In this document: positions 1-64,000 of the stretch, one piece after another
Layout: every line of letters starts with the position of its first letter
Position numbering within the stretch: position 1 is the stretch's first letter
Virus record (IMG/VR): IMGVR_UViG_3300018065_000011
Coordinates: 248,001-312,000 of that record
From: a virus
DNA length: 64,000 nt
Strand: one strand, 5' to 3'
Translations under genes and position numbers: made by a program
Notes under the pieces: model-generated
Databases searched by the model: none
What the model was told of the DNA's origin: nothing
Seen by the model: only the letters and a program-made list of their open reading frames with translations

Positions 1-168
1 GGTAAGTTTGGCTTCACAGGGACTTCTCAGCGACACGTCGCAACGCGGATCTTTCACTTGGATTTGTCAGCACAGTCGTACACGTTCACTCTTGACTACG
101 CCAGCGAAGTTGCGTGGGCTGAGTCGAGCATCTGGGACGCCTATATGACTCTGTGGAGGATGAGCTGA
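1..168 (+). CDS. Structural protein of unknown type, C-terminal end only
   Basis: Frame 1 is open from the first base of the window to a TGA at 166-168, giving the last 55 residues of a protein that begins upstream. The visible part is rich in aromatic and beta-type residues and ends in a helical stretch around WDAYMTLWRMS. Its stop overlaps the ATG of the next gene (TGATG), so the two are translationally coupled and probably in the same virion-gene operon. No family can be named from this fragment. Confidence 0.7.
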   Translation, partial: GKFGFTGTSQRHVATRIFHLDLSAQSYTFTLDYASEVAWAESSIWDAYMTLWRMS

Positions 169-1268
169 TGGCAGTCACAACCTACACCTATAGCGTTGCC
201 GACGACACGGCGAACGGAGCGGTTCACCCCCGCAGCCTGGACGCGGAGATCCGTGCCTCCACGATAGTCACCGCGTTGGACGGGATTGCGACGGCGGGGG
301 ATGTGTTGTCGATCAAGATGAAGGACGCTCTCTCGTCCTCGGATGAGACTACGCTCGACGGTCTTGTCGAGGCACACCAGGGCGTCGTGACGGTCAACTT
401 GCCGCCTCCGACCAACTCGAAGGGAGCCCCCGTTTTCCAGCCTGATTGGCGTGAAGGCTCTGCCTGCGATTTCATCACTTTCAATTGGTGCGATCGAACC
501 TCGTGGTATCCGCAGAGCACGAGAGTGACGGATGAGACGCTCGCGGACGACGGAGACGGGGTCACTTTCAACTCCGACCACGAGTACTGGATCGACGTGA
601 CTCATGGAAGGATCACGCACGAGCATCGCCTGGCGGATAGCCATGGCGTCGCGATTACCGTAGACGACGTAACCAAGACCGAAAGCTCTCCAGGGACGAC
701 GGACGGCGATTTCCAGATCGACTATGACACGGGAGTCGTGACCTTCAATGCCAGTCAGGCGGGGAAGACGGTCAAGGCCACGTACAGCTACGCCACGAAC
801 AGCGTCTTCTACGTCGAGCCTGACGAGGGGAGGACCGTCCGGCTAACGGCTGTGGAAGTTCAATTCACGGCCGACGTGGAGGTAAACGACTCTGCGGTCT
901 TCTCGGTGGAGGGGTTCGTGGAAGTGTTTGCTCCCCAACTCGTCAACGATGTTGATCCTGACTATGTGACGAGCTTTCCCACGGGCACGCGCATTCCTCT
1001 CGACAGTCCTCGCATCTACAAGACGATGTACGACTACATCGCCGAGGCGCAGAGGAGCTATCCCTCTATTCCGGCTATCGGTGGGTCGAGTTGGAGAGGC
1101 ATGGCTCAGGCTATCCATCTTTTTCGGTGGCCCTATCAGGAAGACGCAACGCGCGACCTAGTGGCGTCTCAGGGGATGCGGATCAAGATTTGCCTGGAGA
1201 ATGATGAGGTATTCGGAGGAACCATGGCTGTGGCGACTCTGTATGCGGTTTCAACAAACAACAGCTAA
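168..1268 (+). CDS. Phage structural protein with N-terminal domain shared with the next gene
   Basis: 366 residues. The ATG at 168 is chosen over an in-frame GTG at 153 because GGAGGA lies just upstream of it and it overlaps the previous stop. Residues 1-75 resemble the start of the following gene: both contain a beta-type segment, then DAEI or TAEI, and a T-T-L-x-x-(L/I)-V motif. The middle (about 130-240) is beta-rich with many Asp and Thr residues. The C-terminal half contains a segment around SFPTGTRIPLDSPRIYKTMYDY. No signal peptide or membrane segment is visible. The setting and composition suggest a virion protein, perhaps fibre, decoration or tail-associated. This is inference; the family was not recognised. 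Confidence 0.8.
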   Translation: MAVTTYTYSVADDTANGAVHPRSLDAEIRASTIVTALDGIATAGDVLSIKMKDALSSSDETTLDGLVEAHQGVVTVNLPPPTNSKGAPVFQPDWREGSACDFITFNWCDRTSWYPQSTRVTDETLADDGDGVTFNSDHEYWIDVTHGRITHEHRLADSHGVAITVDDVTKTESSPGTTDGDFQIDYDTGVVTFNASQAGKTVKATYSYATNSVFYVEPDEGRTVRLTAVEVQFTADVEVNDSAVFSVEGFVEVFAPQLVNDVDPDYVTSFPTGTRIPLDSPRIYKTMYDYIAEAQRSYPSIPAIGGSSWRGMAQAIHLFRWPYQEDATRDLVASQGMRIKICLENDEVFGGTMAVATLYAVSTNNS

Positions 1269-1279
1269 AGGAGAAAATT

Positions 1280-1882
1280 GTGGCAACGTATCACTTTTCA
1301 ATTCAGGACGATTTCCCCAACCAGAAGGTAGATCCTTCTGTTCTGACGGCGGAGATTGAGGGTTCGACCATTACGGCAACCCTCACGGGAATCACAATCA
1401 GCGAAGACGATGTGGCGATCGACTTCGACACGGAGCTTACGGGGGACGAGCAAACGACGCTCGCCACGATCGTCGGCAATCACACTGGAGAGCCTTTTCA
1501 TGAGGGGCCTCAGCGCGTCAACGTGATTGCGGAACAAACAAACACCACGACCACGTGGGAGAATGCGGCTGTGCTGGATTCTGAGCCGGTCCCAGCCGGC
1601 GACTATATTATCGCCTTTTATTACGAGTTGAAGATACAAGACACGAGCGACACGAGCGCTTGCCAAGTCGCGGTAACTTTCAACGGGTCGGAGGTTAGCA
1701 CCGGGATCTCTGGCGTTACACAATGGGATAGCCGCAGCGGGAGCGCAATTGTGGCTTTGACGGCCGGAGACGGTCCTACACTTGCGGTTCAGTGGCACCG
1801 CATCGGAACAGCGAATACAGCAGTAATTCGACGCATCCGAATGAGCCTGACGCCTCTGCACGAAGAGGCTGAAGAAGAGTGA
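1280..1882 (+). CDS. Phage structural protein, paralogous N-terminal domain
   Basis: 200 residues, starting at GTG 1280 behind the strong Shine-Dalgarno AAAGGAG at 1267-1273. Residues 1-70 match the N-terminal domain of the preceding gene, with a shared pattern of hydrophobic strands and a T-T-L-A-T-I-V motif. The remainder is a Thr-, Val- and Ser-rich beta domain that could be a jelly-roll or lectin-like fold; this is inferred from composition only. The last bases overlap the next start in GTGA, so the gene is coupled to the DnaQ-fold gene that follows. Confidence 0.8.
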   Translation: MATYHFSIQDDFPNQKVDPSVLTAEIEGSTITATLTGITISEDDVAIDFDTELTGDEQTTLATIVGNHTGEPFHEGPQRVNVIAEQTNTTTTWENAAVLDSEPVPAGDYIIAFYYELKIQDTSDTSACQVAVTFNGSEVSTGISGVTQWDSRSGSAIVALTAGDGPTLAVQWHRIGTANTAVIRRIRMSLTPLHEEAEEE

Positions 1883-2463
1883 GCCGGAGCCTGACAAATC
1901 GCTCTCTCGTATTCATCGCCACCCAGACGACTGGGTGGGATGAGGATCAGCACGAGATCATCGAGATTGCGATGATCGATGGTGGGGGTAGTACACTACT
2001 GCATACCGCAGTAGCTCCTGAGCGCATTGAAACAGCTCAACCCTCTGCCTTGGAAGAGGCGCGCTACAATGAAGGAGAGTGGGCACCCAGCCCACTCTTT
2101 AGTGGCATCGCTCAGAGCGTTCTCAGATGTCTGTCGGGATCGGTTGTAGTCGGCTACGACACTCAAGTTGACATGCGTTTTGTTCTGACGATGTTGGGCA
2201 AGAGATTCTCTGAGGAAACCTTGCAATTGGTGTCTCCTCACCGGATTGATATCGTAACGCTGGCGTGGGAACATCTTGTTTCCTGTGGTCTTGAAAGCTT
2301 ACGGTTAGAGGATATTTGCTCATTTCTGAGGATACCTTTCTCCTCGGAGTCGCCGTCAGCTCTATTCAGGGCGCGGGAAATTCGAGGCGTATATGAGAAG
2401 TTGTTGCGGGCAACTTTCTTTCAACGATGGTGGTGGCGCAGGAGATCAAATGAGACTTCGTAA
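1879..2463 (+). CDS. DnaQ-fold (DEDDh) exonuclease-like protein, probably inactive
   Basis: 194 residues, GTG start overlapping the previous stop. The layout is that of a DnaQ-family 3'-5' exonuclease: a first strand with FIATQTTGW (residues 12-20) followed by EIIEIAMID, a second motif VVGYDTQVDMRF (90-101) and a third around PSALFRAREI (159-168). In active enzymes motif I reads D-x-E-T-T-G; here the two acids are A14 and Q16. The motif III His and Asp are also absent (R164 sits where Asp is expected); D98 of motif II is kept. Most of the metal-binding acids are gone, so nuclease activity is unlikely. A structural or nucleic-acid-binding role is possible. Confidence 0.7.
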   Translation: MSRSLTNRSLVFIATQTTGWDEDQHEIIEIAMIDGGGSTLLHTAVAPERIETAQPSALEEARYNEGEWAPSPLFSGIAQSVLRCLSGSVVVGYDTQVDMRFVLTMLGKRFSEETLQLVSPHRIDIVTLAWEHLVSCGLESLRLEDICSFLRIPFSSESPSALFRAREIRGVYEKLLRATFFQRWWWRRRSNETS

Positions 2464-2842
2464 GCACGTAGGGACGATCACCACGGCGCTATTGCTTGCG
2501 GTAGCTGGCTTGCTGATTATGTGGGACATCGTGCCCGCACTGACCCCGGATCTTGGTGACACAGAGAGCGAGATTATTCTTCGGACAGCCATTCAGTACA
2601 AAGGTGTCGCGTGGGCTTTGGGTGTGATCATGGGGCATCTGCTTTGGCCAATGTCTCCGAGATGGCAGCAACGACCGCCGCTGGTCTATTGGAGTTTGTT
2701 TACAATTCTCCTTGTCTTGGTGGTGGTTTTTGTGGCGCTGCCGACCATTGCTGATGTGCTTTTTCGCTACACCGTCGTGGCATTTGTGGTCGGGTTCCCA
2801 ATGGGCCACTTCATGTGGCCGCAAGTTTCCCCGGAGAAGTAG
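2450..2842 (+). CDS. Small membrane protein with internal repeat
   Basis: 130 residues. The start is the ATG at 2450 behind AGGAG (2440-2444), overlapping the previous gene by 14 bases. Four hydrophobic segments are visible, near residues 8-25, 48-62, 74-97 and 102-118. Segments two and four carry the same signature, MGHLLWP...SP and MGHFMWP...SP, so the protein looks like a tandem duplication of a two-helix unit. It should sit in the inner membrane. A holin role is possible, but nothing specific supports it and no lysis gene adjoins. Confidence 0.75.
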   Translation: MRLRKHVGTITTALLLAVAGLLIMWDIVPALTPDLGDTESEIILRTAIQYKGVAWALGVIMGHLLWPMSPRWQQRPPLVYWSLFTILLVLVVVFVALPTIADVLFRYTVVAFVVGFPMGHFMWPQVSPEK

Positions 2843-3178
2843 ATGGCACGACACTACACGGTCCCAATTGGGTCGGACGCGGAACAGGTCGTTCGGAAAT
2901 ACTATGTGGACGGCGCAGGCGTGCCGACGCCGGGGTTGACGGTCACGTTTGCGTTTCGAGACGAAACGGGAACCGCGTTGGTGACGGGAACGCTCGATGA
3001 GGTCAACGGAGCGGTCGCTCCAGGCTGGTACAAGCTGCCTGCGTCACAACCCTTAGACATCGGCGGGATCTATACCCTGGAGTACACTCCTCCGGGTGGC
3101 TTCGCCGTCGATGCGGACACCATTTTTGTCACGTCCGTGGTTGGGAGAGCGACGACTGAATTCGTCAAAGGTGGGTAA
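2843..3178 (+). CDS. Small beta-rich phage structural protein
   Basis: 111 residues; the ATG directly follows the previous stop. The sequence alternates short beta strands with Gly-rich turns (GVPTPGLTVTFAFRDETG, then GWYKLP), like an immunoglobulin-type or carbohydrate-binding module. A similar GxYxxxxxxP segment occurs in the N-terminal domain of the gene at 13655. No signal peptide. Likely a virion decoration or adaptor protein; this is inferred from fold-like composition and neighbours. Confidence 0.7.
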   Translation: MARHYTVPIGSDAEQVVRKYYVDGAGVPTPGLTVTFAFRDETGTALVTGTLDEVNGAVAPGWYKLPASQPLDIGGIYTLEYTPPGGFAVDADTIFVTSVVGRATTEFVKGG

Positions 3179-3189
3179 GGTGGGGGGAC

Positions 3190-3450
3190 ATGGTGCCCGC
3201 AGACTTTGATATCGTCGTTGATGACGAGCGGAAGGTAGGTACGTTCGCGAATGCCTTTCGGGTTGTCGAGGAAGCAGGCCCCGACTGTTTTCTCGACTTC
3301 ATGGTCTATTCGGCTCAGGAAAGTCGCGCAGAGGTGGCTGTGAGGGTGCGCGTTAGACGCGCCTTCATGCCGGCGATTCGAGACTCCTTGGCCGAGGCGG
3401 AAGAGAAATTCTGCGACACCGTGGTGGTTGGGGAAGAGGCGATTCAGTAG
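3190..3450 (+). CDS. Small conserved phage protein, weakly DUF3467-like
   Basis: 86 residues, ATG start after a G-rich stretch. The segment with FANAFRVVEEAGPDCFLDFMVYS followed by VRVRVRRAFMPAIRDSLAE resembles the small DUF3467-type proteins, in which a strand pair ending in an LDF-type motif precedes a terminal helix. The match is by eye and weak. No metal-binding or catalytic residues stand out. The gene lies between virion genes, so a head or neck accessory role is plausible. Confidence 0.7.
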   Translation: MVPADFDIVVDDERKVGTFANAFRVVEEAGPDCFLDFMVYSAQESRAEVAVRVRVRRAFMPAIRDSLAEAEEKFCDTVVVGEEAIQ

Positions 3451-3480
3451 GCCGGAAACCTCGGTATCGTGGAGGAAATG

Positions 3481-4767
3481 ATGACCGAAACTAGCTGGAC
3501 CTGGCAGAAGGGGCACTTCTATTCGTTCCGCGCCACGCGCGACATCGCGATGCCGCATGGTGCCCCCTTCCCGACGCTCAGGGAAGATGAAATTTTCGAG
3601 TTTGACGGGACCACGTTGAAGATGGACGACGGAGAGCAGGTCAAGGTCCCGCAGCTTCAGGGCTGTCTCATGAGGCAGTGGATGGTTCCGGCGGACGACA
3701 CGGAGAGTGAGTACGTTCCCCAACCGGCAGGAGTCGAGGTCCACGCAGCGAGGCAGATGGGCAATGATCCGAGTCGAGGGGCCTCTCAGATGGTTACGTC
3801 GCATGACGACATGCAGCAGGTGGGTTCTGTCGAAGCGCAGCGAAAGGCACGGCGCGGAGAGGCAGCGCAGCCTGCGGTGACACAGGCACCAGCACAGGCG
3901 AAGACGCCGCCGAAGGCGATGTCCAAGCTGGCACGGCAACTCATTCGCGACTTCGATCTGATCGCTGCCGAGTACGGTGTGTCGAAGGCAGAGTCCAAGC
4001 CCCAGCCCAAGCCCAGACCAAAGCCCAAGGCTGCGCCGGAGCCCGCTTCGGAGCCCAAGACGCTACGTGAGAGGATGGTTGTCTCGACTCGCGAGGAGCA
4101 GGTTGTTGGACCAGCACGACCGAAGCAGCCACCCCTCGATGGTGGTCCGATTCGTGGCACGGAAGTTGTCACGGACAGCGGACGCAACTTCGCAGGAGCC
4201 GACGAACCAGCGGGGGAATTGGACGTAGGTAGTGCGAAGCCGCTCATGGTGACGGCAACTCGTACTGAGAAGGGGCAGGCGAAAGCCGGCAAGACAGAGA
4301 TGCCCGTCGAGGTCGAGGACCAAGATGGTGTTCCCATCGCCTCGCTGGGCAAGCCGAGGAAGCGTCAAGACGTGACGGACACGGCAAAGGTTTCGGAAGA
4401 GGTAGGCAAGCTCAGCAAGCCCATGGGGAAGAAGGCGAAATTCGAGGTCGTGGAAGAGAGTGCTGAGGATGCTGGCGAAGTCGTGTCGTCCGTAGAGGAG
4501 GCAAAGGAGAAGGCGGAAGAGAGGGCTGCCGCGCCGCCGATGGGATCGACACTTTCGCCCGAGATCCAGCAGAAGATCGCTGGCATCAAAATGTTCGTTC
4601 CCGACTTCGCGTGGAACCTGGACCGCCCCTGGAAGGCTCGCGTCGCCGATGCCGTGGACAACTATGCTGAGAAGCCCGACTGGATTCGAGGCATTCTGGG
4701 CATCGAGACGCCAGACGTGCAAAGGCACATCAAGACAAAACTCAAGAAGGCCGGAGTCGAGATCTAG
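3481..4767 (+). CDS. Low-complexity Ala/Pro/Lys/Glu-rich phage protein
   Basis: 428 residues. GGAGGAA at 3470-3476 gives better spacing to the ATG at 3481 than to the ATG at 3478 or the GTG at 3469. Residues 1-75 form a compact domain with many aromatics (SWTWQKGHFYSFRATRDI). Residues 100-360 are disordered-looking, with Lys-Pro repeats near 180 and acidic helices near 320-355. The last 70 residues (IKMFVPDFAWNLDRPWKARV onward) look folded again. This arrangement of two folded ends and a charged linker suits a scaffold or tether. The family was not recognised. Confidence 0.8.
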   Translation: MTETSWTWQKGHFYSFRATRDIAMPHGAPFPTLREDEIFEFDGTTLKMDDGEQVKVPQLQGCLMRQWMVPADDTESEYVPQPAGVEVHAARQMGNDPSRGASQMVTSHDDMQQVGSVEAQRKARRGEAAQPAVTQAPAQAKTPPKAMSKLARQLIRDFDLIAAEYGVSKAESKPQPKPRPKPKAAPEPASEPKTLRERMVVSTREEQVVGPARPKQPPLDGGPIRGTEVVTDSGRNFAGADEPAGELDVGSAKPLMVTATRTEKGQAKAGKTEMPVEVEDQDGVPIASLGKPRKRQDVTDTAKVSEEVGKLSKPMGKKAKFEVVEESAEDAGEVVSSVEEAKEKAEERAAAPPMGSTLSPEIQQKIAGIKMFVPDFAWNLDRPWKARVADAVDNYAEKPDWIRGILGIETPDVQRHIKTKLKKAGVEI

Positions 4768-4772
4768 GGCGG

Positions 4773-4787
4773 TAGCTCCTGTATAGG
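4773..4787 (+). promoter_or_regulatory. Candidate late promoter, TAG-N6-TATA class
   Basis: TAG at 4773-4775, six bases, then TATAGG at 4782-4787. The same arrangement occurs at 8470, 29338, 35349, 36681 and 50180, always in the gap before a plus-strand virion gene. No clear -35 box is shared. The assignment rests on this comparison. Confidence 0.45.
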
Positions 4788-4811
4788 CCGCCCTTGTGTG
4801 AACGGGCGGCC
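4786..4811 (+). other. Perfect stem-loop at predicted 5' end of transcript
   Basis: GGCCGCCC (4786-4793) and GGGCGGCC (4804-4811) form a perfect 8-base stem with a 10-base loop. It starts within the predicted promoter TATA region and ends directly before the ATG at 4812. It could protect the 5' end, restrict ribosome entry, or terminate transcription from upstream, although no T-run follows. Confidence 0.6.
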
Positions 4812-5222
4812 ATGGACCCAAAACAGGCAAATACGAGCGAAGCGGGTTGGGCGCTGATCACCGAAGGAACGACAGCAGCCCGGCTGGAGGCGCATCGGCT
4901 TCGTAAACTCGTCACCCAGGCCGAAAACCTCATCAAACGGTCGGGCCACCGGGAGCATCTGTACCAACTTGCCGGTGACCTGATTATGAGCGTTCCACAG
5001 TGCCTAGGACGCCTTGAGAGGGCTTTGGACCGCACGAGCTACGCCCTCGCCAAGATTGGGGAGGACCATCTCAAGGACCGGCTGCCCATCTCAGACAGGG
5101 CCTTGGTCGAGGACGGCGTGACCCAGGCCAAACCTTTCCCCAGCCACAAGCCCAGAACATCCGCAGAGCGCGTTGCGCGCAGGTGGAAGGCCCGGAGGTT
5201 GGCCGGGGAACAAGAGGTTTAG
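4812..5222 (+). CDS. Conserved-looking phage protein with C-terminal RVARR motif
   Basis: 136 residues from ATG 4812; an earlier in-frame GTG at 4794 lies in the stem-loop and is less likely. The protein is mostly helical, with a Leu- and Arg-rich core at residues 30-95 suggesting a helical bundle or coiled coil. Residues 115-130 read TSAERVARRWKARRLAG, similar to the RVAAR(Y/W)L segments in the genes at 5223 and 49145. It ends directly before the GTG of the next gene, so the pair is probably co-translated. Function unknown. Confidence 0.75.
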   Translation: MDPKQANTSEAGWALITEGTTAARLEAHRLRKLVTQAENLIKRSGHREHLYQLAGDLIMSVPQCLGRLERALDRTSYALAKIGEDHLKDRLPISDRALVEDGVTQAKPFPSHKPRTSAERVARRWKARRLAGEQEV

Positions 5223-7307
5223 GTGGCCGATCCGAAGCGCGTGGCCGCGCGGTACTTGGCCTTCTACACGCCGCCCCCAAATGAACAATTCGGTCAGTGG
5301 GTTCACTACCTCGTGAGCCCGAAGTCCTGGCACGACTTGCCTACTCGGGATCGAGACAAGGACGACACTCACGAGCAGCCGGTTTCGGATGACACCAGTC
5401 AGGTGCCCAACAGCGATGGCGAGGTTCAAGCTGGTGATCCGAACGACAACCAGGGGCTCGACACGAGCCGTTGGCCGGTGCAGCAGTCACCGAATCGAGA
5501 GAAGCAACGACCGCTTCCGATTCCGTCAGGGCACCCGCCGCAGAGAACACGCAGTTTGATCCGTCCGGTCGTGAACGTTCCCGACGCGCCGCCGGGAAGT
5601 CGAGAGCGGACAAAGACGATCACGCCCATCCGATCGCCCGGAAAGCCTGGCAAGGAGTACGGCCACCCGACCAAGTTTGACTACAACATGCTGACGCGCC
5701 GGTATATGGAGGCGGCAGCAGTCGAGGCTGGTCTCAAGCGGCTGTTCCCGAGGCAACGACAGCGCAAGCAGAGAGGACCGGCCAAGCGCTACTACAGGAT
5801 GAGGTATCTGCGGAAGCGCAATCCGATCAAGCGATACATGCGACGACGCTATCGGAAGATCCGTCGCCGTCCGGCGTACAAGAGAGATCAGCGCTACCGC
5901 GAAATGTACCCGCGTCGGTACAAGCGCAAGCCGCCGGGCATTCGCCAGAACAAGCAACGTGCGAAGGAATGGCGAGAGAAGCGCAAGACGCAAGAACGGC
6001 GTCGAGGCGTTCCGCAGGAGCGTCAGAGGGAACGGGAGAGGGCACAACGTCAGCGGCAACGGGAGAAACGTCGAGCTTCCGAGGAGATCTGGCAGTTTCC
6101 CGCGTTGCTGGGCGATGAGATGCTGCCCATCCTGATCAACGACTTTGATGAAGAAACGGGCGAGGTCGTTTTCACATTCCGCGAGACGGGAGACGAGCTT
6201 TCGCTGCCCTTCGAAGACTTCCTCACGCAAGTCGTGGTCTACGAGGAGAAGGACATCGACTGGCTCCTCGATCTCATGGAGGAAGCGTTTGGCGAGGATG
6301 TCTGGGACATGGTGGACGAGCGTTTCGAGGAAGGACACTCTCTGGAGGCTTCGTGGGAGGATGCTGCCTGGGATCTGGAGGAAGAGTGGGATGACGATGA
6401 GCGGCTGGCTGCGTATGTGACCTTCTACCGGGTCCAGAACAAGCCAGAGAACCTGTCCCAGAACGTCCAGCAGAAGAACAAGGGAACGCCGCGCAAGGAT
6501 CCAAAGCGTAACGACTACACCTACGGACCACCGTCGCCCGGAGGCACCAAGGGCAAGGAGCCACCGACCACCTGGGTTGGTCCCATGACGAGTCAGCCAG
6601 GCATCCAAACGCCCAACAAGGACCACAAGCATCCAGGGCAGCCACACGGGAATCCCGACATCGAGAGCGGATTCCCACAGCCTGCCGTGGAGGAGCAAAG
6701 CGGGTCGGCCAAGGTCATCCCAGACGAGAACCGTGAGACCGGAAACCTGAGCTATCGGAACAAAGACAAGCCCACCCCGAGCCGGGGCTTCAAGGTTGCC
6801 CACGACAAGACGGCCGACACCATCCCGATGATCCGTCGCCGTTGCGAGAAGGCAATCATCACCAAGTCGAAGGGCTACGCGCCTCAGTATATTGGCTACG
6901 AGCCCGGTCGAAAGGTGTTCAAATTCAAGACCGGGGACTGGGAGCAGTGGATTCGGGTCATGCCCGAGCCCAAAAGCAAGGCGAGGAACCTCATCAACAT
7001 GCCGGTTCGGGTTCGATGCTCCTGTCCGTTTCATCGTTGGCAAGGCCCCGAGCATTGGGGCGTCGAGCACGACTACCAGTATGGAAAGCTGGAAGGAACG
7101 GCGGCTTTCCCGTACATCCGAGATCCCGAGTTTCGTCACGCAGCCTGCAAGCACTTGGTGGCGGTTTTCGACTACATCAAGGCGACCAAGCTGAAGATCC
7201 CCGAGCCGGCAAGGAAGGTTGGTCGGTATTTGCTCGATAGTAGCGAGAATTACAGATCCCCGAGTGCTCGTCGCGTGGCGGCAAAACGGCTCGGAAAACA
7301 CATATAG
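5223..7307 (+). CDS. Large Arg-rich phage protein with C-terminal SWIM-type zinc finger
   Basis: 694 residues, GTG start immediately after the previous stop. It begins MADPKRVAARYLAFY and ends SARRVAAKRLGKHI, two copies of a motif also seen in neighbouring genes. Residues 155-290 are extremely basic (many Arg, Lys and Tyr), then 295-395 are strongly acidic. Near residues 595-650 a C-x-C-P-F-H segment is followed by A-C-K-H-L, the C-x-C...C-x-H pattern of SWIM zinc fingers, which usually bind DNA or protein. The Arg-rich block may contact DNA or RNA. The setting among virion genes suggests a packaged or head-associated protein; the exact role is unknown. Confidence 0.8.
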   Translation: MADPKRVAARYLAFYTPPPNEQFGQWVHYLVSPKSWHDLPTRDRDKDDTHEQPVSDDTSQVPNSDGEVQAGDPNDNQGLDTSRWPVQQSPNREKQRPLPIPSGHPPQRTRSLIRPVVNVPDAPPGSRERTKTITPIRSPGKPGKEYGHPTKFDYNMLTRRYMEAAAVEAGLKRLFPRQRQRKQRGPAKRYYRMRYLRKRNPIKRYMRRRYRKIRRRPAYKRDQRYREMYPRRYKRKPPGIRQNKQRAKEWREKRKTQERRRGVPQERQRERERAQRQRQREKRRASEEIWQFPALLGDEMLPILINDFDEETGEVVFTFRETGDELSLPFEDFLTQVVVYEEKDIDWLLDLMEEAFGEDVWDMVDERFEEGHSLEASWEDAAWDLEEEWDDDERLAAYVTFYRVQNKPENLSQNVQQKNKGTPRKDPKRNDYTYGPPSPGGTKGKEPPTTWVGPMTSQPGIQTPNKDHKHPGQPHGNPDIESGFPQPAVEEQSGSAKVIPDENRETGNLSYRNKDKPTPSRGFKVAHDKTADTIPMIRRRCEKAIITKSKGYAPQYIGYEPGRKVFKFKTGDWEQWIRVMPEPKSKARNLINMPVRVRCSCPFHRWQGPEHWGVEHDYQYGKLEGTAAFPYIRDPEFRHAACKHLVAVFDYIKATKLKIPEPARKVGRYLLDSSENYRSPSARRVAAKRLGKHI

Positions 7308-7318
7308 GAACAGATCAG

Positions 7319-7705
7319 ATGCCCGTCTACCAGTACGAATGTCAAAGCTGCAAGATGCAGTTTGAAGCAACGGCGAAGATCGATGAACGGAAAGCTCCAC
7401 AGGAGTGTCCCGGCTGTGGTTCGTGGGATTCCAAGAACATCATCACGGCCGTGGGTCTGAATTTTCCAGGCGACGATTGGGCGACCAAGAACAATCGCAT
7501 CGCCGGACAGATGAAAGAGAAGAACGCTCGGCTCCACGAGAAAGAGCAAGAGTATGGCCGGAGCGGTCAGGTCCCGAAGCTGATGCCCAACGTCGGCGGA
7601 GAACAGGTCGATAGCTGGTCCGAGGCTTCAAAGCTCGCCAAGAGCAAGGGAAAAGATTCTTCGGGGTACGACCGGCTCGCTCGTAAAGAGGAGAAGGCAT
7701 CATGA
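7319..7705 (+). CDS. FmdB-type zinc-ribbon protein
   Basis: 128 residues, ATG 7319. The start MPVYQYEC is the hallmark of FmdB-type zinc ribbons, with C8, C11, C30 and C33 as probable zinc ligands. Residues 60-128 are a charged helical tail with many Lys, Glu and Ser. The gene at 36722 is a paralogue with identical Cys spacing. Phages often carry such proteins next to structural genes, but their role is not established. The stop overlaps the next ATG (ATGA). Confidence 0.85.
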   Translation: MPVYQYECQSCKMQFEATAKIDERKAPQECPGCGSWDSKNIITAVGLNFPGDDWATKNNRIAGQMKEKNARLHEKEQEYGRSGQVPKLMPNVGGEQVDSWSEASKLAKSKGKDSSGYDRLARKEEKAS

Positions 7706-8448
7706 CGGACGTGTTTCCTTTGGTTGTCGAGCGGGCGAAGAACTACGCCTCTCTGTACTTCAACAATCAAGACGGCGTTCTCTCGTATCGACTGCGCGCA
7801 TCGAACACCCTGAACGATGCCTACGTCGGGGCCAACCTGAGCCCTCACAATGGAGTCGTGGGGGTGAATGGGACGGAGATCCTGTTCGCTGTGAATCAGG
7901 GACAGTTTTTCCGGTCGCACGGAATCCGGCAGCGTGGGTTGGGGCTCGTTGATGAGTCGTACCGCAATCAGACGCGCCTGATCTACGATCCTGACGAGTA
8001 CTACAACCCGCCCACCACGAAGGCCACTCCGCCAGACAAGGACATCGCTTTTCTGAGAGTCCAGACGGCTACCGTTGCCTCGGGTGGGGTCTACGGGACG
8101 GAAGGCCCGATCCTGATTCTCCAAAGTCCGACGTTTGCGGTGGTTCCGCGACCTGCGCTGTCCCTGTATGGAACAGCCCCGAACGTGGGTGCGGTGCCGG
8201 GAGGCATGCCGCCGCCGGATTCGCTGGAATTCCGAGTCCCGTTCTACGGGGACAGCCTGGTTGTCACGAACCACGATGCGGGCATCCCCTTGCTTCTATC
8301 GATGGGCAGGGACGTGCCCTTTATGCAGGTCGATCCCCAGCAAAACTGGACCCATACCTCGGGTCAGAAGGATTCCCTGGTTCTTGCAGGGTCGGGAGGA
8401 AACCCCAATTTCTCCGTGCTGATCTCCACCGTCCAGGGAGCGCGCTAA
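7702..8448 (+). CDS. Phage structural protein, beta-rich
   Basis: 248 residues, ATGA overlap with the zinc-ribbon gene. Composition is typical of a virion protein: many Val, Thr, Gly and Pro residues, no membrane segment and no charged low-complexity stretch. It contains the segments RLRASNTLNDAYVGANL near the start and VPFYGDSLVVTNHDAGIPLLL near residue 190. It directly precedes the three-paralogue cluster and could be a capsid decoration or tail-fibre adaptor. The family was not recognised. Confidence 0.8.
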   Translation: MTDVFPLVVERAKNYASLYFNNQDGVLSYRLRASNTLNDAYVGANLSPHNGVVGVNGTEILFAVNQGQFFRSHGIRQRGLGLVDESYRNQTRLIYDPDEYYNPPTTKATPPDKDIAFLRVQTATVASGGVYGTEGPILILQSPTFAVVPRPALSLYGTAPNVGAVPGGMPPPDSLEFRVPFYGDSLVVTNHDAGIPLLLSMGRDVPFMQVDPQQNWTHTSGQKDSLVLAGSGGNPNFSVLISTVQGAR

Positions 8449-8469
8449 AACCGCGCGCGAGGTGCGCAA

Positions 8470-8484
8470 TAGTCGCCCTATATC
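8470..8484 (+). promoter_or_regulatory. Candidate late promoter, TAG-N6-TATA class
   Basis: TAG at 8470-8472, then TCGCCC, then TATATC from 8479, in the 77-base gap between 8448 and 8526. It is followed by a stem-loop at 8486-8502 (CGCCT/AGGCG, 7-base loop) that would lie at the start of the transcript. Confidence 0.5.
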
Positions 8485-8525
8485 TCGCCTAGATACGAGG
8501 CGCCCGAAGCCGAAAAGAGGAACCA

Positions 8526-9209
8526 ATGCCTGATCAGCGTGTTTACGTCGTCATGCAGCGAACGGACATTCCCGACGCGCTTCTTCAGTTGACGGAATTG
8601 AAGCCGAACGACTCGCAGCGAAACTACATCTACGAGACGCCGGGGCAGACGCAATACGTCAAGAACATTCCGGCGAATGATACGGTCGCAACCACAGGCT
8701 TGGGACCGATCACGACCAACGTGGACTACAACGGTCTCGGTGCGTATCTCATCGATCGTGTTGAAGATCAGGCCGGTGGTACGCCTGCTCTCACGGCGGC
8801 CATCACCAACACGGCTTCGGCGGCAATCATTGCACTTGCCCAGGCTGGGACCGCCTGCGATGCAGTGGCCGTTGCTGCTGAGCTAGTCGCTGCGGGTGCT
8901 GCTGGTGGAACCACTCTCACGGCTGGCAACTCGACGGGCGACATCGAGGACGTGCTCGGTATCTTGGCGGGTCGCGTCTATCTCCTACCTGGCGGGTCGC
9001 AAGTCGAGGACGGAGCCAATGCCTTCGATCCGACGATTCGGGGATCGTTCACGAACAACGACGCGATCAACCAGTTGTACGAGACGGGTGACTTCAAGAT
9101 CTCCAACGGCATTGGACAGATTGCCGACTTCAAGGCGGCGACATTCGAGTATCTCGGTGTCCTCGGTTCCGCCATCACTGTTTACGCTCAAGACGGGAGC
9201 TTGTTGTAG
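8526..9209 (+). CDS. Tandem paralogous virion protein, copy 1
   Basis: 227 residues, ATG behind AGAGGAA. The N-terminus (MQRTDIPDALLQLTELKPNDSQRN followed by YETPGQTQYV) aligns with copies 2 and 3 at 9247 and 9925, and the end (FEYLGVLG...YAQDGSLL) aligns with theirs. The middle is Ala- and Thr-rich with a predicted loop region. It is the first gene after a candidate promoter, so it is likely well expressed. Three consecutive copies suggest subunits of a hetero-oligomeric virion structure, such as decoration or tail. The precise role is not known. Confidence 0.85.
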   Translation: MPDQRVYVVMQRTDIPDALLQLTELKPNDSQRNYIYETPGQTQYVKNIPANDTVATTGLGPITTNVDYNGLGAYLIDRVEDQAGGTPALTAAITNTASAAIIALAQAGTACDAVAVAAELVAAGAAGGTTLTAGNSTGDIEDVLGILAGRVYLLPGGSQVEDGANAFDPTIRGSFTNNDAINQLYETGDFKISNGIGQIADFKAATFEYLGVLGSAITVYAQDGSLL

Positions 9210-9246
9210 AGAATCACACGCTCTTATATGGGGCGGTAGGAGAACC

Positions 9247-9915
9247 ATGCCACACATCATCATGAAGCGGAGTGACATCCCCGCAGGAACGCTCCAAGTA
9301 CTGGATCTCTTCCCCAACGAGAGCCAGAGAAACCTCATCTACGACGCGCCCGGCCAGACAAAGTATGTCGATCCGGTAGTCCGAGCCCTTCCGGCGGTGC
9401 AGAACGTTGCTGGCGTGATCACCACCATTGCGGAGGTCTCCGGTCTGGAGGCGTGGTTCCTTGCCAACGTCGCTGACGGTGGTGGTGCCAGCCTGACTCC
9501 GGCTGAGTGCGTCCAGAATGCGACGGACGTTCTGGGGCTTCTCCAGTTTGGGAATCTCGCAGCCGCAGCCGGTGCCCTGACTCTGGTAGCCATCAACGGT
9601 GCGCTCACCACGGGTGCCCTGGCGGCTGGTCAGCTTCAGGCCATCTTGGACGTTCTGGCAGGCCAGACGTTCACGATTCCGCGAGGCGTGCAGGTCGAGG
9701 CGGCTGGTGCTCTGAATGTCCAGCCTGCGATCGGTGCCGCTGGCGGTCCGTTCTATGGAGAGATCCGGCGGATCTACGACACTTCGGCGCTCACGCTTTC
9801 GGTGAACACCGGAGAGCTTCTTGGTTTCCTCGACACCGGATTCGAGTACCAGGGAGTCGGCGGAGCGAACGGTCAAGCTGTCGCCGTCTACAATGACGAC
9901 GGCACTCTCTTCTAG
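9247..9915 (+). CDS. Tandem paralogous virion protein, copy 2
   Basis: 222 residues. The ATG at 9247 follows GGTAGGAG; earlier in-frame codons overlap copy 1 in a poor reading frame. It opens MPHIIMKRSDIPAGTLQVLD and contains the SQRNLIYDAPGQTKYV block, the NGALTTGALAAGQLQ segment shared with copy 3, and a closing VAVYNDDGTLF. It lacks the insertion found in copy 3. A TATATG at 9224-9229 in the gap before it could be a weak promoter element. Confidence 0.88.
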   Translation: MPHIIMKRSDIPAGTLQVLDLFPNESQRNLIYDAPGQTKYVDPVVRALPAVQNVAGVITTIAEVSGLEAWFLANVADGGGASLTPAECVQNATDVLGLLQFGNLAAAAGALTLVAINGALTTGALAAGQLQAILDVLAGQTFTIPRGVQVEAAGALNVQPAIGAAGGPFYGEIRRIYDTSALTLSVNTGELLGFLDTGFEYQGVGGANGQAVAVYNDDGTLF

Positions 9916-9924
9916 GGAGGGGCC

Positions 9925-11007
9925 ATGCCCTACATCATCCTGAAGCGGAGTGACATCCCGGCGGGAGCGCTCCAGGCGTTGGATCTCAAGCCAAACGTCT
10001 CCCAGCGGAATCAGATCTACGAGACGCCAGGTCAGTCGAAGTACGTCGATCCGCCCCAAAACGATGCACTCACGCTGGTAGGTGCTGGTCCCATCAATGT
10101 CCAGGGAGATACGCGCGGGTTGGCTGCGTGGTTTGTCACCAACGTCAACGACGGAACGGGTGCGGCTGCGACAGGTGTTCTGACTCCGGCGCTCACGCCT
10201 TTGACCGCGCCAGGGGTTCCGTATTTCTCGGTTGGTGGTGTGGCGTTTGTGGCGACTCCGGGTCCTATTCCCCCTGGAATACCGGGGGTGTTTGACTCCA
10301 CGCTTCCACTCGGGCCCGGACCCGGCACGATGAGCGATGACATCGCCAATCGTATCAATGATCCGGTCAATGGCCTGAATGCTCTCGTCATCGCCGCCGC
10401 AGATATCCCTGCGCCTGGCGATGTCTTGGTTCAAGCGCTCGCGGTTGGGACCGCCGGCAACACCATCGATTTCACTGATTTCTCGGCGGTAGGCCCTCCG
10501 CCTCCTCCGGGCGAGATCGTGATGGTTCCTCCAACACCACCAGGAACCCTTGCGGGTGGTGCCGATGCCGATTCGCTCACAGCGGCAGAAGCCATGCAGG
10601 ACGCCACGGACGTTCTGACTCTCCTGCGGTACGGCGATCTCGCGAACCCTGCCGGTGCTTTGGATCTTGCTTCGATCAACGGCGCTCTCACGACAGGACA
10701 GATCACCGCAGGCCAGCTACCGGATGTTCTCGACATCCTCGCTGGACGGGAATTCTTCGTTCCCAACGGCGTGCAAGTCGACCTGGATGGAACAACCTTC
10801 CAAGTACTGCCCCCAGTCGGCAGCGCAAATGGTCCCCGGTTCATCACCGGAACCCTGCGAGACATCTACGACACGTCGTCCCTGACGCTCTCTGTGAACA
10901 ATGGCAAGCTCGCAGGCTTCCTGCGCAACGACTTTGAGTACCTCGGTGCCGGAGGAACAAACGGCGAAGCCATCGCCGTCTACAACGATGACGGCACGCT
11001 CTACTAG
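9925..11007 (+). CDS. Tandem paralogous virion protein, copy 3, with inserted domain
   Basis: 360 residues, ATG behind GGAGGGG. Both ends align closely with copy 2 (MPYIILKRSDIPAGALQALD and VYNDDGTLY). Residues 80-215 are an insertion of about 130 residues, absent from copies 1 and 2, with strands, an IANRIN helix, a GTAGNTI motif and a closing LAGG. The same pattern (IAIAIQ, GTLGNRV, LAGG) appears inside the giant sheath at 37464, so a mobile beta domain has probably been inserted into both. The gene ends at a TAG that also begins a weak promoter-like sequence. Confidence 0.88.
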   Translation: MPYIILKRSDIPAGALQALDLKPNVSQRNQIYETPGQSKYVDPPQNDALTLVGAGPINVQGDTRGLAAWFVTNVNDGTGAAATGVLTPALTPLTAPGVPYFSVGGVAFVATPGPIPPGIPGVFDSTLPLGPGPGTMSDDIANRINDPVNGLNALVIAAADIPAPGDVLVQALAVGTAGNTIDFTDFSAVGPPPPPGEIVMVPPTPPGTLAGGADADSLTAAEAMQDATDVLTLLRYGDLANPAGALDLASINGALTTGQITAGQLPDVLDILAGREFFVPNGVQVDLDGTTFQVLPPVGSANGPRFITGTLRDIYDTSSLTLSVNNGKLAGFLRNDFEYLGAGGTNGEAIAVYNDDGTLY

Positions 11008-11023
11008 CCCGGCATAGGGCTCC

Positions 11024-11430
11024 CGCACCCGCAAGGGTTGCGAACTGTTGCCGCCAAATCCCAGTAAACCTAAGCATTCCTGAGAGAACCAACCACCCGT
11101 TTCCATGCTAAACCAACAGGAGGGGAACCGATTTCGTCTGCCGTTCATGCGGCAGACGTTCTCACGCCGACGTGGCGGGAGGGATCAACCTGCTGAGACG
11201 TTCTCAGGACGAACAGGTTGACCTCAACGATCACCATCGAGACGTGAGGGAGTTGCTGCGAAGGCGATTCCGAGATTTCCGAAGGGGATCGAGGACCAGT
11301 TCCGCAGGACTTTTAACGAACGCGCCTGTACCGTTAGGCCGGAGGTTTACTACCGGGGTATCGCCGCCAAGGCGGGACCGGCACAGCCTCGAATCCGATG
11401 CTTACCTTTGAGTAGGTTTCGGAGTACGGT
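11024..11430 (+). ncRNA. Candidate structured non-coding RNA of about 400 bases
   Basis: No convincing gene occupies 11008-11451. Four clear stem-loops are visible: a GNRA-capped hairpin at 11024-11042 (CGCACCC, loop GCAA); a perfect 9-base stem at 11135-11143/11150-11158; a nested pair in which CAACCTG (11186-11192) pairs with CAGGTTG (11214-11220) around an inner CTGAGA/TCTCAG stem; and CCTCA/TGAGG from 11222 around an inner CGAT/ATCG stem. A short open frame at 11172-11411 runs through these stems and has no ribosome site. This could be a free RNA or an unusually long leader of the gene at 11452. It was not matched to any known RNA class. Confidence 0.5.
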
Positions 11431-11451
11431 GGAACATCAGATAGGACCCAG

Positions 11452-11724
11452 ATGCAGACGAATACGCAGACCGAAATCAAGGACTACGCCACGGCAGATC
11501 TCTACTTTGCAGCGTTCTTGATCGTTGCAGGCGTCCCAATCAAGGAGCTAGTCAAGAGCAACGAAGAGCGGCGAGTGTTCTTCCACTTCAAAGACGAAGG
11601 ACAGATCGATGACCTGAAGGTTGGATACTACCAACGTCGTGTGAAGATCGAAGCACTCCCGTTCACGCAAGAGATCAAGAACCTCAAGAACCAGACCCAT
11701 GAGATCATGAAAGGCGCGAGATGA
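11452..11724 (+). CDS. DUF5659-like small phage protein
   Basis: 90 residues. The core YATADLYFAAFLIVAGV, followed by RRVFFHFKDE and a final helix (IKNLKNQTHEIM), resembles the DUF5659 family of small phage proteins: T-x-D-L-Y-x-A-A-x-L, then R-V-x-F-x-F. The function of that family is unknown. The ATG lies in ACCCAGATG, a sequence also seen before mini-ORFs in the leaders at 37.2 and 51.1 kb, and has no strong Shine-Dalgarno. The stop overlaps the next ATG. Confidence 0.8.
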   Translation: MQTNTQTEIKDYATADLYFAAFLIVAGVPIKELVKSNEERRVFFHFKDEGQIDDLKVGYYQRRVKIEALPFTQEIKNLKNQTHEIMKGAR

Positions 11725-12482
11725 ACCTCAATGGGCTACTGGGCGATACCGTACTGAACGAGGCTCCGAAGAGTGAGCTAGTCGAGATTCGTCCGGTTTC
11801 CATCGAGGCCCGTCGCGCAGTCGAAAAAGAGATCTGGCCCAACAAACCCGATGAGATGTCCGTCGAGGAGTTTGTGCAGGAGATGTCCGCGATCCTTGCG
11901 GACACGGTGCAGTCCAAAGGCGATTGGTACATCCGGCTCATTCGGTACAAAACGATCGATGAGTCCGATGAGGCTTTCTTCGAAGATCTCATCTATGTCC
12001 TGAAGGAACAGGCGCAGAGAGACAAACAGCGCGTGGAAAGCGCACCCGACGCGGCGGTAGTGCAAGTGCCGCATGAGGAGCCAGAGCCCCAAGAGGCCGC
12101 TCCCCAGCCGGAGACCCAGCCAGAGAGCGCAGGGCCGCTCCAGTCGATGCGTGACGATTTGCTGCGAGTGCTCCAGCCCAGCCAGAATCTCACGCCCTGG
12201 GCGCTCACAGACTCCCTGAATGGCATTTTCCAGCAAAGCGGGCTCCCCAACATCAAGGCCCAGGTCATCCCTGGCCCGGTCGAGAAGCTCAGCACGTCAG
12301 AGCCAGGCGTCAGGAAGAAGGCCCGTTACATGGTCGCCGTGACCTGTAGCAACGGATTCGATACGACCCAAGTCGATTTGAGGCACTTCCCCGGCTGGGG
12401 TTGGAGCGATCCGCTTGGCGTAGGCTCGCCACAACGAACCGCCCACAACTTGCTCAAACACATCGTGGACTCGATGTTCTAA
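11721..12482 (+). CDS. Phage protein of unknown function, acidic with Pro-rich linker
   Basis: 253 residues, ATGA overlap with the previous gene. Residues 15-100 are helical and contain RRAVEKEIWPNKPDEM and a Trp/Tyr-rich helix (GDWYIRLIRY). Residues 100-150 are a Pro-, Glu- and Gln-rich linker. The last 90 residues form a second domain (SMRDDLLRVLQPSQNLTPWA onward). The downstream gene at 12492 is a probable homing endonuclease, so the original neighbour may have been the structural gene at 13655. The family was not recognised. Confidence 0.75.
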   Translation: MNLNGLLGDTVLNEAPKSELVEIRPVSIEARRAVEKEIWPNKPDEMSVEEFVQEMSAILADTVQSKGDWYIRLIRYKTIDESDEAFFEDLIYVLKEQAQRDKQRVESAPDAAVVQVPHEEPEPQEAAPQPETQPESAGPLQSMRDDLLRVLQPSQNLTPWALTDSLNGIFQQSGLPNIKAQVIPGPVEKLSTSEPGVRKKARYMVAVTCSNGFDTTQVDLRHFPGWGWSDPLGVGSPQRTAHNLLKHIVDSMF

Positions 12483-12491
12483 GGAGCAGGT

Positions 12492-13658
12492 TTGGCCGGT
12501 GGCGCAAAGCCATGGAGTAGCGAAGACGATAGGCGGTTACGTGTGCTCTATGCCACGCTTTCGGCAGTGGAAGTTGCTAGGCAATTGGGGCGCTCGGTGG
12601 CGGCAATCCGCCACCGAGCCCACAAGATTGGTTGTACCAAGACGATATGGAATCGGAACCTTTCGGAGTTGGTTCGCGGACGTGCGCGAGATTTGTACGC
12701 TCGGGGTTTGACAATGGAAGAGATCCAAGAGCGGGAGGCTCTTTCCTATCATCAGGTCCGTTGGTGTCTTGGAAGAGGGAGAGCTACAAAAGACATTCCT
12801 CCAGGGTCCAAGGCGTTGGCGGCTCAGATTACCGGCTCAGAGCGACAAGAGATCATAGCCAAGGCCACTACAGGGCTACAGTCTTTGGATGATGTGGCGA
12901 AAGAACACGGCTATAATCGTTATCAGATTCGATGTGTTTTGAGGGAGGAAGGTGTGGATGTTCGGCGATGGTGGCGAGAGAAAGCAAGGAAGGTCTCTAA
13001 AACCAGGCCATTGCCGTGGACGCCTACGTCTCGTATTACGTTTTCTCCTTCTGTGGTAGCGGAGATTGTTCGCGACTTCACTGTTGGAATGCAAACGCAG
13101 AGAGAGATTGCGAAAAGACTAGGATGCGGATGGAAAGTTGTTTCTAGAGCACTTCGGGAAGCTGGGGTAGATAAGCGTTTTTGGGCGGTGAAGAAGGCGC
13201 AGAGGACACAGGCGGTTCTGCGAAGCCAAGGCAAGATCAGTTTGTCGCCAAGGGCAGGGCGTGGCCGTAGAACATACTACAAGACGCCTTTTCAGGGTGT
13301 TGTTTGCATGAGAAGTAGTACGGAAGCAGCCCGAGCGCGTGAACTGGATGCGTCAGGTGTTGCATGGTTTTATGAGGTTCGGGGGTTTGGGCTTTCAGAA
13401 GGGGTGTATACGCCGGACTTCTGGATAGCCGAGGTCTCTCGCGAAGAAGCGGAGAAGGTGCTTGGTGTTTGTCCAGATCGAGAATGCATCAGGAGATTTT
13501 TGTGCAAGACTCGTCATGTGGTTGAGGATGTGAAGGGATGGTTTAATGAGAAGCATCCTTCTAGAAAGAAGATTGCCAAGTTTCGAGCGGAATATCCTTT
13601 AGAGGACTTCCGTATTTTGGTTATTGATCGTAATGGTCGGCAGGAGATTCGGCTATGA
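12492..13658 (+). CDS. Free-standing homing-endonuclease-like protein, PD-(D/E)XK type
   Basis: 388 residues, TTG start behind AAGGAG (12482-12486). The N-terminal 240 residues hold several helix-turn-helix-like segments, the first SANT/Myb-like (WSSEDDRRLRVLYATLSAVE). From residue 259 a nuclease-like domain appears: YYKTPFQGVVCMRSSTEAA with E278, YTPDF with D309, then VVEDVKGW with D346 and K348, matching the E, PD and (D/E)xK arrangement of PD-(D/E)XK enzymes. Many codons end in T, unlike neighbouring genes, suggesting recent arrival. The last bases overlap the ATG at 13655. It likely cuts and copies itself into the intact gene junction of related phages; the target is not known. Confidence 0.7.
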   Translation: MAGGAKPWSSEDDRRLRVLYATLSAVEVARQLGRSVAAIRHRAHKIGCTKTIWNRNLSELVRGRARDLYARGLTMEEIQEREALSYHQVRWCLGRGRATKDIPPGSKALAAQITGSERQEIIAKATTGLQSLDDVAKEHGYNRYQIRCVLREEGVDVRRWWREKARKVSKTRPLPWTPTSRITFSPSVVAEIVRDFTVGMQTQREIAKRLGCGWKVVSRALREAGVDKRFWAVKKAQRTQAVLRSQGKISLSPRAGRGRRTYYKTPFQGVVCMRSSTEAARARELDASGVAWFYEVRGFGLSEGVYTPDFWIAEVSREEAEKVLGVCPDRECIRRFLCKTRHVVEDVKGWFNEKHPSRKKIAKFRAEYPLEDFRILVIDRNGRQEIRL

Positions 13659-14617
13659 GTGTCGCCTTTGAGCCCGGAGAATCGATTTCGCGCGGAGACT
13701 TGGACTTGTATCTCCAGAATTCAGTCGGCAATAGCGCGAATGCTTACGAGATCTCCTACGCGATTTACTACGTCGATCCCGTGAGCGGGGTCGAGGTGCT
13801 CGTAGGGCCGGCGGTTCGCATTCCGCAGAACCCGACTGTGGGTGAGTACTACGCAGCGCTCCAGGTTCCGCCTAACGTGACGGCTGGAGACTACCACATT
13901 CGATGGACGTTTCGTGAGCTAGCAGGCGCGCCGCAACAGCAAGTCGTGCAGGAGTTTGCGGTTGTTGATCCTGCGCTTGGTACGTCGGGAGGGACGGGTA
14001 GTTACACGACTGCGGAGCTACAACTCATCCGAAGTTTCCGCATCATGTTGCGAGACTGGAATCCCGATAAACACTACATGTTCAGGCCGCCAGAGCAAGA
14101 AGGAACCATCGGCCAGTACAACCAAGTGTTCGGATTTATTTGGGAGGACCATGAGCTTCTGGAGTATCTGGTCCGAGCACTTGCTTGGTGGAACATGTTT
14201 CCGCCATCCACGGGCATTCGGACATTGGATCAACTCGTTGCGCAAGCACCCGAGTGGGTCACTGCCGTGATCATGCAAGGCATTGTTCACGCGACGATGG
14301 CATTGAGTCTTCAGTGGATTGCGAATGAATTTGATTATTCGATTGGTGGCATTTCGCTCACGATCGAAAAGTCATCCAAGTACGAGTCGATCAAGAACAA
14401 CGCCGAGTCGCAAGTGCAGCAAGCAACCGAAGCGAAGCAGCAGACGGTGAAGTACATCCGTGGTCTAGCTCAGCCCCGCTACGGGCTTGGGATCAGAAGT
14501 GCCTTTGGTCCTCACGTTGGCCGCGGCGTGTTGAGTCCTCGCGGGTTCCTCGGTTTTGGGTTTTTCTTTAGTGTTTTCAACTATTTAGAGGTGTTTCAGG
14601 GTACGGGCTTGCTATAA
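13655..14617 (+). CDS. Phage structural protein with Ig-like N-terminus and altered C-terminus
   Basis: 320 residues, starting at an ATG inside the stop of the endonuclease gene. Residues 10-110 form a beta domain (GDLDLYLQNSVGNS, then GEYYAALQVPPNVTAGDYHIRW) similar in style to the small protein at 2843. Residues 125-270 are helical with many aromatics and no signal peptide; this suggests a neck or tail-associated protein. The last 20 residues switch abruptly to FGFFFSVFNYLEVFQG, encoded by AT-rich codons and lying right against the next endonuclease gene. The natural C-terminus may have been replaced on insertion. Confidence 0.8.
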   Translation: MSVAFEPGESISRGDLDLYLQNSVGNSANAYEISYAIYYVDPVSGVEVLVGPAVRIPQNPTVGEYYAALQVPPNVTAGDYHIRWTFRELAGAPQQQVVQEFAVVDPALGTSGGTGSYTTAELQLIRSFRIMLRDWNPDKHYMFRPPEQEGTIGQYNQVFGFIWEDHELLEYLVRALAWWNMFPPSTGIRTLDQLVAQAPEWVTAVIMQGIVHATMALSLQWIANEFDYSIGGISLTIEKSSKYESIKNNAESQVQQATEAKQQTVKYIRGLAQPRYGLGIRSAFGPHVGRGVLSPRGFLGFGFFFSVFNYLEVFQGTGLL

Positions 14618-14643
14618 GAGTTTGCGTGTGGTAGCTTCTCTCG

Positions 14644-16815
14644 ATGCCAGGGAAAAGCGGTGTTGGTAGTTGTCCCGCGTGTGGTGCTCCCGTAGCGCCT
14701 AGGAAAATTGGAGAGCATAGCGAGACGTGTTTAGCGTGGAAGGCTATGTTTGGGGCGCCTCTTCCTCGCTTCAAATACGATCCGTCTAGCAAAAAAGAGC
14801 TTTTTGCTGAAACGGCCGTTGAGGGAGTTGATTACCTTCGGTGCCAGGAGTGTTGGGGTTTTGGGTTAGATTTTCGATTCAGTCGCCTGGCTCAGCATCT
14901 AAAGGTTCATGGGTTGGATGAAGCGTCGTACAAGGCTAAATACCCTGGTTACGACATCCGCCTTGAGAAAACGGCAGAACGTCGGAAGGAGACAACGCAG
15001 CAGAGGTATGGCGTCGATAATGTCTTTCAGGCCGAGTCCGTAAAGACCAAATCGCGGGCGACGGTTCAGAGAAGATACGGGGTAACGCACATTGCACAGT
15101 CTTCTGAGTTTCAAACACGGAGAGCAGCTACGAACCTAGAGCGCTATGGCGTTTCCAATCTCTTTGCTTCAGCCGATGTTCAGGCCAAAATTCGGCAGAC
15201 AATGGAAGCGAAATATGGTGCTGCTCATGCGCAACAAGTACCTGAGATTCGTGCGCGGACGGAACAGACAACCTTGAAGCGCTACGGGGCTGCGTCAGCG
15301 CTTCACACGGCTCTTCGGTACGAAGAGCTTGCTAAACAACGAAAATGTCGGAAGCGAGAACGCCGTGAGCGTTTGATTGCCTCAGGGCAGCACGAGACTT
15401 GTCCGTTTTGTGATGGGGTTTTTCGCAAGATCACTAGCCGTCATAAGACTGTTTGTGAGGGATGGGTTGATGTGGCGTTTCCTGAGCCGTGCCTCTGCGG
15501 GCATGAATCGACATCGCTGACTCAGATGAAGAGGCATCGCCGCACCTGTGAGGTGTGGCAGAGCCGGGATTCGAGGGCCACGGCCCAAGCACGTCTTGAG
15601 AGCACGTTGGAGGACCGCTACGGACCTGGCGTCACCAACCCACGTCATGTGCCAGGAGCGGAGGAGAGACTCCGTGCAACGAACCTGGAGCGCTACGGGG
15701 CTGAGAATCCTTTTGCCCGCGAAGCCTCGACGTTTGAGAAGGTGCAGTCGAGCTTGGAGGGTAAGCGGTTTGTCTGGGCTCCCGAGGACAACCCTTTCTC
15801 CAAGCCCGAGACACAGGTGATCATTCGCAAACGGATGAAGGAGAAGTACGGAGCCGAGAGCCCGCAACAGGTTCCTGAGATCCGTGCTCGTACCCGAGCA
15901 ACGAATCTGGAGCGCTATGGTCATGAGGAACCCTTGGCCGCACCGGTTATTCGCAAGCGAATTGAAGTCACGAACATGAAGCGATATGGCGGACCTGCGC
16001 CATCGTGTTCGCCGGAGGTTGTTGGGAAGGCTCGTCAGACCAACCTGGAGCGGTGGGGTGTTCCTTGGACAGCGATGCATCCTGATGTTCGGCGCAAACA
16101 GCTTGAGGCGATGGAGGCCAGATGGGGTTCGCATTTCTTTGCGTCGGAGGAAGGTAAGGAGCAAGTGCGCAGAGGAATGCTTGCAAAATACGGGGTTGAG
16201 CACGCTCTGTTGTTGGGAGAGTTTAAAGACAAACGAGCGCGGACTTACTTAGAACGGTGGGGAGGAACGGGCACTTTTGCCTCTCTGTTCCAGATGGAAC
16301 GAGTCATCCGCACATGTCTTGCCAAGGTCGGTGTGGCGTTTTCCGAGTACGACACTCCTGCGCAGTCCGAGCAAGATCTCAAAGATCGCTACGGCGTCAC
16401 ACATCCGATGCAGCACAAAGATTACGCGAGATTGCATCTAGAGGCGATGGCTGAGCCGTCGCGAGAGCCGAATGGCTTAGAGCGCAGGGTTCAAGCTCTT
16501 GCTCCGCAGCTTCTCTTTACAGGCAATCGGACATTCTGGCGGTGGTTGCCCAAGCTCAGTCACCACAAGAACCCGGATTTCATCGAGCCGGGTCCTGATC
16601 CTGAGCATCCCAAGCGTGGTGTGAGGCGTGTGGTTGAAGCCTTTGGGGACTTCTGGCACTCTCGAATGTTCACTGGGAAGGCACCATTCGATCACGAAAC
16701 TGAGCTAGTCCAAGCCTACGCCGAGATCGGGATTGACTGTTTGGTGGTGTGGGAATCCGAGGTCAAGGCTGATCGCGGGGCCGTGAGGGCCAAGATAGCT
16801 GCATTTCTGGGGTAG
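14644..16815 (+). CDS. Repeat-rich homing-endonuclease-like protein, Vsr/EDxHD type
   Basis: 723 residues. Order of parts: C2HC finger (CPACGAPVAPRKIGEHSETC); a MucR/Ros-like finger ending LAQHLKVHGLDEASYKAKYP (about 60-100); a block of about five repeats of roughly 24 residues built on T-N-L-E-R-Y-G-V; a double zinc cluster (CPFCDGVF...C and CLCGHE...C, about 255-305); about ten further repeats; and a C-terminal nuclease domain (about 605-723) with NGLERRV, KNPDFIEPG, VVEAFGDFWHS and CLVVWESE, the Vsr-like pattern of EDxHD homing endonucleases. The repeats are probably DNA-reading modules. The protein likely mobilises its own gene; its site is presumably near 14600. Confidence 0.75.
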   Translation: MPGKSGVGSCPACGAPVAPRKIGEHSETCLAWKAMFGAPLPRFKYDPSSKKELFAETAVEGVDYLRCQECWGFGLDFRFSRLAQHLKVHGLDEASYKAKYPGYDIRLEKTAERRKETTQQRYGVDNVFQAESVKTKSRATVQRRYGVTHIAQSSEFQTRRAATNLERYGVSNLFASADVQAKIRQTMEAKYGAAHAQQVPEIRARTEQTTLKRYGAASALHTALRYEELAKQRKCRKRERRERLIASGQHETCPFCDGVFRKITSRHKTVCEGWVDVAFPEPCLCGHESTSLTQMKRHRRTCEVWQSRDSRATAQARLESTLEDRYGPGVTNPRHVPGAEERLRATNLERYGAENPFAREASTFEKVQSSLEGKRFVWAPEDNPFSKPETQVIIRKRMKEKYGAESPQQVPEIRARTRATNLERYGHEEPLAAPVIRKRIEVTNMKRYGGPAPSCSPEVVGKARQTNLERWGVPWTAMHPDVRRKQLEAMEARWGSHFFASEEGKEQVRRGMLAKYGVEHALLLGEFKDKRARTYLERWGGTGTFASLFQMERVIRTCLAKVGVAFSEYDTPAQSEQDLKDRYGVTHPMQHKDYARLHLEAMAEPSREPNGLERRVQALAPQLLFTGNRTFWRWLPKLSHHKNPDFIEPGPDPEHPKRGVRRVVEAFGDFWHSRMFTGKAPFDHETELVQAYAEIGIDCLVVWESEVKADRGAVRAKIAAFLG

Positions 16816-16833
16816 ACGGAGTAGAATGCCGAC

Positions 16834-17439
16834 ATGGATCGTCGTACCTTCCTAGGAACCACGCCTGCCGTCGCTGCGGTGGCCTTGGCTGCTCCTGCTG
16901 AGGCCAGGGCTGAGGTATCAAGCTCTGGCGCGTTTCGACTCATTTCGGAGGAGCGATTTGAGTACGTTCCCCTGCGAGTCCATCTTCTCCCACAACACCT
17001 TCCCCATTCTGCGCTCGCTGACAAGCCGCAGCCGCATTGTGTGCATCACTACGTCGTGGAGTGTCCGTATCCTGCCGAGTCGTATGCGTGGCTTTCCATC
17101 GTCGCTCATAAAAAGGGTCAGGTTTGGGTTGCGACTGATGCAGATGAACGAGTGACCCCAATCACGAAGCCCAGGCGGGTGATCTTTCCTCGCGTGGTGG
17201 AGGGTTCTGACGGCCGTCTTGCTGGGGGCAACACTGTCGGGGAGCGCATCGTCAAGGTCTACGAGGCGGTCTGCAAGCTCGGCTTCGACAATGTGAAGCC
17301 CGATGAGACCGACTGGAAGGTCGTGTGGGTCGAGTTTTGTTGCAGTGACGGGCGCTGGGAGCACATCATCGCGGGTTTGCCAATTTCTTGGGCGTCGGAG
17401 CTTCCTTTGAACGTGCTGGTCTCGCAGCAGATCGGTTGA
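16834..17439 (+). CDS. Putative Tat-exported protein of unknown function
   Basis: 201 residues. The N-terminus MDRRTFLGTTPAVAAVALAAPAEARA has a twin-arginine motif (DRRTFLG), a hydrophobic stretch and an A-x-A cleavage site near residue 26, as expected for Tat export of a folded protein. The mature part has several His and Cys residues (HCVHHYVVECPYP, VEFCCSDGRW) that could bind a metal or cofactor, but no known enzyme motif was recognised. The next gene begins just past its stop. Tat substrates are unusual in phage genomes; a host-derived accessory gene is possible. Confidence 0.7.
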   Translation: MDRRTFLGTTPAVAAVALAAPAEARAEVSSSGAFRLISEERFEYVPLRVHLLPQHLPHSALADKPQPHCVHHYVVECPYPAESYAWLSIVAHKKGQVWVATDADERVTPITKPRRVIFPRVVEGSDGRLAGGNTVGERIVKVYEAVCKLGFDNVKPDETDWKVVWVEFCCSDGRWEHIIAGLPISWASELPLNVLVSQQIG

Positions 17440-17441
17440 CG

Positions 17442-18230
17442 GTGATCGATCTAGCGAAACACGCGGATTACATCCGGTCACTCGTGACGGAGACGTTCGC
17501 TCCGCGTCTGCGTCAGTTTCAGATCGATTTTGACGACGCGCTCCAGCAGGTCTACCTTGGTCTTCTGGTTCGCAACGAGGGAGACTGTCCCTTCGATCCC
17601 GCCGCAGGGGCCTTGACCACGTATCTCTACTGGGCCGTGAACGGCATGACGTGCAACATGGTGGCTAGGGAGTGGCATCGTCGGCGTCAGGGGGTGGTCA
17701 TGGCTCTTGAGCAACATGGTTACCGATACGATGCTTTGGATGGTCTGCCTCGGCGCGAGATTCTGATGGCGGCTCCTCCAGAGCTACCGGACCGAAGCTC
17801 GGTAGTCGTGGTTGAATTAGAGGATTACGTGGAAGGAGAGGATGAGACGGTTGGGGTTGTGTTGGAGAGCAGGCTTCGTGAAGGCTGGAGTCGCACCAGG
17901 ATTTCCAGGGAGCGGGATTTTCCGCGGGAGAGGATCAAGCATGCAGACGCTACTCTTTGGGCGTTCTGGCAGGCGGATAGAATGTCGTCCGAAGACCCTG
18001 TGGACAAGAGACCAGAGCTTTCAAGGAAGGCACAGGTCAGCACCATAGCGAGGCGTCTTCTATCGCTCTTATCTTCCAAGGGTCCGATGCGATCGTGGGA
18101 GTTGGCTCAGGATGCCGGACTAGGCACGGCCCGAGTCCGTCGCGTACTTTGTTGGCTGGCCGAACGTGGCGGGGTCCGCAAACTGGGGGATCAATGGGAG
18201 CCCTGTGTGAGAATGCGAGTCACGGAATGA
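17442..18230 (+). CDS. Sigma-70-like transcription factor with C-terminal winged helix
   Basis: 262 residues from GTG 17442; TTG 17436 or an ATG at 17388 are alternatives with more overlap. Residues 12-85 resemble sigma region 2: a helix with FDDALQQVYLGLLVRNEG, then FDPAAGALTTYLYWAVNGMTCNMVAREWHRRR, as in ECF-type factors. Residues 140-180 contain a helix-turn-helix-like segment (LREGWSRTRISRERDFPRER) where region 4 would lie. The last 60 residues look like a winged helix (ELAQDAGLGTARVRRVLCWLAERG). It may direct host RNA polymerase to phage promoters, for example either class described here. The assignment is by pattern only. The final codons (MRVTE) begin the series of repeated gene junctions. 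Confidence 0.55.
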   Translation: MIDLAKHADYIRSLVTETFAPRLRQFQIDFDDALQQVYLGLLVRNEGDCPFDPAAGALTTYLYWAVNGMTCNMVAREWHRRRQGVVMALEQHGYRYDALDGLPRREILMAAPPELPDRSSVVVVELEDYVEGEDETVGVVLESRLREGWSRTRISRERDFPRERIKHADATLWAFWQADRMSSEDPVDKRPELSRKAQVSTIARRLLSLLSSKGPMRSWELAQDAGLGTARVRRVLCWLAERGGVRKLGDQWEPCVRMRVTE

Positions 18231-18394
18231 AGCAGCAGAACACATGCGAACGATGCAAGCGCGTCGAGGAATGGCCGCTTTGGCTGGTGAAGTGTAGTGT
18301 TTGCAGACGACTACTCTGTTCGCGCTGCGCCTTTGCTTATGGCTCCGGCTACATTTGCTTCGGCTGCCGCATGTGGAGTGAGGTTACGGAATGA
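18227..18394 (+). CDS. Small double zinc-finger protein
   Basis: 55 residues, ATG overlapping the stop of the sigma-like gene. Four C-x-x-C pairs are visible: C7/C10, C23/C26, C31/C34 and C44/C47, enough for two zinc sites in a cross-brace or tandem ribbon. The rest is basic and aromatic. It ends SEVTE, encoded by the shared junction sequence. Such tiny zinc proteins often bind nucleic acid or a host protein; no specific function can be assigned. Confidence 0.7.
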   Translation: MKQQNTCERCKRVEEWPLWLVKCSVCRRLLCSRCAFAYGSGYICFGCRMWSEVTE

Positions 18395-18660
18395 GGAAAC
18401 GAGGACCGCGACCCTACCGCTATGAGGTGGATCTGGGGATGCTGCCGGAGGGCGCTACGGCCGCCCAGCTTGATCGCTTCTGCGAGGTACTCCAGCGGAT
18501 TGTGGATGAGGACGACACCGACCTTGCTCACGTCGTGGCGTGCTTCGAGGCCCGCAACCCCAACCCACCTTCGGGCCACCAGCTCTGCTGGGGATGGCCG
18601 ACGAAAGAGAACTGGAACGACGCGATCCGAGAGGTATTCGGCAGCGAGGTTACGCCATGA
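18391..18660 (+). CDS. Small unknown phage protein (array gene)
   Basis: 89 residues, started by the junction at 18380-18394. It is acidic after a basic N-terminus, with a helix at about 25-50 (QLDRFCEVLQRIVDEDDTDL) and a Trp-rich segment near the end (LCWGWPTKENW). It ends SEVTP, again from the junction. No family was recognised. Confidence 0.65.
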   Translation: MRKRGPRPYRYEVDLGMLPEGATAAQLDRFCEVLQRIVDEDDTDLAHVVACFEARNPNPPSGHQLCWGWPTKENWNDAIREVFGSEVTP

Positions 18661-18932
18661 TGACAAAGCAACGGCGGCACGAACTGGAGGAGGCGCTCGC
18701 GAAGGTGCGCGAGGCCGAGGTCTTACTCGATCGGGCGTACGACGCCTATTGCGACTCGCCTCGGTCCGAGGAGGTCGAGCGCGAGTTTGACGGTGTGGCA
18801 GATCGTCAGTGGAGCATTCTCAGCTCTCTCAAGGACGCTATCTACGACGTTGTGAGGACGTTGGAGGGCCGCTATGGGATCGCCGTCACAATCGCCGGGA
18901 AAGTAGACCAGGAGGAGGTTACGGATTCATGA
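18657..18932 (+). CDS. Small helical phage protein (array gene)
   Basis: 91 residues, with two consecutive ATGs at 18657 and 18660. Residues 5-70 form long charged helices (ELEEALAKVREAEVLLDRAY, later SSLKDAIYDVVRTLE), suggesting a coiled-coil dimer. It ends EEVTDS; here the junction carries three extra bases before the next ATG. Function unknown. Confidence 0.65.
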   Translation: MMTKQRRHELEEALAKVREAEVLLDRAYDAYCDSPRSEEVEREFDGVADRQWSILSSLKDAIYDVVRTLEGRYGIAVTIAGKVDQEEVTDS

Positions 18933-19174
18933 GAAAGCACGAAGACGGCGAGAGGCTGTGGCGTGGGACGCTCAGGTGTCGCGACTGCGGCGAGGTTCTC
19001 AACATCGCCGAGAACGTCCCCGAAAACAAGAAGGCGCAGGTTGGGATGAGCGCTCCGCTCGTCGCTGGTCGATGTCCCAACGGGTGCCGTTCGACATGTT
19101 CGGACATGAACATGAACACGACGTTGGCGTGGGAGCCGGAGGTTACGGAAACGAGCCGAGAACATCGTGAATGA
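18929..19174 (+). CDS. Small zinc-ribbon protein (array gene)
   Basis: 81 residues, ATG from the junction at 18915-18932. It contains C-R-D-C near residue 17, then C-P-N-G-C and a further Cys near 50-60, likely one zinc site. The junction sequence recurs at its 3' end but without a start inside it, so the frame runs on to a stop 25 bases further, giving a tail VTETSREHRE. This looks like a junction that lost its start codon. Confidence 0.6.
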   Translation: MRKHEDGERLWRGTLRCRDCGEVLNIAENVPENKKAQVGMSAPLVAGRCPNGCRSTCSDMNMNTTLAWEPEVTETSREHRE

Positions 19175-19349
19175 AGTCCTCGATGAACTACGGGGCCGGA
19201 AGGGCTTTGGTAGCCTCATCGATGAAGTCCGACAGGACCATGAGGTATACGCCGAGATGTACGAGGCTCTCGTTGAACGAGTCGAGATCGGAACGACAAG
19301 CGACAACGAGCCATCCAACTCCTACTTCTATCCCGAGGTTTCGCCATGA
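19167..19349 (+). CDS. Small acidic phage protein (array gene)
   Basis: 60 residues from GTG 19167, overlapping the previous stop; a nearby ATG at 19171 is in another frame with a poor, basic translation. Mostly helical (LIDEVRQDHEVYAEMYEALVE) and acidic. It ends YPEVSP from the junction variant GAGGTTTCG. No family recognised. Confidence 0.6.
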   Translation: MNEVLDELRGRKGFGSLIDEVRQDHEVYAEMYEALVERVEIGTTSDNEPSNSYFYPEVSP

Positions 19350-19708
19350 ACGACACCTACCGCACTCAAGACACTCCAAGTGCCCGAAACGGCCCGACAA
19401 CACGCTGGCGTAAGGTCGTAGCCAACACCCAACGCTTTGGCGCCACGGCTGCAATGGCCCCGCTTTCCTGGTTGCTCATGGCGGTCACCGTGCGCCACAT
19501 ACACAGCCCTGGCGCCTTGGTGTTCGTCGCCATCATGTTTTTCTTCCTGGTTGGAGGAGCGGCGCTTGGCCTCGCTTGCGTGGTGTCCGCCATTCGAGAG
19601 AAGGAAGGAGAGGATATGGTCGCAATCTGCACAGCAGTGGTAGTGGTCGGGATCCTACCGACTTGCGCCGTACTGCTGGCTGCCGTTCTCGGGGAGGTTT
19701 CGCCATGA
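19346..19708 (+). CDS. Small membrane protein (array gene)
   Basis: 120 residues. A polar N-terminus of about 30 residues is followed by three hydrophobic segments near 35-50, 57-80 and 92-116. It should be an inner-membrane protein. It ends GEVSP from the junction. No lysis or transport motif was recognised; an accessory role at the host membrane is a guess. Confidence 0.65.
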   Translation: MNDTYRTQDTPSARNGPTTRWRKVVANTQRFGATAAMAPLSWLLMAVTVRHIHSPGALVFVAIMFFFLVGGAALGLACVVSAIREKEGEDMVAICTAVVVVGILPTCAVLLAAVLGEVSP

Positions 19709-19941
19709 GCACGAAACGAGGAACCTGCTCTGGCGTGCCCCATGCGCTATCTCTCAGCCAGCTTCCGACTCCACCCGTAGGTTCGTTGTACCTTGAAAAG
19801 GATCGCGACGGGTGCGTGATCGCGGTGTGGCGTTACGAGGCCGAGGGGAAGTGGGTCAAGCTTGGATGCGAGAAGTGTGACCGGCTCGAAGCCGATGTGA
19901 AAGAGGCGATCCAGATCCTCGAAGGGGGCGCCCTCTACTGA
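19705..19941 (+). CDS. Small unknown phage protein (array gene)
   Basis: 78 residues, ATG from the junction at 19694-19708. It has a Pro-rich middle (LPTPPVGSLYL), a strand pair (CVIAVWRYEAEGKWVKLG) and a C-terminal helix with a CEKC pair. Between this gene and the next junction (19942-20020) lies 79 bases with no clear start, although one frame reads a hydrophobic peptide ending KPEVTQ, as if a very short gene or a gene remnant were present. Confidence 0.6.
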   Translation: MSTKRGTCSGVPHALSLSQLPTPPVGSLYLEKDRDGCVIAVWRYEAEGKWVKLGCEKCDRLEADVKEAIQILEGGALY

Positions 19942-20020
19942 CAGCGTCGGGCTTGGCGGCGCTAGGGTTGCTCAGAACTGCCATCGGCGTCGGACCACAG
20001 CAGAAGCCAGAGGTTACGCA

Positions 20021-20383
20021 ATGAGTCAGAAACGAGCAGTACCGCGGTTGCCATGGGGCTCGCATACGGTCGCGATCAAGCCGAGGCGGAGACACAGGCA
20101 CAGCTTGCAGTGCTCTATCGTTTCGCGGAAGCTGAGGAAGATGGGTAAGTCGCCTCCCAGAGACGAGAGTCCGTTCCCCGCGTGCCCGGTTGGCATCCCG
20201 GAGTACAGGCCGCAGCCGTTTGGCCTGCTGTACCGATGCTACGGGTGCAGAAAGGCGCTGTCGGTCCGGCGCATGGTCTGTGCTGCTGGGTTGCCAGTGG
20301 GCATCATTCACAGCCAGAGGAAGGATCTGATGCCTTATCGAGATCGGCCTGATACTCGGCTGCTCAACGGCAAAAAGATCTGA
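20021..20383 (+). CDS. Small Cys-containing phage protein, start uncertain
   Basis: 120 residues from the ATG in the junction at 20010-20024. Residues 1-40 are very basic and may not be the true product: an overlapping frame at 20053-20148 reads a more normal acidic 31-residue peptide (QAEAETQAQLAVLYRFAEAE). A second start at ATG 20141, behind GAGGAAG, would give an 80-residue protein with a C-P-V-G and C-Y-G-C pair, which looks genuine. Either the gene starts at 20141, or the 5' part has suffered a frameshift. Confidence 0.45.
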   Translation: MSQKRAVPRLPWGSHTVAIKPRRRHRHSLQCSIVSRKLRKMGKSPPRDESPFPACPVGIPEYRPQPFGLLYRCYGCRKALSVRRMVCAAGLPVGIIHSQRKDLMPYRDRPDTRLLNGKKI

Positions 20384-20420
20384 GTTGTCTAGATGACAGT
20401 CGTTCGGGGTAGAACAGAGT

Positions 20421-20615
20421 ATGGCCAAGATCGACAAAACCGAGGCACGCGGTGTTCTCGGTCATGCGAAGAGAACCGGCGAAGCGCTTGTCGATTTCGA
20501 CTCCAAGGAAGAAGCCGACGCCTTTGTTGACATACTGTATGGGCTATCTGACGAGATCGCCTGCGCAGGAGAGCAGCAGAAGGAGAGGTATCGGTTGAAG
20601 GTTGTCTATCTCTGA
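20421..20615 (+). CDS. Small unknown phage protein
   Basis: 64 residues, ATG 20421. A helix-strand arrangement (FDSKEEADAFVDILYGLSDEI) with a charged, Lys- and Glu-rich surface. It starts MAKIDKTEARG; the next gene starts MAEIDKAENER, so the two share a short N-terminal pattern. Nothing identifies a function. Confidence 0.6.
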   Translation: MAKIDKTEARGVLGHAKRTGEALVDFDSKEEADAFVDILYGLSDEIACAGEQQKERYRLKVVYL

Positions 20616-20627
20616 GTGGGCGAGACG

Positions 20628-21050
20628 ATGGCTGAAATTGACAAAGCGGAAAACGAACGGCTCAAGCGCGAGTTGGCGGAGACGAAACGCGTCAGCTTGG
20701 AGTGGCAGCGTGAGCGTCACAGTTTCAAGGCCCAGGCCGAGGCGAATATGCGCAGGGTAAACGCTGTGACAGGGGCGTTGCAGGAGTGCGTCGATGCGAT
20801 GGATGAAGTCGAGTCTCGCTGGGATGCACTGACGAACAGGGCCATCGCTGCACGGGACAAGGCTCGCGTGCTCATCAACGAGGCTGAGCCGAGGGGGTGT
20901 GAGGCGTGTGGCGAGCTAGAGAAGGCGCTACAGCGTGTCAAGGATGTCGTGGGGGCGATTCCGATCGACGGTTCGCCAGAGCAAGGGATCGTAACCGCCT
21001 TGAACATCGTTGATCAGGCTCTTGCCAAGAAGGCAGGCAATCGTGCGTGA
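20628..21050 (+). CDS. Coiled-coil phage protein
   Basis: 140 residues from ATG 20628; an in-frame GTG at 20616 directly follows the previous stop and is also possible. Residues 1-60 are a long charged coiled coil (ENERLKRELAETKRVSLEWQ). Residues 85-95 have a C-E-A-C pair, then helices to the end. The arrangement suggests a dimeric small protein. No family recognised. Confidence 0.65.
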   Translation: MAEIDKAENERLKRELAETKRVSLEWQRERHSFKAQAEANMRRVNAVTGALQECVDAMDEVESRWDALTNRAIAARDKARVLINEAEPRGCEACGELEKALQRVKDVVGAIPIDGSPEQGIVTALNIVDQALAKKAGNRA

Positions 21051-21336
21051 GGCGTGGCGAGACGATCTGGAATTCATGACGTGGCTGGAGTCGCTTGGGA
21101 AGCCCGTGCCAGAGAGAATGGATCCCATGGGACAGGCGATGACAGGTGCCATGTGGCTGGCGTGGAAAGCGAGAGTCGATACAGATTGTCTGGTGAAGGC
21201 TGCTCGGGACGTGTGCGCCCTACACGTTGATGGGCAGCACGTGGCCGATGCAGACATGGATGCCGCAATCGGAAGTCTCCGTGCTGCTCTTGCGGCCTCG
21301 AAACCGTGGGTGGACCTAGCCAGGAGAACCCAGTAG
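21043..21336 (+). CDS. Small unknown phage protein
   Basis: 97 residues from GTG 21043, overlapping the previous gene by 8 bases. Helical, with several Trp and Met residues (FMTWLESLGKPVPERMDPMG, AMWLAWKARV). A weak similarity to small phage proteins of the EAD/Ea22 type cannot be tested here. It is followed within two bases by the next gene. Confidence 0.6.
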   Translation: MREAWRDDLEFMTWLESLGKPVPERMDPMGQAMTGAMWLAWKARVDTDCLVKAARDVCALHVDGQHVADADMDAAIGSLRAALAASKPWVDLARRTQ

Positions 21337-21337
21337 C

Positions 21338-21868
21338 ATGGACGCTCAGCAACTTATCAAGGCGCTCAGGGAAGTGTGCGAGGAGACGGCGGATAGCTGT
21401 GTGAGAGCGTTCGCGGCCAGCCTCGCTGACAAGATCGAGATGGCCGAAACGGAGCGCAAGATCGGCGTACTACCCAACGCTGCGCTCCCTCCAAAAGCCG
21501 TGAGCGAGTGGGAGAAGGGGCGGTATGCGGCGATCGATGCTGCCCGCGAGGCGGAGAAAATCGAGCTAGACCGCCGTAAGGAGTACGTCTCATGGATCGT
21601 GGCGAAGGACATCCCGGTGTATCGGCAGCCGTCTGAGAAAATGGGGAGAGCTAGAGACTATTCCAATCTCAGGAAGACCCTTCGCAAGAACATACTGGAA
21701 GGGCGTGGCTGCGGTTTCATCGAATTGGCCTGCGACAACTGCGGCACGCGTCTTTTTGACAGCAACGCCATGACGCTATCGTCGTCTCCTCCGCAATTCT
21801 ACGCTGATTGCTGTGGCTGCGGGCGTCGCTACTACCTGACTCTGGACGCGCGAGCGCATGTCTTTTGA
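21338..21868 (+). CDS. Phage protein with C-terminal zinc ribbon
   Basis: 176 residues. The N-terminal 105 residues are helical (QQLIKALREVCEETADSCVR, later KIELDRRKEYVSWI). The C-terminal 55 residues hold C-D-N-C and C-C-G-C pairs, a probable zinc ribbon. It may bind nucleic acid. The gene overlaps the next ATG by 11 bases. Confidence 0.65.
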   Translation: MDAQQLIKALREVCEETADSCVRAFAASLADKIEMAETERKIGVLPNAALPPKAVSEWEKGRYAAIDAAREAEKIELDRRKEYVSWIVAKDIPVYRQPSEKMGRARDYSNLRKTLRKNILEGRGCGFIELACDNCGTRLFDSNAMTLSSSPPQFYADCCGCGRRYYLTLDARAHVF

Positions 21869-22046
21869 GGATCGTAGCTTTGAACGAGCGATGGGGATGG
21901 GCGGTCCTTCTGCCGCTTTGTGCTACTACTGGTTGCGCGATGGCATTCCGGCCGGATGGGTGGCCTTCACATGGCTGGGCTTCTCGCTCCTGTTGCTTGT
22001 CTTGTCGCTCAGGAAGGGTTTGAAGCGGAGACGGCATGGCCGTTGA
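21858..22046 (+). CDS. Single-pass membrane protein
   Basis: 62 residues with one clear membrane segment (about 33-51, WVAFTWLGFSLLLLVLSL) followed by a basic tail (RKGLKRRRHGR). The positive-inside rule places the C-terminus in the cytoplasm. Overlaps both neighbours by about 11 bases, so it belongs to this coupled series. Confidence 0.6.
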   Translation: MSFEDRSFERAMGMGGPSAALCYYWLRDGIPAGWVAFTWLGFSLLLLVLSLRKGLKRRRHGR

Positions 22047-22353
22047 GGTCTGCCCCGAGTGCGGGGAAGAAAGCCCCTTGCTTCAGACGGAGGCACAGTG
22101 CGAAGCCTGTGGCCATGTCCTGTTCCATTTTGTGTGCCCCACATGCGAACATGAGCGGGCCGGGGGATACGGACATGGGAGTGCCTTGCGGCGTGTGGTT
22201 TTGAAAGACGTTCCCGAACAGTACAAGCACCCTCACTACTGCTGTTGTTGTGGACAATGTGCTGCGCCTGTGGCAACTTTCGAGTACACTAGGCGCTTTC
22301 GTGGCTGTCGGAATGAGCACGAGGCACCTGATCCAGATCTCCTCGATGACTAG
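22036..22353 (+). CDS. Multi-zinc-ribbon protein
   Basis: 105 residues. Cys pairs CPECG, CEACG, CPTC and the cluster CCCCGQC indicate two or more zinc sites. The C-terminus is acidic. Such proteins often act as nucleic-acid or protein adaptors. It is one of several small zinc proteins in this region (18227, 18929, 21338, 22716, 23282). Confidence 0.65.
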   Translation: MAVEVCPECGEESPLLQTEAQCEACGHVLFHFVCPTCEHERAGGYGHGSALRRVVLKDVPEQYKHPHYCCCCGQCAAPVATFEYTRRFRGCRNEHEAPDPDLLDD

Positions 22354-22362
22354 GAGTGAACG

Positions 22363-22719
22363 ATGCCAACCAATCTCACGGCCGTCTCGTTTAGTCCGTT
22401 TCCTCTGGATCTGATCGGGAAGGCGGATACCTTCATTCGGTTCCGTCCAGAGCATGTTTTGGAGGGGCATGGTCCTCTTTTGACCCAATTCCAGGCCCCG
22501 CAGATCGCCACTCCGGCCGAGGCAGAGCGTGAGGGCTCCTGGGAGCCCCGGTACGGCCTTGAGTGGTGGCCCGTTGGGCCGTCTCAACTCAGTGTTGCCG
22601 AGATCAAGACGCCTTTGCGGGAGTCTCTCAGGAGGCGACAGCGGGAAGGCCCACGGGAAGTGGATGTGACGCCCGAATTCGTGCGAGCGCTTTTGGGAGT
22701 GTCTGAGGACGACCAATGA
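22363..22719 (+). CDS. Small unknown phage protein
   Basis: 118 residues, ATG behind TAGGAGTG. The segment PFPLDLIGKADTFIRFRP and a Trp-containing strand (YGLEWWPVGP) suggest a small beta fold; the C-terminal third is a charged helix. Its last bases overlap the ATG of the next gene (ATGA). No family recognised. Confidence 0.6.
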   Translation: MPTNLTAVSFSPFPLDLIGKADTFIRFRPEHVLEGHGPLLTQFQAPQIATPAEAEREGSWEPRYGLEWWPVGPSQLSVAEIKTPLRESLRRRQREGPREVDVTPEFVRALLGVSEDDQ

Positions 22720-23312
22720 AACCTGAATTACCACCTGGATGGTACTGGGCCGGGGACGACTCCGCGACGCATGGGAGGGGATACGTCGTCGGAACAACGT
22801 CGGAAACCATTGCGGCGCAGGCGTGGAACGTTTGGCACCAAGAGACAGGCATTCCTCCCGAGCGTTGGAAGGAAATGACGACTGCTGAGGCCCGAGTCAA
22901 GAAGTTGAAAGAGCGCTGCGAAGGGTTGGAGGGCGAGCTAGTCTGGCATCAGACATACGTTCGGCCTCTCAACGATCCAGACAACCCGCGACACATTTCT
23001 GAAGTGCTTGAGACTCTCGAATACGCCGAGAGCCGGTTGAAGGTGGCCAAGGATGAACGAGATGCGGCCGAGGAAGAAGCCGACAGAGCCGAGACCTTCG
23101 CTGAGAAGCTGGCCGAGGCGCTGGAGATGGCGCTAGAAGAGTACGTCCATCGCGACAGCGAGGGCGGCCATCACTGTATTCACTGCGGAGCGGCGTGGAA
23201 AGACCCGGCTCAAGAACACCACGCGATGAAGTGCCACTTCATGCGTAGGATGCTCGCGGAGTACAAGAAAGCGATGAAGCCATGTACAACTGCGCAAGCT
23301 GCGAATCGTTAG
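22716..23312 (+). CDS. Coiled-coil protein with Trp-rich N-terminus and zinc motif
   Basis: 198 residues. Residues 1-55 (ELPPGWYWAGDDSATHGRGY) look like a small beta domain; 55-150 is a long acidic coiled coil; around 155-180 the pattern C-x-x-C...H...C...H (HHCIHCGAAWKDPAQEHHAMKCHF) suggests a zinc finger. It overlaps the next gene by 31 bases. Probable DNA- or protein-binding accessory protein. Confidence 0.6.
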   Translation: MKPELPPGWYWAGDDSATHGRGYVVGTTSETIAAQAWNVWHQETGIPPERWKEMTTAEARVKKLKERCEGLEGELVWHQTYVRPLNDPDNPRHISEVLETLEYAESRLKVAKDERDAAEEEADRAETFAEKLAEALEMALEEYVHRDSEGGHHCIHCGAAWKDPAQEHHAMKCHFMRRMLAEYKKAMKPCTTAQAANR

Positions 23313-23899
23313 TGAGAGAAGAAGAGGCTTTCCCCTGCCGGAACGAAGGCTGTTCGGTTCTCATGTGTTCGGAAGAGTGTCGCGGTCTTCATGAGAAGGA
23401 GCGGTGCGCTCGGAAGGATCCTGTTCCACCACGCCAAGATCACGAGTACACGCCGATAGAGATAGCGCACTTGCTGCGGATAGAGGACTGGCCCGGTACG
23501 CGCGTTGATGGTGAAGTGCGGCGTTTCCGTGCGTCGTTCATGAATTGCCGTGATCGAGAGCCAGCGCCCGAAGAGTACTGGGCCGCCGGAGAGGGCAGTG
23601 CTTTGCGCGCTAAGGGCTGGCCGACTACGCCAGACTACTCTGCGGACTTCTTGCCTGAGGCTCCGAACCCGAGTGAAGGGGCTGTCGATATACGGTCGGG
23701 CATTTACGGAGGCACACCTTGCGTCGTGGGGACACGTTTCCCCGTGTCGAATCTGCTGGCGGAGGTAGCCGACAGTGCTGTACTCGATGAGCTAGCTGAG
23801 GATTTTGACCAAGACCCGGAGGGCTTTCGGAAAGCAATTCGATGGGCCGCTTACTTCGTTGACCGGGTCAGAAGCCCAGAGACCGTGACGAAACGGTAG
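23282..23899 (+). CDS. MYND-like zinc finger fused to a DUF433-type domain
   Basis: 205 residues. Residues 4-43 have the Cys/His spacing of a MYND-type finger (C-x-x-C, then CRNEGC, MCSEEC, LHEKERC). Residues 138-200 resemble DUF433, a VapB-like antitoxin domain: IRSGIYGGTPCVVGTRFPVSN followed by VLDELAEDFDQDPEGFRKAI. DUF433 proteins usually pair with toxins; no partner toxin is recognisable next to it. A regulatory or anti-defence role is possible. The 3' end overlaps the convergent deacetylase gene by 49 bases. Confidence 0.6.
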   Translation: MYNCASCESLVREEEAFPCRNEGCSVLMCSEECRGLHEKERCARKDPVPPRQDHEYTPIEIAHLLRIEDWPGTRVDGEVRRFRASFMNCRDREPAPEEYWAAGEGSALRAKGWPTTPDYSADFLPEAPNPSEGAVDIRSGIYGGTPCVVGTRFPVSNLLAEVADSAVLDELAEDFDQDPEGFRKAIRWAAYFVDRVRSPETVTKR

Positions 23900-24495
23900 C
23901 CGCGTTTGCGGAAAATCTGGGCGATCCGGGGAAGAGTTGCACTTGTGGTGATCCCGCGTCCGTTGATGTGGAAGATCACGATGGAGCCGCGCTTTGCTTT
24001 CCACGTCACGTAGCGAACGATGGCATCTGCACGCAGGTTGGGATCGGGATCGCCGCTGGCTACGTCGTAGGTGATCGTGCGCAGTCCGAGGGTCTCGGCT
24101 GCTGCGAGGACTTCATCATCGTAGCGAACGGACGGGGGACGGAACAGCTTGGGCTTCTTGCCAGTGATGCGTTGGATTGTGGTTTGGGCTGCACGAAGCT
24201 CAGCAACAACGGCATCGTATGGAAGCTCATCGAGCCAGATGTGGCGGTGTCCGTGGGAGCCGATCTCGAAATGTTGCGCGAGTTTCTGGGCGTGCTCTGG
24301 ATGAGATTCGGCCCAGCGTCCGCTCACGAACACTGTGGCGGGGATGTCGTGTTCCAGTAGGGCTCGGACGATGTCGTGGTCCAGTCCGTCGCCGCGGGTG
24401 GGACACGCATCGAAGGTGAGTGCGATCTGTTTGTGGTCGCGTGGTCCGTGACGAATGGCTCCAAGCCCTAGAGCGAGCAGGAGGAGCCACTTCAT
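23851..24495 (-). CDS. Exported polysaccharide deacetylase (NodB/CE4 fold)
   Basis: 214 residues. The ATG at 24495 overlaps the previous stop (ATGA). The first 15 residues (MKWLLLLALGLGAI) form a signal peptide or anchor. CE4 motifs in order: ALTFDACPT (usually TFDDGP), IGSHGHRH (metal-binding His pair), LFRPPSVRYD, the YDVASGDPDP motif and IVIFHING. Most catalytic positions are kept; the second Asp of motif 1 is Ala, which may weaken or change metal binding. It would act on peptidoglycan or surface polysaccharide outside the inner membrane. It ends a four-gene minus-strand unit. Confidence 0.75.
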   Translation of the reverse strand: MKWLLLLALGLGAIRHGPRDHKQIALTFDACPTRGDGLDHDIVRALLEHDIPATVFVSGRWAESHPEHAQKLAQHFEIGSHGHRHIWLDELPYDAVVAELRAAQTTIQRITGKKPKLFRPPSVRYDDEVLAAAETLGLRTITYDVASGDPDPNLRADAIVRYVTWKAKRGSIVIFHINGRGITTSATLPRIAQIFRKRGYRFVTVSGLLTRSTK

Positions 24496-24689
24496 TGGCC
24501 ACATGAAGGATGAAAGAGCAGCATGAAGCTGCCGACAAGCAAGGGAATGGATGCGAAGTCGACTATGTTGAATGGCTCCCAGCCGGGAAACATCGGCCAG
24601 AACACGTAGGTTCCTATCAGAAGGAACAGCCCAAGCCGTTGCCTTTGCTTCAGGGCCATCGCCAGTCGTTTCTCCAGAAGGGTCGGCAT
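24492..24689 (-). CDS. Small membrane protein
   Basis: 65 residues from ATG 24689. Two hydrophobic segments, about 17-29 (LGLFLLIGTYVFW) and 44-58 (ASIPLLVGSFMLLF). Overlaps both neighbours on the minus strand. It may anchor or assist the deacetylase, judged only from adjacency. Confidence 0.6.
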   Translation of the reverse strand: MPTLLEKRLAMALKQRQRLGLFLLIGTYVFWPMFPGWEPFNIVDFASIPLLVGSFMLLFHPSCGQ

Positions 24690-24877
24690 ATCTCTTGGGT
24701 TCGTTTCCAGCCGTCGCGGTAGGGCTTGGTCATGCGCTCTACCTCTTCGCGAGAGGACTCTACCGCCTGGGCTACCAAGGCTTGTAGCTCCTCTGGGGTG
24801 TGCGTTTTTTCGAGCGATTCCATAACCTTGGTGATTCGGCCAGGGCCAGCTTGGGCTGGAGTGGTCCAGAGGGTCAT
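24650..24877 (-). CDS. Small helical phage protein
   Basis: 75 residues from ATG 24877. Charged helices (ITKVMESLEKTHTPEELQAL, then SSREEVERMTKPYRDGWKR) with a Trp-rich end. The 3' end overlaps the membrane-protein gene by 40 bases. Longer frames upstream read unnaturally and are ignored. Function unknown. Confidence 0.6.
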   Translation of the reverse strand: MTLWTTPAQAGPGRITKVMESLEKTHTPEELQALVAQAVESSREEVERMTKPYRDGWKRTQEICRPFWRNDWRWP

Positions 24878-24900
24878 GTTTGTTACTACTCCATAGAAGG

Positions 24901-25077
24901 TCAACCACGCCAGGCTCGAATGGCCTCCAGCATCTTCCAGGCTTTCTCGCGCAGGGAGGCCCAGGCTCGCTGGCGTCCTCCGTCTGGTATCGAGAGATCC
25001 AGCCCCAGCTTGCGGCCTTCGCCGAGGCTGATGAGGAGACATTCTAGCTCGGTTTCTGTGAGGTTGAGCGTTGCCAC
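24901..25077 (-). CDS. Small helical protein, first gene of minus-strand unit
   Basis: 58 residues from GTG 25077 to a TGA at 24901-24903. It reads MATLNLTETELECLLISLGE followed by a basic, Trp-containing helical second half, with normal codon choice, while other frames here do not. It would be the first gene of the deacetylase operon, facing the plus-strand gene at 25128 across a 50-base divergent gap. The start is uncertain because no strong Shine-Dalgarno is present. Confidence 0.55.
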   Translation of the reverse strand: MATLNLTETELECLLISLGEGRKLGLDLSIPDGGRQRAWASLREKAWKMLEAIRAWRG

Positions 25078-25127
25078 GAATCGTAGGATAGCACACCAGG
25101 AGCTTTGTTGGCGTATATACAGGAGAC

Positions 25128-26297
25128 GTGTCTGAGTCTCTTGAGAGGCTGGAAGTTGCCGAAGTCGACCTGCTGGCTTTGGACGACACGCGGCTCAGGT
25201 GTCGCCAGTGGATTCTCATCGAGGATGCTCTTGACGCGCTAGGACTCAAGCATAGTCAGGGCAATCGTAAGAAGATGGCGGTCCTGTTTGAGCTTTTGGG
25301 CTGGGAGCATGTTGCTCTTCGGAGTTTCCCTGAGGATCCCGGTGAAACCAATCGCCTTCGTGGTGATCCGAAGCTACCCAAGAGTCGGCCTCATGATGAG
25401 CAGTCGCTCTGGGTTCGGACTCGTTCTCTGAGAGAGATTGATGCGTTTTTCCAGTCCGGCGACGGGAAGACTCGGCTGGAGAATCCTCTCTATCGGCTCG
25501 TTGGCACCTATGCTGGTCATGTCCAGCGCATCAAGCCTGTGCCTGCTGTTCAAATCCTACGAACCAAGCGTGTGGCTGACTCGGCACCCATTCGGGCTCG
25601 CGATGCGTTGGCCAGGAAGATCGTAGAGTTTGTGAAGAAGCTCGGGCGCCCTGTTTGGCCTGTAGAGATCAGGCAAGAACTAGAGATCTCGCCTTCGCGG
25701 TGGCTGGCTCTACGAGGCTACATGCTTTCCGCCAAGTTGTTGAAGCAAGTCGGTGAAAGACGGCTGGCTCAATATGCCCTTCCCGACTACGAGGAGCAGA
25801 TACGCAGGCCCGAGAAGATTGAACCCTACAGAGGCCCCAGCGCTGACTTGTACCAAGTAGTCGAGGACTTTCTTGCCAATTACGATGAAGTCCGGGTGCA
25901 ACAGGTTCACGACTACGTGCGGCCTGCGGTAACCCACGGAGTGTTGAAAGCCGTCCTTGAACAGATTGGTTGGCGTAAGCGTGGTGGCTCCGGTCAGTTG
26001 CGTAGACGCTATGTGGGGCCAGGGCATCCTCAATATGTGTACAAGCCTTCGGAGGAGCCTTCGGAGGAGCCTTCGGAGGAGCCTTCGGAGGAGCCCGAGA
26101 AGGAAAACTCGTCCGTGAAGCGCAAGATCTACGCCGCGATGAAGGACCCGAGCCTCGGACTGGCGTCTGCCAAGGAAATCGCATCCCATGTGCCTTATGG
26201 AGTTGGGATGGTGCGAAGGCTGCTAAAGGAGATGGTCGAGGAAGAGTTGGTGGGTGTGTTGCAGATCGGAAACAGGCAACTGTACTTTGACCGGTGA
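25128..26297 (+). CDS. Winged-helix protein with SEEP repeat linker
   Basis: 389 residues, GTG behind AGGAG at 25121. Three or four winged-helix-like segments can be seen: about 10-75, 160-215 (KIVEFVKKLGRPVWPVEIRQ), 240-290 and 330-385 (KEIASHVPYGVGMVRRLLKE). A 17-residue PSEE repeat (residues about 307-323) links the last one. The layout suits a DNA-binding regulator or replication accessory protein. The gap before it contains TATATAC at 25113-25119, a possible promoter element shared with the divergent minus unit. Confidence 0.65.
   Translation: MSESLERLEVAEVDLLALDDTRLRCRQWILIEDALDALGLKHSQGNRKKMAVLFELLGWEHVALRSFPEDPGETNRLRGDPKLPKSRPHDEQSLWVRTRSLREIDAFFQSGDGKTRLENPLYRLVGTYAGHVQRIKPVPAVQILRTKRVADSAPIRARDALARKIVEFVKKLGRPVWPVEIRQELEISPSRWLALRGYMLSAKLLKQVGERRLAQYALPDYEEQIRRPEKIEPYRGPSADLYQVVEDFLANYDEVRVQQVHDYVRPAVTHGVLKAVLEQIGWRKRGGSGQLRRRYVGPGHPQYVYKPSEEPSEEPSEEPSEEPEKENSSVKRKIYAAMKDPSLGLASAKEIASHVPYGVGMVRRLLKEMVEEELVGVLQIGNRQLYFDR
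26046..26093 (+). repeat. Four perfect 12-base tandem repeats (CCTTCGGAGGAG)
   Basis: CCTTCGGAGGAG is repeated four times without change inside the winged-helix gene, coding (Pro-Ser-Glu-Glu)4. Copy-number change would keep the frame and vary linker length. Confidence 0.95.
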
Positions 26298-26301
26298 GGC
26301 C

Positions 26302-27129
26302 GTGAAGAAGAAACGACATACCAAGACGGAACGGATCACACCCAAGCGTGCTCAAGAGCTACTCGCTACCATGCGGCGGAATCGTCCGGTCAGGCGGAAG
26401 GTGGTCGAGGGATACGTGGAGGAGATGCAAGCGGGACGTTGGCGATCTACGGGTCAGGGCATAGCGATCGATTGGGATGGGCATCTGATGGATGGGCAGC
26501 ATCGATTGCTGGCGATCATCGAAAGCGGCATCGCGGTCGAGATGGACGTGACCTACAATGAGGACCCGGACAACTTCAAAGTGCGGGACAAGCATCGGCG
26601 TCGGACCATTGCCGATGACCTGAGTCTTGCTGACGTGCAGTATCCCAACGAGTCTGCCCGCATCTACCGACTCTGGCTTGATCTCCAGTACACGAAGCCA
26701 GATCGTTACGTCGCCTTCGGTAAGCAGAATCGGTTTGGTTGGAACAGCGAGAAGGCGCTCGAATGGGTGCAGGAGAACGAAGAGGATCTTGCTCACGTCA
26801 TCGAGAGATGCCGCCGCGCGGACGCCAAGCGTGCTCTGTATCCTCCGTCGCTCATGCAGATGCTCTACTTCTGCTTCTACCAGACCGATCCCAATGCGGC
26901 GGATGCGTTCATGGAGGACTTGATCTGTGGGTGCGAGGGGGCCGGGCCAGTTCCCAAGTTGCGTGAGGCGTTGGACCAGCTTTTGCTGGAGAAGGTTCGT
27001 GGCATGAGGCCGCCGCAGTACTTGTTCGCTGCGTTGGTCATCAAGGCATGGAATGCTGTGCGGGAAAAGAAGAGGCCCCGTACCATTGCCTTTGGACCGA
27101 AAGAGTTGTTCCCAGCAGTCGAGGAGTAG
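26302..27129 (+). CDS. ParB/DGQHR-type domain protein
   Basis: 275 residues from GTG 26302 behind GGTGAGG. Residues 10-100 show the ParB-like pattern of phage DGQHR proteins: ITPKRAQELLATMRRNRPV, YVEEMQAGRWRSTGQGIAID, then HLMDGQHRLLAIIESGI and a DNFKVRDKHRRRT segment. The remaining 170 residues are helical. Related phage proteins are thought to bind nucleic acids or nucleotides, and some have been linked to DNA modification gene sets; no such set is seen here. Overlaps the end region of the winged-helix gene closely. Confidence 0.7.
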   Translation: MKKKRHTKTERITPKRAQELLATMRRNRPVRRKVVEGYVEEMQAGRWRSTGQGIAIDWDGHLMDGQHRLLAIIESGIAVEMDVTYNEDPDNFKVRDKHRRRTIADDLSLADVQYPNESARIYRLWLDLQYTKPDRYVAFGKQNRFGWNSEKALEWVQENEEDLAHVIERCRRADAKRALYPPSLMQMLYFCFYQTDPNAADAFMEDLICGCEGAGPVPKLREALDQLLLEKVRGMRPPQYLFAALVIKAWNAVREKKRPRTIAFGPKELFPAVEE

Positions 27130-27132
27130 ACC

Positions 27133-27351
27133 ATGCAGTTTGGTGCAGACTGTTTTGTAGCCGATGAAGATGAGCTAGAGGAGATCAAGCGGAAGGTCTG
27201 TGCGGAGAAGGAATCGGCAAGCTCTCTGTTTGGCCCGGCCGTGAGCCTGAGACCTGAGGAACTACGATCGATGCAGGTTCGGTTCTACGAGTACGGCCAG
27301 CAGGGTGTTGTTCCGCCTGAGTGGGAGAGGTTTCTGCCGCCAGAGGACTAG
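27133..27351 (+). CDS. Small acidic phage protein
   Basis: 72 residues, ATG three bases after the previous stop. Acidic helix (DEDELEEIKRKVCAEKES) followed by an aromatic segment (QVRFYEYGQQGVVPPEWERF). Probably co-transcribed with the ParB-like gene. No family recognised. Confidence 0.6.
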   Translation: MQFGADCFVADEDELEEIKRKVCAEKESASSLFGPAVSLRPEELRSMQVRFYEYGQQGVVPPEWERFLPPED

Positions 27352-27364
27352 CGCAGACAGCGCA

Positions 27365-27392
27365 GTATACTCTGCGCGTGGAATCGCGTAGA
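27365..27392 (+). promoter_or_regulatory. Candidate promoter, GTAWACTY-N12-CGCGTAGA class
   Basis: GTATACTC (27365-27372), exactly 12 bases, then CGCGTAGA (27385-27392), the plus-strand member of a set of four. The first box overlaps a GCGCAG/CTGCGC hairpin (27360-27377) that could be an operator or terminator. The start codon of a leader ORF lies 9 bases downstream. Confidence 0.55.
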
Positions 27393-27401
27393 AGAGGAGA
27401 G

Positions 27402-27449
27402 ATGTTTCGAGGTACCGCCTGCGCACTGTTTCTCCTGGTTGGCCATTAA
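27402..27449 (+). CDS. Candidate 15-residue leader peptide
   Basis: ATG 27402 behind GAGGAGAG, reading MFRGTACALFLLVGH and a TAA at 27447-27449. Its 3' half spans the left arm of the hairpin that covers the ribosome site of the next gene, so translation of this peptide would open that hairpin. It is hydrophobic and very short; coding is inferred from the strong Shine-Dalgarno and the position. Confidence 0.4.
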   Translation: MFRGTACALFLLVGH

Positions 27450-27465
27450 GTTGCCAAACAGGAGA
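27431..27465 (+). promoter_or_regulatory. Hairpin sequestering the Shine-Dalgarno of 27474
   Basis: TCTCCTG (27431-27437) pairs with CAGGAGA (27459-27465), extended by TTGGC (27439-27443) with GCCAA (27453-27457) and closed by a 9-base loop holding the leader stop codon. The right arm contains AGGAGA, the only plausible ribosome site for the gene at 27474. Confidence 0.65.
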
Positions 27466-27473
27466 GCGCATGG

Positions 27474-27677
27474 ATGCGCATACCGACAATCCGTGATCGA
27501 AGGATCTCTAACCTCCGAACCAAAGCTGTGATGGCGCGTTGGGAACGACGCTGGATTTGCGGCGGTGACCGATTCGCGGCTGAGGAGGTCCGCCGTTTCA
27601 ACCGGGGCCTACGGCGCCACGCTCAGAACGTGATCGCTGAGCAACTGGAAGAGATGGACGAACCGCCTGACGCCTAG
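27474..27677 (+). CDS. Small basic phage protein under leader control
   Basis: 67 residues from ATG 27474; another ATG at 27470 opens only an eight-codon frame. Very basic N-terminal two-thirds (RDRRISNLRTKAVMARWERR, then RFNRGLRRHAQN) with an acidic end. Possibly nucleic-acid binding. Its 3' end meets the convergent sulfotransferase-like gene with a 4-base overlap. Confidence 0.6.
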   Translation: MRIPTIRDRRISNLRTKAVMARWERRWICGGDRFAAEEVRRFNRGLRRHAQNVIAEQLEEMDEPPDA

Positions 27678-28272
27678 AAGCTGTATCCGAAACGCTCGGC
27701 CTCGTCACCGAAGCGTCGCTTCGCGGTAGCTTTGGTCTCGGCGTCGTAGTATGTGCGCCAGGGCTCCTTGTTGGCCGTCACGTTGGCTTTTTCTAGCGTG
27801 GCCTGCGGGAGCCTGAATCGCCTGAGAAGCTGTTTCAGGTCTTTCTGGAGCCTCTCGTAGCGCATGTGCCTGTTGACATCCATCCAGAACACACGGCCGT
27901 CTCGGATGTGGGTCCGCCGGAGGTCGTCTCGTCAACTCCCTCGACATATTCTCGGAAGGTCGGTTCGTGGCCCCATGTCTTGATGAGGTTTCTCCGTTGG
28001 CGGAGCCACCAAGTCACGAGCAGATCGTAGGGGTTTCTGATCGTGGTGACTGTGGTTTCGTTGCCGATGTATTCGGGGCGCTGCTTCTTGAGATCTTCTA
28101 GTGTGGAGTGGTGGGTGCCTCCGGGGAAGGTGTGCTCGAATTGCAGATCTTTGACTTCGTTGAGGTCGCTGACGACGGCTCCGGGGAGCACGGCGAGGGC
28201 ACGGACGGTTGCGATGGATGCCGTGTGGGGCGTTGCCAGATAGATGAATTTGCCGGGGAAGAGGACAGCCAC
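27674..28272 (-). pseudogene. Sulfotransferase-family gene split by a 5-base tandem duplication
   Basis: Two minus-strand frames together make one sulfotransferase-like protein. The first part (from GTG 28272) has a PAPS-binding-like loop (YLATPHTASIATVRAL) and a 3'-phosphate-type motif (IRNPYDLLVTWW). The second part has the C-terminal region (WMDVNRHMRYERLQKDLKQL, then WRTYYDAETKATAKRRFG). The frames are separated by TCGTCTCGTC at 27924-27933, a perfect 5-base tandem duplication. Removing one copy restores one frame of 197 residues (599 minus 5 is a multiple of 3), reading through GVDDLRRTHIRDGRVFWMDV. The Lys usual in the first loop is His here. As it stands the gene is disrupted. Confidence 0.7.
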
Positions 28273-28309
28273 GGGCGCATTCTACGCGGGGTTGGGGTAC
28301 TACTCCAAC

Positions 28310-28712
28310 ATGGGACAGCTATTCAGAGGCTCGAAGGTCGGTCTCACTATCTCAGTCGAGCGAGACAAGCTCATCGGCATCCTGACGGACAATCGTCAGA
28401 AGCACGAGGCACACGTCGAGGGATACAAGCGGAAGCTCATCGAACATGCCATGAACAACCTAGAGTTGGCGAAGGCCGGAAAGCACCCCAAGCACTTCAA
28501 TCAGTCTAGTCCACGGTCCACGGCACTATTTGGCACAGTACGATCGCGCGCTAGGGATGTTGAAGTTGACCGACGATGTGGTTGTCAGCCTGTCAGCCTA
28601 CGACTACGCCCGATTCGTGGAGGACGATTGGGACTGGAAGGATGAGTTTGCCAAGAATGCTTCGTACTATTCGCCTGAGCTTTCCGACGATTTCCTTGGG
28701 CTTAACGAGTAG
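28310..28712 (+). pseudogene. Conserved phage protein gene split by a 7-base tandem duplication
   Basis: The first frame starts at ATG 28310 (MGQLFRGSKVGLTISVERDK) and the second ends at 28712 (YDRALGMLKL...VEDDWDWKDEF...ASYYSPE). Together they fit a common phage protein with a helical N-terminus, an L-x-x-Y-D-R-A-x-x-M-L core and a DDWDWK motif. The frames are separated by TCCACGG-TCCACGG at 28510-28523. Removing one copy restores 131 residues and reads NQSSPRHYLAQYDRALGML. The break is therefore explained exactly by the duplication. It adjoins the similarly broken gene at 27674. Confidence 0.75.
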
Positions 28713-28714
28713 GG

Positions 28715-29110
28715 TCATTCGCGCATCTTCCTGGTTCGCCATTCGCGACGAAACAGCTTGAGCCAGAAGTTGCCCCACCAAGGCAGCGGCTTCGCTTTCA
28801 CGTAGTCCTCGCAAGCGCCGTCGTGGTTCTTGCGGTGACAGCAGGGGTACGTGCTCCGCCATTTTCTGACGGCGCGGTCGTGCTCCCAGTAGGAATCGTC
28901 GTCTGTCCAGATTCGATCGCCGTCGACTACATCTGCGCCCCCGGAGTGGTGCAGGCAGGTATACGGATAGAGGTTTGTGCCACGCTCCCATTCCGTTAGC
29001 CAGCCCGAGAACCAGCAGTCGCGACACAGAAGTGCCACGCTGCGCTCGTCGCGGACGGTTACTTCGTCATTCTCGTGGACGATGACTGAAAGTTGTGCGC
29101 GTTCGCTCAT
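28715..29110 (-). CDS. Cys/His-containing phage protein
   Basis: 131 residues. Cys and His residues are spread in pairs (LLCRDCWFSG, YTCLHHSGG, TYPCCHRKNHDGAC), suggesting one or two zinc sites. Many Trp residues and a basic C-terminus. Start overlaps the stop of the preceding minus gene (ATGA). Function unknown. Confidence 0.65.
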   Translation of the reverse strand: MSERAQLSVIVHENDEVTVRDERSVALLCRDCWFSGWLTEWERGTNLYPYTCLHHSGGADVVDGDRIWTDDDSYWEHDRAVRKWRSTYPCCHRKNHDGACEDYVKAKPLPWWGNFWLKLFRREWRTRKMRE

Positions 29111-29301
29111 TTGGGGAGCTTTCCTAGTACGCGTTGCCTGGCGTGCCAGCGGACGATCTCGCGCGCGGCCTTGTAGCCTTTGACGCGTCCGACGAAAGTG
29201 AACGTTCCGTCCTGGGCGTACTTGACGGTGTGGGATTCGCCGCTGCTTTCGATGCGGTAGATCCCTCCATCTTGTTTGATCGTTTCAGGCTCGTTGTCCA
29301 C
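29107..29301 (-). CDS. Small phage protein, beta-strand then basic helix
   Basis: 64 residues from GTG 29301 behind TCAGGAG. The first half is a strand-rich segment (GGIYRIESSGESHTVKYAQD), the second a basic helix (KAAREIVRWHARQRVLG). It is the first gene of a minus-strand pair diverging from the structural gene at 29389. Confidence 0.65.
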   Translation of the reverse strand: MDNEPETIKQDGGIYRIESSGESHTVKYAQDGTFTFVGRVKGYKAAREIVRWHARQRVLGKLPK

Positions 29302-29337
29302 TCCTGAGGAAGATTACCCCAAGCGCCGTTGGCGCGG

Positions 29338-29352
29338 TAGCCCGTCTATATT
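29338..29352 (+). promoter_or_regulatory. Candidate late promoter, TAG-N6-TATA class
   Basis: TAG at 29338-29340, CCCGTC, then TATATT at 29347-29352, in the divergent gap before 29389. A GCGCC/GGCGC hairpin (29323-29335) lies directly upstream. Confidence 0.5.
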
Positions 29353-29388
29353 TTCCCCTTGACGAGTCTTTCAACCCAGGAGTCTCTG

Positions 29389-29748
29389 ATGTCTCTGCGA
29401 CGCCAACTGATCCGCCTAGCTCATGATCAAGAGGACTTGCGGTCTTATCTGCTTCCGCTTTTGAAGAAGTACGGAAGGCTGCCTCCCGCGGGGATCAGGG
29501 TTCCGAAGGATGTGTATCTGCGTGCTGGGCGGCGATGGCTCGATGCTATCGACCGCAAGGGATTCCAGGGCGCGTTGAGGGCAACGGAGATTCGGATCGA
29601 CAGGATCAAGCCGGGCTCCGAGAAGGCTCAAGGCATCGCAGAGTATCTCAAGATGTGGGTTCGGGAGGAGAAGCTGCGGGGTGCTGAGAAAGCCGCCGTG
29701 CAGCGGCTCATCAGCAAGGCTGAAGACAAGGCTCAGCAATTCGTCTAA
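29389..29748 (+). CDS. Conserved phage structural protein
   Basis: 119 residues from ATG 29389 behind AGGAG. It opens MSLRRQLIRLAHDQEDLRSY and LLPLLKKYG, a start seen in many large-phage virion proteins. The body is helical and charged (RRWLDAIDRKGFQGALRATE). First gene of the plus-strand block that runs through the neck genes to the sheath. The role is unknown, but the position after a late-type promoter suggests a virion or assembly protein. Confidence 0.7.
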   Translation: MSLRRQLIRLAHDQEDLRSYLLPLLKKYGRLPPAGIRVPKDVYLRAGRRWLDAIDRKGFQGALRATEIRIDRIKPGSEKAQGIAEYLKMWVREEKLRGAEKAAVQRLISKAEDKAQQFV

Positions 29749-29757
29749 GGAGCACTG

Positions 29758-30045
29758 ATGCCTTCCGCGAGTCAAACTAGCAGCATGCCCCGAAAAGGGG
29801 GTTGGGATCTCTGGAAGATCCTGACGCTCTTCATCATTCCGGTGTTTGGTTGGGTTGTGAAGCTGGAGGTAACGAATGCGATCCAGAGCGAACGCATCGA
29901 GAAACTCCAAGCCGATGTCCAGAAGAACAGCAACATCGCTGTCTCCGTGCAGCAAAACACGACCGCGTTGGTCAAGCTGGAGACGAAACTGGATGTGGTG
30001 GTGGAGAGTACCAATGACATCAAGAAGCTACTTGCTAGCAAGTAG
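29758..30045 (+). CDS. Inner-membrane spanin-like or holin-like protein
   Basis: 95 residues. One membrane segment at about 20-37 (ILTLFIIPVFGWVVKLEV), then a predicted coiled coil (SERIEKLQADVQKNSNIAVS, VKLETKLDVVVES). A single N-terminal helix with a periplasmic coiled coil is the layout of an i-spanin. The next gene overlaps its 3' end in another frame and encodes a lipoprotein, as in overlapping Rz/Rz1 pairs. No endolysin gene is adjacent, so this remains a structural argument. Confidence 0.55.
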   Translation: MPSASQTSSMPRKGGWDLWKILTLFIIPVFGWVVKLEVTNAIQSERIEKLQADVQKNSNIAVSVQQNTTALVKLETKLDVVVESTNDIKKLLASK

Positions 30046-30526
30046 CCTTTTGCTTCTTGCATGTGACGGTGGTGCTGCAAAGCCCACCGCAGTGGACCAG
30101 TCTGGTGTCGAGTCCGAGCAGATAACCTCGGGTGCGATTCCAGGCCCGAGCGACGACTGTCCCGAGGGCTTTATGGAAGTAGAGGAGAGATGCATCCCCG
30201 AGAAGGAAGCGATGGCTCTCTTGGGGCAGAAGAGTGCAGAGGCAGTCCAGAAGATGACTGGGGCTGCTGGAGATCCCGAAGCCCAGGCTCAGGCGCAACA
30301 GGAAGTAGTCGAGATTCAGGAGAAGAAGGTCGATAAGATCACGGACGAGCATGACAAGATCAAGAAGATGATCAAGGAGAAGAAGAAAGCCGGGAAGATC
30401 AAACCCGTTGATAATCCCTTCTTCTTCGACAAGGAGGATGACATGCCCGACAAGAAGCAAGAAGTCGAGCAACCTCCTCCCATCGAGCAGCGGCCACCCG
30501 AAGCGCCCCCCAAATTGGACCAATGA
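30014..30526 (+). CDS. Lipoprotein, candidate outer-membrane spanin
   Basis: 170 residues from ATG 30014, overlapping the spanin-like gene by 32 bases in a different frame. The start MTSRSYLLASSLLLLAC is a clear lipoprotein signal with a lipobox ending at C17. The mature part has a C-P-E-G-F/C-I-P pair, a charged coiled coil (VVEIQEKKVDKITDEHDKIK) and a Pro-rich tail (PPPIEQRPPEAPPKLDQ). It is longer than classic Rz1 but has the right anchor and rigid, Pro-rich nature. Confidence 0.6.
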   Translation: MTSRSYLLASSLLLLACDGGAAKPTAVDQSGVESEQITSGAIPGPSDDCPEGFMEVEERCIPEKEAMALLGQKSAEAVQKMTGAAGDPEAQAQAQQEVVEIQEKKVDKITDEHDKIKKMIKEKKKAGKIKPVDNPFFFDKEDDMPDKKQEVEQPPPIEQRPPEAPPKLDQ

Positions 30527-31143
30527 CGCAGAAGAAAGAAGCCCAATCGCAAGCTCGGGTCTACAAGTACACAGGCCAGGACGGGACTGTGTACTACTCG
30601 TTCACGCGTAGGCCGAAGATGATCACCACTTCGCAGATCCTCTCTTTGGAATCGCGCATTGGGACGCATGTTGAAAACTTCATTCCCAAGTTTCGAGCGG
30701 AAGGGCGGAAATTCATGCGGAAGCGCCGCCCTGGCGATGAGGAGGATGAAACTGGCAAAACGGCAAAGAGTGTGTATGAAGGCATCGACTTCAAACCACC
30801 CGTTTCCGTAGCGAACGCGGCGGCGAAGGGTTTGGAGTACCGTCGTAAGCAAAGCGACAAAGCGGGGTTAACGCCGGCAGAGGCAGCCAAAGAGGGCATT
30901 GGCTCTGGCGTTCAGCGTGCTGTGAACCTCAAGAACCGAGATACACTCTCTCCGGCGACGATTCGCCAAATGAATCGGTTTTTCTCCCGACACGAGAAGA
31001 ACAAGGCCATTGACTCCAAATTCAAAAACGAGCCATGGCGCGACAAAGGTTATGTTGCCTGGCTTCTATGGGGAGGAGATCCTGGGAAGTCTTGGGTCAA
31101 GAAGATTCTCGGCCAGATGGATCGGGCCGAGGAAGAGAGCTAG
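30523..31143 (+). CDS. Conserved phage protein with C-terminal WLLWGGD domain
   Basis: 206 residues, ATGA overlap with the lipoprotein gene. Residues 95-200 form a conserved-looking helical domain: VANAAAKGLEYRRKQ, GIGSGVQRAVNLKNRD, FFSRHEKNKA, then GYVAWLLWGGDPGKSW. I recall similar segments (helix, then AWLLWGGD-G-x-x-W) in other large phages as an uncharacterised domain. The N-terminal 90 residues are basic and may be flexible. Role not known; perhaps head or neck related. Confidence 0.7.
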   Translation: MTQKKEAQSQARVYKYTGQDGTVYYSFTRRPKMITTSQILSLESRIGTHVENFIPKFRAEGRKFMRKRRPGDEEDETGKTAKSVYEGIDFKPPVSVANAAAKGLEYRRKQSDKAGLTPAEAAKEGIGSGVQRAVNLKNRDTLSPATIRQMNRFFSRHEKNKAIDSKFKNEPWRDKGYVAWLLWGGDPGKSWVKKILGQMDRAEEES

Positions 31144-31164
31144 CCTGGGTATGGTGTGAGCATC

Positions 31165-31650
31165 ATGACCGACGACAGCAAGATCACTCTCGATACCGAG
31201 ACCACTGAGACGACCGAGGCTTCTGAGGCTCCCGAGACGACCGAGGCTCCTCAGACCCCAGCGGAGACAACGGCCCCCGGCGGTGACGGCCAAGGCGAGG
31301 ATGCGAACATTCTCGGCCAGGTCGATCGCGACAAGCAGAAGCAGATTCAGGACTACAGGGAGCAGGTAGGAACCCTGACGGCGGAGCTTGGTCGTGTCAC
31401 GGCTCGGCTTATGCGCATGGAAAGCCAAGTCGATGAGGTCCGGGAGCAGCAGAAGGGCGTGGCAGAACAGCTTGCGAAGGCTGAAGCCACGGCGCAGGAG
31501 TATCTCAACAACATCGGGACGGAGTTTGGCATCCAGCAAGGCGAACCCTGGCAGATCCTTCCTGATGGCACGGTGAGGAAGATTGATCCAAACCTCTTGC
31601 AAGCAGCGAGGCTTGCCGCGGAGGCGAACGCAAGAGCACAGGCTCAGTAG
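31165..31650 (+). CDS. Coiled-coil phage protein with Thr/Glu/Pro-rich N-terminus
   Basis: 161 residues from ATG 31165; GTG 31156 is an alternative. Residues 10-45 are low complexity (repeated Glu-Thr-Thr-Glu-Ala). Residues 55-115 form a coiled coil (DKQKQIQDYREQVGTLTAEL and onward). The end contains a P-D-G-T-V-R-K-I-D turn and an Ala-rich helix. TAG-N6-TATGG overlaps the gap (31141-31154) but is too close to the start to serve as a promoter. Confidence 0.7.
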   Translation: MTDDSKITLDTETTETTEASEAPETTEAPQTPAETTAPGGDGQGEDANILGQVDRDKQKQIQDYREQVGTLTAELGRVTARLMRMESQVDEVREQQKGVAEQLAKAEATAQEYLNNIGTEFGIQQGEPWQILPDGTVRKIDPNLLQAARLAAEANARAQAQ

Positions 31651-33057
31651 GTGAACATGGCCGATCCGGGCTGGGGTCCATCACAAGGAGAGTATCCAAC
31701 ATCCCCTGCGAATCCACAGGTGGTGAGCCCCTTGTTCGTTGGGGCCCTGGATCTCCGATGGGATGACCCTCGTACCGACCCCTGCAACACGATGTTCACC
31801 ATCGTCGGGGTGAACATCTACAGGTCGGATACCTCGGATCGCGGCCCCTATCACCGGATCAACCGTTTCCCCATCGGCGGGACGTTCTACCGCGACGTTA
31901 CGGACAACATTTTAATCGAGAACGAGACGGTCCAGTGGGAAACTGCTTGGCTCAATCGTGGCGAGCAGGCGAACGCGGGAGTGTGGAAATTCAGGACGGT
32001 CCGATGCCCCATCGTCAAGAGGTCTGGGCAAGCGATTCATGCCGACTCGCCGTCCGATGTCATCGTGATGATCAACGGTCGCGTGGTGCCTGCTCACGCC
32101 GTGTTTGGGCCAACCGGAGAGATTACGCTCATCAACACGCCGACCTTCGACATTGCTCGGCAGCAAATCAATGAACCGACTCTCCCGCGGAGTGCGGAGG
32201 ATACGGTCTCTGTCACGTACCACACGAATCGGAATCTGGTGAAGTCGGATCTGGATACGAAGTTGTGGTATCGCTTCGCTTCGGTTGCTCTGTGTACGGA
32301 TGATGAAGGGAACCCGGTCACGCCAAGTGGGTTCATCGAGACTCCGTTGAACATGTGCCAGCCGGTCACGAACAAGCAGATCGAGACGCTGGACTGGATC
32401 TGGCGTGAGGCCATCCGACGCAACAATTGGGTTTTGGAGCAAGGTGGTGAGCGGGTGGATGTGATGATCCGCAAGATCAGCGGTATCCCTTGTTTCCACG
32501 GACAAGATCCACGACAAATCGAGATCAATGAGCACCCGGTGAATCGGTGCCCGATGTGTTATGGGACTGGATGGGTAGGTGGGTATGAGGGGCCCTATTC
32601 GATGATCATCGCGCCGGACGACGCAGAGCGGCGTGTCCAGCAGACGCCGAACGGACGACGCCTGGAGCACGTCTGGGAGGTTTGGACAGGCCCCTCGCCA
32701 ACGGTGACGCAACGTGACTTCATCGTTCGCCAAACGAACGAACGCTACAGCATCGGAGCCGTCCGAAAGCCGTCCGCTCGCGGCAACCTCATGCAACAGC
32801 ACTTCCAGATCGGCTACCTGGATGAGCAAGACATCAGGTATCAGGTGCCGCTACCCGACCCAGCATCGTACCAGTGGCCGGAGACTCGCATCAATCCGCC
32901 GCAGATGGCGGGCGGGGCATGGCGCTCCTTTGAGCCGTTTGGTCCGTGGCCGGAGGGAACCGCCGAGACGATCCCGATGGAGACGGAGAAGGAGAACATC
33001 CCAGACGAGCGCGAACAGAGAGGCCGAACGCCAGTTTGGATCAATCTGACTTACTAG
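31651..33057 (+). CDS. Virion structural protein with CPMCYGTG motif
   Basis: 468 residues from GTG 31651; ATG 31657 is in frame and equally possible. It has a Trp- and Arg-rich N-terminal beta domain (LDLRWDDP, IVGVNIYRSDTSDRGPYHRI), a central helical part (ETLDWIWREAIRRNNWVLE, VDVMIRKISGIPC) and a CPMCYGTG loop near residue 307, possibly a metal site. This layout matches a virion protein class of large phages often found with neck genes. It precedes a probable tail-completion gene. Confidence 0.75.
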   Translation: MNMADPGWGPSQGEYPTSPANPQVVSPLFVGALDLRWDDPRTDPCNTMFTIVGVNIYRSDTSDRGPYHRINRFPIGGTFYRDVTDNILIENETVQWETAWLNRGEQANAGVWKFRTVRCPIVKRSGQAIHADSPSDVIVMINGRVVPAHAVFGPTGEITLINTPTFDIARQQINEPTLPRSAEDTVSVTYHTNRNLVKSDLDTKLWYRFASVALCTDDEGNPVTPSGFIETPLNMCQPVTNKQIETLDWIWREAIRRNNWVLEQGGERVDVMIRKISGIPCFHGQDPRQIEINEHPVNRCPMCYGTGWVGGYEGPYSMIIAPDDAERRVQQTPNGRRLEHVWEVWTGPSPTVTQRDFIVRQTNERYSIGAVRKPSARGNLMQQHFQIGYLDEQDIRYQVPLPDPASYQWPETRINPPQMAGGAWRSFEPFGPWPEGTAETIPMETEKENIPDEREQRGRTPVWINLTY

Positions 33058-33066
33058 GAGGATGGC

Positions 33067-33630
33067 TTGGTTCTCAAGGCGACGGTCAAGCCCCAGGTTG
33101 TGCGTCGTGCATACGGCAAGCCATGGAGCGATATTGTTGGTGAGGTTGGGACCAATCCCGAGTTTCTTGCTGAGGTAGGCAAGATAGTCCTCCGACACGT
33201 GCTTCGGGAAGCCCGGAAGGACTTGGCTCTACAGGGGCGACGACGTACCCCGCGCGGCGAGCCCGAGGGCATACCGGCAGATCGCAAATTCTTCGAGAGT
33301 TTCGACTACCGAGTAGCGACCCGTTCCCAGGTGGAGATTGTCTCGACCTGGCCGTGGATCAAGCAGATCATCGAGGGCCGCAAACGCTATCGGATGAAGT
33401 GGCTCACGAGAGACCGTGGAGTGGGGATCGTTCCCCTGGAGCCCAAGAAAGGTACAGTGATCTTTCGATGGGCTCCCAAGCGGAAGGAGGATGCGTGGAT
33501 TCATCCGGGTTTCGAGAGGCACAACTTTGTCGATCGGGGCTTTCGGAAGGCTAAAACGGACATCTCCAAGACAGCCAAGAAGACGTTGAAGAAACTCCTT
33601 CGTAAGAACAAACGATTGAGCCTGACGTGA
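33067..33630 (+). CDS. Neck/tail-completion protein, HK97 gp10-like
   Basis: 187 residues, TTG start behind AGGAGG with ideal spacing; the only ATG nearby (33062) is out of frame. It is basic, and near residues 140-165 reads DAWIHPGFERHNFVDRGFRK, like the W-x-H-P-G...F segment of gp10-type tail-completion proteins, ahead of a Lys-rich C-terminal helix. Such proteins finish the tail end that joins the head. The placement between a neck-type gene and the actin-like gene fits. Confidence 0.65.
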   Translation: MVLKATVKPQVVRRAYGKPWSDIVGEVGTNPEFLAEVGKIVLRHVLREARKDLALQGRRRTPRGEPEGIPADRKFFESFDYRVATRSQVEIVSTWPWIKQIIEGRKRYRMKWLTRDRGVGIVPLEPKKGTVIFRWAPKRKEDAWIHPGFERHNFVDRGFRKAKTDISKTAKKTLKKLLRKNKRLSLT

Positions 33631-34301
33631 GGGAAGCCAAGGTCAAGTGTGTTTGCGCGCAGATCGGGCTACCAGACCTGAAAACGACTCTTACGGCTGG
33701 GCAGGAGATCTGGCTGTCTGAGGAGCAAGTACGGCTTTCTGCCGATCTCCGACACGCCAAGCGCATTGGCGCGGTAGATTTAGTCTGGAAAGAGAGAGCC
33801 CGTGTGAGCAAGCCTCCAGCACACCAGGCACCCCCTCATTTTCGACGGCTGTCGCCCGGACAGCACAAGAAGATCGAGCGAGATGAGCAACCCGCTCCTG
33901 TGGTCGTGCATTCCGTCGATCCAGACTTGCTCACTAAGCACGTCAAGGCAGCCGTGGCTGGTGAGGTCTCCAAGCAGATGATGGACGTGAAGGCCCAGAT
34001 GGCGGCGCTGGAGGACAACCTGGCGACAACGATTGCGGCAGCCTTGGCGGAGAAAGGTCAGCAAATCGATCCCGAGGCTCTGTCTGCTGCACTGGACCAC
34101 GCTCTCAAAGGGCTTTTGGCTGCCTCTCCTCAAGCCGCTCCGAGCGAGCCCAAGGTGGAGGACAAAGAACCTCTCTATATCCCGAGCGGTATTGTGGAAC
34201 CAAAGGCAAAGGGTGTCGTAGACGTGCAGGAGACGGCGGGTACGGGTGACGACTTGGATGATGCTGCCAAAGCTCTCAAGAAGAAACGGAAGCGAACATG
34301 A
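33627..34301 (+). CDS. Phage protein with small N-terminal domain and disordered tail
   Basis: 224 residues, GTGA overlap with the previous stop. Residues 1-55 form a compact domain (KVKCVCAQIGLPDLKTTLTA, IWLSEEQVRLSADLRHAKRI), similar to small adaptor proteins near tail genes. The rest is helical then low-complexity, ending KKKRKRT, which overlaps the ATG of the actin-like gene. Role unknown. Confidence 0.7.
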   Translation: MREAKVKCVCAQIGLPDLKTTLTAGQEIWLSEEQVRLSADLRHAKRIGAVDLVWKERARVSKPPAHQAPPHFRRLSPGQHKKIERDEQPAPVVVHSVDPDLLTKHVKAAVAGEVSKQMMDVKAQMAALEDNLATTIAAALAEKGQQIDPEALSAALDHALKGLLAASPQAAPSEPKVEDKEPLYIPSGIVEPKAKGVVDVQETAGTGDDLDDAAKALKKKRKRT

Positions 34302-35347
34302 ATGATGCTGCCAGCGTTGCTATAGAGACCCAAGAGGGCATGATGCCCGGCATAGGTCTCGACGTTGGAACGATGAATTTCGTTGCTGCTCGAATGCGCA
34401 TGAAGGACGATAAGAAGGAAGTCGTCACTCGGCGCATGCGGGATGCGTTTCTGGACTTTCCCCTGGAAGCCAAGAAGCATCTCAAGCTCAGCAATGTGAA
34501 TTACGTCGAGGTCGATGATGAGCTGGCGGTGGTTGGCGATGCAGCCATCGACTATGCTAATTTGTTCGGGAAGGAGGCCCGTCGCCCGCTTCAGGCAGGG
34601 CTCATTTCGCCCCGTGAGATCGACGCGATTCGGATCTTGGGTGTGCTTGTCAAGCACGTTCTCAAGGAGCCGTTGGAGAAGAACGAGTACTGCTATTTCT
34701 CGACGCCCGCGATGCCTGTGGATGATCCGAGTCGTGACGTGATCTACCACAAGGGTGTCATGGAGCGCATCATCACGGAGTGCGGCTTTCGGCCGGTTGC
34801 TTCGAATGAGGCTCTGTCCGTCATCTATAGCGAGACGGCAACGGATGGTTTCAGCGGAATCGGCATGAGTTTCGGCGCGGGGATGACCAACGTATCGTTG
34901 GTACTCAGCACTGTTGAAGGCATGAGTTTTTCCGTTGGACGCGCTGGTGATTGGGTGGATGCCGGGGCAGCGCGGTCGTTAGACTCAACTGCTGCTCGCA
35001 TGTGTGCTCTCAAGGAGAAGGGCATCGACCTGATGGGTCCGAAGGATCGCGCGGAAGAGGCTCTGGCGGTCTACTACAAGGCGCTCATCGAGTATGTGCT
35101 TGAGCACTTCGCCACGAAGTTTGACGCGATCAGAGACAAGTTTGCGATCCCGAGACCAATACCTCTTGTCGTGAGCGGGGGAACGAGTCTTTGCGGCGGC
35201 TTCATGGACTTCTTCAAGAAGGTGTTTGAGGGGAAGCGAAAGAAGTTTCCCATCGAGATCAAAGAGATTCGACACGCCGAGAATCCGCTCAACGCCGTTG
35301 CGCAAGGACTGCTGATCCAGGCTCTACAGGAGTACGAGCCGGACTAG
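34298..35347 (+). CDS. Actin-like ATPase
   Basis: 349 residues, ATGA overlap. The actin/Hsp70 fold is shown by three motifs in order: phosphate-1 GIGLDVGTMNFVAARM (about 18-33), phosphate-2 GIGMSFGAGMTNVSLV (about 187-202) and an adenosine-type motif LVVSGGTSLCGGFMDF (about 289-304). The length is normal for bacterial actins (320-360). It is neither a clear ParM nor MreB by eye. It lies inside the neck/tail gene block rather than beside a partition gene, with no ParR-like partner recognised. It may build a filament for virion positioning or take part in assembly. Confidence 0.75.
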   Translation: MNDAASVAIETQEGMMPGIGLDVGTMNFVAARMRMKDDKKEVVTRRMRDAFLDFPLEAKKHLKLSNVNYVEVDDELAVVGDAAIDYANLFGKEARRPLQAGLISPREIDAIRILGVLVKHVLKEPLEKNEYCYFSTPAMPVDDPSRDVIYHKGVMERIITECGFRPVASNEALSVIYSETATDGFSGIGMSFGAGMTNVSLVLSTVEGMSFSVGRAGDWVDAGAARSLDSTAARMCALKEKGIDLMGPKDRAEEALAVYYKALIEYVLEHFATKFDAIRDKFAIPRPIPLVVSGGTSLCGGFMDFFKKVFEGKRKKFPIEIKEIRHAENPLNAVAQGLLIQALQEYEPD

Positions 35348-35348
35348 C

Positions 35349-35363
35349 TAGGTTCCCTATAGG
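35349..35363 (+). promoter_or_regulatory. Candidate late promoter, TAG-N6-TATA class
   Basis: TAG at 35349-35351, GTTCCC, then TATAGG at 35358-35363. It shares GCTAGGT upstream of the TATA with the site at 36681, the closest pair in the set. Confidence 0.55.
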
Positions 35364-35388
35364 ATGGGCTCCAGTAGAGGAGGGTAAA

Positions 35389-36666
35389 ATTTACTTTCAA
35401 CTCACGGAGTCTGTTCAAAGACGCTTCATCTTGGAGCTACGGAGGTATTGGTCGTACCATCCGAAATTCCGCGATGAGCTAGTACCGAACATCCAAGGGA
35501 AGTACAGCTTTCGCGAGCGCCCGCAGATCGGGATCATCGTCAAGAACGCGAGCGGGAACCAGTTTCAACTCACGTGGGACAACTACCAGGGAACGCTCGA
35601 AAGCTACGTCCTGGCTGCGCGGCTCGAAAACTACCCCGGCGTTGCGCTGGAGTGGGTTCGCGAGGATGCACAGGCGATCAGGAAGAACGACGGAGCGTTT
35701 CCTACGCCTCCGGGTGTCTACTTCATCGAGATCGATGAAGTAAACCAGTCCACGTTCACGTTCTTCATCGATCCGTTGCTCGACGTGATCGATGAGTCGT
35801 TGCTCATGGTCAATCCCACGACGGGGCGCGTCAACGCTGGCAAGTTTCTCGACGGAACCCTCAAGGTGTTCCAGATGCCGGGGAACCAAGAGTTATTCGA
35901 GAATGTGAATTACACGACCGACCCCGACTCGGGCCTCATTACGTTGATGAACGCGCTGCCGGGAGAGGACTTTCTCTCTGTAGACTATCGCTGGCCTGCA
36001 ACGACACCTGAAGAGTCTCCGGCTGTGCGGCCAGACAACCAGCCGTGGACAGGAGCGCCCAATCGAGGGCTCGTTGAGCCGCTACCTGGAGTGGTGTTGG
36101 CGTTTGGGCGCCGAATCGAATCTGGTGATCGGATGGCGGTTGTCGTTCAACGAACGCGGACGCTTTCGGCTCAGGAGTTTGGTGGTCGCTGGGACTTGAA
36201 TTTCGACTTCGACGTGATTGCTCGTGACCCCCATACGCAGCGCGAGATCCTCGATCAGACTGCCATGTACATCTGGAGTGTGATGAGACCGCGGCTGGGA
36301 ACGGAGGGGATGGAGATTTCGACCATCTCGTTGGGCGGCGAGACCGAGGAAGTCTACGATGAGACGGGCGACGACTACTTCTACAACGCGAGTTTCTCGC
36401 TCACGGTCCAGACAGACTGGTCCTTGCATGTTCCGCTCGCGGCAATGATCCAACGGGTGCAACCATTGACGGCTGCGCAATCGATCGATCTTGCGGGACT
36501 GACCGATGAGGAAGCTGCGCAGATCCAGTCCAACATTCGACCGGTGGAGGATCTGCTCGGAGTCCAGAATCCGTCGACTGCGGTAGAGGATCTGGGGCTC
36601 GGATTGCGGTCTTTCCGCGACCTGTTCTTCAAGGTCTACGCGGGCACCTACGAAAAACTCAAGTAG
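35389..36666 (+). CDS. Phage structural protein with probable ATT start
   Basis: 425 residues. Shine-Dalgarno GAGGAGGG (35377-35384) lies four bases before ATT 35389, reading (M)YFQLTESVQRRFILELRRYW; the only other usable start, TTG 35431, has no ribosome site and would remove this conserved-looking N-terminus. The body contains KYSFRERPQIGIIVKNASGN, LEWVREDAQAI and PPGVYFIEID, as in a class of large-phage virion proteins found near sheath genes. A second half is beta-rich. It is the first gene after a candidate promoter. Likely a neck or tail-terminator component. Confidence 0.75.
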   Translation: MYFQLTESVQRRFILELRRYWSYHPKFRDELVPNIQGKYSFRERPQIGIIVKNASGNQFQLTWDNYQGTLESYVLAARLENYPGVALEWVREDAQAIRKNDGAFPTPPGVYFIEIDEVNQSTFTFFIDPLLDVIDESLLMVNPTTGRVNAGKFLDGTLKVFQMPGNQELFENVNYTTDPDSGLITLMNALPGEDFLSVDYRWPATTPEESPAVRPDNQPWTGAPNRGLVEPLPGVVLAFGRRIESGDRMAVVVQRTRTLSAQEFGGRWDLNFDFDVIARDPHTQREILDQTAMYIWSVMRPRLGTEGMEISTISLGGETEEVYDETGDDYFYNASFSLTVQTDWSLHVPLAAMIQRVQPLTAAQSIDLAGLTDEEAAQIQSNIRPVEDLLGVQNPSTAVEDLGLGLRSFRDLFFKVYAGTYEKLK

Positions 36667-36680
36667 TGCGCGTCCCTCGC

Positions 36681-36695
36681 TAGGTCGCCTATATC
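36681..36695 (+). promoter_or_regulatory. Candidate late promoter, TAG-N6-TATA class
   Basis: TAG at 36681-36683, GTCGCC, then TATATC at 36690-36695, in the gap between 36666 and the zinc-ribbon gene. Confidence 0.55.
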
Positions 36696-36721
36696 CCACA
36701 CAAAGTAGGCGGAGGTCTATC

Positions 36722-37201
36722 CTGCCGATCTACGAATACCACTGCACGGGTTGTGGGCTCCACTTCGAGAGGATGCGCCCGGCGAAGAAGGCTGAGGAAG
36801 CCGTCAATTGCCTGAGTTGCGGTGGGTCCGTACAAGCACAACTTTCGGCTCCCGAGTTTGCATTTTCGCACGCGCCGGATGGCGCAGGTCCGCAGAACAC
36901 GGGAGTCAGCGGCTTGGATCTTGAGGTTGATCGGGTGATCGGCCGAGAGGCGGAGCAGCAGTGGGCCAAGGTAGCTGCGCGCCAAGACCGCAAGCATCAG
37001 GTTCTTGCGGCCAATCCCGGCGCGACCGGCTTCGATTTGAGCCGGACCCCGGACGGCGATTACCGCGTCATGCAGCCCGACGAACGGAAGGCTGCGGAGA
37101 CTGCGCGAGGTCTCCATCAAGAGGCTCAAAGTGAGATCTTGAAGACCAAGAAAGGGAAGGATTGGCTCGCGTCACGAGTGACGGGAGCGGCTGGCCCCTG
37201 A
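36722..37201 (+). CDS. FmdB-type zinc-ribbon protein with CTG start
   Basis: 159 residues. GGAGG (36711-36715) is six bases before CTG 36722, which reads (M)PIYEYHCTGC. FmdB-type proteins begin MP(I/V)YxY. With this start the Cys residues fall at 8, 11, 30 and 33, exactly as in the ATG-started paralogue at 7319. The first in-frame ATG (36773) would delete half the zinc site. The C-terminal 90 residues are helical and include ANPGATGFDLSRTPDGDYRV. Function of phage FmdB proteins is not established. Confidence 0.8.
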   Translation: MPIYEYHCTGCGLHFERMRPAKKAEEAVNCLSCGGSVQAQLSAPEFAFSHAPDGAGPQNTGVSGLDLEVDRVIGREAEQQWAKVAARQDRKHQVLAANPGATGFDLSRTPDGDYRVMQPDERKAAETARGLHQEAQSEILKTKKGKDWLASRVTGAAGP

Positions 37202-37463
37202 GTCAGCAGTCATGCCTCTCCGCGAGGAGAGTGCCAGATAAGAACACACAGATCAGACCCATACGCAGATGACTCTGGGACGAGGCACCGCACGCCTCAC
37301 ACGACCGCGCCTTCGGGCTGCCAGATAAGAACGCACACATAAGTCGCAGAAGCAGAAACAGACCCAGATGAGGACAGGCTGTTCGCAGCCGCATTTCTGA
37401 CTGCAACCAGGCGGGTTCACCCGACAGGGAGAATTTACCCGCAACCAAAACTCAGAGGTTCCA
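37202..37463 (+). promoter_or_regulatory. Structured leader of the sheath gene
   Basis: 262 bases without a normal gene. Hairpins with stable loops are visible: CTCTCC-GCGA-GGAGAG (about 37215-37230), a GCC-TTCG-GGC, GGCTG-TTCG-CAGCC (about 37378-37391), and GCGGGT (37411-37416) with ACCCGC (37437-37442) enclosing CCC-GACA-GGG. TGCCAGATAAGAAC occurs twice (about 37229 and 37318), each time closing a mini-ORF (9 and 19 codons). CAGAY words are frequent. The ribosome site of the sheath gene (CAGAGG) follows. Probably an mRNA leader controlling a highly expressed gene. Confidence 0.5.
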
Positions 37464-40400
37464 ATGCCAGACGGCACCCAGATTCCTGGTCACATTTACG
37501 CGCCCCCCAACGTCTACGTCGAGACTCAGACTGACACGCCGGTTCAAGCACCGATTCAGGGTGTTCGCATTCCGGTGTTCATCGGCACGGGCAACGAGGT
37601 TCTGACTCAGACGGATCTCGCGGTGGTTCGCGGGTCGTCTTCCAGTGTTGACCAGCAGGTTCCGCAGGAGGACATGACCGGCCGCGCGGTTGTCGCAATT
37701 CTGGCTTCCGGCGAGGTCGTCCTGGGTGACTTCGATGGTGATCGGCGGCTCATCCAGGTGCGCAATTATCCCATCGTCACGGGCGACGGGACGGGTACCA
37801 CGGCGACGGATGCAGCCAGCATCCAGGTGACGATCAACGGGCAGCCTGACGTGGTTTTGAACGTCCAGGGGGACAGAGGGGTGCTTGAGCTTTCGACGGC
37901 TCCAGGGCTCCATGACGACGTGAGATGCACGTATTTCTTCAACCGGACCGACACGCTGATCACGGACGACGTGAGCGATCAGGTGACTGCGGATCCCGCG
38001 CTCATTTACGGGAGCGGCGAGGAACCCGCAGGCGGCTACGACATCACGGTGGACAACAATGAGTTGATCCTGACCATCGATGGCGTCGAGACCACCATCA
38101 GCCTGGGGACGCCGGGCGTGAAGCCCGCAGCTACCGTGGTCTCGTTGATCAACGGAGCGGCCTCTTCTACGTCTCTTGTGGCTTCGCTCTACACCACGAA
38201 TTTCGGCGGCACTGCCATCCAATTCGTGGCCGACGAAAACCTCATCGTTGGTGCCGGTACGGCCAACACACTTCTTGGTCTGACCACGGGTGACGCGACC
38301 AATCGGCGCTCGACGTTCTACACATTCCAGGGTCCGATCGTTGACGGTTCCAACGGAGGAATCACGACCACGGACACCGGGAAGGTGACGGTCCGCGTCA
38401 ACAATGTCCAGGTCATCCCCACGTCCGTCAATGGATCGACGCGAGCGGTGACGTTGCCCTTTGCTCCGGCTGCTGGCTCGACCGTCACCATCGAGTACTT
38501 TTTCAATAGTTGGCAAGATACCTTCGACTATCTGGCGAACATCAACCTCACGGAGATCACCCGAGTCGGCATCGTTCCGGGGAACAGCGATTTCGTGCAG
38601 GGTGCGGACTTCGTGCTCAAGGATGATGTCATTGTCTGGGGTACGTCGGTTCTCATCACTTCGGGTGTTCACACCGAAGGAAGCACGTACTTCGGTGGAG
38701 ATGGAGGCCAGGTCAGCGCGCTCTTGGTGGATGCGCAGACGTACTTGGAGGAAGCCACTCCTGTCACGGATGCGACGGTCAGCCCGCCAGTTACGAGTCG
38801 GACGAAATTCGACCTTCCGTTCCAGCCCACGACGGGCAACGGACGCAACACGCCGATCGGGTTGAGTCTGTTCCAGACGGTCAGCAACAACCGTATCGAT
38901 CTTCCGACCAATCGCCCGGATCTGGTGATCGCCTATTGGGGCTTCTCGGTCGAGGATGCTTTGCAGCGTGGTCCGGTGGACGTGACAGCGGTCGAGGGAA
39001 CCAGGATCACTTTGAAGGATCCCGTGGACGTGGGTGCAACGGTCTACGCCACGTTCTACTACAACACGCTCGTAGATGAGGAGTACAGCCTGGTTTGTGA
39101 CGTGGCTGGTGCTTCGGGCATTGGTACCTATTTCATCCAAGACTCGAATAGCAACGACATGTTCACGCCGCGGTTTGGCGTGAAGGGGGCTGCGCTCACG
39201 GGCATCACCATCCAATTCCCGAGCGGCAGCGAGCTAACCCCGGACGTGCGTTTCGAGAGTGGTACGGACGGTCCGGTCGAGGAGACGGTCACGGTCTCGT
39301 TCGCGAGCATCGATGACACGATTGCGAAGTACAGCGTGCCCGGATCGGGACCGTACTTCACGATCGAGGATGCCTCTGATCATGCACGTTTCTTGATCGA
39401 CGGCACGGCACCGACTGGTGGCGGAGCGGGAATCGATCTTGCCCGTGTGGACGGAATCACCGGCTTGGGCGTGTCGGCCAGCTTGCTGGGCGAGGAGATC
39501 GAGTATGACGTAGCCTCGGGCAGCACGACCTACGACATTACGGCCGGGACCAACGACGAGGTTTCGGTCACGGTCGATGATGTGCTCATTACGTCGATCG
39601 CTGCGGCAGGAACGGGTGTCAACGCGGACAACTACGTTGACGCGCTCAATGCTTTCGCCAAGCTGCAACAGTTTGCTCCGTTCTACACGGCACAGACACG
39701 TTTCGTGGGGTCGACGGTCATTACTGCCGGCGAGTACGACACTTTGGTCATGCACTACAATGGTGCTGTGGCAGGCCCATCGGGTGCGATCACGGCGATC
39801 ATTCCGCCGCTGACCTACGCCAGCCCCATGGCTCTGGCAACGGCTCTGGATGGAGTGATTGCAGCCGCAGTCGGTGGTTTGGGTCCGGCGTTTGCCGGGT
39901 TGGCGATCAACGTTACTGTGGATGCCAATAGCCGGCTCCGATTCACGTTGCAGGCGGCGACGGGAGACATCGGCACTTTCGCGGCCGGTGGTGTCATCAC
40001 CGTGGCGTTAGTGCCGGTCGTGGGTGACCAGATCATCTTCACGGATTGGGCTGGGAACCAGGCAGCACTCACGGCAGATACGGCCACAACGCCAGGCGGC
40101 AACAACTTCGACGTGTCGTCCGGTGTGGCAGCCACGATCGCTGGTCAGATCGCTATAGCGATTCAAGATGTGACGAACAACGTGGCTTCGATCGTGACCA
40201 CGACGGGCGCTGTTGGTGTGACGATTCCAGTGGTGCCAACTGTTCCGGGTACGCTCGGAAACCGGGTCGTTATGGTCGAATCCGCCGCAACTCCGGCAAC
40301 CTTCACGTTCGTACAGCCTTCGGGCGCGACGGACTTGGCAGGTGGCTATTTGGAGTTTGCGGACGCACCGACGCTTGCCAGCGATTTCGCGATTCTGGCA

Positions 40401-42803
40401 GGCATCAGCGTGGCTCCGGCACCGGGAGGATTGCAGACCAAGTTGCTCAACGGAGACATCGCTCGGCGCTTCTCGGTAGCGGGCGGTTCCGGTGCGCTTA
40501 TCTACGATCGCATCATTCTCCGCAACCGCATCATGCCTGGATCGGGCAGCGTGGCCGGGCCTTCCCAGCTTGCGCAGACAGAGCTACGCATCGAGGGGAA
40601 CAATGCGATCACGGAGACGGGTCTCCAGCCCAACGACGCTGGGTTGGCGGCGATGGGGGCGGTCGTGCAGCCAGCGACGCTGTTTGGCGAAGTGGGGTTT
40701 GTCAGCGGTCAGGTGCCGACAGGCGCCTACGGGGATGCTCGCGACGGGCAGCCGGTGGTGACGTTCTTCGCAGACGGAGGCACACAGCCGCAGAACAACG
40801 TGTTCAAGATCAACATCGATGGCATCATGGTGAACGTCACGTTCACGGATGCTGCGGGTGTGGTCATTCCGGCTGGCGGCACAGCAGACGTACCGTTGGG
40901 GCCGGGAACGATCGCGAACACGATTCTGGCACAGCTAGACGCCGCCGCAGTGGCGGCTGGGTTGCCCGCGGGCACGTTCTTGCCAGAAGGCGCTGGTATT
41001 CGGATCGTGAGCGGCACGTCTCGCGTGTCCTCAGCGATCACGGTTGGAGCCGGGAATGCCAACGATGTGTTGGGATTCTCGTCTGGCGGCACGGCGGCAC
41101 GGACGGAGGTAGAGCCCGAGCAGATTGCTTCGGCTCTCATGGCGCATCACGACGCAACGGTATCGGCCAAGCTCCTGAGCTACTCCTCGCCAGGAGTGAC
41201 CTACTTCGCTGGCTTGGCTCTTGCTGGTGTCATCAGGGATGCGGCGAATGCCGAATTCCTGTACCTCCAGAGTCAGGCGAGCACGGTCGGAGGTCTGGGT
41301 CTGTCGAGCAGCATTGCGCTGCTACAGCCCACGGTTGGAAACGGTAGCTGGCTGCTTCCAGGCACGGGCATCAATGCCGAGGTTGGTGACGGCGCATCCG
41401 GTGAGGAAGGCTTCAACGGATACTACGTCACATCGTCCGATCCGACAGACGGGTCCGGGTCAGCGAACACGTCGAGGCTCAACAACGGAGTGGGTCAAGA
41501 TGGCGTGATCGGCCAGACGTATCGAGATACCGTCACGGGTCTCACGTTCACGGTTCTGGCACGTGAGGGTGGCGGGGTGTACCCGACTGGTGTGGGTGCA
41601 ACCTTCACTTTCGAGGTACGCAATAAGGTCATCACGGACAGCAACCTTCCGGTCAACACAATCCCCGGAATCGAGCTTTTGGTGACGAACACCACTGGCG
41701 TCGCGGTCGGGGACACGGCTGTGGTCGATACGATCGAGCGCGGGGGCAGCGAGCCTGCCGTGGGCGATCTCTACTACGCGACCTACAACTACCAAAAGGA
41801 AAGTTTCGACACTGGCTTGTACACACGGCTGGCAACGATCGAGCGTGTGTTTGGTGCAACATCGCCAGAGCATCTTCTGTCCCTGGCGGCGTATGTGTCG
41901 ATCATCAACGGGGCGGTTGTCGTTGGGCTCAAACAGGTTCCCAAGCAGCCCAACAGCAATCAGGGCAGTATCACGGACTACTTCGATGCCGTGGACGATG
42001 TGCGTGGAGTCCTCCCAGGTGGGGCGAGGCTCAGCACGCTCACTCCGTTGCGTGGAGACTCGGAGGAGCTATTCCAGAAGATCAGTCAGCATGTTGATCT
42101 CCAGTCCAGCATCCGGCTGCGATCGGAGAGAACCTCGATCTTTGGCGTTTCCTCGGGGACGCAGCCCTCGGCTGCGGGAGACCTGGCCGAGTTGCTGGGC
42201 AACACCCGGATGAGGATGGTCTACCCAGACATCGCCAAGATCACGCTGACCGATGCGGTGAACAACGACAAGCAATTCCTGGTTGACGGCACGATTCTCT
42301 CGGCGGCAATGGCAGGAAACCGAGCAAGCCCGAACATCGACGTGGCAACGCCATGGACACGGGCACGATTGCTCGGGTTCGATGAGCTTGCTCGTATCCT
42401 CGATGCGGTCGAGCAGAATCAGGTTGCCGTGCGCGGCGTGACGATCTTGGAGGATCGCCGTCCGGCAATCAGTGTGCGCCATGGGCTCACGACGGATGTC
42501 ACCAACGTCCTGACCAAGACCCCAACCGTGATGACGATTGCGGATGAGGTACAGCAGCAGACTCGCGTGACGCTGGACAGGTTCATCGGGGTCAAATTCC
42601 TGCCCGGTATCCTGAATCAGATCGAAGGTCGCCTGACCTTCATGCTCAAGGGGCTCATCGCGGCGGAGATCATCGCTGCCTTCACTGGAGTGCAGGCTCA
42701 GACAACGAGTGATCCAACGGTGGTTGCGGTCGAAGCATGGTATCAGCCTGTTTTCCCGCTACTATACATCATCGTCACCTTCAACCTCCGCTCAGTTTTG
42801 TGA
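37464..42803 (+). CDS. Giant tail sheath protein
   Basis: 1779 residues, two to four times the usual 400-700. The N-terminus (HIYAPPNVYVETQTDTPVQA, VRIPVFIGTG) and C-terminus (DEVQQQTRVTLDRFIGVKF, GRLTFMLKGLIAAEIIAAF, WYQPVFPLLYIIVTFNLRS) match contractile sheath proteins, whose terminal arms link neighbouring subunits. Between them are many beta domains rich in Thr, Val, Gly and Asp, including one with IAIAIQ, GTLGNRV and LAGG similar to the insertion in the gene at 9925. These probably decorate the outer surface of the sheath. The tube gene lies separately at 50248. Confidence 0.85.
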   Translation: MPDGTQIPGHIYAPPNVYVETQTDTPVQAPIQGVRIPVFIGTGNEVLTQTDLAVVRGSSSSVDQQVPQEDMTGRAVVAILASGEVVLGDFDGDRRLIQVRNYPIVTGDGTGTTATDAASIQVTINGQPDVVLNVQGDRGVLELSTAPGLHDDVRCTYFFNRTDTLITDDVSDQVTADPALIYGSGEEPAGGYDITVDNNELILTIDGVETTISLGTPGVKPAATVVSLINGAASSTSLVASLYTTNFGGTAIQFVADENLIVGAGTANTLLGLTTGDATNRRSTFYTFQGPIVDGSNGGITTTDTGKVTVRVNNVQVIPTSVNGSTRAVTLPFAPAAGSTVTIEYFFNSWQDTFDYLANINLTEITRVGIVPGNSDFVQGADFVLKDDVIVWGTSVLITSGVHTEGSTYFGGDGGQVSALLVDAQTYLEEATPVTDATVSPPVTSRTKFDLPFQPTTGNGRNTPIGLSLFQTVSNNRIDLPTNRPDLVIAYWGFSVEDALQRGPVDVTAVEGTRITLKDPVDVGATVYATFYYNTLVDEEYSLVCDVAGASGIGTYFIQDSNSNDMFTPRFGVKGAALTGITIQFPSGSELTPDVRFESGTDGPVEETVTVSFASIDDTIAKYSVPGSGPYFTIEDASDHARFLIDGTAPTGGGAGIDLARVDGITGLGVSASLLGEEIEYDVASGSTTYDITAGTNDEVSVTVDDVLITSIAAAGTGVNADNYVDALNAFAKLQQFAPFYTAQTRFVGSTVITAGEYDTLVMHYNGAVAGPSGAITAIIPPLTYASPMALATALDGVIAAAVGGLGPAFAGLAINVTVDANSRLRFTLQAATGDIGTFAAGGVITVALVPVVGDQIIFTDWAGNQAALTADTATTPGGNNFDVSSGVAATIAGQIAIAIQDVTNNVASIVTTTGAVGVTIPVVPTVPGTLGNRVVMVESAATPATFTFVQPSGATDLAGGYLEFADAPTLASDFAILAGISVAPAPGGLQTKLLNGDIARRFSVAGGSGALIYDRIILRNRIMPGSGSVAGPSQLAQTELRIEGNNAITETGLQPNDAGLAAMGAVVQPATLFGEVGFVSGQVPTGAYGDARDGQPVVTFFADGGTQPQNNVFKINIDGIMVNVTFTDAAGVVIPAGGTADVPLGPGTIANTILAQLDAAAVAAGLPAGTFLPEGAGIRIVSGTSRVSSAITVGAGNANDVLGFSSGGTAARTEVEPEQIASALMAHHDATVSAKLLSYSSPGVTYFAGLALAGVIRDAANAEFLYLQSQASTVGGLGLSSSIALLQPTVGNGSWLLPGTGINAEVGDGASGEEGFNGYYVTSSDPTDGSGSANTSRLNNGVGQDGVIGQTYRDTVTGLTFTVLAREGGGVYPTGVGATFTFEVRNKVITDSNLPVNTIPGIELLVTNTTGVAVGDTAVVDTIERGGSEPAVGDLYYATYNYQKESFDTGLYTRLATIERVFGATSPEHLLSLAAYVSIINGAVVVGLKQVPKQPNSNQGSITDYFDAVDDVRGVLPGGARLSTLTPLRGDSEELFQKISQHVDLQSSIRLRSERTSIFGVSSGTQPSAAGDLAELLGNTRMRMVYPDIAKITLTDAVNNDKQFLVDGTILSAAMAGNRASPNIDVATPWTRARLLGFDELARILDAVEQNQVAVRGVTILEDRRPAISVRHGLTTDVTNVLTKTPTVMTIADEVQQQTRVTLDRFIGVKFLPGILNQIEGRLTFMLKGLIAAEIIAAFTGVQAQTTSDPTVVAVEAWYQPVFPLLYIIVTFNLRSVL

Positions 42804-42808
42804 GGTAC

Positions 42809-42827
42809 ACTAGCGCTCTAGGCTAGT
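42809..42827 (+). terminator. Candidate terminator stem after the sheath gene
   Basis: ACTAGC (42809-42814) and GCTAGT (42822-42827) form a 6-base stem with a 7-base loop six bases after the sheath stop. No T-run follows, so termination is uncertain. Confidence 0.35.
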
Positions 42828-42863
42828 ACAGAGCCCAAAAGCGGCGTTTGCCGTGGGGTCTGT

Positions 42864-42885
42864 GGTGGTGGTATGGTGGTGGTAT
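42864..42885 (+). repeat. 11-base tandem duplication at the start of the fusion gene
   Basis: GGTGGTGGTAT occurs twice in a row (42864-42874 and 42875-42885); the second copy runs into the ATG at 42884. An out-of-frame ATG arises from the first copy. The duplication may affect translation initiation. Confidence 0.85.
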
Positions 42886-45067
42886 GGATGAGGAGATCTG
42901 TGCAGCCTTTCGGTCCGATCTGTCTTCTGCCGCGGTTGCTGAATCGTTGGGGGTTGGTCGACAGCGTGTTCTCAAAGTCTGGAAGGCTTCCTTTGGTGCC
43001 GGTGAGGTAAGAGCACGTGCGAATAGGCTTCGCTCTCGCCCCAAGAAAGAAGATCCTCAGCAACGGGCAGCAGCTCTGCCGTGGTTCGCTGAGGGTGTGG
43101 CAGTCAAGGAGGCTGCGCGAAGATTGGGTGTCCACTATCTCAAGGTTCAACGATGGTGGATCGAAGAGTTTGGAGAAGAAGTATATCGGAGTCGTGGAAA
43201 GCGTCTTCAAGCTGCGCGAACGGCAGCCAATAACCGTAGAGGATTGCCGAAGACGCAAACGGTTGTACGAGTCGCCTGTGAAGACTGCGGCACGGAACAC
43301 GACCGTACAATGATGAGTTTGGCCAAGGCTGCGCGGCTCATTTGTCCAACGTGTAAGAGCAAGAAGCAAGATCCGCATGCGTGTCCGGTGTGTGGTTTTG
43401 TGTTCGAAGGCGCTCGGGGGTTGGCGTCTCATTTTCGGCATCAACGGAATTGCTCTGCGCATAAGGAGTATCGACGCAAGCAATGGGAAGTCCTGGCAAG
43501 TCGGACTGACGAGTACGTGACTTGCCAGGAGTGTGGCTTCGTAGGTCGGTCGATTTCGGCTCATATTCAAACACACGACCTAAATTGGAGGAGCTACACG
43601 CGTAAGTATCCTGGTGCTCCTCTGTATTCGGCGATCTCAGAGGCACGGAGGCGTGCTCGTATCCGGGAAACACATGCCAGGTACGGATTCACATACGCGG
43701 ACTTCAAGGCGTACCTGGATGACGAGCATCGTTTGATTGTGGCGGCTGCGGCTAAGGGATTGGGAGTTGCTCAAGATACGGTGCGGACATACGCGAAGAA
43801 ACTAGACATCCCTACGCGGAATCGATTGGCGTGGCAGCGAGAAGTCTTGCAGACGGTAGCTGATGTTTTGGGCGAAGCGTATAAGTGGGAATGGTCTGAC
43901 GATCGTATTCGAAATCCCGAGACGGGGAGGTTACTGAATTATGACGGCTGTTTTCCCAAGTCAAAGGTGATCGTGGAGTGCCATGGAATTCAGCATTACC
44001 AGTTTGTTCCTCGATGGCACCGTCTTCCAGAGGAATTTGTCAAGTTGCGGGAGCGAGACGTTTACAAAAAAGAGCGAGCGGAGGAGCTTGGCTATACCGT
44101 GATCGAAGTGCGCTATGATGCAGAGGTATCTCGTGAGTTTTTCATGGAGTTGTTGCGAGCACCAAAGAAGAGTCGTCAGGCGGTGAAGGACAAGGCCGAG
44201 ACAATTCTGCGGGAGCTACGGAGGGATTGCTTTCCGTTTCCGGTGATCGATCCAGAGGAGACTCGGAGGGAGTTGGAAAGGCTACAACGGAAGCGCCTGA
44301 AGTTAGTTGACGGGATTATCGTTCCTCGTTCGTGGGTTGGGACCAAAGTCTGCAAAGCATATTTCCCCAATCTCTTCCAAGCCAGGTACAAGAATCAGCT
44401 ATCGGCTGTAGAGGCGTGGAATTCGGATGAGAAGCTCCGGCTTGCTATCCTGACTCAACTAGACTCGTCGCATCCGACGACACCAGAACGAGTGCTTAAG
44501 GCGATTCTGATGCATCATCGGGTTCCTACGGTTTTCCGTCCAGCTTATGCTCGATACTTGTATGACCGCTACTGCCCGGAAGGCAAGACAACATGGGATC
44601 CTTGCGCAGGGTGGGGCGGGCGTCTCTTGGGCGCCGCAGCGGCGAATGTGAGATACATCGGAACGGAGATTGATGCTCTTACTGTCGAGGGGAATCGCAG
44701 GTTAGCTTCCGATCTGCGGCATGACGCGGAGATCATTGAAGGGTCGGCATTGGGCGCGGACATCCCTCAGGTAGACTTTGTATTCACCTCTCCGCCCTAC
44801 TATGACGTTGAGCAGTATTCAGACCATCCTGAACAACCTCACATGCGATTTGGTTCCGAGGAGGATTGGGTAGAGGGGTTTCTCTTGCCTTTGGTCAGGA
44901 AGGCACGTTCTGTGCTGCCTCAAGGCTGCGCTATGGCTCTCAACCTCTCCGATGCCTTGCTAGGGCGTCTAGAAGAGTGCGCTTTTGATTGTGGTTTTGA
45001 GCTTGAGACCGTGGTTGGCTTTGAGCTTCCGAATGGAAAGGTTGCTCGGACAGCCGTTTACCGATAG
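42884..45067 (+). CDS. Zinc-finger / nuclease / DNA methyltransferase fusion
   Basis: 727 residues. Parts in order: helix-turn-helix segments (1-110, AAVAESLGVGRQRVLKVW and AVKEAARRLGVHYLKVQRWW); a CEDCGTEH...CPTC ribbon; a C2HC finger (CPVCGFVFEGARGLASHFRH); a MucR/Ros-like finger (CQECGFVGRSISAHIQTHD...KYPG) related to the one at 14644; another HTH; a PD-(D/E)XK-like nuclease (about 345-430) with NYDGCFPKSKVIVECHGIQH; and a methyltransferase (about 560-727) with motif I DPCAGWGGRLLG and motif IV SPPYYD. SPPY indicates amino-methylation of A or C. The gene is rich in T-ending codons. It looks like a homing-type element carrying its own protective methylase. Confidence 0.75.
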   Translation: MDEEICAAFRSDLSSAAVAESLGVGRQRVLKVWKASFGAGEVRARANRLRSRPKKEDPQQRAAALPWFAEGVAVKEAARRLGVHYLKVQRWWIEEFGEEVYRSRGKRLQAARTAANNRRGLPKTQTVVRVACEDCGTEHDRTMMSLAKAARLICPTCKSKKQDPHACPVCGFVFEGARGLASHFRHQRNCSAHKEYRRKQWEVLASRTDEYVTCQECGFVGRSISAHIQTHDLNWRSYTRKYPGAPLYSAISEARRRARIRETHARYGFTYADFKAYLDDEHRLIVAAAAKGLGVAQDTVRTYAKKLDIPTRNRLAWQREVLQTVADVLGEAYKWEWSDDRIRNPETGRLLNYDGCFPKSKVIVECHGIQHYQFVPRWHRLPEEFVKLRERDVYKKERAEELGYTVIEVRYDAEVSREFFMELLRAPKKSRQAVKDKAETILRELRRDCFPFPVIDPEETRRELERLQRKRLKLVDGIIVPRSWVGTKVCKAYFPNLFQARYKNQLSAVEAWNSDEKLRLAILTQLDSSHPTTPERVLKAILMHHRVPTVFRPAYARYLYDRYCPEGKTTWDPCAGWGGRLLGAAAANVRYIGTEIDALTVEGNRRLASDLRHDAEIIEGSALGADIPQVDFVFTSPPYYDVEQYSDHPEQPHMRFGSEEDWVEGFLLPLVRKARSVLPQGCAMALNLSDALLGRLEECAFDCGFELETVVGFELPNGKVARTAVYR

Positions 45068-45277
45068 TCGTTCTAGTCGTGTTTTCCCATCAGAGGATCG
45101 GGCTTCGTTGCAGAAGCGACGAAACGGGGGCTTGCAAGAAGCCTCTTGCCAAGAGTCGTAGCCAGGTTCGGCGTATTCGCCAGCGAACCAGATCGCTTCG
45201 ATTTGGCGTCGTCCTTGGGGCGTCTTGGCCGAACGAACGGCAGCTTGTAGGGCTGGGCGACACGTCATGGGAGCCAT
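44969..45277 (-). CDS. Possible small protein gene, partly antisense to the fusion gene
   Basis: 102 residues from ATG 45277 behind GAGAAAG on the minus strand. Residues 1-75 read naturally (RRQIEAIWFAGEYAEPGYDS) with C- and G-ending codons; the last 30 residues lie opposite the 3' end of the fusion gene and read poorly. It may be an older gene whose end was replaced when the fusion gene arrived. The competing plus-strand frame (45079-45384) is basic and unconvincing. The rest of 45068-45323 holds nothing else that I can support. Confidence 0.35.
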   Translation of the reverse strand: MAPMTCRPALQAAVRSAKTPQGRRQIEAIWFAGEYAEPGYDSWQEASCKPPFRRFCNEARSSDGKTRLERLSVNGCPSNLSIRKLKANHGLKLKTTIKSALF

Positions 45278-45323
45278 TGGGTGCTTTCTCAGCACATCGA
45301 TGGCGTGGTGTTTCGCAACTACG

Positions 45324-45394
45324 GCCGAAGCCCAAGGGCGGTATCGATTCCCGTCCTTGGGCTGTCACGCCATTGTCGGGTTAGTTGAAGTCAC
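45324..45394. repeat. 71-base direct repeat, copy 1
   Basis: Identical to 46432-46502 except for three transitions. It contains a stem of GCCCAAGG with CCTTGGGC around a loop containing ATCGAT. On the minus strand it begins with codons for Asp-Phe-Asn-stop. Similarity continues into 45395-45445, where the frame reads PKTEQL, matching the end of the DUF932-like gene. Confidence 0.9.
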
Positions 45395-45445
45395 CCGCTG
45401 CTGTATATTCAACCTCAGGTCGGTGCTGTAGTTGCTCAGTCTTGG

Positions 45446-45467
45446 GGCCGCCGGATTTCCGGCGGCC
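45446..45467 (-). terminator. Strong GC stem-loop after the minus-strand genes
   Basis: GGCCGCCGG (45446-45454) and CCGGCGGCC (45459-45467), a perfect 9-base stem with loop ATTT, directly follow the stop of the gene at 45468-45836. There is no U-tract on the minus side; on the plus side the flank TCACTTCTTCTT is T-rich, so it may work mainly in that direction or as an mRNA 3' stabiliser. Confidence 0.55.
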
Positions 45468-45836
45468 TCACTTCTTCTTGACCTTCCAGGGAGTGGTCTC
45501 TTCTGGGTGGAACGTGGCCTCGATGCCAGCCTCATCGAGCGCGCCAACGAGATCAAGAAGCATCAGGAGCGAAGTCTCGATCGTGTCTTTTGGGGACTTG
45601 GTGGAAAACTTGTAAGCCTGGTCTCCGAAACGGAGGGAGACGGTTTGACAGTCGCTAGAGATGTGGATGGACGAGTGGTCTCGGATGCTCATGCGTGCCT
45701 CTACCGCTCGCGCTTCGGCTGCGTCGCGCTTGTCTTGCAGTGCAGTTGTTGTCGATACATGGTCCACGAACCGCACCCACCCGCCGTCGTCGGCCGCGTA
45801 CATGCCGGAAGGTCTCCATTCGTATCGCTTATCCAC
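45468..45836 (-). CDS. Small unknown phage protein, last of minus-strand unit
   Basis: 122 residues from GTG 45836, overlapping the previous stop. It has an N-terminal aromatic, acidic segment (DKRYEWRPSGMYAADDGGWV), a helix (TALQDKRDAAEARAVEARMS), then strands and a helix (SPKDTIETSLLMLLDLVGAL) and a Lys-rich end (WKVKKK). No family recognised. Confidence 0.65.
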   Translation of the reverse strand: MDKRYEWRPSGMYAADDGGWVRFVDHVSTTTALQDKRDAAEARAVEARMSIRDHSSIHISSDCQTVSLRFGDQAYKFSTKSPKDTIETSLLMLLDLVGALDEAGIEATFHPEETTPWKVKKK

Positions 45837-46158
45837 TGTCCGACTTCTTTCCGTAACGCCCGATGCACTCGTCGCGTTTGCGTTGGATCTCGGTCTCGTC
45901 TTGCTCGGTGGTGCGGGGTGGCCTGTCGTTCATCCACGCGAGGTCAAAGGCAGCGCACGCCTTCTCGGGAGTGTCGCCAAACCCGGCCACGCCAACCTGC
46001 AAGTCTTCGCCTAGCAGCGCGCACCACTGGTTTCCGTCTGGGAAAATGCGTGGCCGGAACACGACTGAGGGGCGCGAATACTGCTCGCCTACGATCGCTG
46101 CCTGTCTACAGATCTCTGCGCCTGCGGCCGTTGCTTCTAGCCCGACCGTCGTCCTCAT
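45829..46158 (-). CDS. Small unknown phage protein
   Basis: 109 residues from ATG 46158 behind GGGAGAAG. Strand-helix content with WCALLGEDLQVGVAGFGDTP, then KACAAFDLAWMN, resembling small phage proteins in which a sheet is followed by a helix that trims its length with each relative; no family can be named. The 3' end overlaps the next start. Confidence 0.65.
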   Translation of the reverse strand: MRTTVGLEATAAGAEICRQAAIVGEQYSRPSVVFRPRIFPDGNQWCALLGEDLQVGVAGFGDTPEKACAAFDLAWMNDRPPRTTEQDETEIQRKRDECIGRYGKKSDSG

Positions 46159-46159
46159 C

Positions 46160-46222
46160 TCACTTCTCCCATTGTCCGAAGCCGGCATCGCGATAGCCAG
46201 GTCGTCCCGTGTAGTTAGCCAT
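46160..46222 (-). CDS. Possible 20-residue microprotein
   Basis: ATG 46222 behind GGAAGG, reading MANYTGRPGYRDAGFGQWEK and a TGA overlapping the region just before the next ATG at 46158. Good ribosome spacing and tight packing support translation. It could couple translation of its neighbours. Too short for a functional call. Confidence 0.4.
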   Translation of the reverse strand: MANYTGRPGYRDAGFGQWEK

Positions 46223-46223
46223 A

Positions 46224-46421
46224 TTAGCCTTCCAGGGGTGGTAGGGCGACTTGGAGGACAGCCCGTACCAGCGTAGAGGGCGATACCCCGCGGTCCCTCG
46301 CTATCTTCTCCAGCCGGGCGCGGTAGCCTGCCGGCAACCGAAGGTGGAAATGCTCGGAAAGCTCGACGCCCCTGTTCGAGAGCACGAAGTCGATCTGGGT
46401 TGAAAGGTCTCTTGATCGCAA
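46224..46421 (-). CDS. Ribbon-helix-helix-like DNA-binding protein
   Basis: 65 residues from TTG 46421 (behind AGGTG); a GTG further in is possible. The C-terminal 45 residues read HFHLRLPAGYRARLEKIARD and RGVSPSTLVRAVLQVAL, the strand-helix-helix pattern of Arc/MetJ-type repressors. It starts 11 bases after copy 2 of the 71-base repeat, whose ATCGAT-bearing palindrome is a possible operator. Confidence 0.6.
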   Translation of the reverse strand: MRSRDLSTQIDFVLSNRGVELSEHFHLRLPAGYRARLEKIARDRGVSPSTLVRAVLQVALPPLEG

Positions 46422-46431
46422 TGTTGCACCT

Positions 46432-46502
46432 GCCGAAGCCCAAGGGCGGTATCGATTCCCGTCCTTGGGCTGTCGCGCCGTTGTCAGGTTAGTTGAAGTC
46501 AC
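46432..46502. repeat. 71-base direct repeat, copy 2
   Basis: Second copy of the repeat at 45324-45394. On the minus strand it starts within the last codons (Asp-Phe-Asn-stop) of the DUF932-like gene and continues as its 3' untranslated region, ending just before the ribbon-helix-helix gene. Confidence 0.9.
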
Positions 46503-47295
46503 GCCGGAGGCCACAGAAGCCATCGAGCAGGACGTGAAGCTGCTCAGTCTTGGCCGGAAGGGTGAAGAGATCGTTGCTTTCGCGTCGGGGCTTGAGAACC
46601 TCGGTAAACGCGTTCATCAGCCGCCAGGTGGTCGGTCCCGCTTCTCGGAATTCGGGGTGACGGGGCTCTCTCCACTCGGAGAGGATCTGCGAGATCTTGC
46701 TGGAGGCGATGACATCGGCATCGAGCGCGCGAATGAGCAGGTCGTTTACCTGCGCGTCGTTTAGCTCGTGCTGCTTGTACGTCGCGAGGCGCTGGTCTTG
46801 GAAGTCCTTGAGCGCTGCGACTTGCTGGAGAGCCTCGGCGATCAGCTTGGCAAGATCGCGAAGGATGTTCGGGGTGTGCTTGCGACCGACCTTGATTTCG
46901 CCGGAGAAGCACAGGTTGTCGCAAACGAACACGCCCGAGCCGACTACAAGGCCAGCCAGGAACGTCTTGTCGTTGGCGTTGCGGAGCCCGAGGATGATGC
47001 TGTAGTCCGGGTCGAGGATCGGGCTGTTCATCTCCGTGGGAACAGGATCGAGCACCGGAGCCGGTGCTACTTCCAGCATTCCGAAGTAGCGCAGGTTCTC
47101 GTGAGAGAGTGCGTGTACCTCTTGGATGGTGGTTAGCCCCACGGTGGTGATTTGGTTCTCCACTTCCTCCAGCAGTGTGCTGTGGGGGATGGGGGTGTGT
47201 CTTGGGCCGGCGGCCTCAGGCTCGGGCAGCGTAAAGAGGACTTCCCGAGGAACCTGATGGGCACCGCAGTGAGTCAAGAGGTTGAGGTTTGTCAT
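46489..47295 (-). CDS. DUF932-like protein
   Basis: 268 residues. The segments PIPHSTLLEEVENQITTVGL, HALSHENLRYFGMLEV, LGLRNANDKTFLAG, FVCDNLCFSGEIKVGRKHT and EWREPRHPEFREAG match the pattern I recall for DUF932-type proteins, which occur widely in phages and plasmids with unknown function. The start MTNLNLLTHCGAHQVPREVL is also typical. Preceded by a GTAAACTT-N12-CGCGTAGA promoter-like site 18 bases before the ATG. A remnant of the same 3' end occurs at 45395-45445. Confidence 0.7.
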   Translation of the reverse strand: MTNLNLLTHCGAHQVPREVLFTLPEPEAAGPRHTPIPHSTLLEEVENQITTVGLTTIQEVHALSHENLRYFGMLEVAPAPVLDPVPTEMNSPILDPDYSIILGLRNANDKTFLAGLVVGSGVFVCDNLCFSGEIKVGRKHTPNILRDLAKLIAEALQQVAALKDFQDQRLATYKQHELNDAQVNDLLIRALDADVIASSKISQILSEWREPRHPEFREAGPTTWRLMNAFTEVLKPRRESNDLFTLPAKTEQLHVLLDGFCGLRRDFN

Positions 47296-47313
47296 GTCGT
47301 ATCTCCTGTCTCT

Positions 47314-47341
47314 TCTACGCGAGATTCGGGGGAAAGTTTAC
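47314..47341 (-). promoter_or_regulatory. Candidate promoter, GTAWACTY-N12-CGCGTAGA class
   Basis: On the minus strand GTAAACTT (47341-47334), 12 bases, CGCGTAGA (47321-47314), then 18 bases to the ATG at 47295. Confidence 0.65.
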
Positions 47342-47349
47342 ATAGTCGC

Positions 47350-47805
47350 TCATTCGCATCGGCGAATCGGAGCTTTTCTAGGTTGCGGGGTGTTTACATA
47401 GTATGTCTTCGCTTCGGATCTGAGCCACTTCAAGAAGATGGTAACCCTCGGTGCGTCGTATTCGTTCACGGTTTTCAAGGGCGCGTCCATACCCTTCTTA
47501 AAGGCTGCGAAGGCTTGCTTTTGCTTCATCCACAGACCGTCGCTGGGTATGAGCCATAGACGTTCCCAATTGTTGCTCAGGCAGAGGGCTTCATCGAGAG
47601 ACTCGACAGGCTCAAAGTACCAAGCCCAGTGCCCCTTGCAGGTTCCACCGATGCAGCCGGGCGAGATGACCCAACCCTCTTCGTAGTCCTTGCAAAGTGT
47701 GCCGATGGTGATGCCTTCTACGCGCACGTCGTATTGACAAGCGTTGCGGTGCTTTTCGGCCAGCCGCTTGAATTCGACGTTCATCTTTTGGTAGCCGCTG
47801 ATCAT
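47350..47805 (-). CDS. Unknown phage protein with Cys/Trp-rich core
   Basis: 151 residues from ATG 47805, two bases after the previous stop. The core (GTLCKDYEEGWVISPGCIGG, then CKGHWAWYFEPVESLDEALC) has three Cys and many aromatics, perhaps a small enzyme or metal site. The C-terminus is basic. It follows the polymerase gene directly and lies upstream of the promoter for the DUF932-like gene. Confidence 0.65.
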   Translation of the reverse strand: MISGYQKMNVEFKRLAEKHRNACQYDVRVEGITIGTLCKDYEEGWVISPGCIGGTCKGHWAWYFEPVESLDEALCLSNNWERLWLIPSDGLWMKQKQAFAAFKKGMDAPLKTVNEYDAPRVTIFLKWLRSEAKTYYVNTPQPRKAPIRRCE

Positions 47806-47807
47806 GT

Positions 47808-48548
47808 TTAGCTCGCTATCTCGCACTCTTTGTTGTACTTGGCCTGAGCGGTCTCGATGTGACGGCATTTGCGCCGAAACTGGAAGCCCTCGCACTCGCA
47901 ATTCCAGCGGTTGTTCTTGCCAAGCCAGACTCGGTAAGAACCATCCTTGGCGCTCGGGATCTCGCACTCCCATTCGACTTCGCCACGGAAGCACTTGAGA
48001 TCGTCACGAGCGGGCGGGGTGGTGTACTCCAGCCCGAGCGCTTCGAAAACCTCGCGTTCGGTCTTACCGGCGATGCGCCGATACCAGCGCTTTTCAGTCT
48101 CGCCCTTCCGCTTGACGTGAATGAACGCGTAGCCCTGGGACTCGTCCGTTTCCTCGGGATCACATGGCTTGTATACGCCCTTTTCGTTGAGGAGTAGCCC
48201 CAGCGCGGCGGCGTGGCTTCGCATCTTGATGTTGAAGGTATGCGGGCCGGTCAGGTAGAGCCACGCGGCGCCGAAGCCATCTTCATCGGGCGCTCGGATC
48301 ACGTCTACCTGCATGCCACCCACGATGAGCCGGATCTTGGCATCCTTTCCTTGGACCCACTCGAAACCAGCTTTCTCGATTTCCGCCTGTGTGGGTAGCG
48401 TGCCGAGGAACACGATATCGACATCGCGAACGTACTCTTTGCCACGACGGAGAGAGCCGGCGATCTTGGCTTCCTTACCGAGCAAGGCGAGGACGGGAGC
48501 TACTCGCTCGACCGCGACGCCCTGGGGAATCTTCTTACCTTTGCTCAT
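47808..48548 (-). CDS. Minimal family X DNA polymerase-like protein with SWIM finger
   Basis: 246 residues. The nucleotidyltransferase core is clear: IAGSLRRGKEYVRDVDIVFL with D42 and D44, and MQVDVIRAPDEDGFGAAWLY with D82, giving the three metal-binding acids. TGPHTFNIKMRSHAAALGL and GVYKP follow the thumb pattern of PolX (T-G-x-x-x-x-N-x-x-x-R). The usual N-terminal 8-kDa helix-hairpin-helix region is absent. The C-terminal 35 residues have C-x-C...C-R-H (NCECEGFQFRRKCRHIE), a SWIM zinc finger that may replace the missing DNA-binding part. A repair or end-processing role is likely. Second SWIM protein in the window. Confidence 0.75.
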   Translation of the reverse strand: MSKGKKIPQGVAVERVAPVLALLGKEAKIAGSLRRGKEYVRDVDIVFLGTLPTQAEIEKAGFEWVQGKDAKIRLIVGGMQVDVIRAPDEDGFGAAWLYLTGPHTFNIKMRSHAAALGLLLNEKGVYKPCDPEETDESQGYAFIHVKRKGETEKRWYRRIAGKTEREVFEALGLEYTTPPARDDLKCFRGEVEWECEIPSAKDGSYRVWLGKNNRWNCECEGFQFRRKCRHIETAQAKYNKECEIAS

Positions 48549-48828
48549 CGTTGGTCTCCTTTAGCCGATACCAGAGGAAGCCTCGGTCTACACACTCAGC
48601 GACTCGAATGGCAGTGCTCTCCAGCACGAGATGCTTGACCGGATGCCCGGACGAGCAAACCGGACACGGTCCGGTGAATGAGCCGGTGATTCGTATTCGT
48701 GCTCCGCCAAGCTCGGAAGGAAGCCTGACCCAATCGGGAGCGCCGTCGCCCACGAGGTACATGCTCTCGTCCTCCGTGGAGGGTGAGGCGAAGTCGCCGG
48801 GGCGGCGGTTGAACCATGCGGTGGTCAT
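48535..48828 (-). CDS. Small phage protein with CxxC motif
   Basis: 97 residues. Residues 1-45 are acidic (DFASPSTEDESMYLVGDGAP); near 55-60 the pair C-P-V-C is followed by H-P-V-K-H, a possible zinc site. It overlaps both neighbours (14 bases with the polymerase gene; ATG within the previous stop). Unknown function. Confidence 0.6.
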   Translation of the reverse strand: MTTAWFNRRPGDFASPSTEDESMYLVGDGAPDWVRLPSELGGARIRITGSFTGPCPVCSSGHPVKHLVLESTAIRVAECVDRGFLWYRLKETNDEQR

Positions 48829-49044
48829 CAGGACGCCTTGGCTTCGGGAGCACTCTCCAGCTTGAGATCATCCCCGATGGCTGTCAACGCATCTTGGAAG
48901 GACCCCACGAAGGTGTTGCGAGAGGCGGTTATCACGTTGATGTGACGGCCGCGCCTCTCCTTGGGTCCGGCGAGTCCGCGGTCGATGCTTGTCCTGGTAG
49001 ACGAGGGTCCGGTCGTCGCGGGAGGTTTCGAGAAGAAGGTGCAT
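48828..49044 (-). pseudogene. Small gene with apparent single-base frameshift
   Basis: A strong ribosome site (GGAGAG) and the ATG at 49044 begin MHLLLETSRDDRTLVYQDKH, but that frame soon reads as Arg- and Pro-rich noise. The frame ending at 48828 reads naturally at its end (GRHINVITASRNTFVGSFQD, LTAIGDDLKLESAPEAKAS). The two combine into about 71 residues if one base is removed between about 48965 and 49000. Either the gene is mutated or the assembly has an error. First gene of the minus-strand unit behind a GTAAACTT-N12-CGCGTAGA site. Confidence 0.5.
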
Positions 49045-49062
49045 CTTTTGCTCTCCAACCTC

Positions 49063-49090
49063 TCTACGCGAGATCCCCGAAGAAGTTTAC
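49063..49090 (-). promoter_or_regulatory. Candidate promoter, GTAWACTY-N12-CGCGTAGA class
   Basis: On the minus strand GTAAACTT (49090-49083), 12 bases, CGCGTAGA (49070-49063), then 18 bases to the ATG at 49044. Confidence 0.65.
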
Positions 49091-49144
49091 ATTTCAAAAC
49101 GCGCGTAGGGCGCGGGCAAATCCTTCGATAGAAGCCTGTCTACG

Positions 49145-49402
49145 ATGGCTCTGGCCAAGATCATTAGGTTTGTCCGCTTGGCGGACGGCAAGACCAAGCT
49201 GGAGGCGAAGCGTGGAGCGAAGAATCCCTACTTGAACACGCCGCCGACTGTGTTGAAACGCGATCTCGAAAAGGAGACCAATCCCATGAAACGCAAGTTG
49301 ATGAGCGACGCATTGAATGCTTGGCGGATGACGCATGGGAATCCTTTGGCTCGTTCTGCGGCTCGTGTAGCTGCGCGTTGGCTCGACAGCGGAGGGACCT
49401 GA
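49145..49402 (+). CDS. Small basic phage protein with C-terminal RVAARWL motif
   Basis: 85 residues from ATG 49145. Basic first half (IIRFVRLADGKTKLEAKRGA), a helix, and an end reading LARSAARVAARWLDSGG, the same motif as at the ends of the proteins at 5223 and 4812. Two bases separate it from the AdoMet-decarboxylase-like gene, so they are co-transcribed. Possible promoter elements (GATAG, TCTACG) lie at 49130-49144 but match neither class well. Confidence 0.65.
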   Translation: MALAKIIRFVRLADGKTKLEAKRGAKNPYLNTPPTVLKRDLEKETNPMKRKLMSDALNAWRMTHGNPLARSAARVAARWLDSGGT

Positions 49403-49404
49403 CG

Positions 49405-49800
49405 ATGCATGGGCCGTTTGCTGGTTGGCACCTAATCGTGGATGCTCTCGTCGGGTCTGGAGATCCCACTGACCGGTTGGCGGATGTTGAGTTTCTGGAG
49501 ACGTTTCTCAGGGATCTCGTGATCCATCTGGATATGAAGATCCTGGGCGGTCCCTACATGAATGTGGTCGAGCCCGATTCGAAGCTCATTGAGACGGAAG
49601 AGGATGAGGGTGGGGTGACAGGATGTGTAGTGATCACAACGAGCCATATCTCACTGCACACGTGGCCGCTACGCAACCGCTTCTCCCTCGACATCTACTC
49701 GTGCAAGCAGTTTGACCCGGATGCAGCTAAGGACTTCATCACGGGACGACTTAGTTGCACGGAGCGAAGTATCAACTGGACGCAGCGGCTCTGGCCTTAG
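49405..49800 (+). CDS. speD: S-adenosylmethionine decarboxylase-like pyruvoyl enzyme (SpeD family)
   Basis: 131 residues from ATG 49405. The signature TTSHISLHTWPLRNRFSLDI and YSCKQFD matches prokaryotic AdoMet decarboxylases. Ser80 (self-cleavage and pyruvoyl formation), His85 and Cys100 keep the spacing of the B. subtilis enzyme (Ser63, His68, Cys83). The residue before the Ser is Thr where Glu is common. The usual product, decarboxylated AdoMet, is used for spermidine synthesis; some SpeD homologues are known to have changed to ornithine or arginine decarboxylases. No spermidine synthase gene is nearby. Polyamines could help DNA packing. Confidence 0.75.
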   Translation: MHGPFAGWHLIVDALVGSGDPTDRLADVEFLETFLRDLVIHLDMKILGGPYMNVVEPDSKLIETEEDEGGVTGCVVITTSHISLHTWPLRNRFSLDIYSCKQFDPDAAKDFITGRLSCTERSINWTQRLWP

Positions 49801-50115
49801 CTACTTGTCCTTGTCTAGATCGGCCTTGCAAGCGTCCAGGTCTTCATACGTGATGAGCAACGGGCGCTCATCCACATCGGGGAAACACTGATTGGGCACG
49901 CACTGTGACTTCACGTCCCAGCCATCGACGGTGGTCACGATGGAGCAGGTGAAGCCATCCTTGCAGCCGTCCTCGCCGTGGGGTGCCTCTTCATCGCATT
50001 CGTCCGCAGGCGCATTCACGACAATCGGATCGCTCTGCGTGTCAGCGGCAGGCGCCGTCTGCAAAGGAGCGTTGGCCGTCAGAGCGAGGAACCCGGTGAG
50101 GATGGTGGTGAGCAT
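49801..50115 (-). CDS. Secreted Cys-rich small protein
   Basis: 104 residues with an N-terminal signal peptide (MLTTILTGFLALTANAPLQT, cleavage near AxA around 19-24). The mature part is acidic with six Cys (DECDEEAPHGEDGCKDGFTC, SQCVPNQCFPD, DACKADLD), probably forming disulfides in the periplasm or outside the cell. Its stop abuts the stop of the SpeD-like gene. Expressed from its own promoter-like site. Confidence 0.7.
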   Translation of the reverse strand: MLTTILTGFLALTANAPLQTAPAADTQSDPIVVNAPADECDEEAPHGEDGCKDGFTCSIVTTVDGWDVKSQCVPNQCFPDVDERPLLITYEDLDACKADLDKDK

Positions 50116-50132
50116 TTCTTGTCTCCACCCAG

Positions 50133-50160
50133 TCTACGCGGGTTTTGTGGAGAAGTTTAC
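50133..50160 (-). promoter_or_regulatory. Candidate promoter, GTAWACTY-N12-CGCGTAGA class
   Basis: On the minus strand GTAAACTT (50160-50153), 12 bases, CGCGTAGA (50140-50133), then 17 bases to the ATG at 50115. It is 20 bases from the plus-strand late-type site at 50180, so the gap is divergent. Confidence 0.65.
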
Positions 50161-50179
50161 TGCGCCAAGTCCGCGCCCC

Positions 50180-50194
50180 TAGCTTGTCTATTTT
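50180..50194 (+). promoter_or_regulatory. Candidate late promoter, TAG-N6-TATA class
   Basis: TAG at 50180-50182, CTTGTC, then TATTTT at 50189-50194, followed by the palindrome AAGCGCTT. It precedes the tube gene. Confidence 0.45.
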
Positions 50195-50247
50195 CAAGCG
50201 CTTAACGAGGGTGGTGCGTCGCGCATTCCCCGCCCTTAGGAGACAGT

Positions 50248-51045
50248 ATGCCAAACACCGATCTAGTCCAGGGAGGCGCAGCAGGGCTCCAGGGCTCTAG
50301 CTCCGTCTACGACTACGGGACTTCCCCCAACACGAGAACAGCCGTTTCACAGAAGGTGAGGATCTTGTCCCCGGCCTACGGGACGACAAGTCAGCTTCTT
50401 CAGATTGGCGTGCTGACCAACTTCACACCTTCCGAGAGTCGCACTGTCGAGCCCCTACGCGGCATTGGGTTTGGCGATCAGATCGCTGAGCTTGTGCCGT
50501 CCGTGACGACAGAGATGACGCTGAGCTTTGAGCGAGCGTTGCTCTACATGGCGAATCTCTGGCAGGCGACTGGTTACGCTGGAGGCATCGACGGGCCCGT
50601 GCGTTCGTTGAAGCATCACAGGTGGCCGTTCGATGTGGAGGAGCAGCTTGTGTTTTCGACTCTTGTCGATATGGCACTTGGAGTCGAGAACGTGGGCTAC
50701 CAGGGTCAGGGTTTCCAGGGAGGAACGGCTCAGATCGTCTATCCCGATCAGCTAGATGGCGAGACCGGCCCGACTCCCAACGGTCCTTTCCCGCAGGGTG
50801 GCCAGCAGGGACACACGGCCATCATCACCATGTACGAGGCGTGCTGGTTCACGTCTTGGTCCAAGACCAACATCACCCGCGACACGGGAATGCTCATGGA
50901 GACGGGAGATGCGATGGTCACCGACGTTCACGACTTCGCCTCCGAGTACGGAGAATTTCTGGCTACGGGCAACGACCCATCCGTAGGCCAGCTTGGATCA
51001 GTCAGGTTTGGCGATCCACAGGCAGGAGGGACGCCGTTCGGCTAG
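50248..51045 (+). CDS. Probable tail tube protein
   Basis: 265 residues, ATG behind TTAGGAGAC. The protein is beta-rich with a moderately conserved core (VRILSPAYGTTSQLLQIGVL, TEMTLSFERALLYMANLWQA) and a C-terminal part with HTAIITMYEACWFTSWSKT. It lies directly upstream of the tail-chaperone-like pair and tape measure, the standard position of the tube gene in myoviruses, and has its own late-type promoter. A Gly-rich tail closes it. The assignment rests mainly on order and composition. Confidence 0.7.
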   Translation: MPNTDLVQGGAAGLQGSSSVYDYGTSPNTRTAVSQKVRILSPAYGTTSQLLQIGVLTNFTPSESRTVEPLRGIGFGDQIAELVPSVTTEMTLSFERALLYMANLWQATGYAGGIDGPVRSLKHHRWPFDVEEQLVFSTLVDMALGVENVGYQGQGFQGGTAQIVYPDQLDGETGPTPNGPFPQGGQQGHTAIITMYEACWFTSWSKTNITRDTGMLMETGDAMVTDVHDFASEYGEFLATGNDPSVGQLGSVRFGDPQAGGTPFG

Positions 51046-51233
51046 GGTACAGTGGCCTAAAACCGAGCAGTCGGTGGTTTCCAAGAATCAGACGCAGATG
51101 AATATCAGATCATATCCAGATTCCCGTGCTGTCTCCTAAACCCTATATCAGATCCAGACCCACATAGATCAGACCCAGATTCGTTTGCGCTGTTTTCCAG
51201 GCCACCGCTTGCTCTCTCAACGGGAGTAGCGGT
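51046..51233 (+). promoter_or_regulatory. Leader with CAGAY repeats and a ribosome-site hairpin
   Basis: 188 bases before the chaperone-like gene. AAACC...GGTTT hairpin near 51060-51082, about eight CAGAT or CAGAC words, a 13-codon mini-ORF starting in ACGCAGATG (about 51099), and a closing hairpin in which CCGCT (51205-51209) and CTCTC (51212-51216) pair with AGCGG (51228-51232) and GGGAG (51222-51226), covering the Shine-Dalgarno of ATG 51234. CCTATATC at about 51140 could be a promoter element. Confidence 0.5.
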
Positions 51234-52457
51234 ATGACAATCAACTTTGAGGCTCTGCAAGCCTCGCTCGAAAAGATCGGGCAACTAGGCCAAGCGGAGC
51301 GTTCTTTCAAAGCAGGCGACCACGCGATCACCATTCGTGTGCTTCAAGCACGTGAGGAGATCGAGGTCGATAAGTACGCTCAGATAGCCTGGGATGAGGC
51401 TTCGGGAGATGAAGACCGGGCTGCCTTGGCGGACTACATCGATCGGGTGCGGGTAGCCACTCTGTCACACGTCATCGTTCAGATTGGCGATCAAGACCTT
51501 CGACGGGAGGAGTTTGTCGAGACGGGGGAGGAGGACGAGAACGGGAACAAGGTCAAGAAGCCTCGTTATCTCGTGATTCGCGAGATGATCGGCAAGTGGA
51601 GTCGGCCTGTTTTGCACATGTGTTACCTCAACTACGGGACTTTGGTTCAAGAAGTCGAGAGTGCTTCTAGTAAGAGTATCGAGTCCTCAGAGGCTAACGT
51701 CGGGGGAGAGATCGATCGCCTTCAAACGCGGTTAGAGAACCTCAAGCGCATTCAGAGTGAGCAGAAGGCCATGGCTGATCGTGCCGCCATGACGGCGCAG
51801 ACACGAGAGGCTCTCGGTGAGTACAGCCAAGCCCATGAGGATCACATTGACCGACTGGCAACTGTGACGGGAGAGGTTGTAGAAGAGTCCGAGTCCGAGC
51901 CCGAGGCCGCGCCCAAGGCTGAAGGCGCGACCGAGCCCCCGAAGCGGCCTGTCAGACGAGAGCCGACGATACCACGTCGGGCAGTGCCGCCTGTGCGCGC
52001 TCAGAAGTCCGAACCTGTTGATGCGGACGGGATACCGCTGCCACATGAGGGGGATTCGTTCTACGATCCGGCCGATGGGGATGCGGCTGTAGCGGCTGAG
52101 CACAAACGTCTGGAAGCTTTCCGACAACAAAAGATGCGGGCGCAATCGAGACCCACAGCAGAACCAGAAGCGCCTGAATCTCCAGAACCGGAACCGGAGC
52201 CCCTTGAGCCTTTGCCTGGGGTGACGCGAGGACGGAAGCCGCCACACCGAGACGCACTCAACACGGCTGACGCCGTGCTCAATCTTCAGGGAGAGACGGT
52301 AGTGGACCAGCCCAAAGCTGCCACGGAAGCAGTAGAGGGTGTTCGATTGCCGACAGAGACCCTAAGTCCTCGATCGAAGCCAACAGAAAAACCAACGAAG
52401 GCTCCTGTGGATCCTCCACCAACGGGCTCAAGAAACCCGCGGTTTAGAGGTGCGTAG
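51234..52457 (+). CDS. Tail-assembly chaperone-like protein 1
   Basis: 407 residues. It sits in the position of the first tail-assembly chaperone, between tube and tape measure. Residues 1-150 are a folded domain (NFEALQASLEKIGQLGQAER, VLHMCYLNYGTLVQEVES); 155-210 form a coiled coil; the last 190 residues are Pro- and Glu-rich and probably disordered. No -1 slippery sequence is seen at its end, and the next gene has its own start. The role is inferred from gene order. Confidence 0.6.
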   Translation: MTINFEALQASLEKIGQLGQAERSFKAGDHAITIRVLQAREEIEVDKYAQIAWDEASGDEDRAALADYIDRVRVATLSHVIVQIGDQDLRREEFVETGEEDENGNKVKKPRYLVIREMIGKWSRPVLHMCYLNYGTLVQEVESASSKSIESSEANVGGEIDRLQTRLENLKRIQSEQKAMADRAAMTAQTREALGEYSQAHEDHIDRLATVTGEVVEESESEPEAAPKAEGATEPPKRPVRREPTIPRRAVPPVRAQKSEPVDADGIPLPHEGDSFYDPADGDAAVAAEHKRLEAFRQQKMRAQSRPTAEPEAPESPEPEPEPLEPLPGVTRGRKPPHRDALNTADAVLNLQGETVVDQPKAATEAVEGVRLPTETLSPRSKPTEKPTKAPVDPPPTGSRNPRFRGA

Positions 52458-52459
52458 TA

Positions 52460-53614
52460 GTGTTGTCTCCGCCCGCACCAACGCTTGAACAACGCAGTCC
52501 CATGTATGCGGACGTGCGTCATCTACTGACGCCTGGTTTTTTGACAGAGACGGTTCGTATCAACGAGACAGCGTTGGTATTGCGGACGTTCAACCGGGGA
52601 GACTATTTCATGCTCCTCAATCGAGGAGTCGAGTCCGAGAATCCGGCCTTTCTCGACTGGATCATAGCTGCCGCTGTGTGGGTGGTTGATGGGCAGCCGG
52701 TTCTAGAAGATCCGTCTGCTACCTACCACATTCGGGAGATGTGCGCGGGGTTTCCGAGAGTCATCAAGCACGATCTCATGGCGGTGGTTGGTCATCTTCG
52801 CGAACGAGTCGAGACAGCATTGAACCGGGTGGAGGCTTTCTTTTACGAGGATGAGTCTCGCTTTATCTGGCGTGCTCATGGGCCACGCATTACGGGAGCA
52901 ACCGGCGTTCCTGGCAGTGAGCGATTGGGTGTGAATGCGTTGCAGGAGTTGTGGATCGCTTACAACGAAGTTGAGGATCACCGGGAGTCCTTCGTCGCAC
53001 AATGGACGCAGACGAAGTTGATCGCCCAAACCATGGCTCCGAAGGGGATCAAGAAACTCAACAAGTCGGATGAGATGGCTCAGCGTCGGTTGGACCAGGA
53101 GCGCGAGGCTGTACGAACGAAGGCGTACTATCAATTCATTGGGCGCGAGGAGCTAGCGGCCAAGAGGGTGCCGGAGCAGAGCAACAGTCCCTATGTAGAG
53201 CGGTATGTTGTTCGTTCCGTCGAGGATATGCAGGAGGAGTATCGGAAGTGGCGTCAGGGCATCAAGGATGAGCACGATCTGATCGTGGACGCCTACAAAG
53301 CGAAGATTCGCGAGAAGATGGAACGCGAGCGACATGAGCGGGAGGAACGGATTGTAGAGGTCGATCGGGCAATGGAGACTGAGGGGGTCTCTGAGCCGCC
53401 TCTTCGAAACGTGTTGGGGCGCATTGAATCAATGGAGCCAGGATGGGCGAAGGGCAAGCGGATCTACTCAGGAGGAAAATCAGAGCGTCTTTACGAGCGC
53501 TATCTCAAGAATGACGTTGTGCCGGGTGCCATTCGCATGAAGGACGGCCAAGCAATCTCTGTTCCCGACACGTTACAAGAACGTGTGGAAGCCAGGAAGC
53601 CTGGAGGAAAATAG
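52460..53614 (+). CDS. Tail-assembly chaperone-like protein 2
   Basis: 384 residues from GTG 52460; ATG 52502 (MYADVRHLLTPGFLTETVRI) is an alternative without a ribosome site. The N-terminal domain has VLRTFNRGDYFMLLNRG; a long charged helix occupies about 255-300 (KIREKMERERHEREERIVEV). It ends two bases before the tape measure. It may bind the tape measure during tail assembly or be a small tail-tip component; by order the former is more likely. Confidence 0.6.
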   Translation: MLSPPAPTLEQRSPMYADVRHLLTPGFLTETVRINETALVLRTFNRGDYFMLLNRGVESENPAFLDWIIAAAVWVVDGQPVLEDPSATYHIREMCAGFPRVIKHDLMAVVGHLRERVETALNRVEAFFYEDESRFIWRAHGPRITGATGVPGSERLGVNALQELWIAYNEVEDHRESFVAQWTQTKLIAQTMAPKGIKKLNKSDEMAQRRLDQEREAVRTKAYYQFIGREELAAKRVPEQSNSPYVERYVVRSVEDMQEEYRKWRQGIKDEHDLIVDAYKAKIREKMERERHEREERIVEVDRAMETEGVSEPPLRNVLGRIESMEPGWAKGKRIYSGGKSERLYERYLKNDVVPGAIRMKDGQAISVPDTLQERVEARKPGGK

Positions 53615-53617
53615 CCG

Positions 53618-56506
53618 ATGCCTGCTCCAGATAGCATCATCGAGATGGCTGCACGCCTCCAGGTGGACGCCGCCAGCCTTCACCATGCGGCCAGAGCAGT
53701 CCACAAGTCGATGGGAGATGCCATCACGGGCAGCGTGGACCAGGGCATGAAGGCGAGTTACCGGCTGATCAAACGCGGACTTGAACGCGCTGCGTCGGCA
53801 TCAGACTTCGCCAAGAAGATGCTGGATGCTCGCAAGACGCGGAAAGAGCTTGTGGACTTTGCTGGGAAGGTGGGCGACTGGTTTGGGAAGGGGTACACGA
53901 AAGCACAAAAAGTGTTTTTCGATGAGGTTGACAAGTATCGGAAACGCAGCAGACGGAAGGAGCAAGAACACGAAGATCTGATGCACGATCGGCGCAGGCA
54001 AGCTGCGCAAGAGATCGAGAGCTTTCGTAAGAAGGAATTGGAAGAGCAGATCGAGACTTACGGCAGGGGAATGACCGGAGTGCTCGAAACCCTGAAGAGC
54101 GGGGAGCTAGCAGGGTTAGCGGGAATCGTCGGGGCCGCTGGACGAGCGGGAGTGACTAGGGGACGCGCGTGGCAGGCTGCGGGCGAAGCAGGGGACGCAG
54201 GCAAACTACAGAAGGCCATGGCGAAGTTGGGGAAAGGCATGGTAGCGGTGGGGAAAACACTTGCGGTAGTAGGCGCGACGGCTGGGGTCTTAGCTATAAT
54301 CGTGAAGCTCTTGGTGGAAATTGCAGATGGGGCTTCTATAGTCAAAAAGTCGTTTTTGGAGATGGGTGGCGCAGTCGCCATGGGACGGACTTCGGTGGCG
54401 GCTTTGGATAGACAGATGGAGGCTTTCTACAAAACTGTGTACGAAGGCGACTTCAAGACACACTGGAGTCTCGTCAAGGATGAGATGATCGGTGTCACAA
54501 AGGCCATGGCGGATGCCGGGATGCACATGGCACGGCTGAGGGCGCAAACGAAGGCGGGCGCCAGTGTCATGGGAACCCTCAAGGACAACATCGGGTTCGC
54601 AGTGACCTACGCCACCATGTTTGGCAAGCAGATCGATGAGGTTGGGCGTGACATGGCGACGCTCTCCTTTGAGACCGGCCTTTCTATGGAAACGATCGCG
54701 CACGGGATGGCGGAGATCTCAGAGATCACGAGAGTTGCGGGATTCGACGCCAAGCGGTTCTACGGGACCGTTCTGGAAGTCACCAGTGGCATGGGCATCT
54801 ACAGCCGGCGTGTGGAAGAAGCCGCGGGGATGTTGAAAACGCTCAGCCATATTCTGGGAGAAACGGTGGGTGCGGATTTCCTCAAAGGAATCGAGCGCAG
54901 CTTCAAGGACATGCCTATCACGCAGCGGATCCAGTTTGTTGCGATGGCGGGCACCGAGAACGTTATGCGGCTCATGAAGGACGCCGCGGAAAGGCAAGGA
55001 CGGGCTGTAGAGGAAACCTTGGCTGACATGGTCGGACAAGAGGACAAACGAGCATTGGCAATCGTGAAGGCATTTGGCGGAAGCGCGGACAAGGTGGCGG
55101 AAGCAATTGAAGGCATGACGAAAGAAGAGTACCGAGCGGCTGAGGCAAAGGCGCTTCGCGTCGGGGGTCCTGGCACGGCAGAGCTTCTCAAAGAGCTGAC
55201 TCGTCTCCGCAGGTTGCAAGAAGGCGCTGTGGATGAGCGCAAGACTACTTTGGCACTGCAAGACTGGCCAGCCACGCACAAATTGTTGGGGCAACTGTTT
55301 GCGGCCATGCGGCCATTGGGGGGCATCGAAAAGAACATCGATAGGCTGAATGACATAGAGGCCCTAGCCTCGGAGGCTGGCTGGAGCATGTCGGTCGAAC
55401 AGTTGCATACACTGCAAGATTTGGTGGGCCGGTCGCAAGCAGGCTGGAAAGACTTGGAGAACGCGACGGGAAAGGTCAGAAAACAACTGGCAGAGCAGTA
55501 TGGGTTGACCGTGAAAGATGGGAAGTTGCAGGAGAAGGGCTCAGGCAAACTTGTGGAGTCGTTTACGGATTTTTTGATTGCGACTGCGACTCTTGAGAAG
55601 GATACGAAGAAGCAGACAGATCTTCTCACCGACCAGGCCAACCTTGCTAAGGGAATACGCGACAAAACCGAGGGGATGTCAAAAGATATTGAGAATCTCA
55701 AGGACGAACTCATCGAGAAGATCCAGATTGACCTGCACGATCTGGTTACGACGATACCCGGTAAAATTGAGGATCTGATAGATGCCATAGATAGCATTAC
55801 AGGAAAGAAAGGAACGGCTAAGGGGGATACAGGTGAAGAGTATCAAACGGCATCTACTGTCGGGGCGGCTCTTAAAAAGGGGACGGAAGGGACGTGGGTG
55901 CAGCCTGTAATTGAGGCCCTTGGCACGGGAGAGTTTGCTGTTGGTCAGACGACCGAACAGGCGGTTCAGGCGGGGTTGCGTTCTGCCTTCGAGGCATGGG
56001 CGTTGAGGCCAACACGAGGGACTGAGGAAGAAAAGAGACAAAAAAGAGTCGAGTGGATCACAGGGGAGACAATCTCGGAGGACCCCGCATATTTGCGGAT
56101 GTTGGAGAAATTGAGGGGAGCTGGGATGTCTGAGGAAATGATTAAGCAACGAAGTGCCGTGGCCATTGACTTGGCTGATTTAGCTAAGGAACAATTGTTG
56201 GCAGAACATCCTGGCGCAGGGCCCTTTGTCGTAGGCGGCACCATGGCAGGCGCAATGGCTCCGGTACTGTTATATGGGCGCGAGGCTGGCTTTACTGGTC
56301 CTGAGCAGCCGGCGGGGGATTTTGTTGTTACCGATCGAGGTGATGTCATCAAGGCAGACCCGAGAGACACCATCGTGGGGTTCCGCGGTAGAGCAGGCGG
56401 TCCGGGCGCTGGGGCCGTGTACGTCAACATCTATGGAGGCGATCGGCGTGAGGTTTACGAGACCGTGCGCCAGGCTCTCCGTGTCGCGAGGGTGGCTACT
56501 GCGTAA
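53618..56506 (+). CDS. Tape measure protein
   Basis: 962 residues, one of the longest helical proteins here, as expected for the protein that sets tail length. It has long coiled-coil stretches (KVFFDEVDKYRKRSRRKEQE; QEIESFRKKELEEQIETYGR), a membrane-like segment at about 207-235 (VAVGKTLAVVGATAGVLAII) and a second hydrophobic segment near residue 875 (VVGGTMAGAMAPVLLYG), which could insert into the host membrane on DNA ejection. The order tube, chaperones, tape measure, baseplate supports the call. The stop overlaps the next ATG (TAATG). Confidence 0.8.
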   Translation: MPAPDSIIEMAARLQVDAASLHHAARAVHKSMGDAITGSVDQGMKASYRLIKRGLERAASASDFAKKMLDARKTRKELVDFAGKVGDWFGKGYTKAQKVFFDEVDKYRKRSRRKEQEHEDLMHDRRRQAAQEIESFRKKELEEQIETYGRGMTGVLETLKSGELAGLAGIVGAAGRAGVTRGRAWQAAGEAGDAGKLQKAMAKLGKGMVAVGKTLAVVGATAGVLAIIVKLLVEIADGASIVKKSFLEMGGAVAMGRTSVAALDRQMEAFYKTVYEGDFKTHWSLVKDEMIGVTKAMADAGMHMARLRAQTKAGASVMGTLKDNIGFAVTYATMFGKQIDEVGRDMATLSFETGLSMETIAHGMAEISEITRVAGFDAKRFYGTVLEVTSGMGIYSRRVEEAAGMLKTLSHILGETVGADFLKGIERSFKDMPITQRIQFVAMAGTENVMRLMKDAAERQGRAVEETLADMVGQEDKRALAIVKAFGGSADKVAEAIEGMTKEEYRAAEAKALRVGGPGTAELLKELTRLRRLQEGAVDERKTTLALQDWPATHKLLGQLFAAMRPLGGIEKNIDRLNDIEALASEAGWSMSVEQLHTLQDLVGRSQAGWKDLENATGKVRKQLAEQYGLTVKDGKLQEKGSGKLVESFTDFLIATATLEKDTKKQTDLLTDQANLAKGIRDKTEGMSKDIENLKDELIEKIQIDLHDLVTTIPGKIEDLIDAIDSITGKKGTAKGDTGEEYQTASTVGAALKKGTEGTWVQPVIEALGTGEFAVGQTTEQAVQAGLRSAFEAWALRPTRGTEEEKRQKRVEWITGETISEDPAYLRMLEKLRGAGMSEEMIKQRSAVAIDLADLAKEQLLAEHPGAGPFVVGGTMAGAMAPVLLYGREAGFTGPEQPAGDFVVTDRGDVIKADPRDTIVGFRGRAGGPGAGAVYVNIYGGDRREVYETVRQALRVARVATA

Positions 56507-57255
56507 TGCCTGGCCCGATTCCCATCGTCCCCTCTGCGTTTGAGACTCATCGAGATGGTGAGCTTGGCCTCGGTAAGCGGCCTGTGGTGTTTGACATCCT
56601 CGCGTCCGATCGCGAAACGAGTCTGTTGCCCGATGACATCAAACTCGTGCTGCATGTGAATCCGCGCACGATGCGGTTGAATTACCAGAAGTTGATCACT
56701 CGCCAGCAGACGCTTGGAGGGTTTGTCGAATTCCATTGGGGCGATGCGCTGGAGGACATCAATTTCGAGATGGCTACTGGTGCGTTCGTTCGCCTCTACA
56801 GCGGCCTATCGAACATAACGAGCAGCCCAGGAGGACCGGGTCGGAGAGAGTCGATTGCGTATGACCGCTTCCTCGACATCCTGGCTCTCTTCCATTCGAA
56901 TGGAGCCGTCTACGACATCAACGGGAACATTGCCCTTCAGGGTTACCTCCAGGTGACGTTCGATGGGGGCATTTACATCGGTTGGTTTGACACGGATTTC
57001 ACGCTCACTGAGAGCGCTGATTCTCCGTACCAATTCACGCTCACTTCGCGCTTCATCATCGACCGGGAGGAGCTACAGCTTCGTTCCACCATCCTCAACC
57101 CTGTTACGGACACCATCATTGCTGCGACGGGCGCTTCTCAAGCAAACCAGCCTATTGGTGGTCTGGATGCCAACCAAGTTTTTGGTGAGGTTGGTGCTGA
57201 CCCAAATACCGGCGAAGTGGGAATCCGGCGTCGCTCCGGGTTCACGTCGTTCTAG
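56506..57255 (+). CDS. Baseplate protein, paralogue of next gene (first copy)
   Basis: 249 residues. Residues 50-120 (VLHVNPRTMRLNYQKLITRQ, GGFVEFHWGDALEDINFEMA) align with residues 155-215 of the next protein (LLINPMAFSIVRQKKQQYSD), and residues 125-190 (ILALFHSNGAVYDINGNIAL, GGIYIGWFDTDFTLTES) with its later part. The two resemble the paired tail-hub or distal-tail baseplate proteins of large phages. No lysozyme or fibre motifs. Confidence 0.7.
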   Translation: MPGPIPIVPSAFETHRDGELGLGKRPVVFDILASDRETSLLPDDIKLVLHVNPRTMRLNYQKLITRQQTLGGFVEFHWGDALEDINFEMATGAFVRLYSGLSNITSSPGGPGRRESIAYDRFLDILALFHSNGAVYDINGNIALQGYLQVTFDGGIYIGWFDTDFTLTESADSPYQFTLTSRFIIDREELQLRSTILNPVTDTIIAATGASQANQPIGGLDANQVFGEVGADPNTGEVGIRRRSGFTSF

Positions 57256-57257
57256 TC

Positions 57258-58424
57258 ATGGCACGGACACCACCCCCTGCGTTGTTGTACCAACCACTTC
57301 CGGCCGGGCCGGGTTGGAAACGCACGTATGAGATCCAGGCGAATGTCCCGATCGATGGGTCCAGGGGCATTCTTCGCGATTCATCCGTTGGCTCTCCCTT
57401 CACGCTCAGTGTGATTCCTCCGCCTCTTCTCATGGACGCGATGAACCGCGAGCGGAAGGAGCCCATCGATGTCATCAGTGCCTCGTTGCGGGTCAACGAC
57501 GACTTCACGGCTTTCCAGGAGAAGATCACCGAGTTTCGTAGCAACGGGATTGTCACGAAGTCGAATGTGCAACAGACTCGGCTGGAAACTCTGGTGGGGA
57601 ACAACGGCATCTTCTTTGATCCGCAAACTGGCCAGACGAACCAGGCTAACGTGTTGGGGATTGCGGATGTCACCCAAGCTCTGAGTGTCATCTCACAGCT
57701 TAACGCATTGCTGGCAACGCCGCCTCTCACGCTGTTGATCAATCCCATGGCCTTCTCGATTGTGCGGCAGAAGAAGCAGCAGTATTCAGACCGCAATCGG
57801 AGTGGGTACATTTTCATGGCTTGGGGTGAGGAGCAGGTACGTCTCAACGTGTCTGGTCGGATCGGAGCTTACTACGCTGGAACACGGTACTTCGATGGAG
57901 ACTCTCCCCAGAATTTCCAGGGGCATGGTGGCCCGTCGCGGGGGCGGATTTCCACGACCACATCGCCATCGGGAAATCAGTTTGCCACGATGCGCGATTC
58001 GGCGTCGTACCAGAACCTCATGAGCTTGCTGACGCTGTTTCGGAACAACGGTTACATTTACGATCTCGTTGGCGAGAGTGAGGCGCACTGGTGGATCGGA
58101 ATGATTGCGATTTCGTATGACCAGTGGACGTATGCCGGGCACTTCGAAAACTTCAGCTTTACGCACCAAGAGACCACTATGCGGGGAGGAATCGAATTCA
58201 CGTTTGACTTCGTAGCCTCCTTCGTATTCGACAACGCTCAGCGAAACTTCCAGGTGCTTCCGATCCGGGCACCGACGCCGAGCCCGAGCGATCCTTTGTG
58301 GTCTGATCCGACTAAAAGACCGCTTCCTATCGGGACCACACGAGGTCGCTTACAGCCGGCCCCACGGCTCAACCCTCCCCTCTCACCCGTGGCCGATCCG
58401 CTTCGCGCACCGCTTCTGAGGTAG
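57258..58424 (+). CDS. Baseplate protein, paralogue of previous gene (second copy)
   Basis: 388 residues, ATG three bases after the previous stop. An N-terminal domain (1-150) is added to the shared core (LLINPMAFSIVRQKKQQYSD, GYIFMAWGEEQVRLNVSGR, LLTLFRNNGYIYDLV, FENFSFTHQETTMRGGIEFT). A Pro-rich tail closes it. Probable ring or adaptor component around the central hub. Confidence 0.7.
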   Translation: MARTPPPALLYQPLPAGPGWKRTYEIQANVPIDGSRGILRDSSVGSPFTLSVIPPPLLMDAMNRERKEPIDVISASLRVNDDFTAFQEKITEFRSNGIVTKSNVQQTRLETLVGNNGIFFDPQTGQTNQANVLGIADVTQALSVISQLNALLATPPLTLLINPMAFSIVRQKKQQYSDRNRSGYIFMAWGEEQVRLNVSGRIGAYYAGTRYFDGDSPQNFQGHGGPSRGRISTTTSPSGNQFATMRDSASYQNLMSLLTLFRNNGYIYDLVGESEAHWWIGMIAISYDQWTYAGHFENFSFTHQETTMRGGIEFTFDFVASFVFDNAQRNFQVLPIRAPTPSPSDPLWSDPTKRPLPIGTTRGRLQPAPRLNPPLSPVADPLRAPLLR

Positions 58425-58427
58425 TGG

Positions 58428-61400
58428 ATGCCTAATCTTCTCGATCGTCCTTATGCAGGCAACTTCCAGCCCAACGCACGTCGGGTTGTGAAGTACACGC
58501 CTGATGCGTTGGTCTACGTCAACGGGGATCTCTCTATCCCAGGTTGTCCCAAGTGCAATGGACGAATCAACATCCAGCGGTTCGTGAAATCGGTTTCGGT
58601 CGAGGCCGGGGTGCATGCGGGAGCGGCCAGCGGCTCGATTCAGCTTGCGGTTCCCGTCATCTGGGGGGACCAGCTATTTCGAGAAGGCCGGATGCTGCTT
58701 CAGCCTGGGTTGGAAGTCCATATTTACATGCGCGGCTATTTTCCGGTGCAGGGTCAGTTTGCACATCTGGATACGGCAGATGCCGTGGGGCAGACGGGGC
58801 TGAATCAGGGAAACTTCGATAATTTCCCGACCTACCCCTACTACCATGTGTTCCATGGCGTTGTTACGTCGGCGGATTACAGCTACTCGGATGGTTTCTA
58901 TTCGGCATCACTCCAACTCGCGTCGATGTTGCACTTTTGGCAATTCCACAACATTGCCACGAACGCTGCGTTGGTGGCCGTCAAGCCAGATGGTACGAGA
59001 GCGCAGCCAAACATCTGGGGGAACATTTACACCAACATGCACCCCTATGCGATTATCTACGATCTCTATCGGTCGATAATCGGAGCACCGGGAGGCATCG
59101 AGGGGATAGCCCGTCTTGACACATACAGGACCAACCTCAACGCAACAATCACGACTAGAGACGGCCAGGATCGCTTGATCTACTCGATGATGCAGTTGTA
59201 TTGGGAGGAGCGGTTTCGTACGTCGATTCAAAGCCTGCGCATGTATGGGGTGAACGGGAAGCTATACAACGCAGTGCAGCAGGCGTACATCGGACGGCGA
59301 AACAGCACCAAGCTCAACAAGTTACTGCAACACAACCAGCATCTCGATCTCGATGCGCAGTCGAATGCGAAGGATCCCTTCTCTCGGAGCTTCGCAGTCG
59401 CCAAGGCTATTGGTCTTGAGGGAGCGGGTCTGGATGTCACATTTGCCCCGAGCATGGGGACAGAAGGAGCGTCAGACGAGAAGGAACCGCTCGACTTTAA
59501 CATGACTTCGATCTTTGCGTTCACCTTATCGCCAGGATCGGCCAATCTCAACGTTTTCAACACGTCGTACATGCCCAAGCTCACCATCGCCCAACAGGTT
59601 TGTGAGGCGACGGGTTTCGAGTTTTACCAGGACGTGGACGGCGACTTGGTGTTCAAGCCGCCCTTCTACAACCTGGACACGCGATCGAGTCGGGTCTATC
59701 GGTTGGAGGACATCGACATCATCAGCTTCTCTGTTCAGGAGAAGGAACCGCAGGCTACCTACTGCACCGTGAAGTCCGGGTTGATCAACAGCTTGAACAC
59801 GGGTAGCGATCCGTCTGTTGGAAACAGAGGTACGTTTATCGATTGGCGGCTCGTCTGCAAGTACGGATGGCGTCCCGCTGACATGGAGATCACGTATTTC
59901 TCTAATCCCAAGTCATTGTTCTTCGTTGCGCAGCATCGGCTGGATATTCTCAACATCGACATTCACTCAGCGCAAGTGACCATTCCTTTGCGTCCCGAGA
60001 TGCGGCCGGGGTATCCAGTCTACATCCCATCGCTGGATTGCTTCTACTACATCACGGCACTGAGCCACCAGTTTTCGTTCGGCAGCGCGTGCCAAACATC
60101 GCTGACGTTGACGGCACGGAGGGCGAAGGTCTTTGCTCCCGGCCTTCCAGGGCCGCTGCAAGAGGGTGAAAACGCCATCGATCGGATCAAGTTGGATGAG
60201 CCGTGGCTGCCCGAGCGTCCTCTGGAGATCATGGACAATGGCATACCGCGTTGGGCTGGGTTTCCCAATCTGGTCATGGCGCTGGATCCTCTCAAGCTCA
60301 ACCCCAAGCAGTTTGCGTTGCGGGCAGGGTTGGAGGATCTGGGGACTGAGATTCTGGGCGAGGGCAAGGTCGAGTTGCTTTTCAACATCATCAATCAGCA
60401 AGTCAAGACGACAGGCGAGGGAGCGGGGGTTTTTGCCTTGGCTGCTCCGCGAGAGGATGATGCTTCATCGCCCACCGAGCACACACGGTATGTGTTGCGT
60501 CGTTCCGGCAACCCCGAGGATGACATCGAGTTTTCGCTGGCCGAATTGCGTGAGGACTACGCTTCTTTCGACGCTGCTCGGACAGAGATTCAGAAACGAC
60601 GGGGACAGGTCGCACGTCTGCGGGATGACCTGCGCCTGACGGCGAGCGGCGGCGAGCCAGGGCTTGCTCAGGAAGGGACTCTCTCACGAAGAACGGGCGG
60701 GGCTGACGCGATAGAAGCCCGGTTGAACGAAGCGACTGCCTCCCTGCGCCGCGCCACGGAGTTGTTCGCCACGGGCGTGACTGACTTCTCGGCCAATGGC
60801 GACAAGACCATCAATTCACTGGTTTTGATTGTCCAGTCTCTTCAGAACAACGATGTGATACGGCGCTCGTTTGGCGGGATGCCAGACGCGTCAACAACGA
60901 TGACATGGCTGGACATCATAGCGGACACCAAGGCCAACATGAATCCCGGCATGTCGTTGCCTGGCTACTATCGGTTCTACTCTGCTTCTCATCCTAGTCC
61001 CGAGATGCAGGGCCAGGCGACCCTGACTTTCACGGAAGGGTCAGCAGATGACTTGTTTGTGTATCAGGATGAGACGTTGTCCGAGCCTGCCGAGACTTCG
61101 GGCGGAGAGGTAAAAAAACCTGTTGAGCCCGAGCCCGCGCCTCCCGAGGAAGTCCCTGATGATCTCAAGGTTACGGAGGATGGCCGCGTAAGGCGAAAGC
61201 AACCTGGAAGCCATATCGGTTGGTTTGACGACTACACGAGAGGAAAAGCGGGCAAGCAGGAATTCGAGGATGTGGCACGACGGGCGCAAGCTCTTGGTGT
61301 TCCAGAGTCCTACATTCGCTACATGCGTGTCCAGGTAGCGCGCGAGACAGGCAACACTTGGAACACGGGGGTGGTTGCGCTCAGGTCAGGAGGCACGGCG

Positions 61401-63971
61401 AGAAGAGACTACAACAAGCGAAAGAAACGAGGCGCGTTCTCTGATCAGACGGCTCCCGATGACCATTACACGATGGGGGCGTCGGGATGGTTTCAGCTTC
61501 TTCCCCCGACAGGCATGGCTACTTTCGAGGGGACGGATTGTGAAAACCACGATCCCTATGTGTTGTTTGATCCCGACTATGCAATGGCTGCGAATTTGTC
61601 GAACATGCGTGCTCGTCAGAGAGTCATGAGTGGTCGGGTACACCAGCTTCCCCCGGACGAGCGCACTTGGTCAGCGATTGCTCGGTCTCAGCATAACCTC
61701 TGGTCTATCAATCCTCATTCGACAGCCCCAACCCATTACGTGAACAATGGTGGCAGTTTCGCGACTAACTTACTCCGGCGGGGGGAGATGGTGACGTCAG
61801 CGCAACAAACCGATGCGCGTCTGAGAAAGTGGGCTGCGGTGGTGGGTGAAGATGAGAGCTTTCTGTTTGAGAGCGGACCGCCTTCGCGGTCGTCCTGGGG
61901 TTATCCGGCCGGCAACGTAGACAGTCGCGGTCGCCCTGCTTTCAATCCGTGTGCTTTCGCCGCCGCTTTGAAAGAGCTACGGGCACAGGAGGAGGGGGAG
62001 GCTACACAGAATCAGCTTGAGCCCCCAACACCGCAGCCTTCGAAGGGTCTCGTAGCGCAGAACGATCCTTCGCGGATAGTAGTGGCTCCGGCTAAGCTGA
62101 GCGGTGCTGCCCGGAAAGTCCAAGGTTTTATAAAGGGTGTGCTGCCGCTCGGTTCGCGGGCTGTCGAGGCAGCGCTGGGTGATGTGACCCCTACGCGCGG
62201 TATCAAGGTGCTGGTGAACAACTCTGGTCAGACCAAAGTTGTCGATACCTCGCAGATTCAACGACTGACTTTCACTCGCTCCGAGGTTAACAAGAGTATC
62301 ACTGTTGAGGGCCTCGCCAACGAACAGGGGATCTACGGACCGGCTGACTTCGAAGCCTTCCTGACCAAGAATCTCACGCGTCGGCTCCAAGAGGAAAGCA
62401 ACCCGAAGATCGAAGGGATGGACAGCACGCCCAACGATTTCCTCAAAGAGAGTTACGATCAGATACGGAACGATCTTCTGGAGGGCGCCGGGCAAGATTT
62501 CCGCGACTTCCCAGAGGCCAAGAGCTATCCCGTCTACTTCTCGATCGGAGACCAACTGGCGTCTCCCGATACGGAATACGTGATCGATGACTTTGAGGTT
62601 GTCCGTCTGCCTACGTTCGAAGATGCGGCGTTCACGAACGAGATCTTGTTGCACGATCCGTATGATACGTCTGTCGACTTTGAGACGCTGGATGATCAAG
62701 GTCAGTCGGCCGCGGGGCTTACGCTGAAAAAACTCGGGCAAGTGCCTCCCTTCCAGGGAGTCACGCTCGATGTGATCGTAGAAAAAGTCATTACTGCTTA
62801 CGTCAGCACGATCGTCACGACGGTTGTAAGAGACTTCACCACGGCTCGGGACAGAGCTGGCTTCGTGGAAGGGAAACGTCCGTTCGGCTTCAGCGACCGG
62901 ATGGCGATCATTACTGATGGTTTCAGCAACATCGCATTGACGGTTACGGGTGTCGAGTTTGACATCAAGGCTCAGCGTTCGGAGGCTCGCGCGCTTCGGG
63001 CAGCCAAGCGCAATCATGGGATCTACACGCCTGTGTTTCCGGTCTCTGATTCGGGCGGCTACGAACACATTGGTGCGTTTCGGTACGGCCGAGGGCTAGA
63101 GATCGATCCGGGCGGCAACTTCGAAGTGATCAACACTGGTCTCGATCCCTTCAGGAATGTTGACGCACAGGCGGCAGAGGATTTTCTAAACGCACTGACG
63201 AGCATCAAGGGTGTTCGGCCGCCCAAGGAGGGGGAAGAGGCGAAGCCGGGGCGCGAGGCTTTCCTTGCGGAAGAAATCCGTCGTCTGACTGAGGAGCAAC
63301 GGGATGTGTTGTTGGGAGTGGCGGGCGGCACGAGGGACATCGATCAGTCCACTCTGGAAAGCCTGACCATGGCGGACATCCACAGAGTTGCGCAAACGCG
63401 ACTAGCCTTGCAGGAGCTACAGAAGACCAATCCCGATGCTGTGCGCCAACTGGAAGAGGCCAACGACATGGAGCAGGGCACACTGCTCATCCGCAGCGCA
63501 CGACCGAACATTTTTGAGACCAAGTTTGCCAATTACCCCGCGAACCAGCTTCAAGAGGGGGTCCTCAAGACCACGGTGATGAACGCCGCCTACAACCTTG
63601 CTGACCTGGAACCGCACATGCAGCAAAACGCCCACCAAGGCTGTGTCTGCCGGGGGAATGCTTCACAACTAGTGCTTCCTGCGTTTGGAAGGGATGACTT
63701 CGTGGCTATCGATGGGATCGATTCCAAAAGGGATCCGGCAACCGCTTCGTTGTCGGAGCAGATTCTACAGTCGCTACCAGACTATGTTGCCCAGAGGCAG
63801 GCGCTCCGCGGTCAGCAGCTTGACACAAGGCCGCCTAGTCTGAGCGATGCTTTCAACAAGGTCAGGGATATCCGTAACCTGATCGCCGGCACGGGAGAAC
63901 AACTGGCTGAGGCGGGCGAACAACTGACGGAGGTAGGTGGGCAGGTAGGCAGCCTGTTTGGGAGTGATTGA
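58428..63971 (+). CDS. Giant baseplate hub protein with embedded lysozyme-like domain
   Basis: 1847 residues. The N-terminal third has hub features: CPKCNGRINIQRFVKSVSVEA with GSIQLAVP, VHIYMRGYFPVQG, LTIAQQVCEATGFEFYQDVD and PGYPVYIPSLDCFYYITALS, as in gp27/gp44-type central hubs. Residues about 960-1110 resemble a lytic transglycosylase: VARETGNTW with a likely catalytic Glu, MGASGWFQLLPPTG and AMAANLSNM. The last 700 residues contain further domains and a Cys pair (GCVCRGN). It would puncture and locally digest the peptidoglycan. It is unusually large, fusing hub and enzyme. The stop overlaps the next ATG. Confidence 0.75.
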   Translation: MPNLLDRPYAGNFQPNARRVVKYTPDALVYVNGDLSIPGCPKCNGRINIQRFVKSVSVEAGVHAGAASGSIQLAVPVIWGDQLFREGRMLLQPGLEVHIYMRGYFPVQGQFAHLDTADAVGQTGLNQGNFDNFPTYPYYHVFHGVVTSADYSYSDGFYSASLQLASMLHFWQFHNIATNAALVAVKPDGTRAQPNIWGNIYTNMHPYAIIYDLYRSIIGAPGGIEGIARLDTYRTNLNATITTRDGQDRLIYSMMQLYWEERFRTSIQSLRMYGVNGKLYNAVQQAYIGRRNSTKLNKLLQHNQHLDLDAQSNAKDPFSRSFAVAKAIGLEGAGLDVTFAPSMGTEGASDEKEPLDFNMTSIFAFTLSPGSANLNVFNTSYMPKLTIAQQVCEATGFEFYQDVDGDLVFKPPFYNLDTRSSRVYRLEDIDIISFSVQEKEPQATYCTVKSGLINSLNTGSDPSVGNRGTFIDWRLVCKYGWRPADMEITYFSNPKSLFFVAQHRLDILNIDIHSAQVTIPLRPEMRPGYPVYIPSLDCFYYITALSHQFSFGSACQTSLTLTARRAKVFAPGLPGPLQEGENAIDRIKLDEPWLPERPLEIMDNGIPRWAGFPNLVMALDPLKLNPKQFALRAGLEDLGTEILGEGKVELLFNIINQQVKTTGEGAGVFALAAPREDDASSPTEHTRYVLRRSGNPEDDIEFSLAELREDYASFDAARTEIQKRRGQVARLRDDLRLTASGGEPGLAQEGTLSRRTGGADAIEARLNEATASLRRATELFATGVTDFSANGDKTINSLVLIVQSLQNNDVIRRSFGGMPDASTTMTWLDIIADTKANMNPGMSLPGYYRFYSASHPSPEMQGQATLTFTEGSADDLFVYQDETLSEPAETSGGEVKKPVEPEPAPPEEVPDDLKVTEDGRVRRKQPGSHIGWFDDYTRGKAGKQEFEDVARRAQALGVPESYIRYMRVQVARETGNTWNTGVVALRSGGTARRDYNKRKKRGAFSDQTAPDDHYTMGASGWFQLLPPTGMATFEGTDCENHDPYVLFDPDYAMAANLSNMRARQRVMSGRVHQLPPDERTWSAIARSQHNLWSINPHSTAPTHYVNNGGSFATNLLRRGEMVTSAQQTDARLRKWAAVVGEDESFLFESGPPSRSSWGYPAGNVDSRGRPAFNPCAFAAALKELRAQEEGEATQNQLEPPTPQPSKGLVAQNDPSRIVVAPAKLSGAARKVQGFIKGVLPLGSRAVEAALGDVTPTRGIKVLVNNSGQTKVVDTSQIQRLTFTRSEVNKSITVEGLANEQGIYGPADFEAFLTKNLTRRLQEESNPKIEGMDSTPNDFLKESYDQIRNDLLEGAGQDFRDFPEAKSYPVYFSIGDQLASPDTEYVIDDFEVVRLPTFEDAAFTNEILLHDPYDTSVDFETLDDQGQSAAGLTLKKLGQVPPFQGVTLDVIVEKVITAYVSTIVTTVVRDFTTARDRAGFVEGKRPFGFSDRMAIITDGFSNIALTVTGVEFDIKAQRSEARALRAAKRNHGIYTPVFPVSDSGGYEHIGAFRYGRGLEIDPGGNFEVINTGLDPFRNVDAQAAEDFLNALTSIKGVRPPKEGEEAKPGREAFLAEEIRRLTEEQRDVLLGVAGGTRDIDQSTLESLTMADIHRVAQTRLALQELQKTNPDAVRQLEEANDMEQGTLLIRSARPNIFETKFANYPANQLQEGVLKTTVMNAAYNLADLEPHMQQNAHQGCVCRGNASQLVLPAFGRDDFVAIDGIDSKRDPATASLSEQILQSLPDYVAQRQALRGQQLDTRPPSLSDAFNKVRDIRNLIAGTGEQLAEAGEQLTEVGGQVGSLFGSD

Positions 63972-64000
63972 TGCCACCCAGAGACTACATGCCGCCTTTC
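63971..64000 (+). CDS. Next gene in the tail block, start only
   Basis: ATG 63971 overlaps the previous TGA (TGATG). Only the first ten codons (MPPRDYMPPF) are in the window. No function can be given. Confidence 0.55.
   Translation, partial: MPPRDYMPPF

What the first reader, a model, noticed from the sequence alone, without database searches (positions are those of the whole stretch)
11024..11430. Possible large structured RNA between structural genes
A 440-base gap in a very compact genome contains a GNRA hairpin, a perfect 9-base stem and two nested double hairpins, with no credible gene. It follows a weak promoter-like sequence (TAG, then CATAGG) and does not look like a tRNA, tmRNA or group I intron.
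Basis: partly seen in the sequence, partly recalled or inferred. Interest (0 to 1): 0.7.

Follow-up and report, generated by a model that had tools for sequence, protein, structure and literature searches.

The report
Nuclease-less mini-transposon carrying TnpB guide RNA
The gap holds a shrunken IS607-type jumping gene in a giant phage that has lost its TnpB nuclease gene but kept both ends and a complete, well-paired TnpB guide RNA, so it may steer the intact TnpB encoded elsewhere in the same phage to its own insertion site.

Summary
The structured RNA is real, but it is not an orphan phage RNA. Window 11035-11429 is an internally deleted IS607-type element of about 395 bp. Its left end (11035-11113) is 96% identical to that of a full tnpB element in a sister phage; it is joined to the last 96 codons (stop included) of tnpB and the right end, 85% identical to two full copies. 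The RNA (11185-11430) is the TnpB guide RNA (omegaRNA/reRNA). In 19 homologues 38 of 55 pairs show compensatory change and 94% of cells pair (shuffled 79%, slid registers at most 50%); the window copy keeps 53/55 pairs. The 79-codon frame is the vestigial TnpB tail. Rfam has no matching family. The same genome holds an intact tnpA+tnpB element. Similar ~350-395-bp elements without tnpB occur in other large phages; in one clade they sit at four unrelated flanks and share protein-breaking but RNA-preserving changes. Best reading: a non-autonomous mini-transposon whose guide (11431-11450) would direct the phage's TnpB in trans to its own empty site at the start of the next gene. Identity is near certain. 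Function in trans is inferred; an inert relic is the main rival.

The parts
11035..11429 (+). whole mini-element (about 395 bp), left GGG to right-end ACGG
   Evidence: left end 96% and right end 85% identical to full-length elements; ends shared by relatives
11035..11113 (+). left end (LE), leader of tnpB in the full copy
   Evidence: 76 of 79 nt identical to the LE of the tnpB-only copy in sister phage G001 (L039); first 15-16 nt shared with the LE of the tnpA+tnpB copy
11114..11123 (+). deletion junction (CAACAGGAGG)
   Evidence: about 1.2 kb of tnpB present in full copies is missing here
   Evidence: in frame with full TnpB, stop codon TAA just upstream in the LE, no ATG/GTG/TTG before 11172
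11185..11430 (+). omegaRNA (reRNA) scaffold including the fixed right-flank T
   Evidence: 55-pair consensus, 38 with compensatory change, window copy keeps 53; CM hit 110 bits, E 3e-27 (the window copy is itself in the model)
11185..11221 (+). nested hairpin: outer stem 11185-11192/11214-11221, inner stem 11194-11198/11202-11206
   Evidence: 10 of 13 pairs with changes on both sides
11250..11313 (+). long stem 11250-11264/11300-11313 with variable tip
   Evidence: 9 of 13 pairs with changes on both sides
11324..11339 (+). hairpin GCCT-ACCG-AGGC
11342..11390 (+). three-part stem 11342-11347/11385-11390, 11353-11356/11378-11381, 11361-11365/11371-11375
   Evidence: 11 of 15 pairs with changes on both sides
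11394..11423 (+). subterminal right-end hairpin, outer 11394-11398/11419-11423, inner 11400-11404/11413-11417
   Evidence: a subterminal hairpin near the 3' end of the scaffold is the common feature of TnpB omegaRNAs (PMC10278001)
11431..11450 (+). predicted guide (GGAACATCAGATAGGACCCA), running to the start codon of the next gene at 11452
   Evidence: position by analogy with IS607 TnpB (PMC10711439); sequence outside the element, unrelated between copies
11035..11037 (+). GGG: predicted TAM of the empty site
   Evidence: GGG precedes all 14 left ends examined; ISXfa1 TAM is GGG (PMC10711439)
9925..11007 (+). upstream gene, one of three tandem paralogues; neighbour only
11452..11724 (+). downstream DUF5659 gene; neighbour whose start lies next to the guide

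Best explanation
The region is a non-autonomous miniature IS607-type element (about 395 bp) that arose by an internal deletion of tnpB and kept the left end, the right end and the whole omegaRNA. Shown here: its identity, its ends, the conserved RNA fold, and an intact tnpA+tnpB element in the same genome. Inferred: the element is moved by TnpA supplied in trans; it is transcribed through its right end; the TnpB of the intact copy binds this omegaRNA in trans; and the adjoining 20 nt (11431-11450) guide cleavage of phage genomes that lack the insertion at this site (TAM GGG, right-flank T). Repair from the element-bearing genome would copy the element in, so that a nuclease-less cassette homes during co-infection. 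Identity is about 0.96 likely; the function in trans about 0.5-0.6.
For: Second copy in the same genome is the 3' end of a complete tnpB beside a serine-recombinase tnpA. LE and RE of full copies both present at the right places. RNA covariation strong and the window copy as well paired as the full copies: 53, 51 and 50 of 55. Of 16 changes specific to the window copy, 3 fall in paired sites and none breaks a pair. RuvC D-E-D residues intact in the resident TnpB. Flank rules of IS607 TnpB met: GGG before LE in 14 of 14, T after RE in 20 of 23 (PMC10711439). tnpB-less copies with both ends recur in other large phages, in one clade at four unrelated left flanks with shared protein-breaking, RNA-preserving changes.
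Against: No expression data; no recognisable promoter near the window copy. The exact empty site was not found in any record. All three records of this locus are one phage species, so purifying selection on the window copy cannot be measured. Some tnpB-less copies in other phages are plainly decayed (L194, L197, L130, L169). The omegaRNA of the window copy differs by 15% from that of the resident TnpB, and cross-use was not tested.
Confidence: 0.6

Rival explanations
1. An inert relic: the element lost tnpB by deletion and is decaying; the RNA is intact only because the deletion is recent, and it is neither transcribed nor used.
For: Internal deletions of IS elements are common; decayed fragments of the same family exist in other phages; no promoter found; 16 copy-specific changes are too few to prove selection.
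Against: Both ends and 53 of 55 pairs are intact although the copy differs by about 15% from its relatives; similar mini-elements in another phage clade have multiplied at four flanks, which a dead relic would not do.
Confidence: 0.33
2. A domesticated regulator: the omegaRNA with a TnpB-like protein represses or tunes the structural gene next to it, in the manner of phage TldR guide RNAs.
For: The guide abuts the start codon of the next gene; TldR systems are phage-encoded RNA-guided repressors (PMC13418256, found).
Against: The resident TnpB keeps the RuvC D-E-D residues, unlike nuclease-dead TldR (the TldR feature is from general knowledge); the guide matches no other place in the genome at up to 3 mismatches, as expected for a plain insertion flank.
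Confidence: 0.04
3. A small protein gene: the 79-codon frame at 11172 (or the 95-codon remnant) is translated into a TnpB C-terminal mini-protein.
For: Open frame; AGGAGG just upstream at 11118-11123; open frames of about 98 aa also in other tnpB-less copies.
Against: No ATG/GTG/TTG near that ribosome-binding-like sequence; the first start (GTG 11172) comes after the RuvC-III aspartate; weak codon-position bias in the 3' part, where the third copy even changes frame; other tnpB-less copies break conserved residues while keeping RNA pairs.
Confidence: 0.03

Closest known systems
reRNA/omegaRNA of IS607-family TnpB, ISXfa1 type (PMC10711439)
   Same: RNA from the 3' end of tnpB and the transposon right end, GG/GGG flanks, fixed right-flank nucleotide, guide encoded outside the element
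   Different: The window copy has no tnpB gene of its own; the sequence and fold form a family not in Rfam
RAGATH-18-derived reRNAs of IS607 TnpBs (PMC11061315)
   Same: IS607 TnpB guide RNAs with several stem-loops and a G-rich TAM (AGGAG or GAGGG)
   Different: No Rfam RAGATH-18 match even at E 10; the TnpBs here are about 475 aa, against an average of 390
Bacterial MITEs: internally deleted, non-autonomous insertion sequences (PMC10969869)
   Same: Short, both ends kept, transposase gene lost, autonomous relative in the same genome
   Different: Keeps a complete guide RNA, so it could borrow the nuclease as well as the transposase; IS607 ends are not terminal inverted repeats
Standalone omegaRNAs of IscB (Altae-Tran et al. 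2021, from memory; paper not held) and TldR guide RNAs of phages (PMC13418256)
   Same: Guide RNA loci used, or proposed to be used, apart from an adjacent active nuclease gene
   Different: IscB rather than TnpB, or a nuclease-dead TnpB regulator; not known to me as LE-omegaRNA-RE mobile units in huge phages
GOLLD, ROOL and other large phage RNAs
   Same: Structured RNA in a large-phage genome
   Different: No Rfam match; origin from a tnpB right end is shown

Membership tests
TnpB omegaRNA/reRNA (IS607 type) | Derives from the 3' end of tnpB plus transposon right end | tested here: met
   85% identity to right ends of two complete tnpB genes, in frame
TnpB omegaRNA/reRNA (IS607 type) | Conserved secondary structure across TnpB relatives | tested here: met
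   38 of 55 pairs with compensatory change; 0 of 500 shuffles reach it
TnpB omegaRNA/reRNA (IS607 type) | 3' end at the element boundary with guide from flanking DNA; GG/GGG flanks and fixed right-flank nucleotide | tested here: met
   GGG at 14 of 14 left ends, T at 20 of 23 right flanks, unrelated sequence beyond
TnpB omegaRNA/reRNA (IS607 type) | Is transcribed, binds TnpB and guides cleavage | not testable with these tools
   needs RNA sequencing and a cleavage assay
Autonomous IS607 element | Encodes a serine-recombinase TnpA (and usually TnpB) | tested here: not met
   neither gene in 11035-11429; both in the copy at 52.5-55.6 kb of the record
Non-autonomous (MITE-like) derivative of IS607 | Both ends kept, genes lost, autonomous relative present | tested here: met
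Non-autonomous (MITE-like) derivative of IS607 | The derivative itself has moved | tested here: inconclusive
   one locus only in this phage; in another phage clade the same kind sits at four flanks
RAGATH-18 RNA | Match to the Rfam covariance model | tested here: not met
   cmscan at gathering score and at E up to 10
GOLLD / ROOL | Match to the Rfam covariance model | tested here: not met
tRNA, tmRNA, group I intron, HEARO | ARAGORN or Rfam match | tested here: not met

The most novel reading that the evidence does not exclude
Large phages carry a class of miniature IS607 elements that are only left end plus omegaRNA plus right end: mobile guide-RNA cassettes that gain a new guide at each insertion and exploit the phage's TnpA and TnpB in trans, giving several guides per nuclease and a nuclease-free gene drive among co-infecting phages.
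Probability: 0.4. Interest if true: 0.8.

Novelty: new variant of a known kind. Interest (0 to 1): 0.6.

Why it matters
If the guide works in trans, it is a natural case of a TnpB guide RNA separated from its nuclease and kept as its own mobile unit, a step like those proposed on the way to CRISPR systems with many guides for one effector. It would also explain structured gaps in large-phage genomes, show how parasites of a homing system arise inside a phage, and supply an omegaRNA family, with a model, that Rfam lacks.

Tried and rejected
Rfam at gathering score and at E up to 10: nothing relevant. tRNA/tmRNA: none. Nucleotide searches of phages and plasmids: no real match. Empty-site search with left flank plus guide in viral contigs: none; the guide alone only in records of this phage. 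Promoter and terminator scan: none. RNA model on syntenic relatives and distant TnpB loci: no hit in 387 kb. Small-protein reading rejected on codon-position and frame-switch evidence. The flank swap between L133, L142 and G007 was examined as a possible empty site but is ambiguous. Paper searches for omegaRNA-bearing MITEs or standalone TnpB guides found no precedent in the held library, which lacks most subscription journals.

Full report
What is there. The window lies at 248001-312000 of a 372,162-base virus record. Between a presumed structural gene (9925-11007) and a DUF5659 gene (11452-11724) is a 444-base gap. A search of the record itself with the gap sequence found a second, 85% identical copy at 55.3 kb. 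That copy is the 3' end of a 475-aa TnpB gene downstream of a 248-aa MerR-plus-resolvase serine recombinase, i.e. an IS607-family element.

A sister record of the same phage (G001, 497,194 bases) carries the window copy unchanged, the tnpA+tnpB copy, and a third copy that has tnpB only. The leader of that third copy matches window 11035-11113 at 96% over 79 nt, and its right end matches from 11124 on at 85%. The window copy is therefore a left end fused, with 10 nt between, to the right end: about 1.2 kb of tnpB is gone. It starts after GCAAGGG and ends in TACGG, like its relatives.

Why it is an RNA. Homologous right ends were collected from TnpB loci 45-63% identical in protein in other viral contigs and one MAG. 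RNAalifold on 16 sequences gave 42 pairs, 27 with changes on both sides (28 by the count). With the outer stem of the nested hairpin, the subterminal inner hairpin and three tnpB-less copies added (19 sequences, 55 pairs), 94.4% of cells pair against 78.7% in shuffles, 38 pairs have compensatory change (0 of 500 shuffles reach this), and sliding the partner by one column drops pairing to 47-50%. The window copy keeps 53 of 55 pairs, the two full copies 51 and 50. Caution: the structure was derived from these sequences, which favours the unslid register somewhat. Thermodynamics alone are weaker: z -3.8 for the 441-nt gap, -1.8 for the conserved 240 nt.

Protein or RNA constraint. Upstream in tnpB the two full copies differ mainly at third codon positions (45/28/142). 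After the first 147 nt of the right-end part this bias is gone between them (4/7/7) and weak against the window copy (8/8/16). The third copy shifts reading frame there, yet the nucleotide sequence persists.

Copies without tnpB elsewhere. A covariance model of the 3' 108 nt (R1) and a TnpB profile were run on twelve phage records. Every full-length tnpB of this family had the RNA. RNA copies without a full tnpB were found in G003, G004, G006, G007, G009, G010, G011 and G012. In G003, G004, G007 and G011 the well-formed ones are a left end of about 60 nt carrying TTGACA-17-TAAAGT joined to the 3' part of tnpB at one point, at four different left flanks. They share LRRS to PRCS, and three of the four share HAD to YAD, while the hairpin CTCAGA-CGT-TCTGAG has become CCCAGA-TGT-TCTGGG (last base A in one) and still pairs. 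One G006 copy (L144) also shows a left end. Others are plainly decayed: L169 lacks the 3' RNA, L130 has no clear left end, and L193, L194 and L197 are truncated. So there are both well-formed mini-elements and relics.

Mechanism. Characterised IS607 TnpBs belong to elements that recombine at GG; ISXfa1 shows TAM GGG and a fixed right-flank nucleotide that is part of the scaffold (PMC10711439). Others use AGGAG or GAGGG (PMC11061315). Here all 14 left ends examined follow GGG, right ends read ACGG, and 20 of 23 right flanks begin with T. The predicted empty site at the window locus is CGCAAGGG-T-GGAACATCAGATAGGACCC, with the guide running up to the start codon of the next gene. In the occupied site the right end reads CGG, not GGG, which would protect it (inference). 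TnpB can fix its element by cutting empty sites (PMC8612924, PMC11870625), and the phage encodes a TnpB with the RuvC residues intact. I infer that the window RNA can be used in trans; this was not tested. The syntenic gap of distant relatives is 123 nt (L032) and 245 nt (L018) and has no such RNA, so the element is a lineage-specific insertion. The exact empty allele was not found.

Rating. Identity as the omegaRNA and right end of an internally deleted IS607-type element is close to certain. Function is open between a mobile guide acting in trans and a relic. Novelty: a new variant of a known kind. I found no precedent in the held literature for LE-omegaRNA-RE mini-elements of TnpB, but standalone omegaRNAs of IscB are known to me from memory, and the library is incomplete.

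Noticed in passing
L004:8647-9876 (record position about 58646-59875): A phage-encoded EF-Tu-like protein of 409 aa about 3 kb downstream of the intact IS607 copy, with several tRNA genes nearby.
   Followed up: no
L004:3436-4163: The intact IS607 copy carries two extra ORFs (171 and 85 aa) between tnpA and tnpB; the 171-aa one has no NCBIfam match.
   Followed up: partly
G000:C1:97716-98348: A second, distant TnpB in the same phage genome (profile E 2e-21).
   Followed up: no
window 8526-11007: Three tandem paralogous genes (74-77% DNA identity in segments) upstream of the element; relatives keep such a run upstream of the DUF5659 gene.
   Followed up: partly
L133, L142, L167: Two phages share a mini-element and its left flank but differ in the right flank; a third joins another left sequence directly to one of those right flanks at a GG. 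Looks like recombination at the element end.
   Followed up: partly
window 11438-11457 and L004:5612-5630: The right flanks of the window copy and the intact copy look alike (TAGGACCCAGATGC / TAGGACACAGAGGC), perhaps a site preference or a shared expression signal.
   Followed up: no
L050:555-815: A HEARO (IscB-type) RNA in the same phage region as a TnpB element of this family.
   Followed up: no
window 14644-16815 and 12492-13658: A 723-aa protein with four DUF7487 stretches and a 388-aa protein with only weak HTH matches just downstream.
   Followed up: no

Follow-up and report, generated by a model that had tools for sequence, protein, structure and literature searches.

Locus organization and domain architecture of the fusion protein

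The 64,000-nucleotide stretch of viral DNA analyzed here (the window) comes from a virus record of 372 kb, which has a near-identical sibling of 497 kb. A single plus-strand gene lies downstream of a large conserved gene, the putative tail sheath gene (Table 1). Its frame is free of stops from 42848 to 45067, and the first in-frame ATG, at 42884, gives a protein of 727 aa. From the N- to the C-terminus, the protein combines two helix-turn-helix (HTH) regions, a zinc ribbon, a C2HC finger, a MucR-like finger, a third HTH, a predicted Vsr-fold nuclease and an amino-methyltransferase (amino-MTase) with a TSPPY motif. The initial annotation had claimed this order of HTH, fingers, nuclease and MTase in one protein, and it was borne out by the frame, by Pfam and PHROG matches and by the nuclease model. 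The gene is unchanged in three near-identical IMG/VR records, and independent relatives have the same architecture, which together rule out an assembly artefact as the source of the fusion.

Table 1. Features at the fusion locus, in window coordinates.
Feature	Position	Strand	Evidence or remark
Upstream host gene (putative tail sheath, 1779 aa), insertion target	37464..42803	+	C-terminus FPLLYIIVTFNLRSVL
Diverged 3' end of host gene	42754..42803	+	Last 50 nt 74% identical to L009
Homing endonuclease-methyltransferase fusion gene (727 aa)	42884..45067	+	Single open frame
Two HTH regions (residues 1-50, 58-118)	42884..43237	+	HTH_23 at 59-91 only; both all-helical in the model
Zinc ribbon (132-160) and C2HC finger (165-193)	43277..43462	+	Weak Zn_ribbon_8/YnfU matches; C167, C170, H183 and H193 invariant in six relatives
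MucR/Ros-like finger (210-258)	43511..43657	+	ROS_MUCR 3.9e-5; 5e-12 in relative L021
Third HTH (271-312)	43694..43819	+	Weak HTH_17/MerR matches; helices in the model
Predicted Vsr-fold nuclease (314-425)	43823..44158	+	17-copy alignment, model, Foldseek, PHROG homing endonuclease families
MTase module, helical N-terminal part (446-565)	44219..44578	+	Common to fused and stand-alone MTases
Predicted amino-MTase catalytic domain	44579..45064	+	Motif I DPCAGWGG (44597-44620), motif IV TSPPYY (44786-44803)
Remnant of original host-gene 3' end (38 bases)	45394..45431	+	Reads CCCGCTGCTGTA-TATTCAACCTCAGGTCGGTGCTGTAG
Terminator-like hairpin	45443..45470	+	12-pair stem; count of such sites not above chance for the region

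The Pfam matches of the target protein to HTH_23, Zn_ribbon_8 and ROS_MUCR are weak and sub-threshold. Relatives of the same architecture reach 5e-12 for ROS_MUCR, and fused relatives of other kinds reach 1e-11 for N6_N4_Mtase. The model of the full-length fusion is of moderate quality (pLDDT 74, pTM 0.46), and the domain arrangement in it was left unused. The fingers had been likened to those of a homing endonuclease encoded at 14644; the kinship is real, but it is confined to one MucR-like finger (33% over 64 aa, E 2e-5). The T-rich third codon positions noted at the outset were confirmed, with a T3 of 0.286 and a GC3 of 0.54 in the fusion gene versus 0.187 and 0.72 in the upstream gene. A T3 close to that of the fusion gene recurs in the genes at 12492 (0.30) and 14644 (0.27). 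Three T-rich genes at 12492-16815, with a codon composition like that of the fusion gene, comprise a D5-like regulator, an unknown gene and the 723-aa homing endonuclease (DUF7487 8e-54, phrog_3339 5e-39).

The nuclease half is predicted to adopt a Vsr fold

Residues 344-417 match homing-endonuclease families in PHROGs (phrog_559 1e-10, phrog_9084 2e-8), and a search of the PDB by sequence with the nuclease profile returned nothing useful. An AlphaFold model built on an alignment of 17 nuclease copies had a pLDDT of 91, and its best solved match in Foldseek was the E. coli Vsr endonuclease (1vsr, E 5e-4; 1cw0, TM 0.61). By its modelled structure, the domain is a Vsr-fold nuclease. Vsr is a member of the PD-(D/E)XK superfamily. 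Residues D354, E365, H367, Q370, H371 and K395 are invariant in the 17 copies, with or without the MTase. Loss of active-site residues in relatives, named in advance as evidence against the proposed nuclease-methylase element, was not seen; the catalytic residues are kept. A nuclease tree required two changes of the MTase label.

The Vsr-like core and the long modular DNA-binding region resemble those of the EDxHD homing endonucleases such as I-Bth0305I (PMC3943268), a likeness drawn at the level of the fold. The catalytic motif of the fusion reads D...ExHGxQH...K, and the fused MTase sets the protein apart from that family. It also has its nuclease fold in common with the Vsr endonuclease that is paired with Dcm. 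Dcm is a C5 MTase, whereas the partner in the fusion has TSPPY amino-MTase motifs, so the pairing is not that of Vsr and Dcm.

The methyltransferase half resembles amino-group DNA methyltransferases

MTase families match at residues 540-720 (phrog_12517, 1e-18; N6_N4_Mtase, 4e-4). The module spans approximately residues 446-727 and carries the SAM-binding motif I and motif IV, with no long segment afterwards. A profile of the fused MTase modules matched the modification methylase 2zie (5e-13) and the cytosine-N4 DNA MTase 8s9m (1.5e-5), and the target protein matched PADLOC mad2 (6e-10). A fold search with the MTase also returned RNA and protein amino-MTases, and the fold alone cannot tell the DNA from the RNA type. 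Judged by these matches, the module is most likely an amino-group DNA methyltransferase, with N4-cytosine or N6-adenine as the predicted product. A target-recognition domain (TRD) gave no match in Pfam and PADLOC, and about 90 residues follow the TSPPY motif. In length, the fused MTase is close to its stand-alone relatives; these are frequent in phages of Vibrio, Bacteroides and Staphylococcus. Between fused pairs with unsaturated dS, dN/dS ranged from 0.10 to 0.17 for the nuclease and from 0.07 to 0.13 for the MTase, indicating purifying selection on both halves. A fusion with Vsr (PF03852) and MucR fingers in L017 (LR756508) has TSIPY in place of TSPPY, possibly a decaying MTase.

The element adjoins a diverged host-gene end and a remnant of the original one

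Relatives of the upstream gene were found in 279 IMG/VR stretches, with the C-terminus FPLLYI..FNLR. The initial annotation had placed the fusion gene alone after the sheath gene. The position is right, but the naming as sheath found no supporting match in Pfam, PHROG or PDB sequence searches, and we treat it as putative. Copies of this gene in the window and in L021, L026-L029 and L104 encode 1366 to 1779 aa, some of them cut by contig ends, and their C-terminal 250 aa are well conserved despite the lack of a convincing library match.

A comparison with empty sites in related phages had been suggested as a check. Two relatives of the host gene, L009 (89% identical) and L012 (65%), are free of the element, and a hairpin, identified by eye, directly follows the stop codon. 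The host gene in the window ends in ...TTCAACCTCCGCTCAGTTTTGTGA, and this diverged end is interpreted, from the sequence comparison, as having been replaced on the arrival of the element. A 38-base segment downstream of the fusion gene corresponds to the L009 gene end minus 11 nt between the FPLLY and FNLR codons; the gap is possibly near the cut site. This remnant scored 23, whereas none of 240 other segments of the window exceeded 16; with a larger query set, the scores were 26.5 for the remnant and no more than 15.9 for the controls. Of the last 24 nt of the L009 host gene, 22 are identical in the remnant but only 17 in the working gene end. Because the L009 end fits the remnant better, the element seems to have entered close to the end of the host gene, brought a new end and left the old one behind. 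The hairpin that follows the remnant is probably the old terminator of the host gene. The element lies between the host-gene stop codon and this terminator, so it is probably transcribed with the host gene.

Clear remnants are limited to two elements, that of the window and a second fused element, L022, a small number that counts against the proposed mechanism. The fused frame of L022 ends in SLFEGLGIGTYNLK, matching the head-protein end SVFENLGIGAYNPK, and its remnant of the head-protein gene end reads FEGLGIGTYN for FENLGIGAYN (score 51 versus 32 for controls). Among the head-gene loci, the remnant is clear in L022 only and suggestive at most in L109, L148 and L024; the other occupied sheath loci have none above control level. 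L299 has a relative of the target in two pieces, 76-4412 nt past the host-gene stop: about 1.2 kb separates the N-terminal part from the nuclease-MTase part, as though an insertion had broken the copy.

Fixed insertion sites are occupied in some phages and empty in others

All 7 Vsr-like fusions surveyed lie directly 3' of the conserved gene that ends in FPLLYI..FNLR. A second site lies 3' of a major head gene of 284-343 aa (phrog_2522, 1e-50), where 11 of 16 LAGLIDADG fusions, 3 of 6 zinc-finger PD-(D/E)XK-like fusions and 1 of 2 fusions with a C-terminal finger were found. A third lies 3' of a T4-like major head gene (phrog_138; 6e-81 and 3e-72 in the two head genes scanned), which is followed by two TnsA-like, one GIY-YIG-like and one LAGLIDADG-like fusion. 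These counts cover the fusions with an identified upstream gene and leave out the other eleven.

Among 51 distinct putative sheath loci (less than 97% alike, with at least 1 kb downstream), a fusion is present in 7, a related nuclease without the MTase in 13, and neither in 31. The corresponding numbers for 42 distinct head-gene loci, found with a query that came from an occupied locus, are 13, 6 and 23. A locus was scored as "neither" when nothing in it matched the nuclease set used; it could hold other insertions. An MTase without a nuclease was not seen at any of the 51 sheath or 42 head-gene loci. In the sibling contig (464-477 kb; L277), the head-gene site of the window's own phage holds overlapping or tandem frames related to the LAGLIDADG and PD-(D/E)XK-like kinds, with no MTase.

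Occupancy is thus polymorphic at both the sheath and the head sites. The selfish nature of the element, proposed in the initial annotation, is well supported by the empty alleles, the target remnant, the fixed insertion site, the polymorphic occupancy and the conserved nuclease residues. On this sequence evidence, the gene is very probably a free-standing homing endonuclease element of giant phages. An Rfam search of the window gave no match, and the element sits after the host-gene stop codon, which together argue against an intron or intein.

Two other readings of the gene as a whole bear on these distributions. The first is a domesticated phage core gene, for example a Vsr-like repair enzyme partnered with an MTase, a reading that draws on Vsr being the nearest fold. 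We regard it as hardly credible: 31 of the 51 sheath sites carry neither the fusion nor its nuclease-only kind, and an enzyme with amino-MTase motifs would not make the 5-methylcytosine mismatches that Vsr repairs. Conserved presence in all relatives as a core gene had been named beforehand as evidence against a selfish element, and what we found is absence of the fusion from most sites; the empty alleles rule out a core gene. The second is a one-protein restriction-modification system directed at co-infecting phages, in which the phage's own genome would be methylated and unmodified competitors cut at many sites, with no homing. Nuclease and MTase do share one chain in Type IIG/IIB enzymes (PMC4081073, PMC4027205), and both halves of the fusion are conserved. 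However, an element of fixed position beside conserved genes, with remnants of its target, empty alleles and nuclease-only versions at the same sites, has the anatomy of homing, and Pfam and PADLOC recognized no target-recognition domain of restriction-modification enzymes in the fusion. This second reading is improbable, and we retain the homing element.

One methyltransferase family is fused to unrelated homing nucleases

Among 150 distinct ORFs with the MTase module, collected from two scans of IMG/VR, one of GTDB and phage records, 37 are fused to homing-type nucleases, which are of several unrelated kinds. The Vsr-like kind with HTH and MucR fingers has seven members including the target. 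The most numerous kind is LAGLIDADG_2 (n = 16; PF03161 up to 2e-38 among those scanned), and six fusions combine a zinc finger with a repeated PD-(D/E)XK-like domain (nuclease assigned by eye). The remaining kinds are TnsA-like with NUMOD3 (n = 2), PD-(D/E)XK-like with a C-terminal MucR finger (n = 2; nuclease by eye), Vsr with MucR and NUMOD3 (n = 1; PF03852, 3e-6), GIY-YIG-like with NUMOD3 (n = 1; GIY-YIG by eye), AP2/HNH-like (n = 1; by eye) and another LAGLIDADG-like kind (n = 1; by eye). In a tree of 139 MTase modules, inferred by a quick method and with several long branches, 28 fused rows with six nuclease kinds form one group (support 88), within which the nuclease kind changes. Further fusions fall elsewhere in the tree. 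The joining of this MTase to unrelated homing nucleases in large phages suggests that cutting and marking DNA cooperate in selfish elements.

Similar cysteine-rich (CGNR-like) fingers are C-terminal in L016, L033, L043 and L161 and N-terminal in L044, L045, L141 and L147. Their presence at opposite ends of fusions with different nucleases suggests shuffled DNA-binding parts. Upstream of the fusions in L102, L141, L161 and L171 are mutually homologous minus-strand frames, which are probably shadows of a conserved plus-strand gene.

Proposed role of the fused methyltransferase

In the mechanism that we propose, the HTH and zinc-finger region would recognize the upstream gene, probably that of the sheath, at its conserved 3' end, where the Vsr-fold domain would make its cut in phages without the element. 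Repair from an element-bearing genome would then copy the element in by gene conversion, together with the altered gene end. The fused MTase may methylate DNA (N4-cytosine or N6-adenine) at or near the sequences found by the shared DNA-binding region, and this methylation would spare element-bearing genomes from cuts at remaining target sites or half-sites. We hold with moderate confidence that a homing endonuclease element with an MTase protecting element-bearing genomes is the best overall explanation.

Coupling of the two functions is argued for by their fusion rather than mere adjacency, by the repeated joining to unrelated nucleases, by the lack of MTase-only copies and by the strong constraint. 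With purifying selection acting on both halves, the recurrent fusion and the absence of MTase-only copies at the insertion sites fit coupled functions; the simplest of these would plausibly be to mark sites in the genome that carries the element. Three points weigh against such self-marking. Nuclease-only elements fill the same sites, so the MTase is dispensable for homing. The altered host-gene end could alone protect the element's own genome. No TRD was recognized in the MTase by Pfam or PADLOC, and its length is close to that of stand-alone relatives that must locate their sites alone. Self-marking of the element's own genome by the MTase is accordingly a tentative proposal. The wider idea of a class of self-marking homing elements, in which one protein would use a shared DNA-binding region both to cut element-free alleles and to methylate the genome that carries it, and the MTase has repeatedly been joined to unrelated nucleases, is possible and is put forward with reserve.

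The main rival to self-marking is protection from restriction. The homing element would then carry a useful passenger, an MTase that methylates short sites genome-wide and shields against host restriction, an advantage to a phage that keeps the element. The frequency of stand-alone relatives in Vibrio, Bacteroides and Staphylococcus phages, the matches of the fused module to known DNA MTases (2zie, the cytosine-N4 enzyme and PADLOC mad2) and the strong purifying selection on the MTase half all fit a passenger. Protection does not need fusion, however, and the MTase never occurs without a nuclease at the two sites, although a useful passenger should sometimes survive the loss of the nuclease. 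We judge this rival rather unlikely. It is very improbable that the MTase instead aids homing, for instance by preventing a second cut during repair, or assists expression of the element, for instance through modified DNA near the host gene that alters the gene's transcription. Such a role would fit the recurrent coupling to nucleases and the location of the element, with the host gene on one side and that gene's probable old terminator on the other, but nuclease-only elements spread without the MTase.

Relation to known systems

Homing endonucleases and restriction-modification have mostly been handled as separate selfish systems, with an evolutionary link suspected. A single MTase family fused to unrelated homing nucleases at fixed sites makes this link testable, and the nuclease-only versions at the head and putative sheath sites are natural controls. 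If the proposal is true, self-marking elements merge the logic of homing with that of restriction-modification. The fusions would also provide site-directed nuclease-methylase proteins with long recognition regions.

The element resembles the free-standing phage homing endonucleases of intronless homing, such as T4 Seg and Mob and those encoded close to head and terminase genes (PMC2988022, PMC10448857), in lying outside any intron or intein, in adjoining a conserved gene, in its sporadic occupancy and in its modular DNA-binding region of HTHs and fingers. It differs from them in the added C-terminal DNA methyltransferase domain, and a term search for methylation found no mention in those two papers. 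Earlier work has described homing genes next to head and other essential genes (PMC10448857), restriction-modification enzymes in a single chain (PMC4027205) and phage methylase genes with homing insertions (PMC11855218). Type IIG/IIB enzymes such as TstI, BcgI and BsaXI likewise hold a nuclease and an amino-MTase in one polypeptide, whereas the fusions involve several unrelated homing nucleases, a long finger/HTH region, no TRD recognized by Pfam or PADLOC and a fixed site with empty alleles. The ShiLan element (PMC11855218) also brings homing nuclease and DNA methylase sequences together at one locus. There, the nuclease gene interrupts a methylase gene, which is its target, whereas here the whole nuclease-MTase gene is mobile and another gene is the target. 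No report of a homing endonuclease with a methyltransferase domain was found in the open-access literature searched.

Silent change at the target ends

Silent differences from the nearest element-free relative were compared along the head genes. At empty loci, silent change was not raised at the 3' end (0.310 versus 0.315 upstream, p 0.8). Beside fusions, it was 0.453 in the last 30 codons versus 0.349 upstream (p 0.0045); the sequences are related, non-independent and at unequal distances, and the p value serves as a guide. The nuclease-only group (8) is too small for comparison. Methylation that replaces recoding of the target predicts less silent change beside fusions, and this form of the idea is not supported: the data, at unequal distances, show more.
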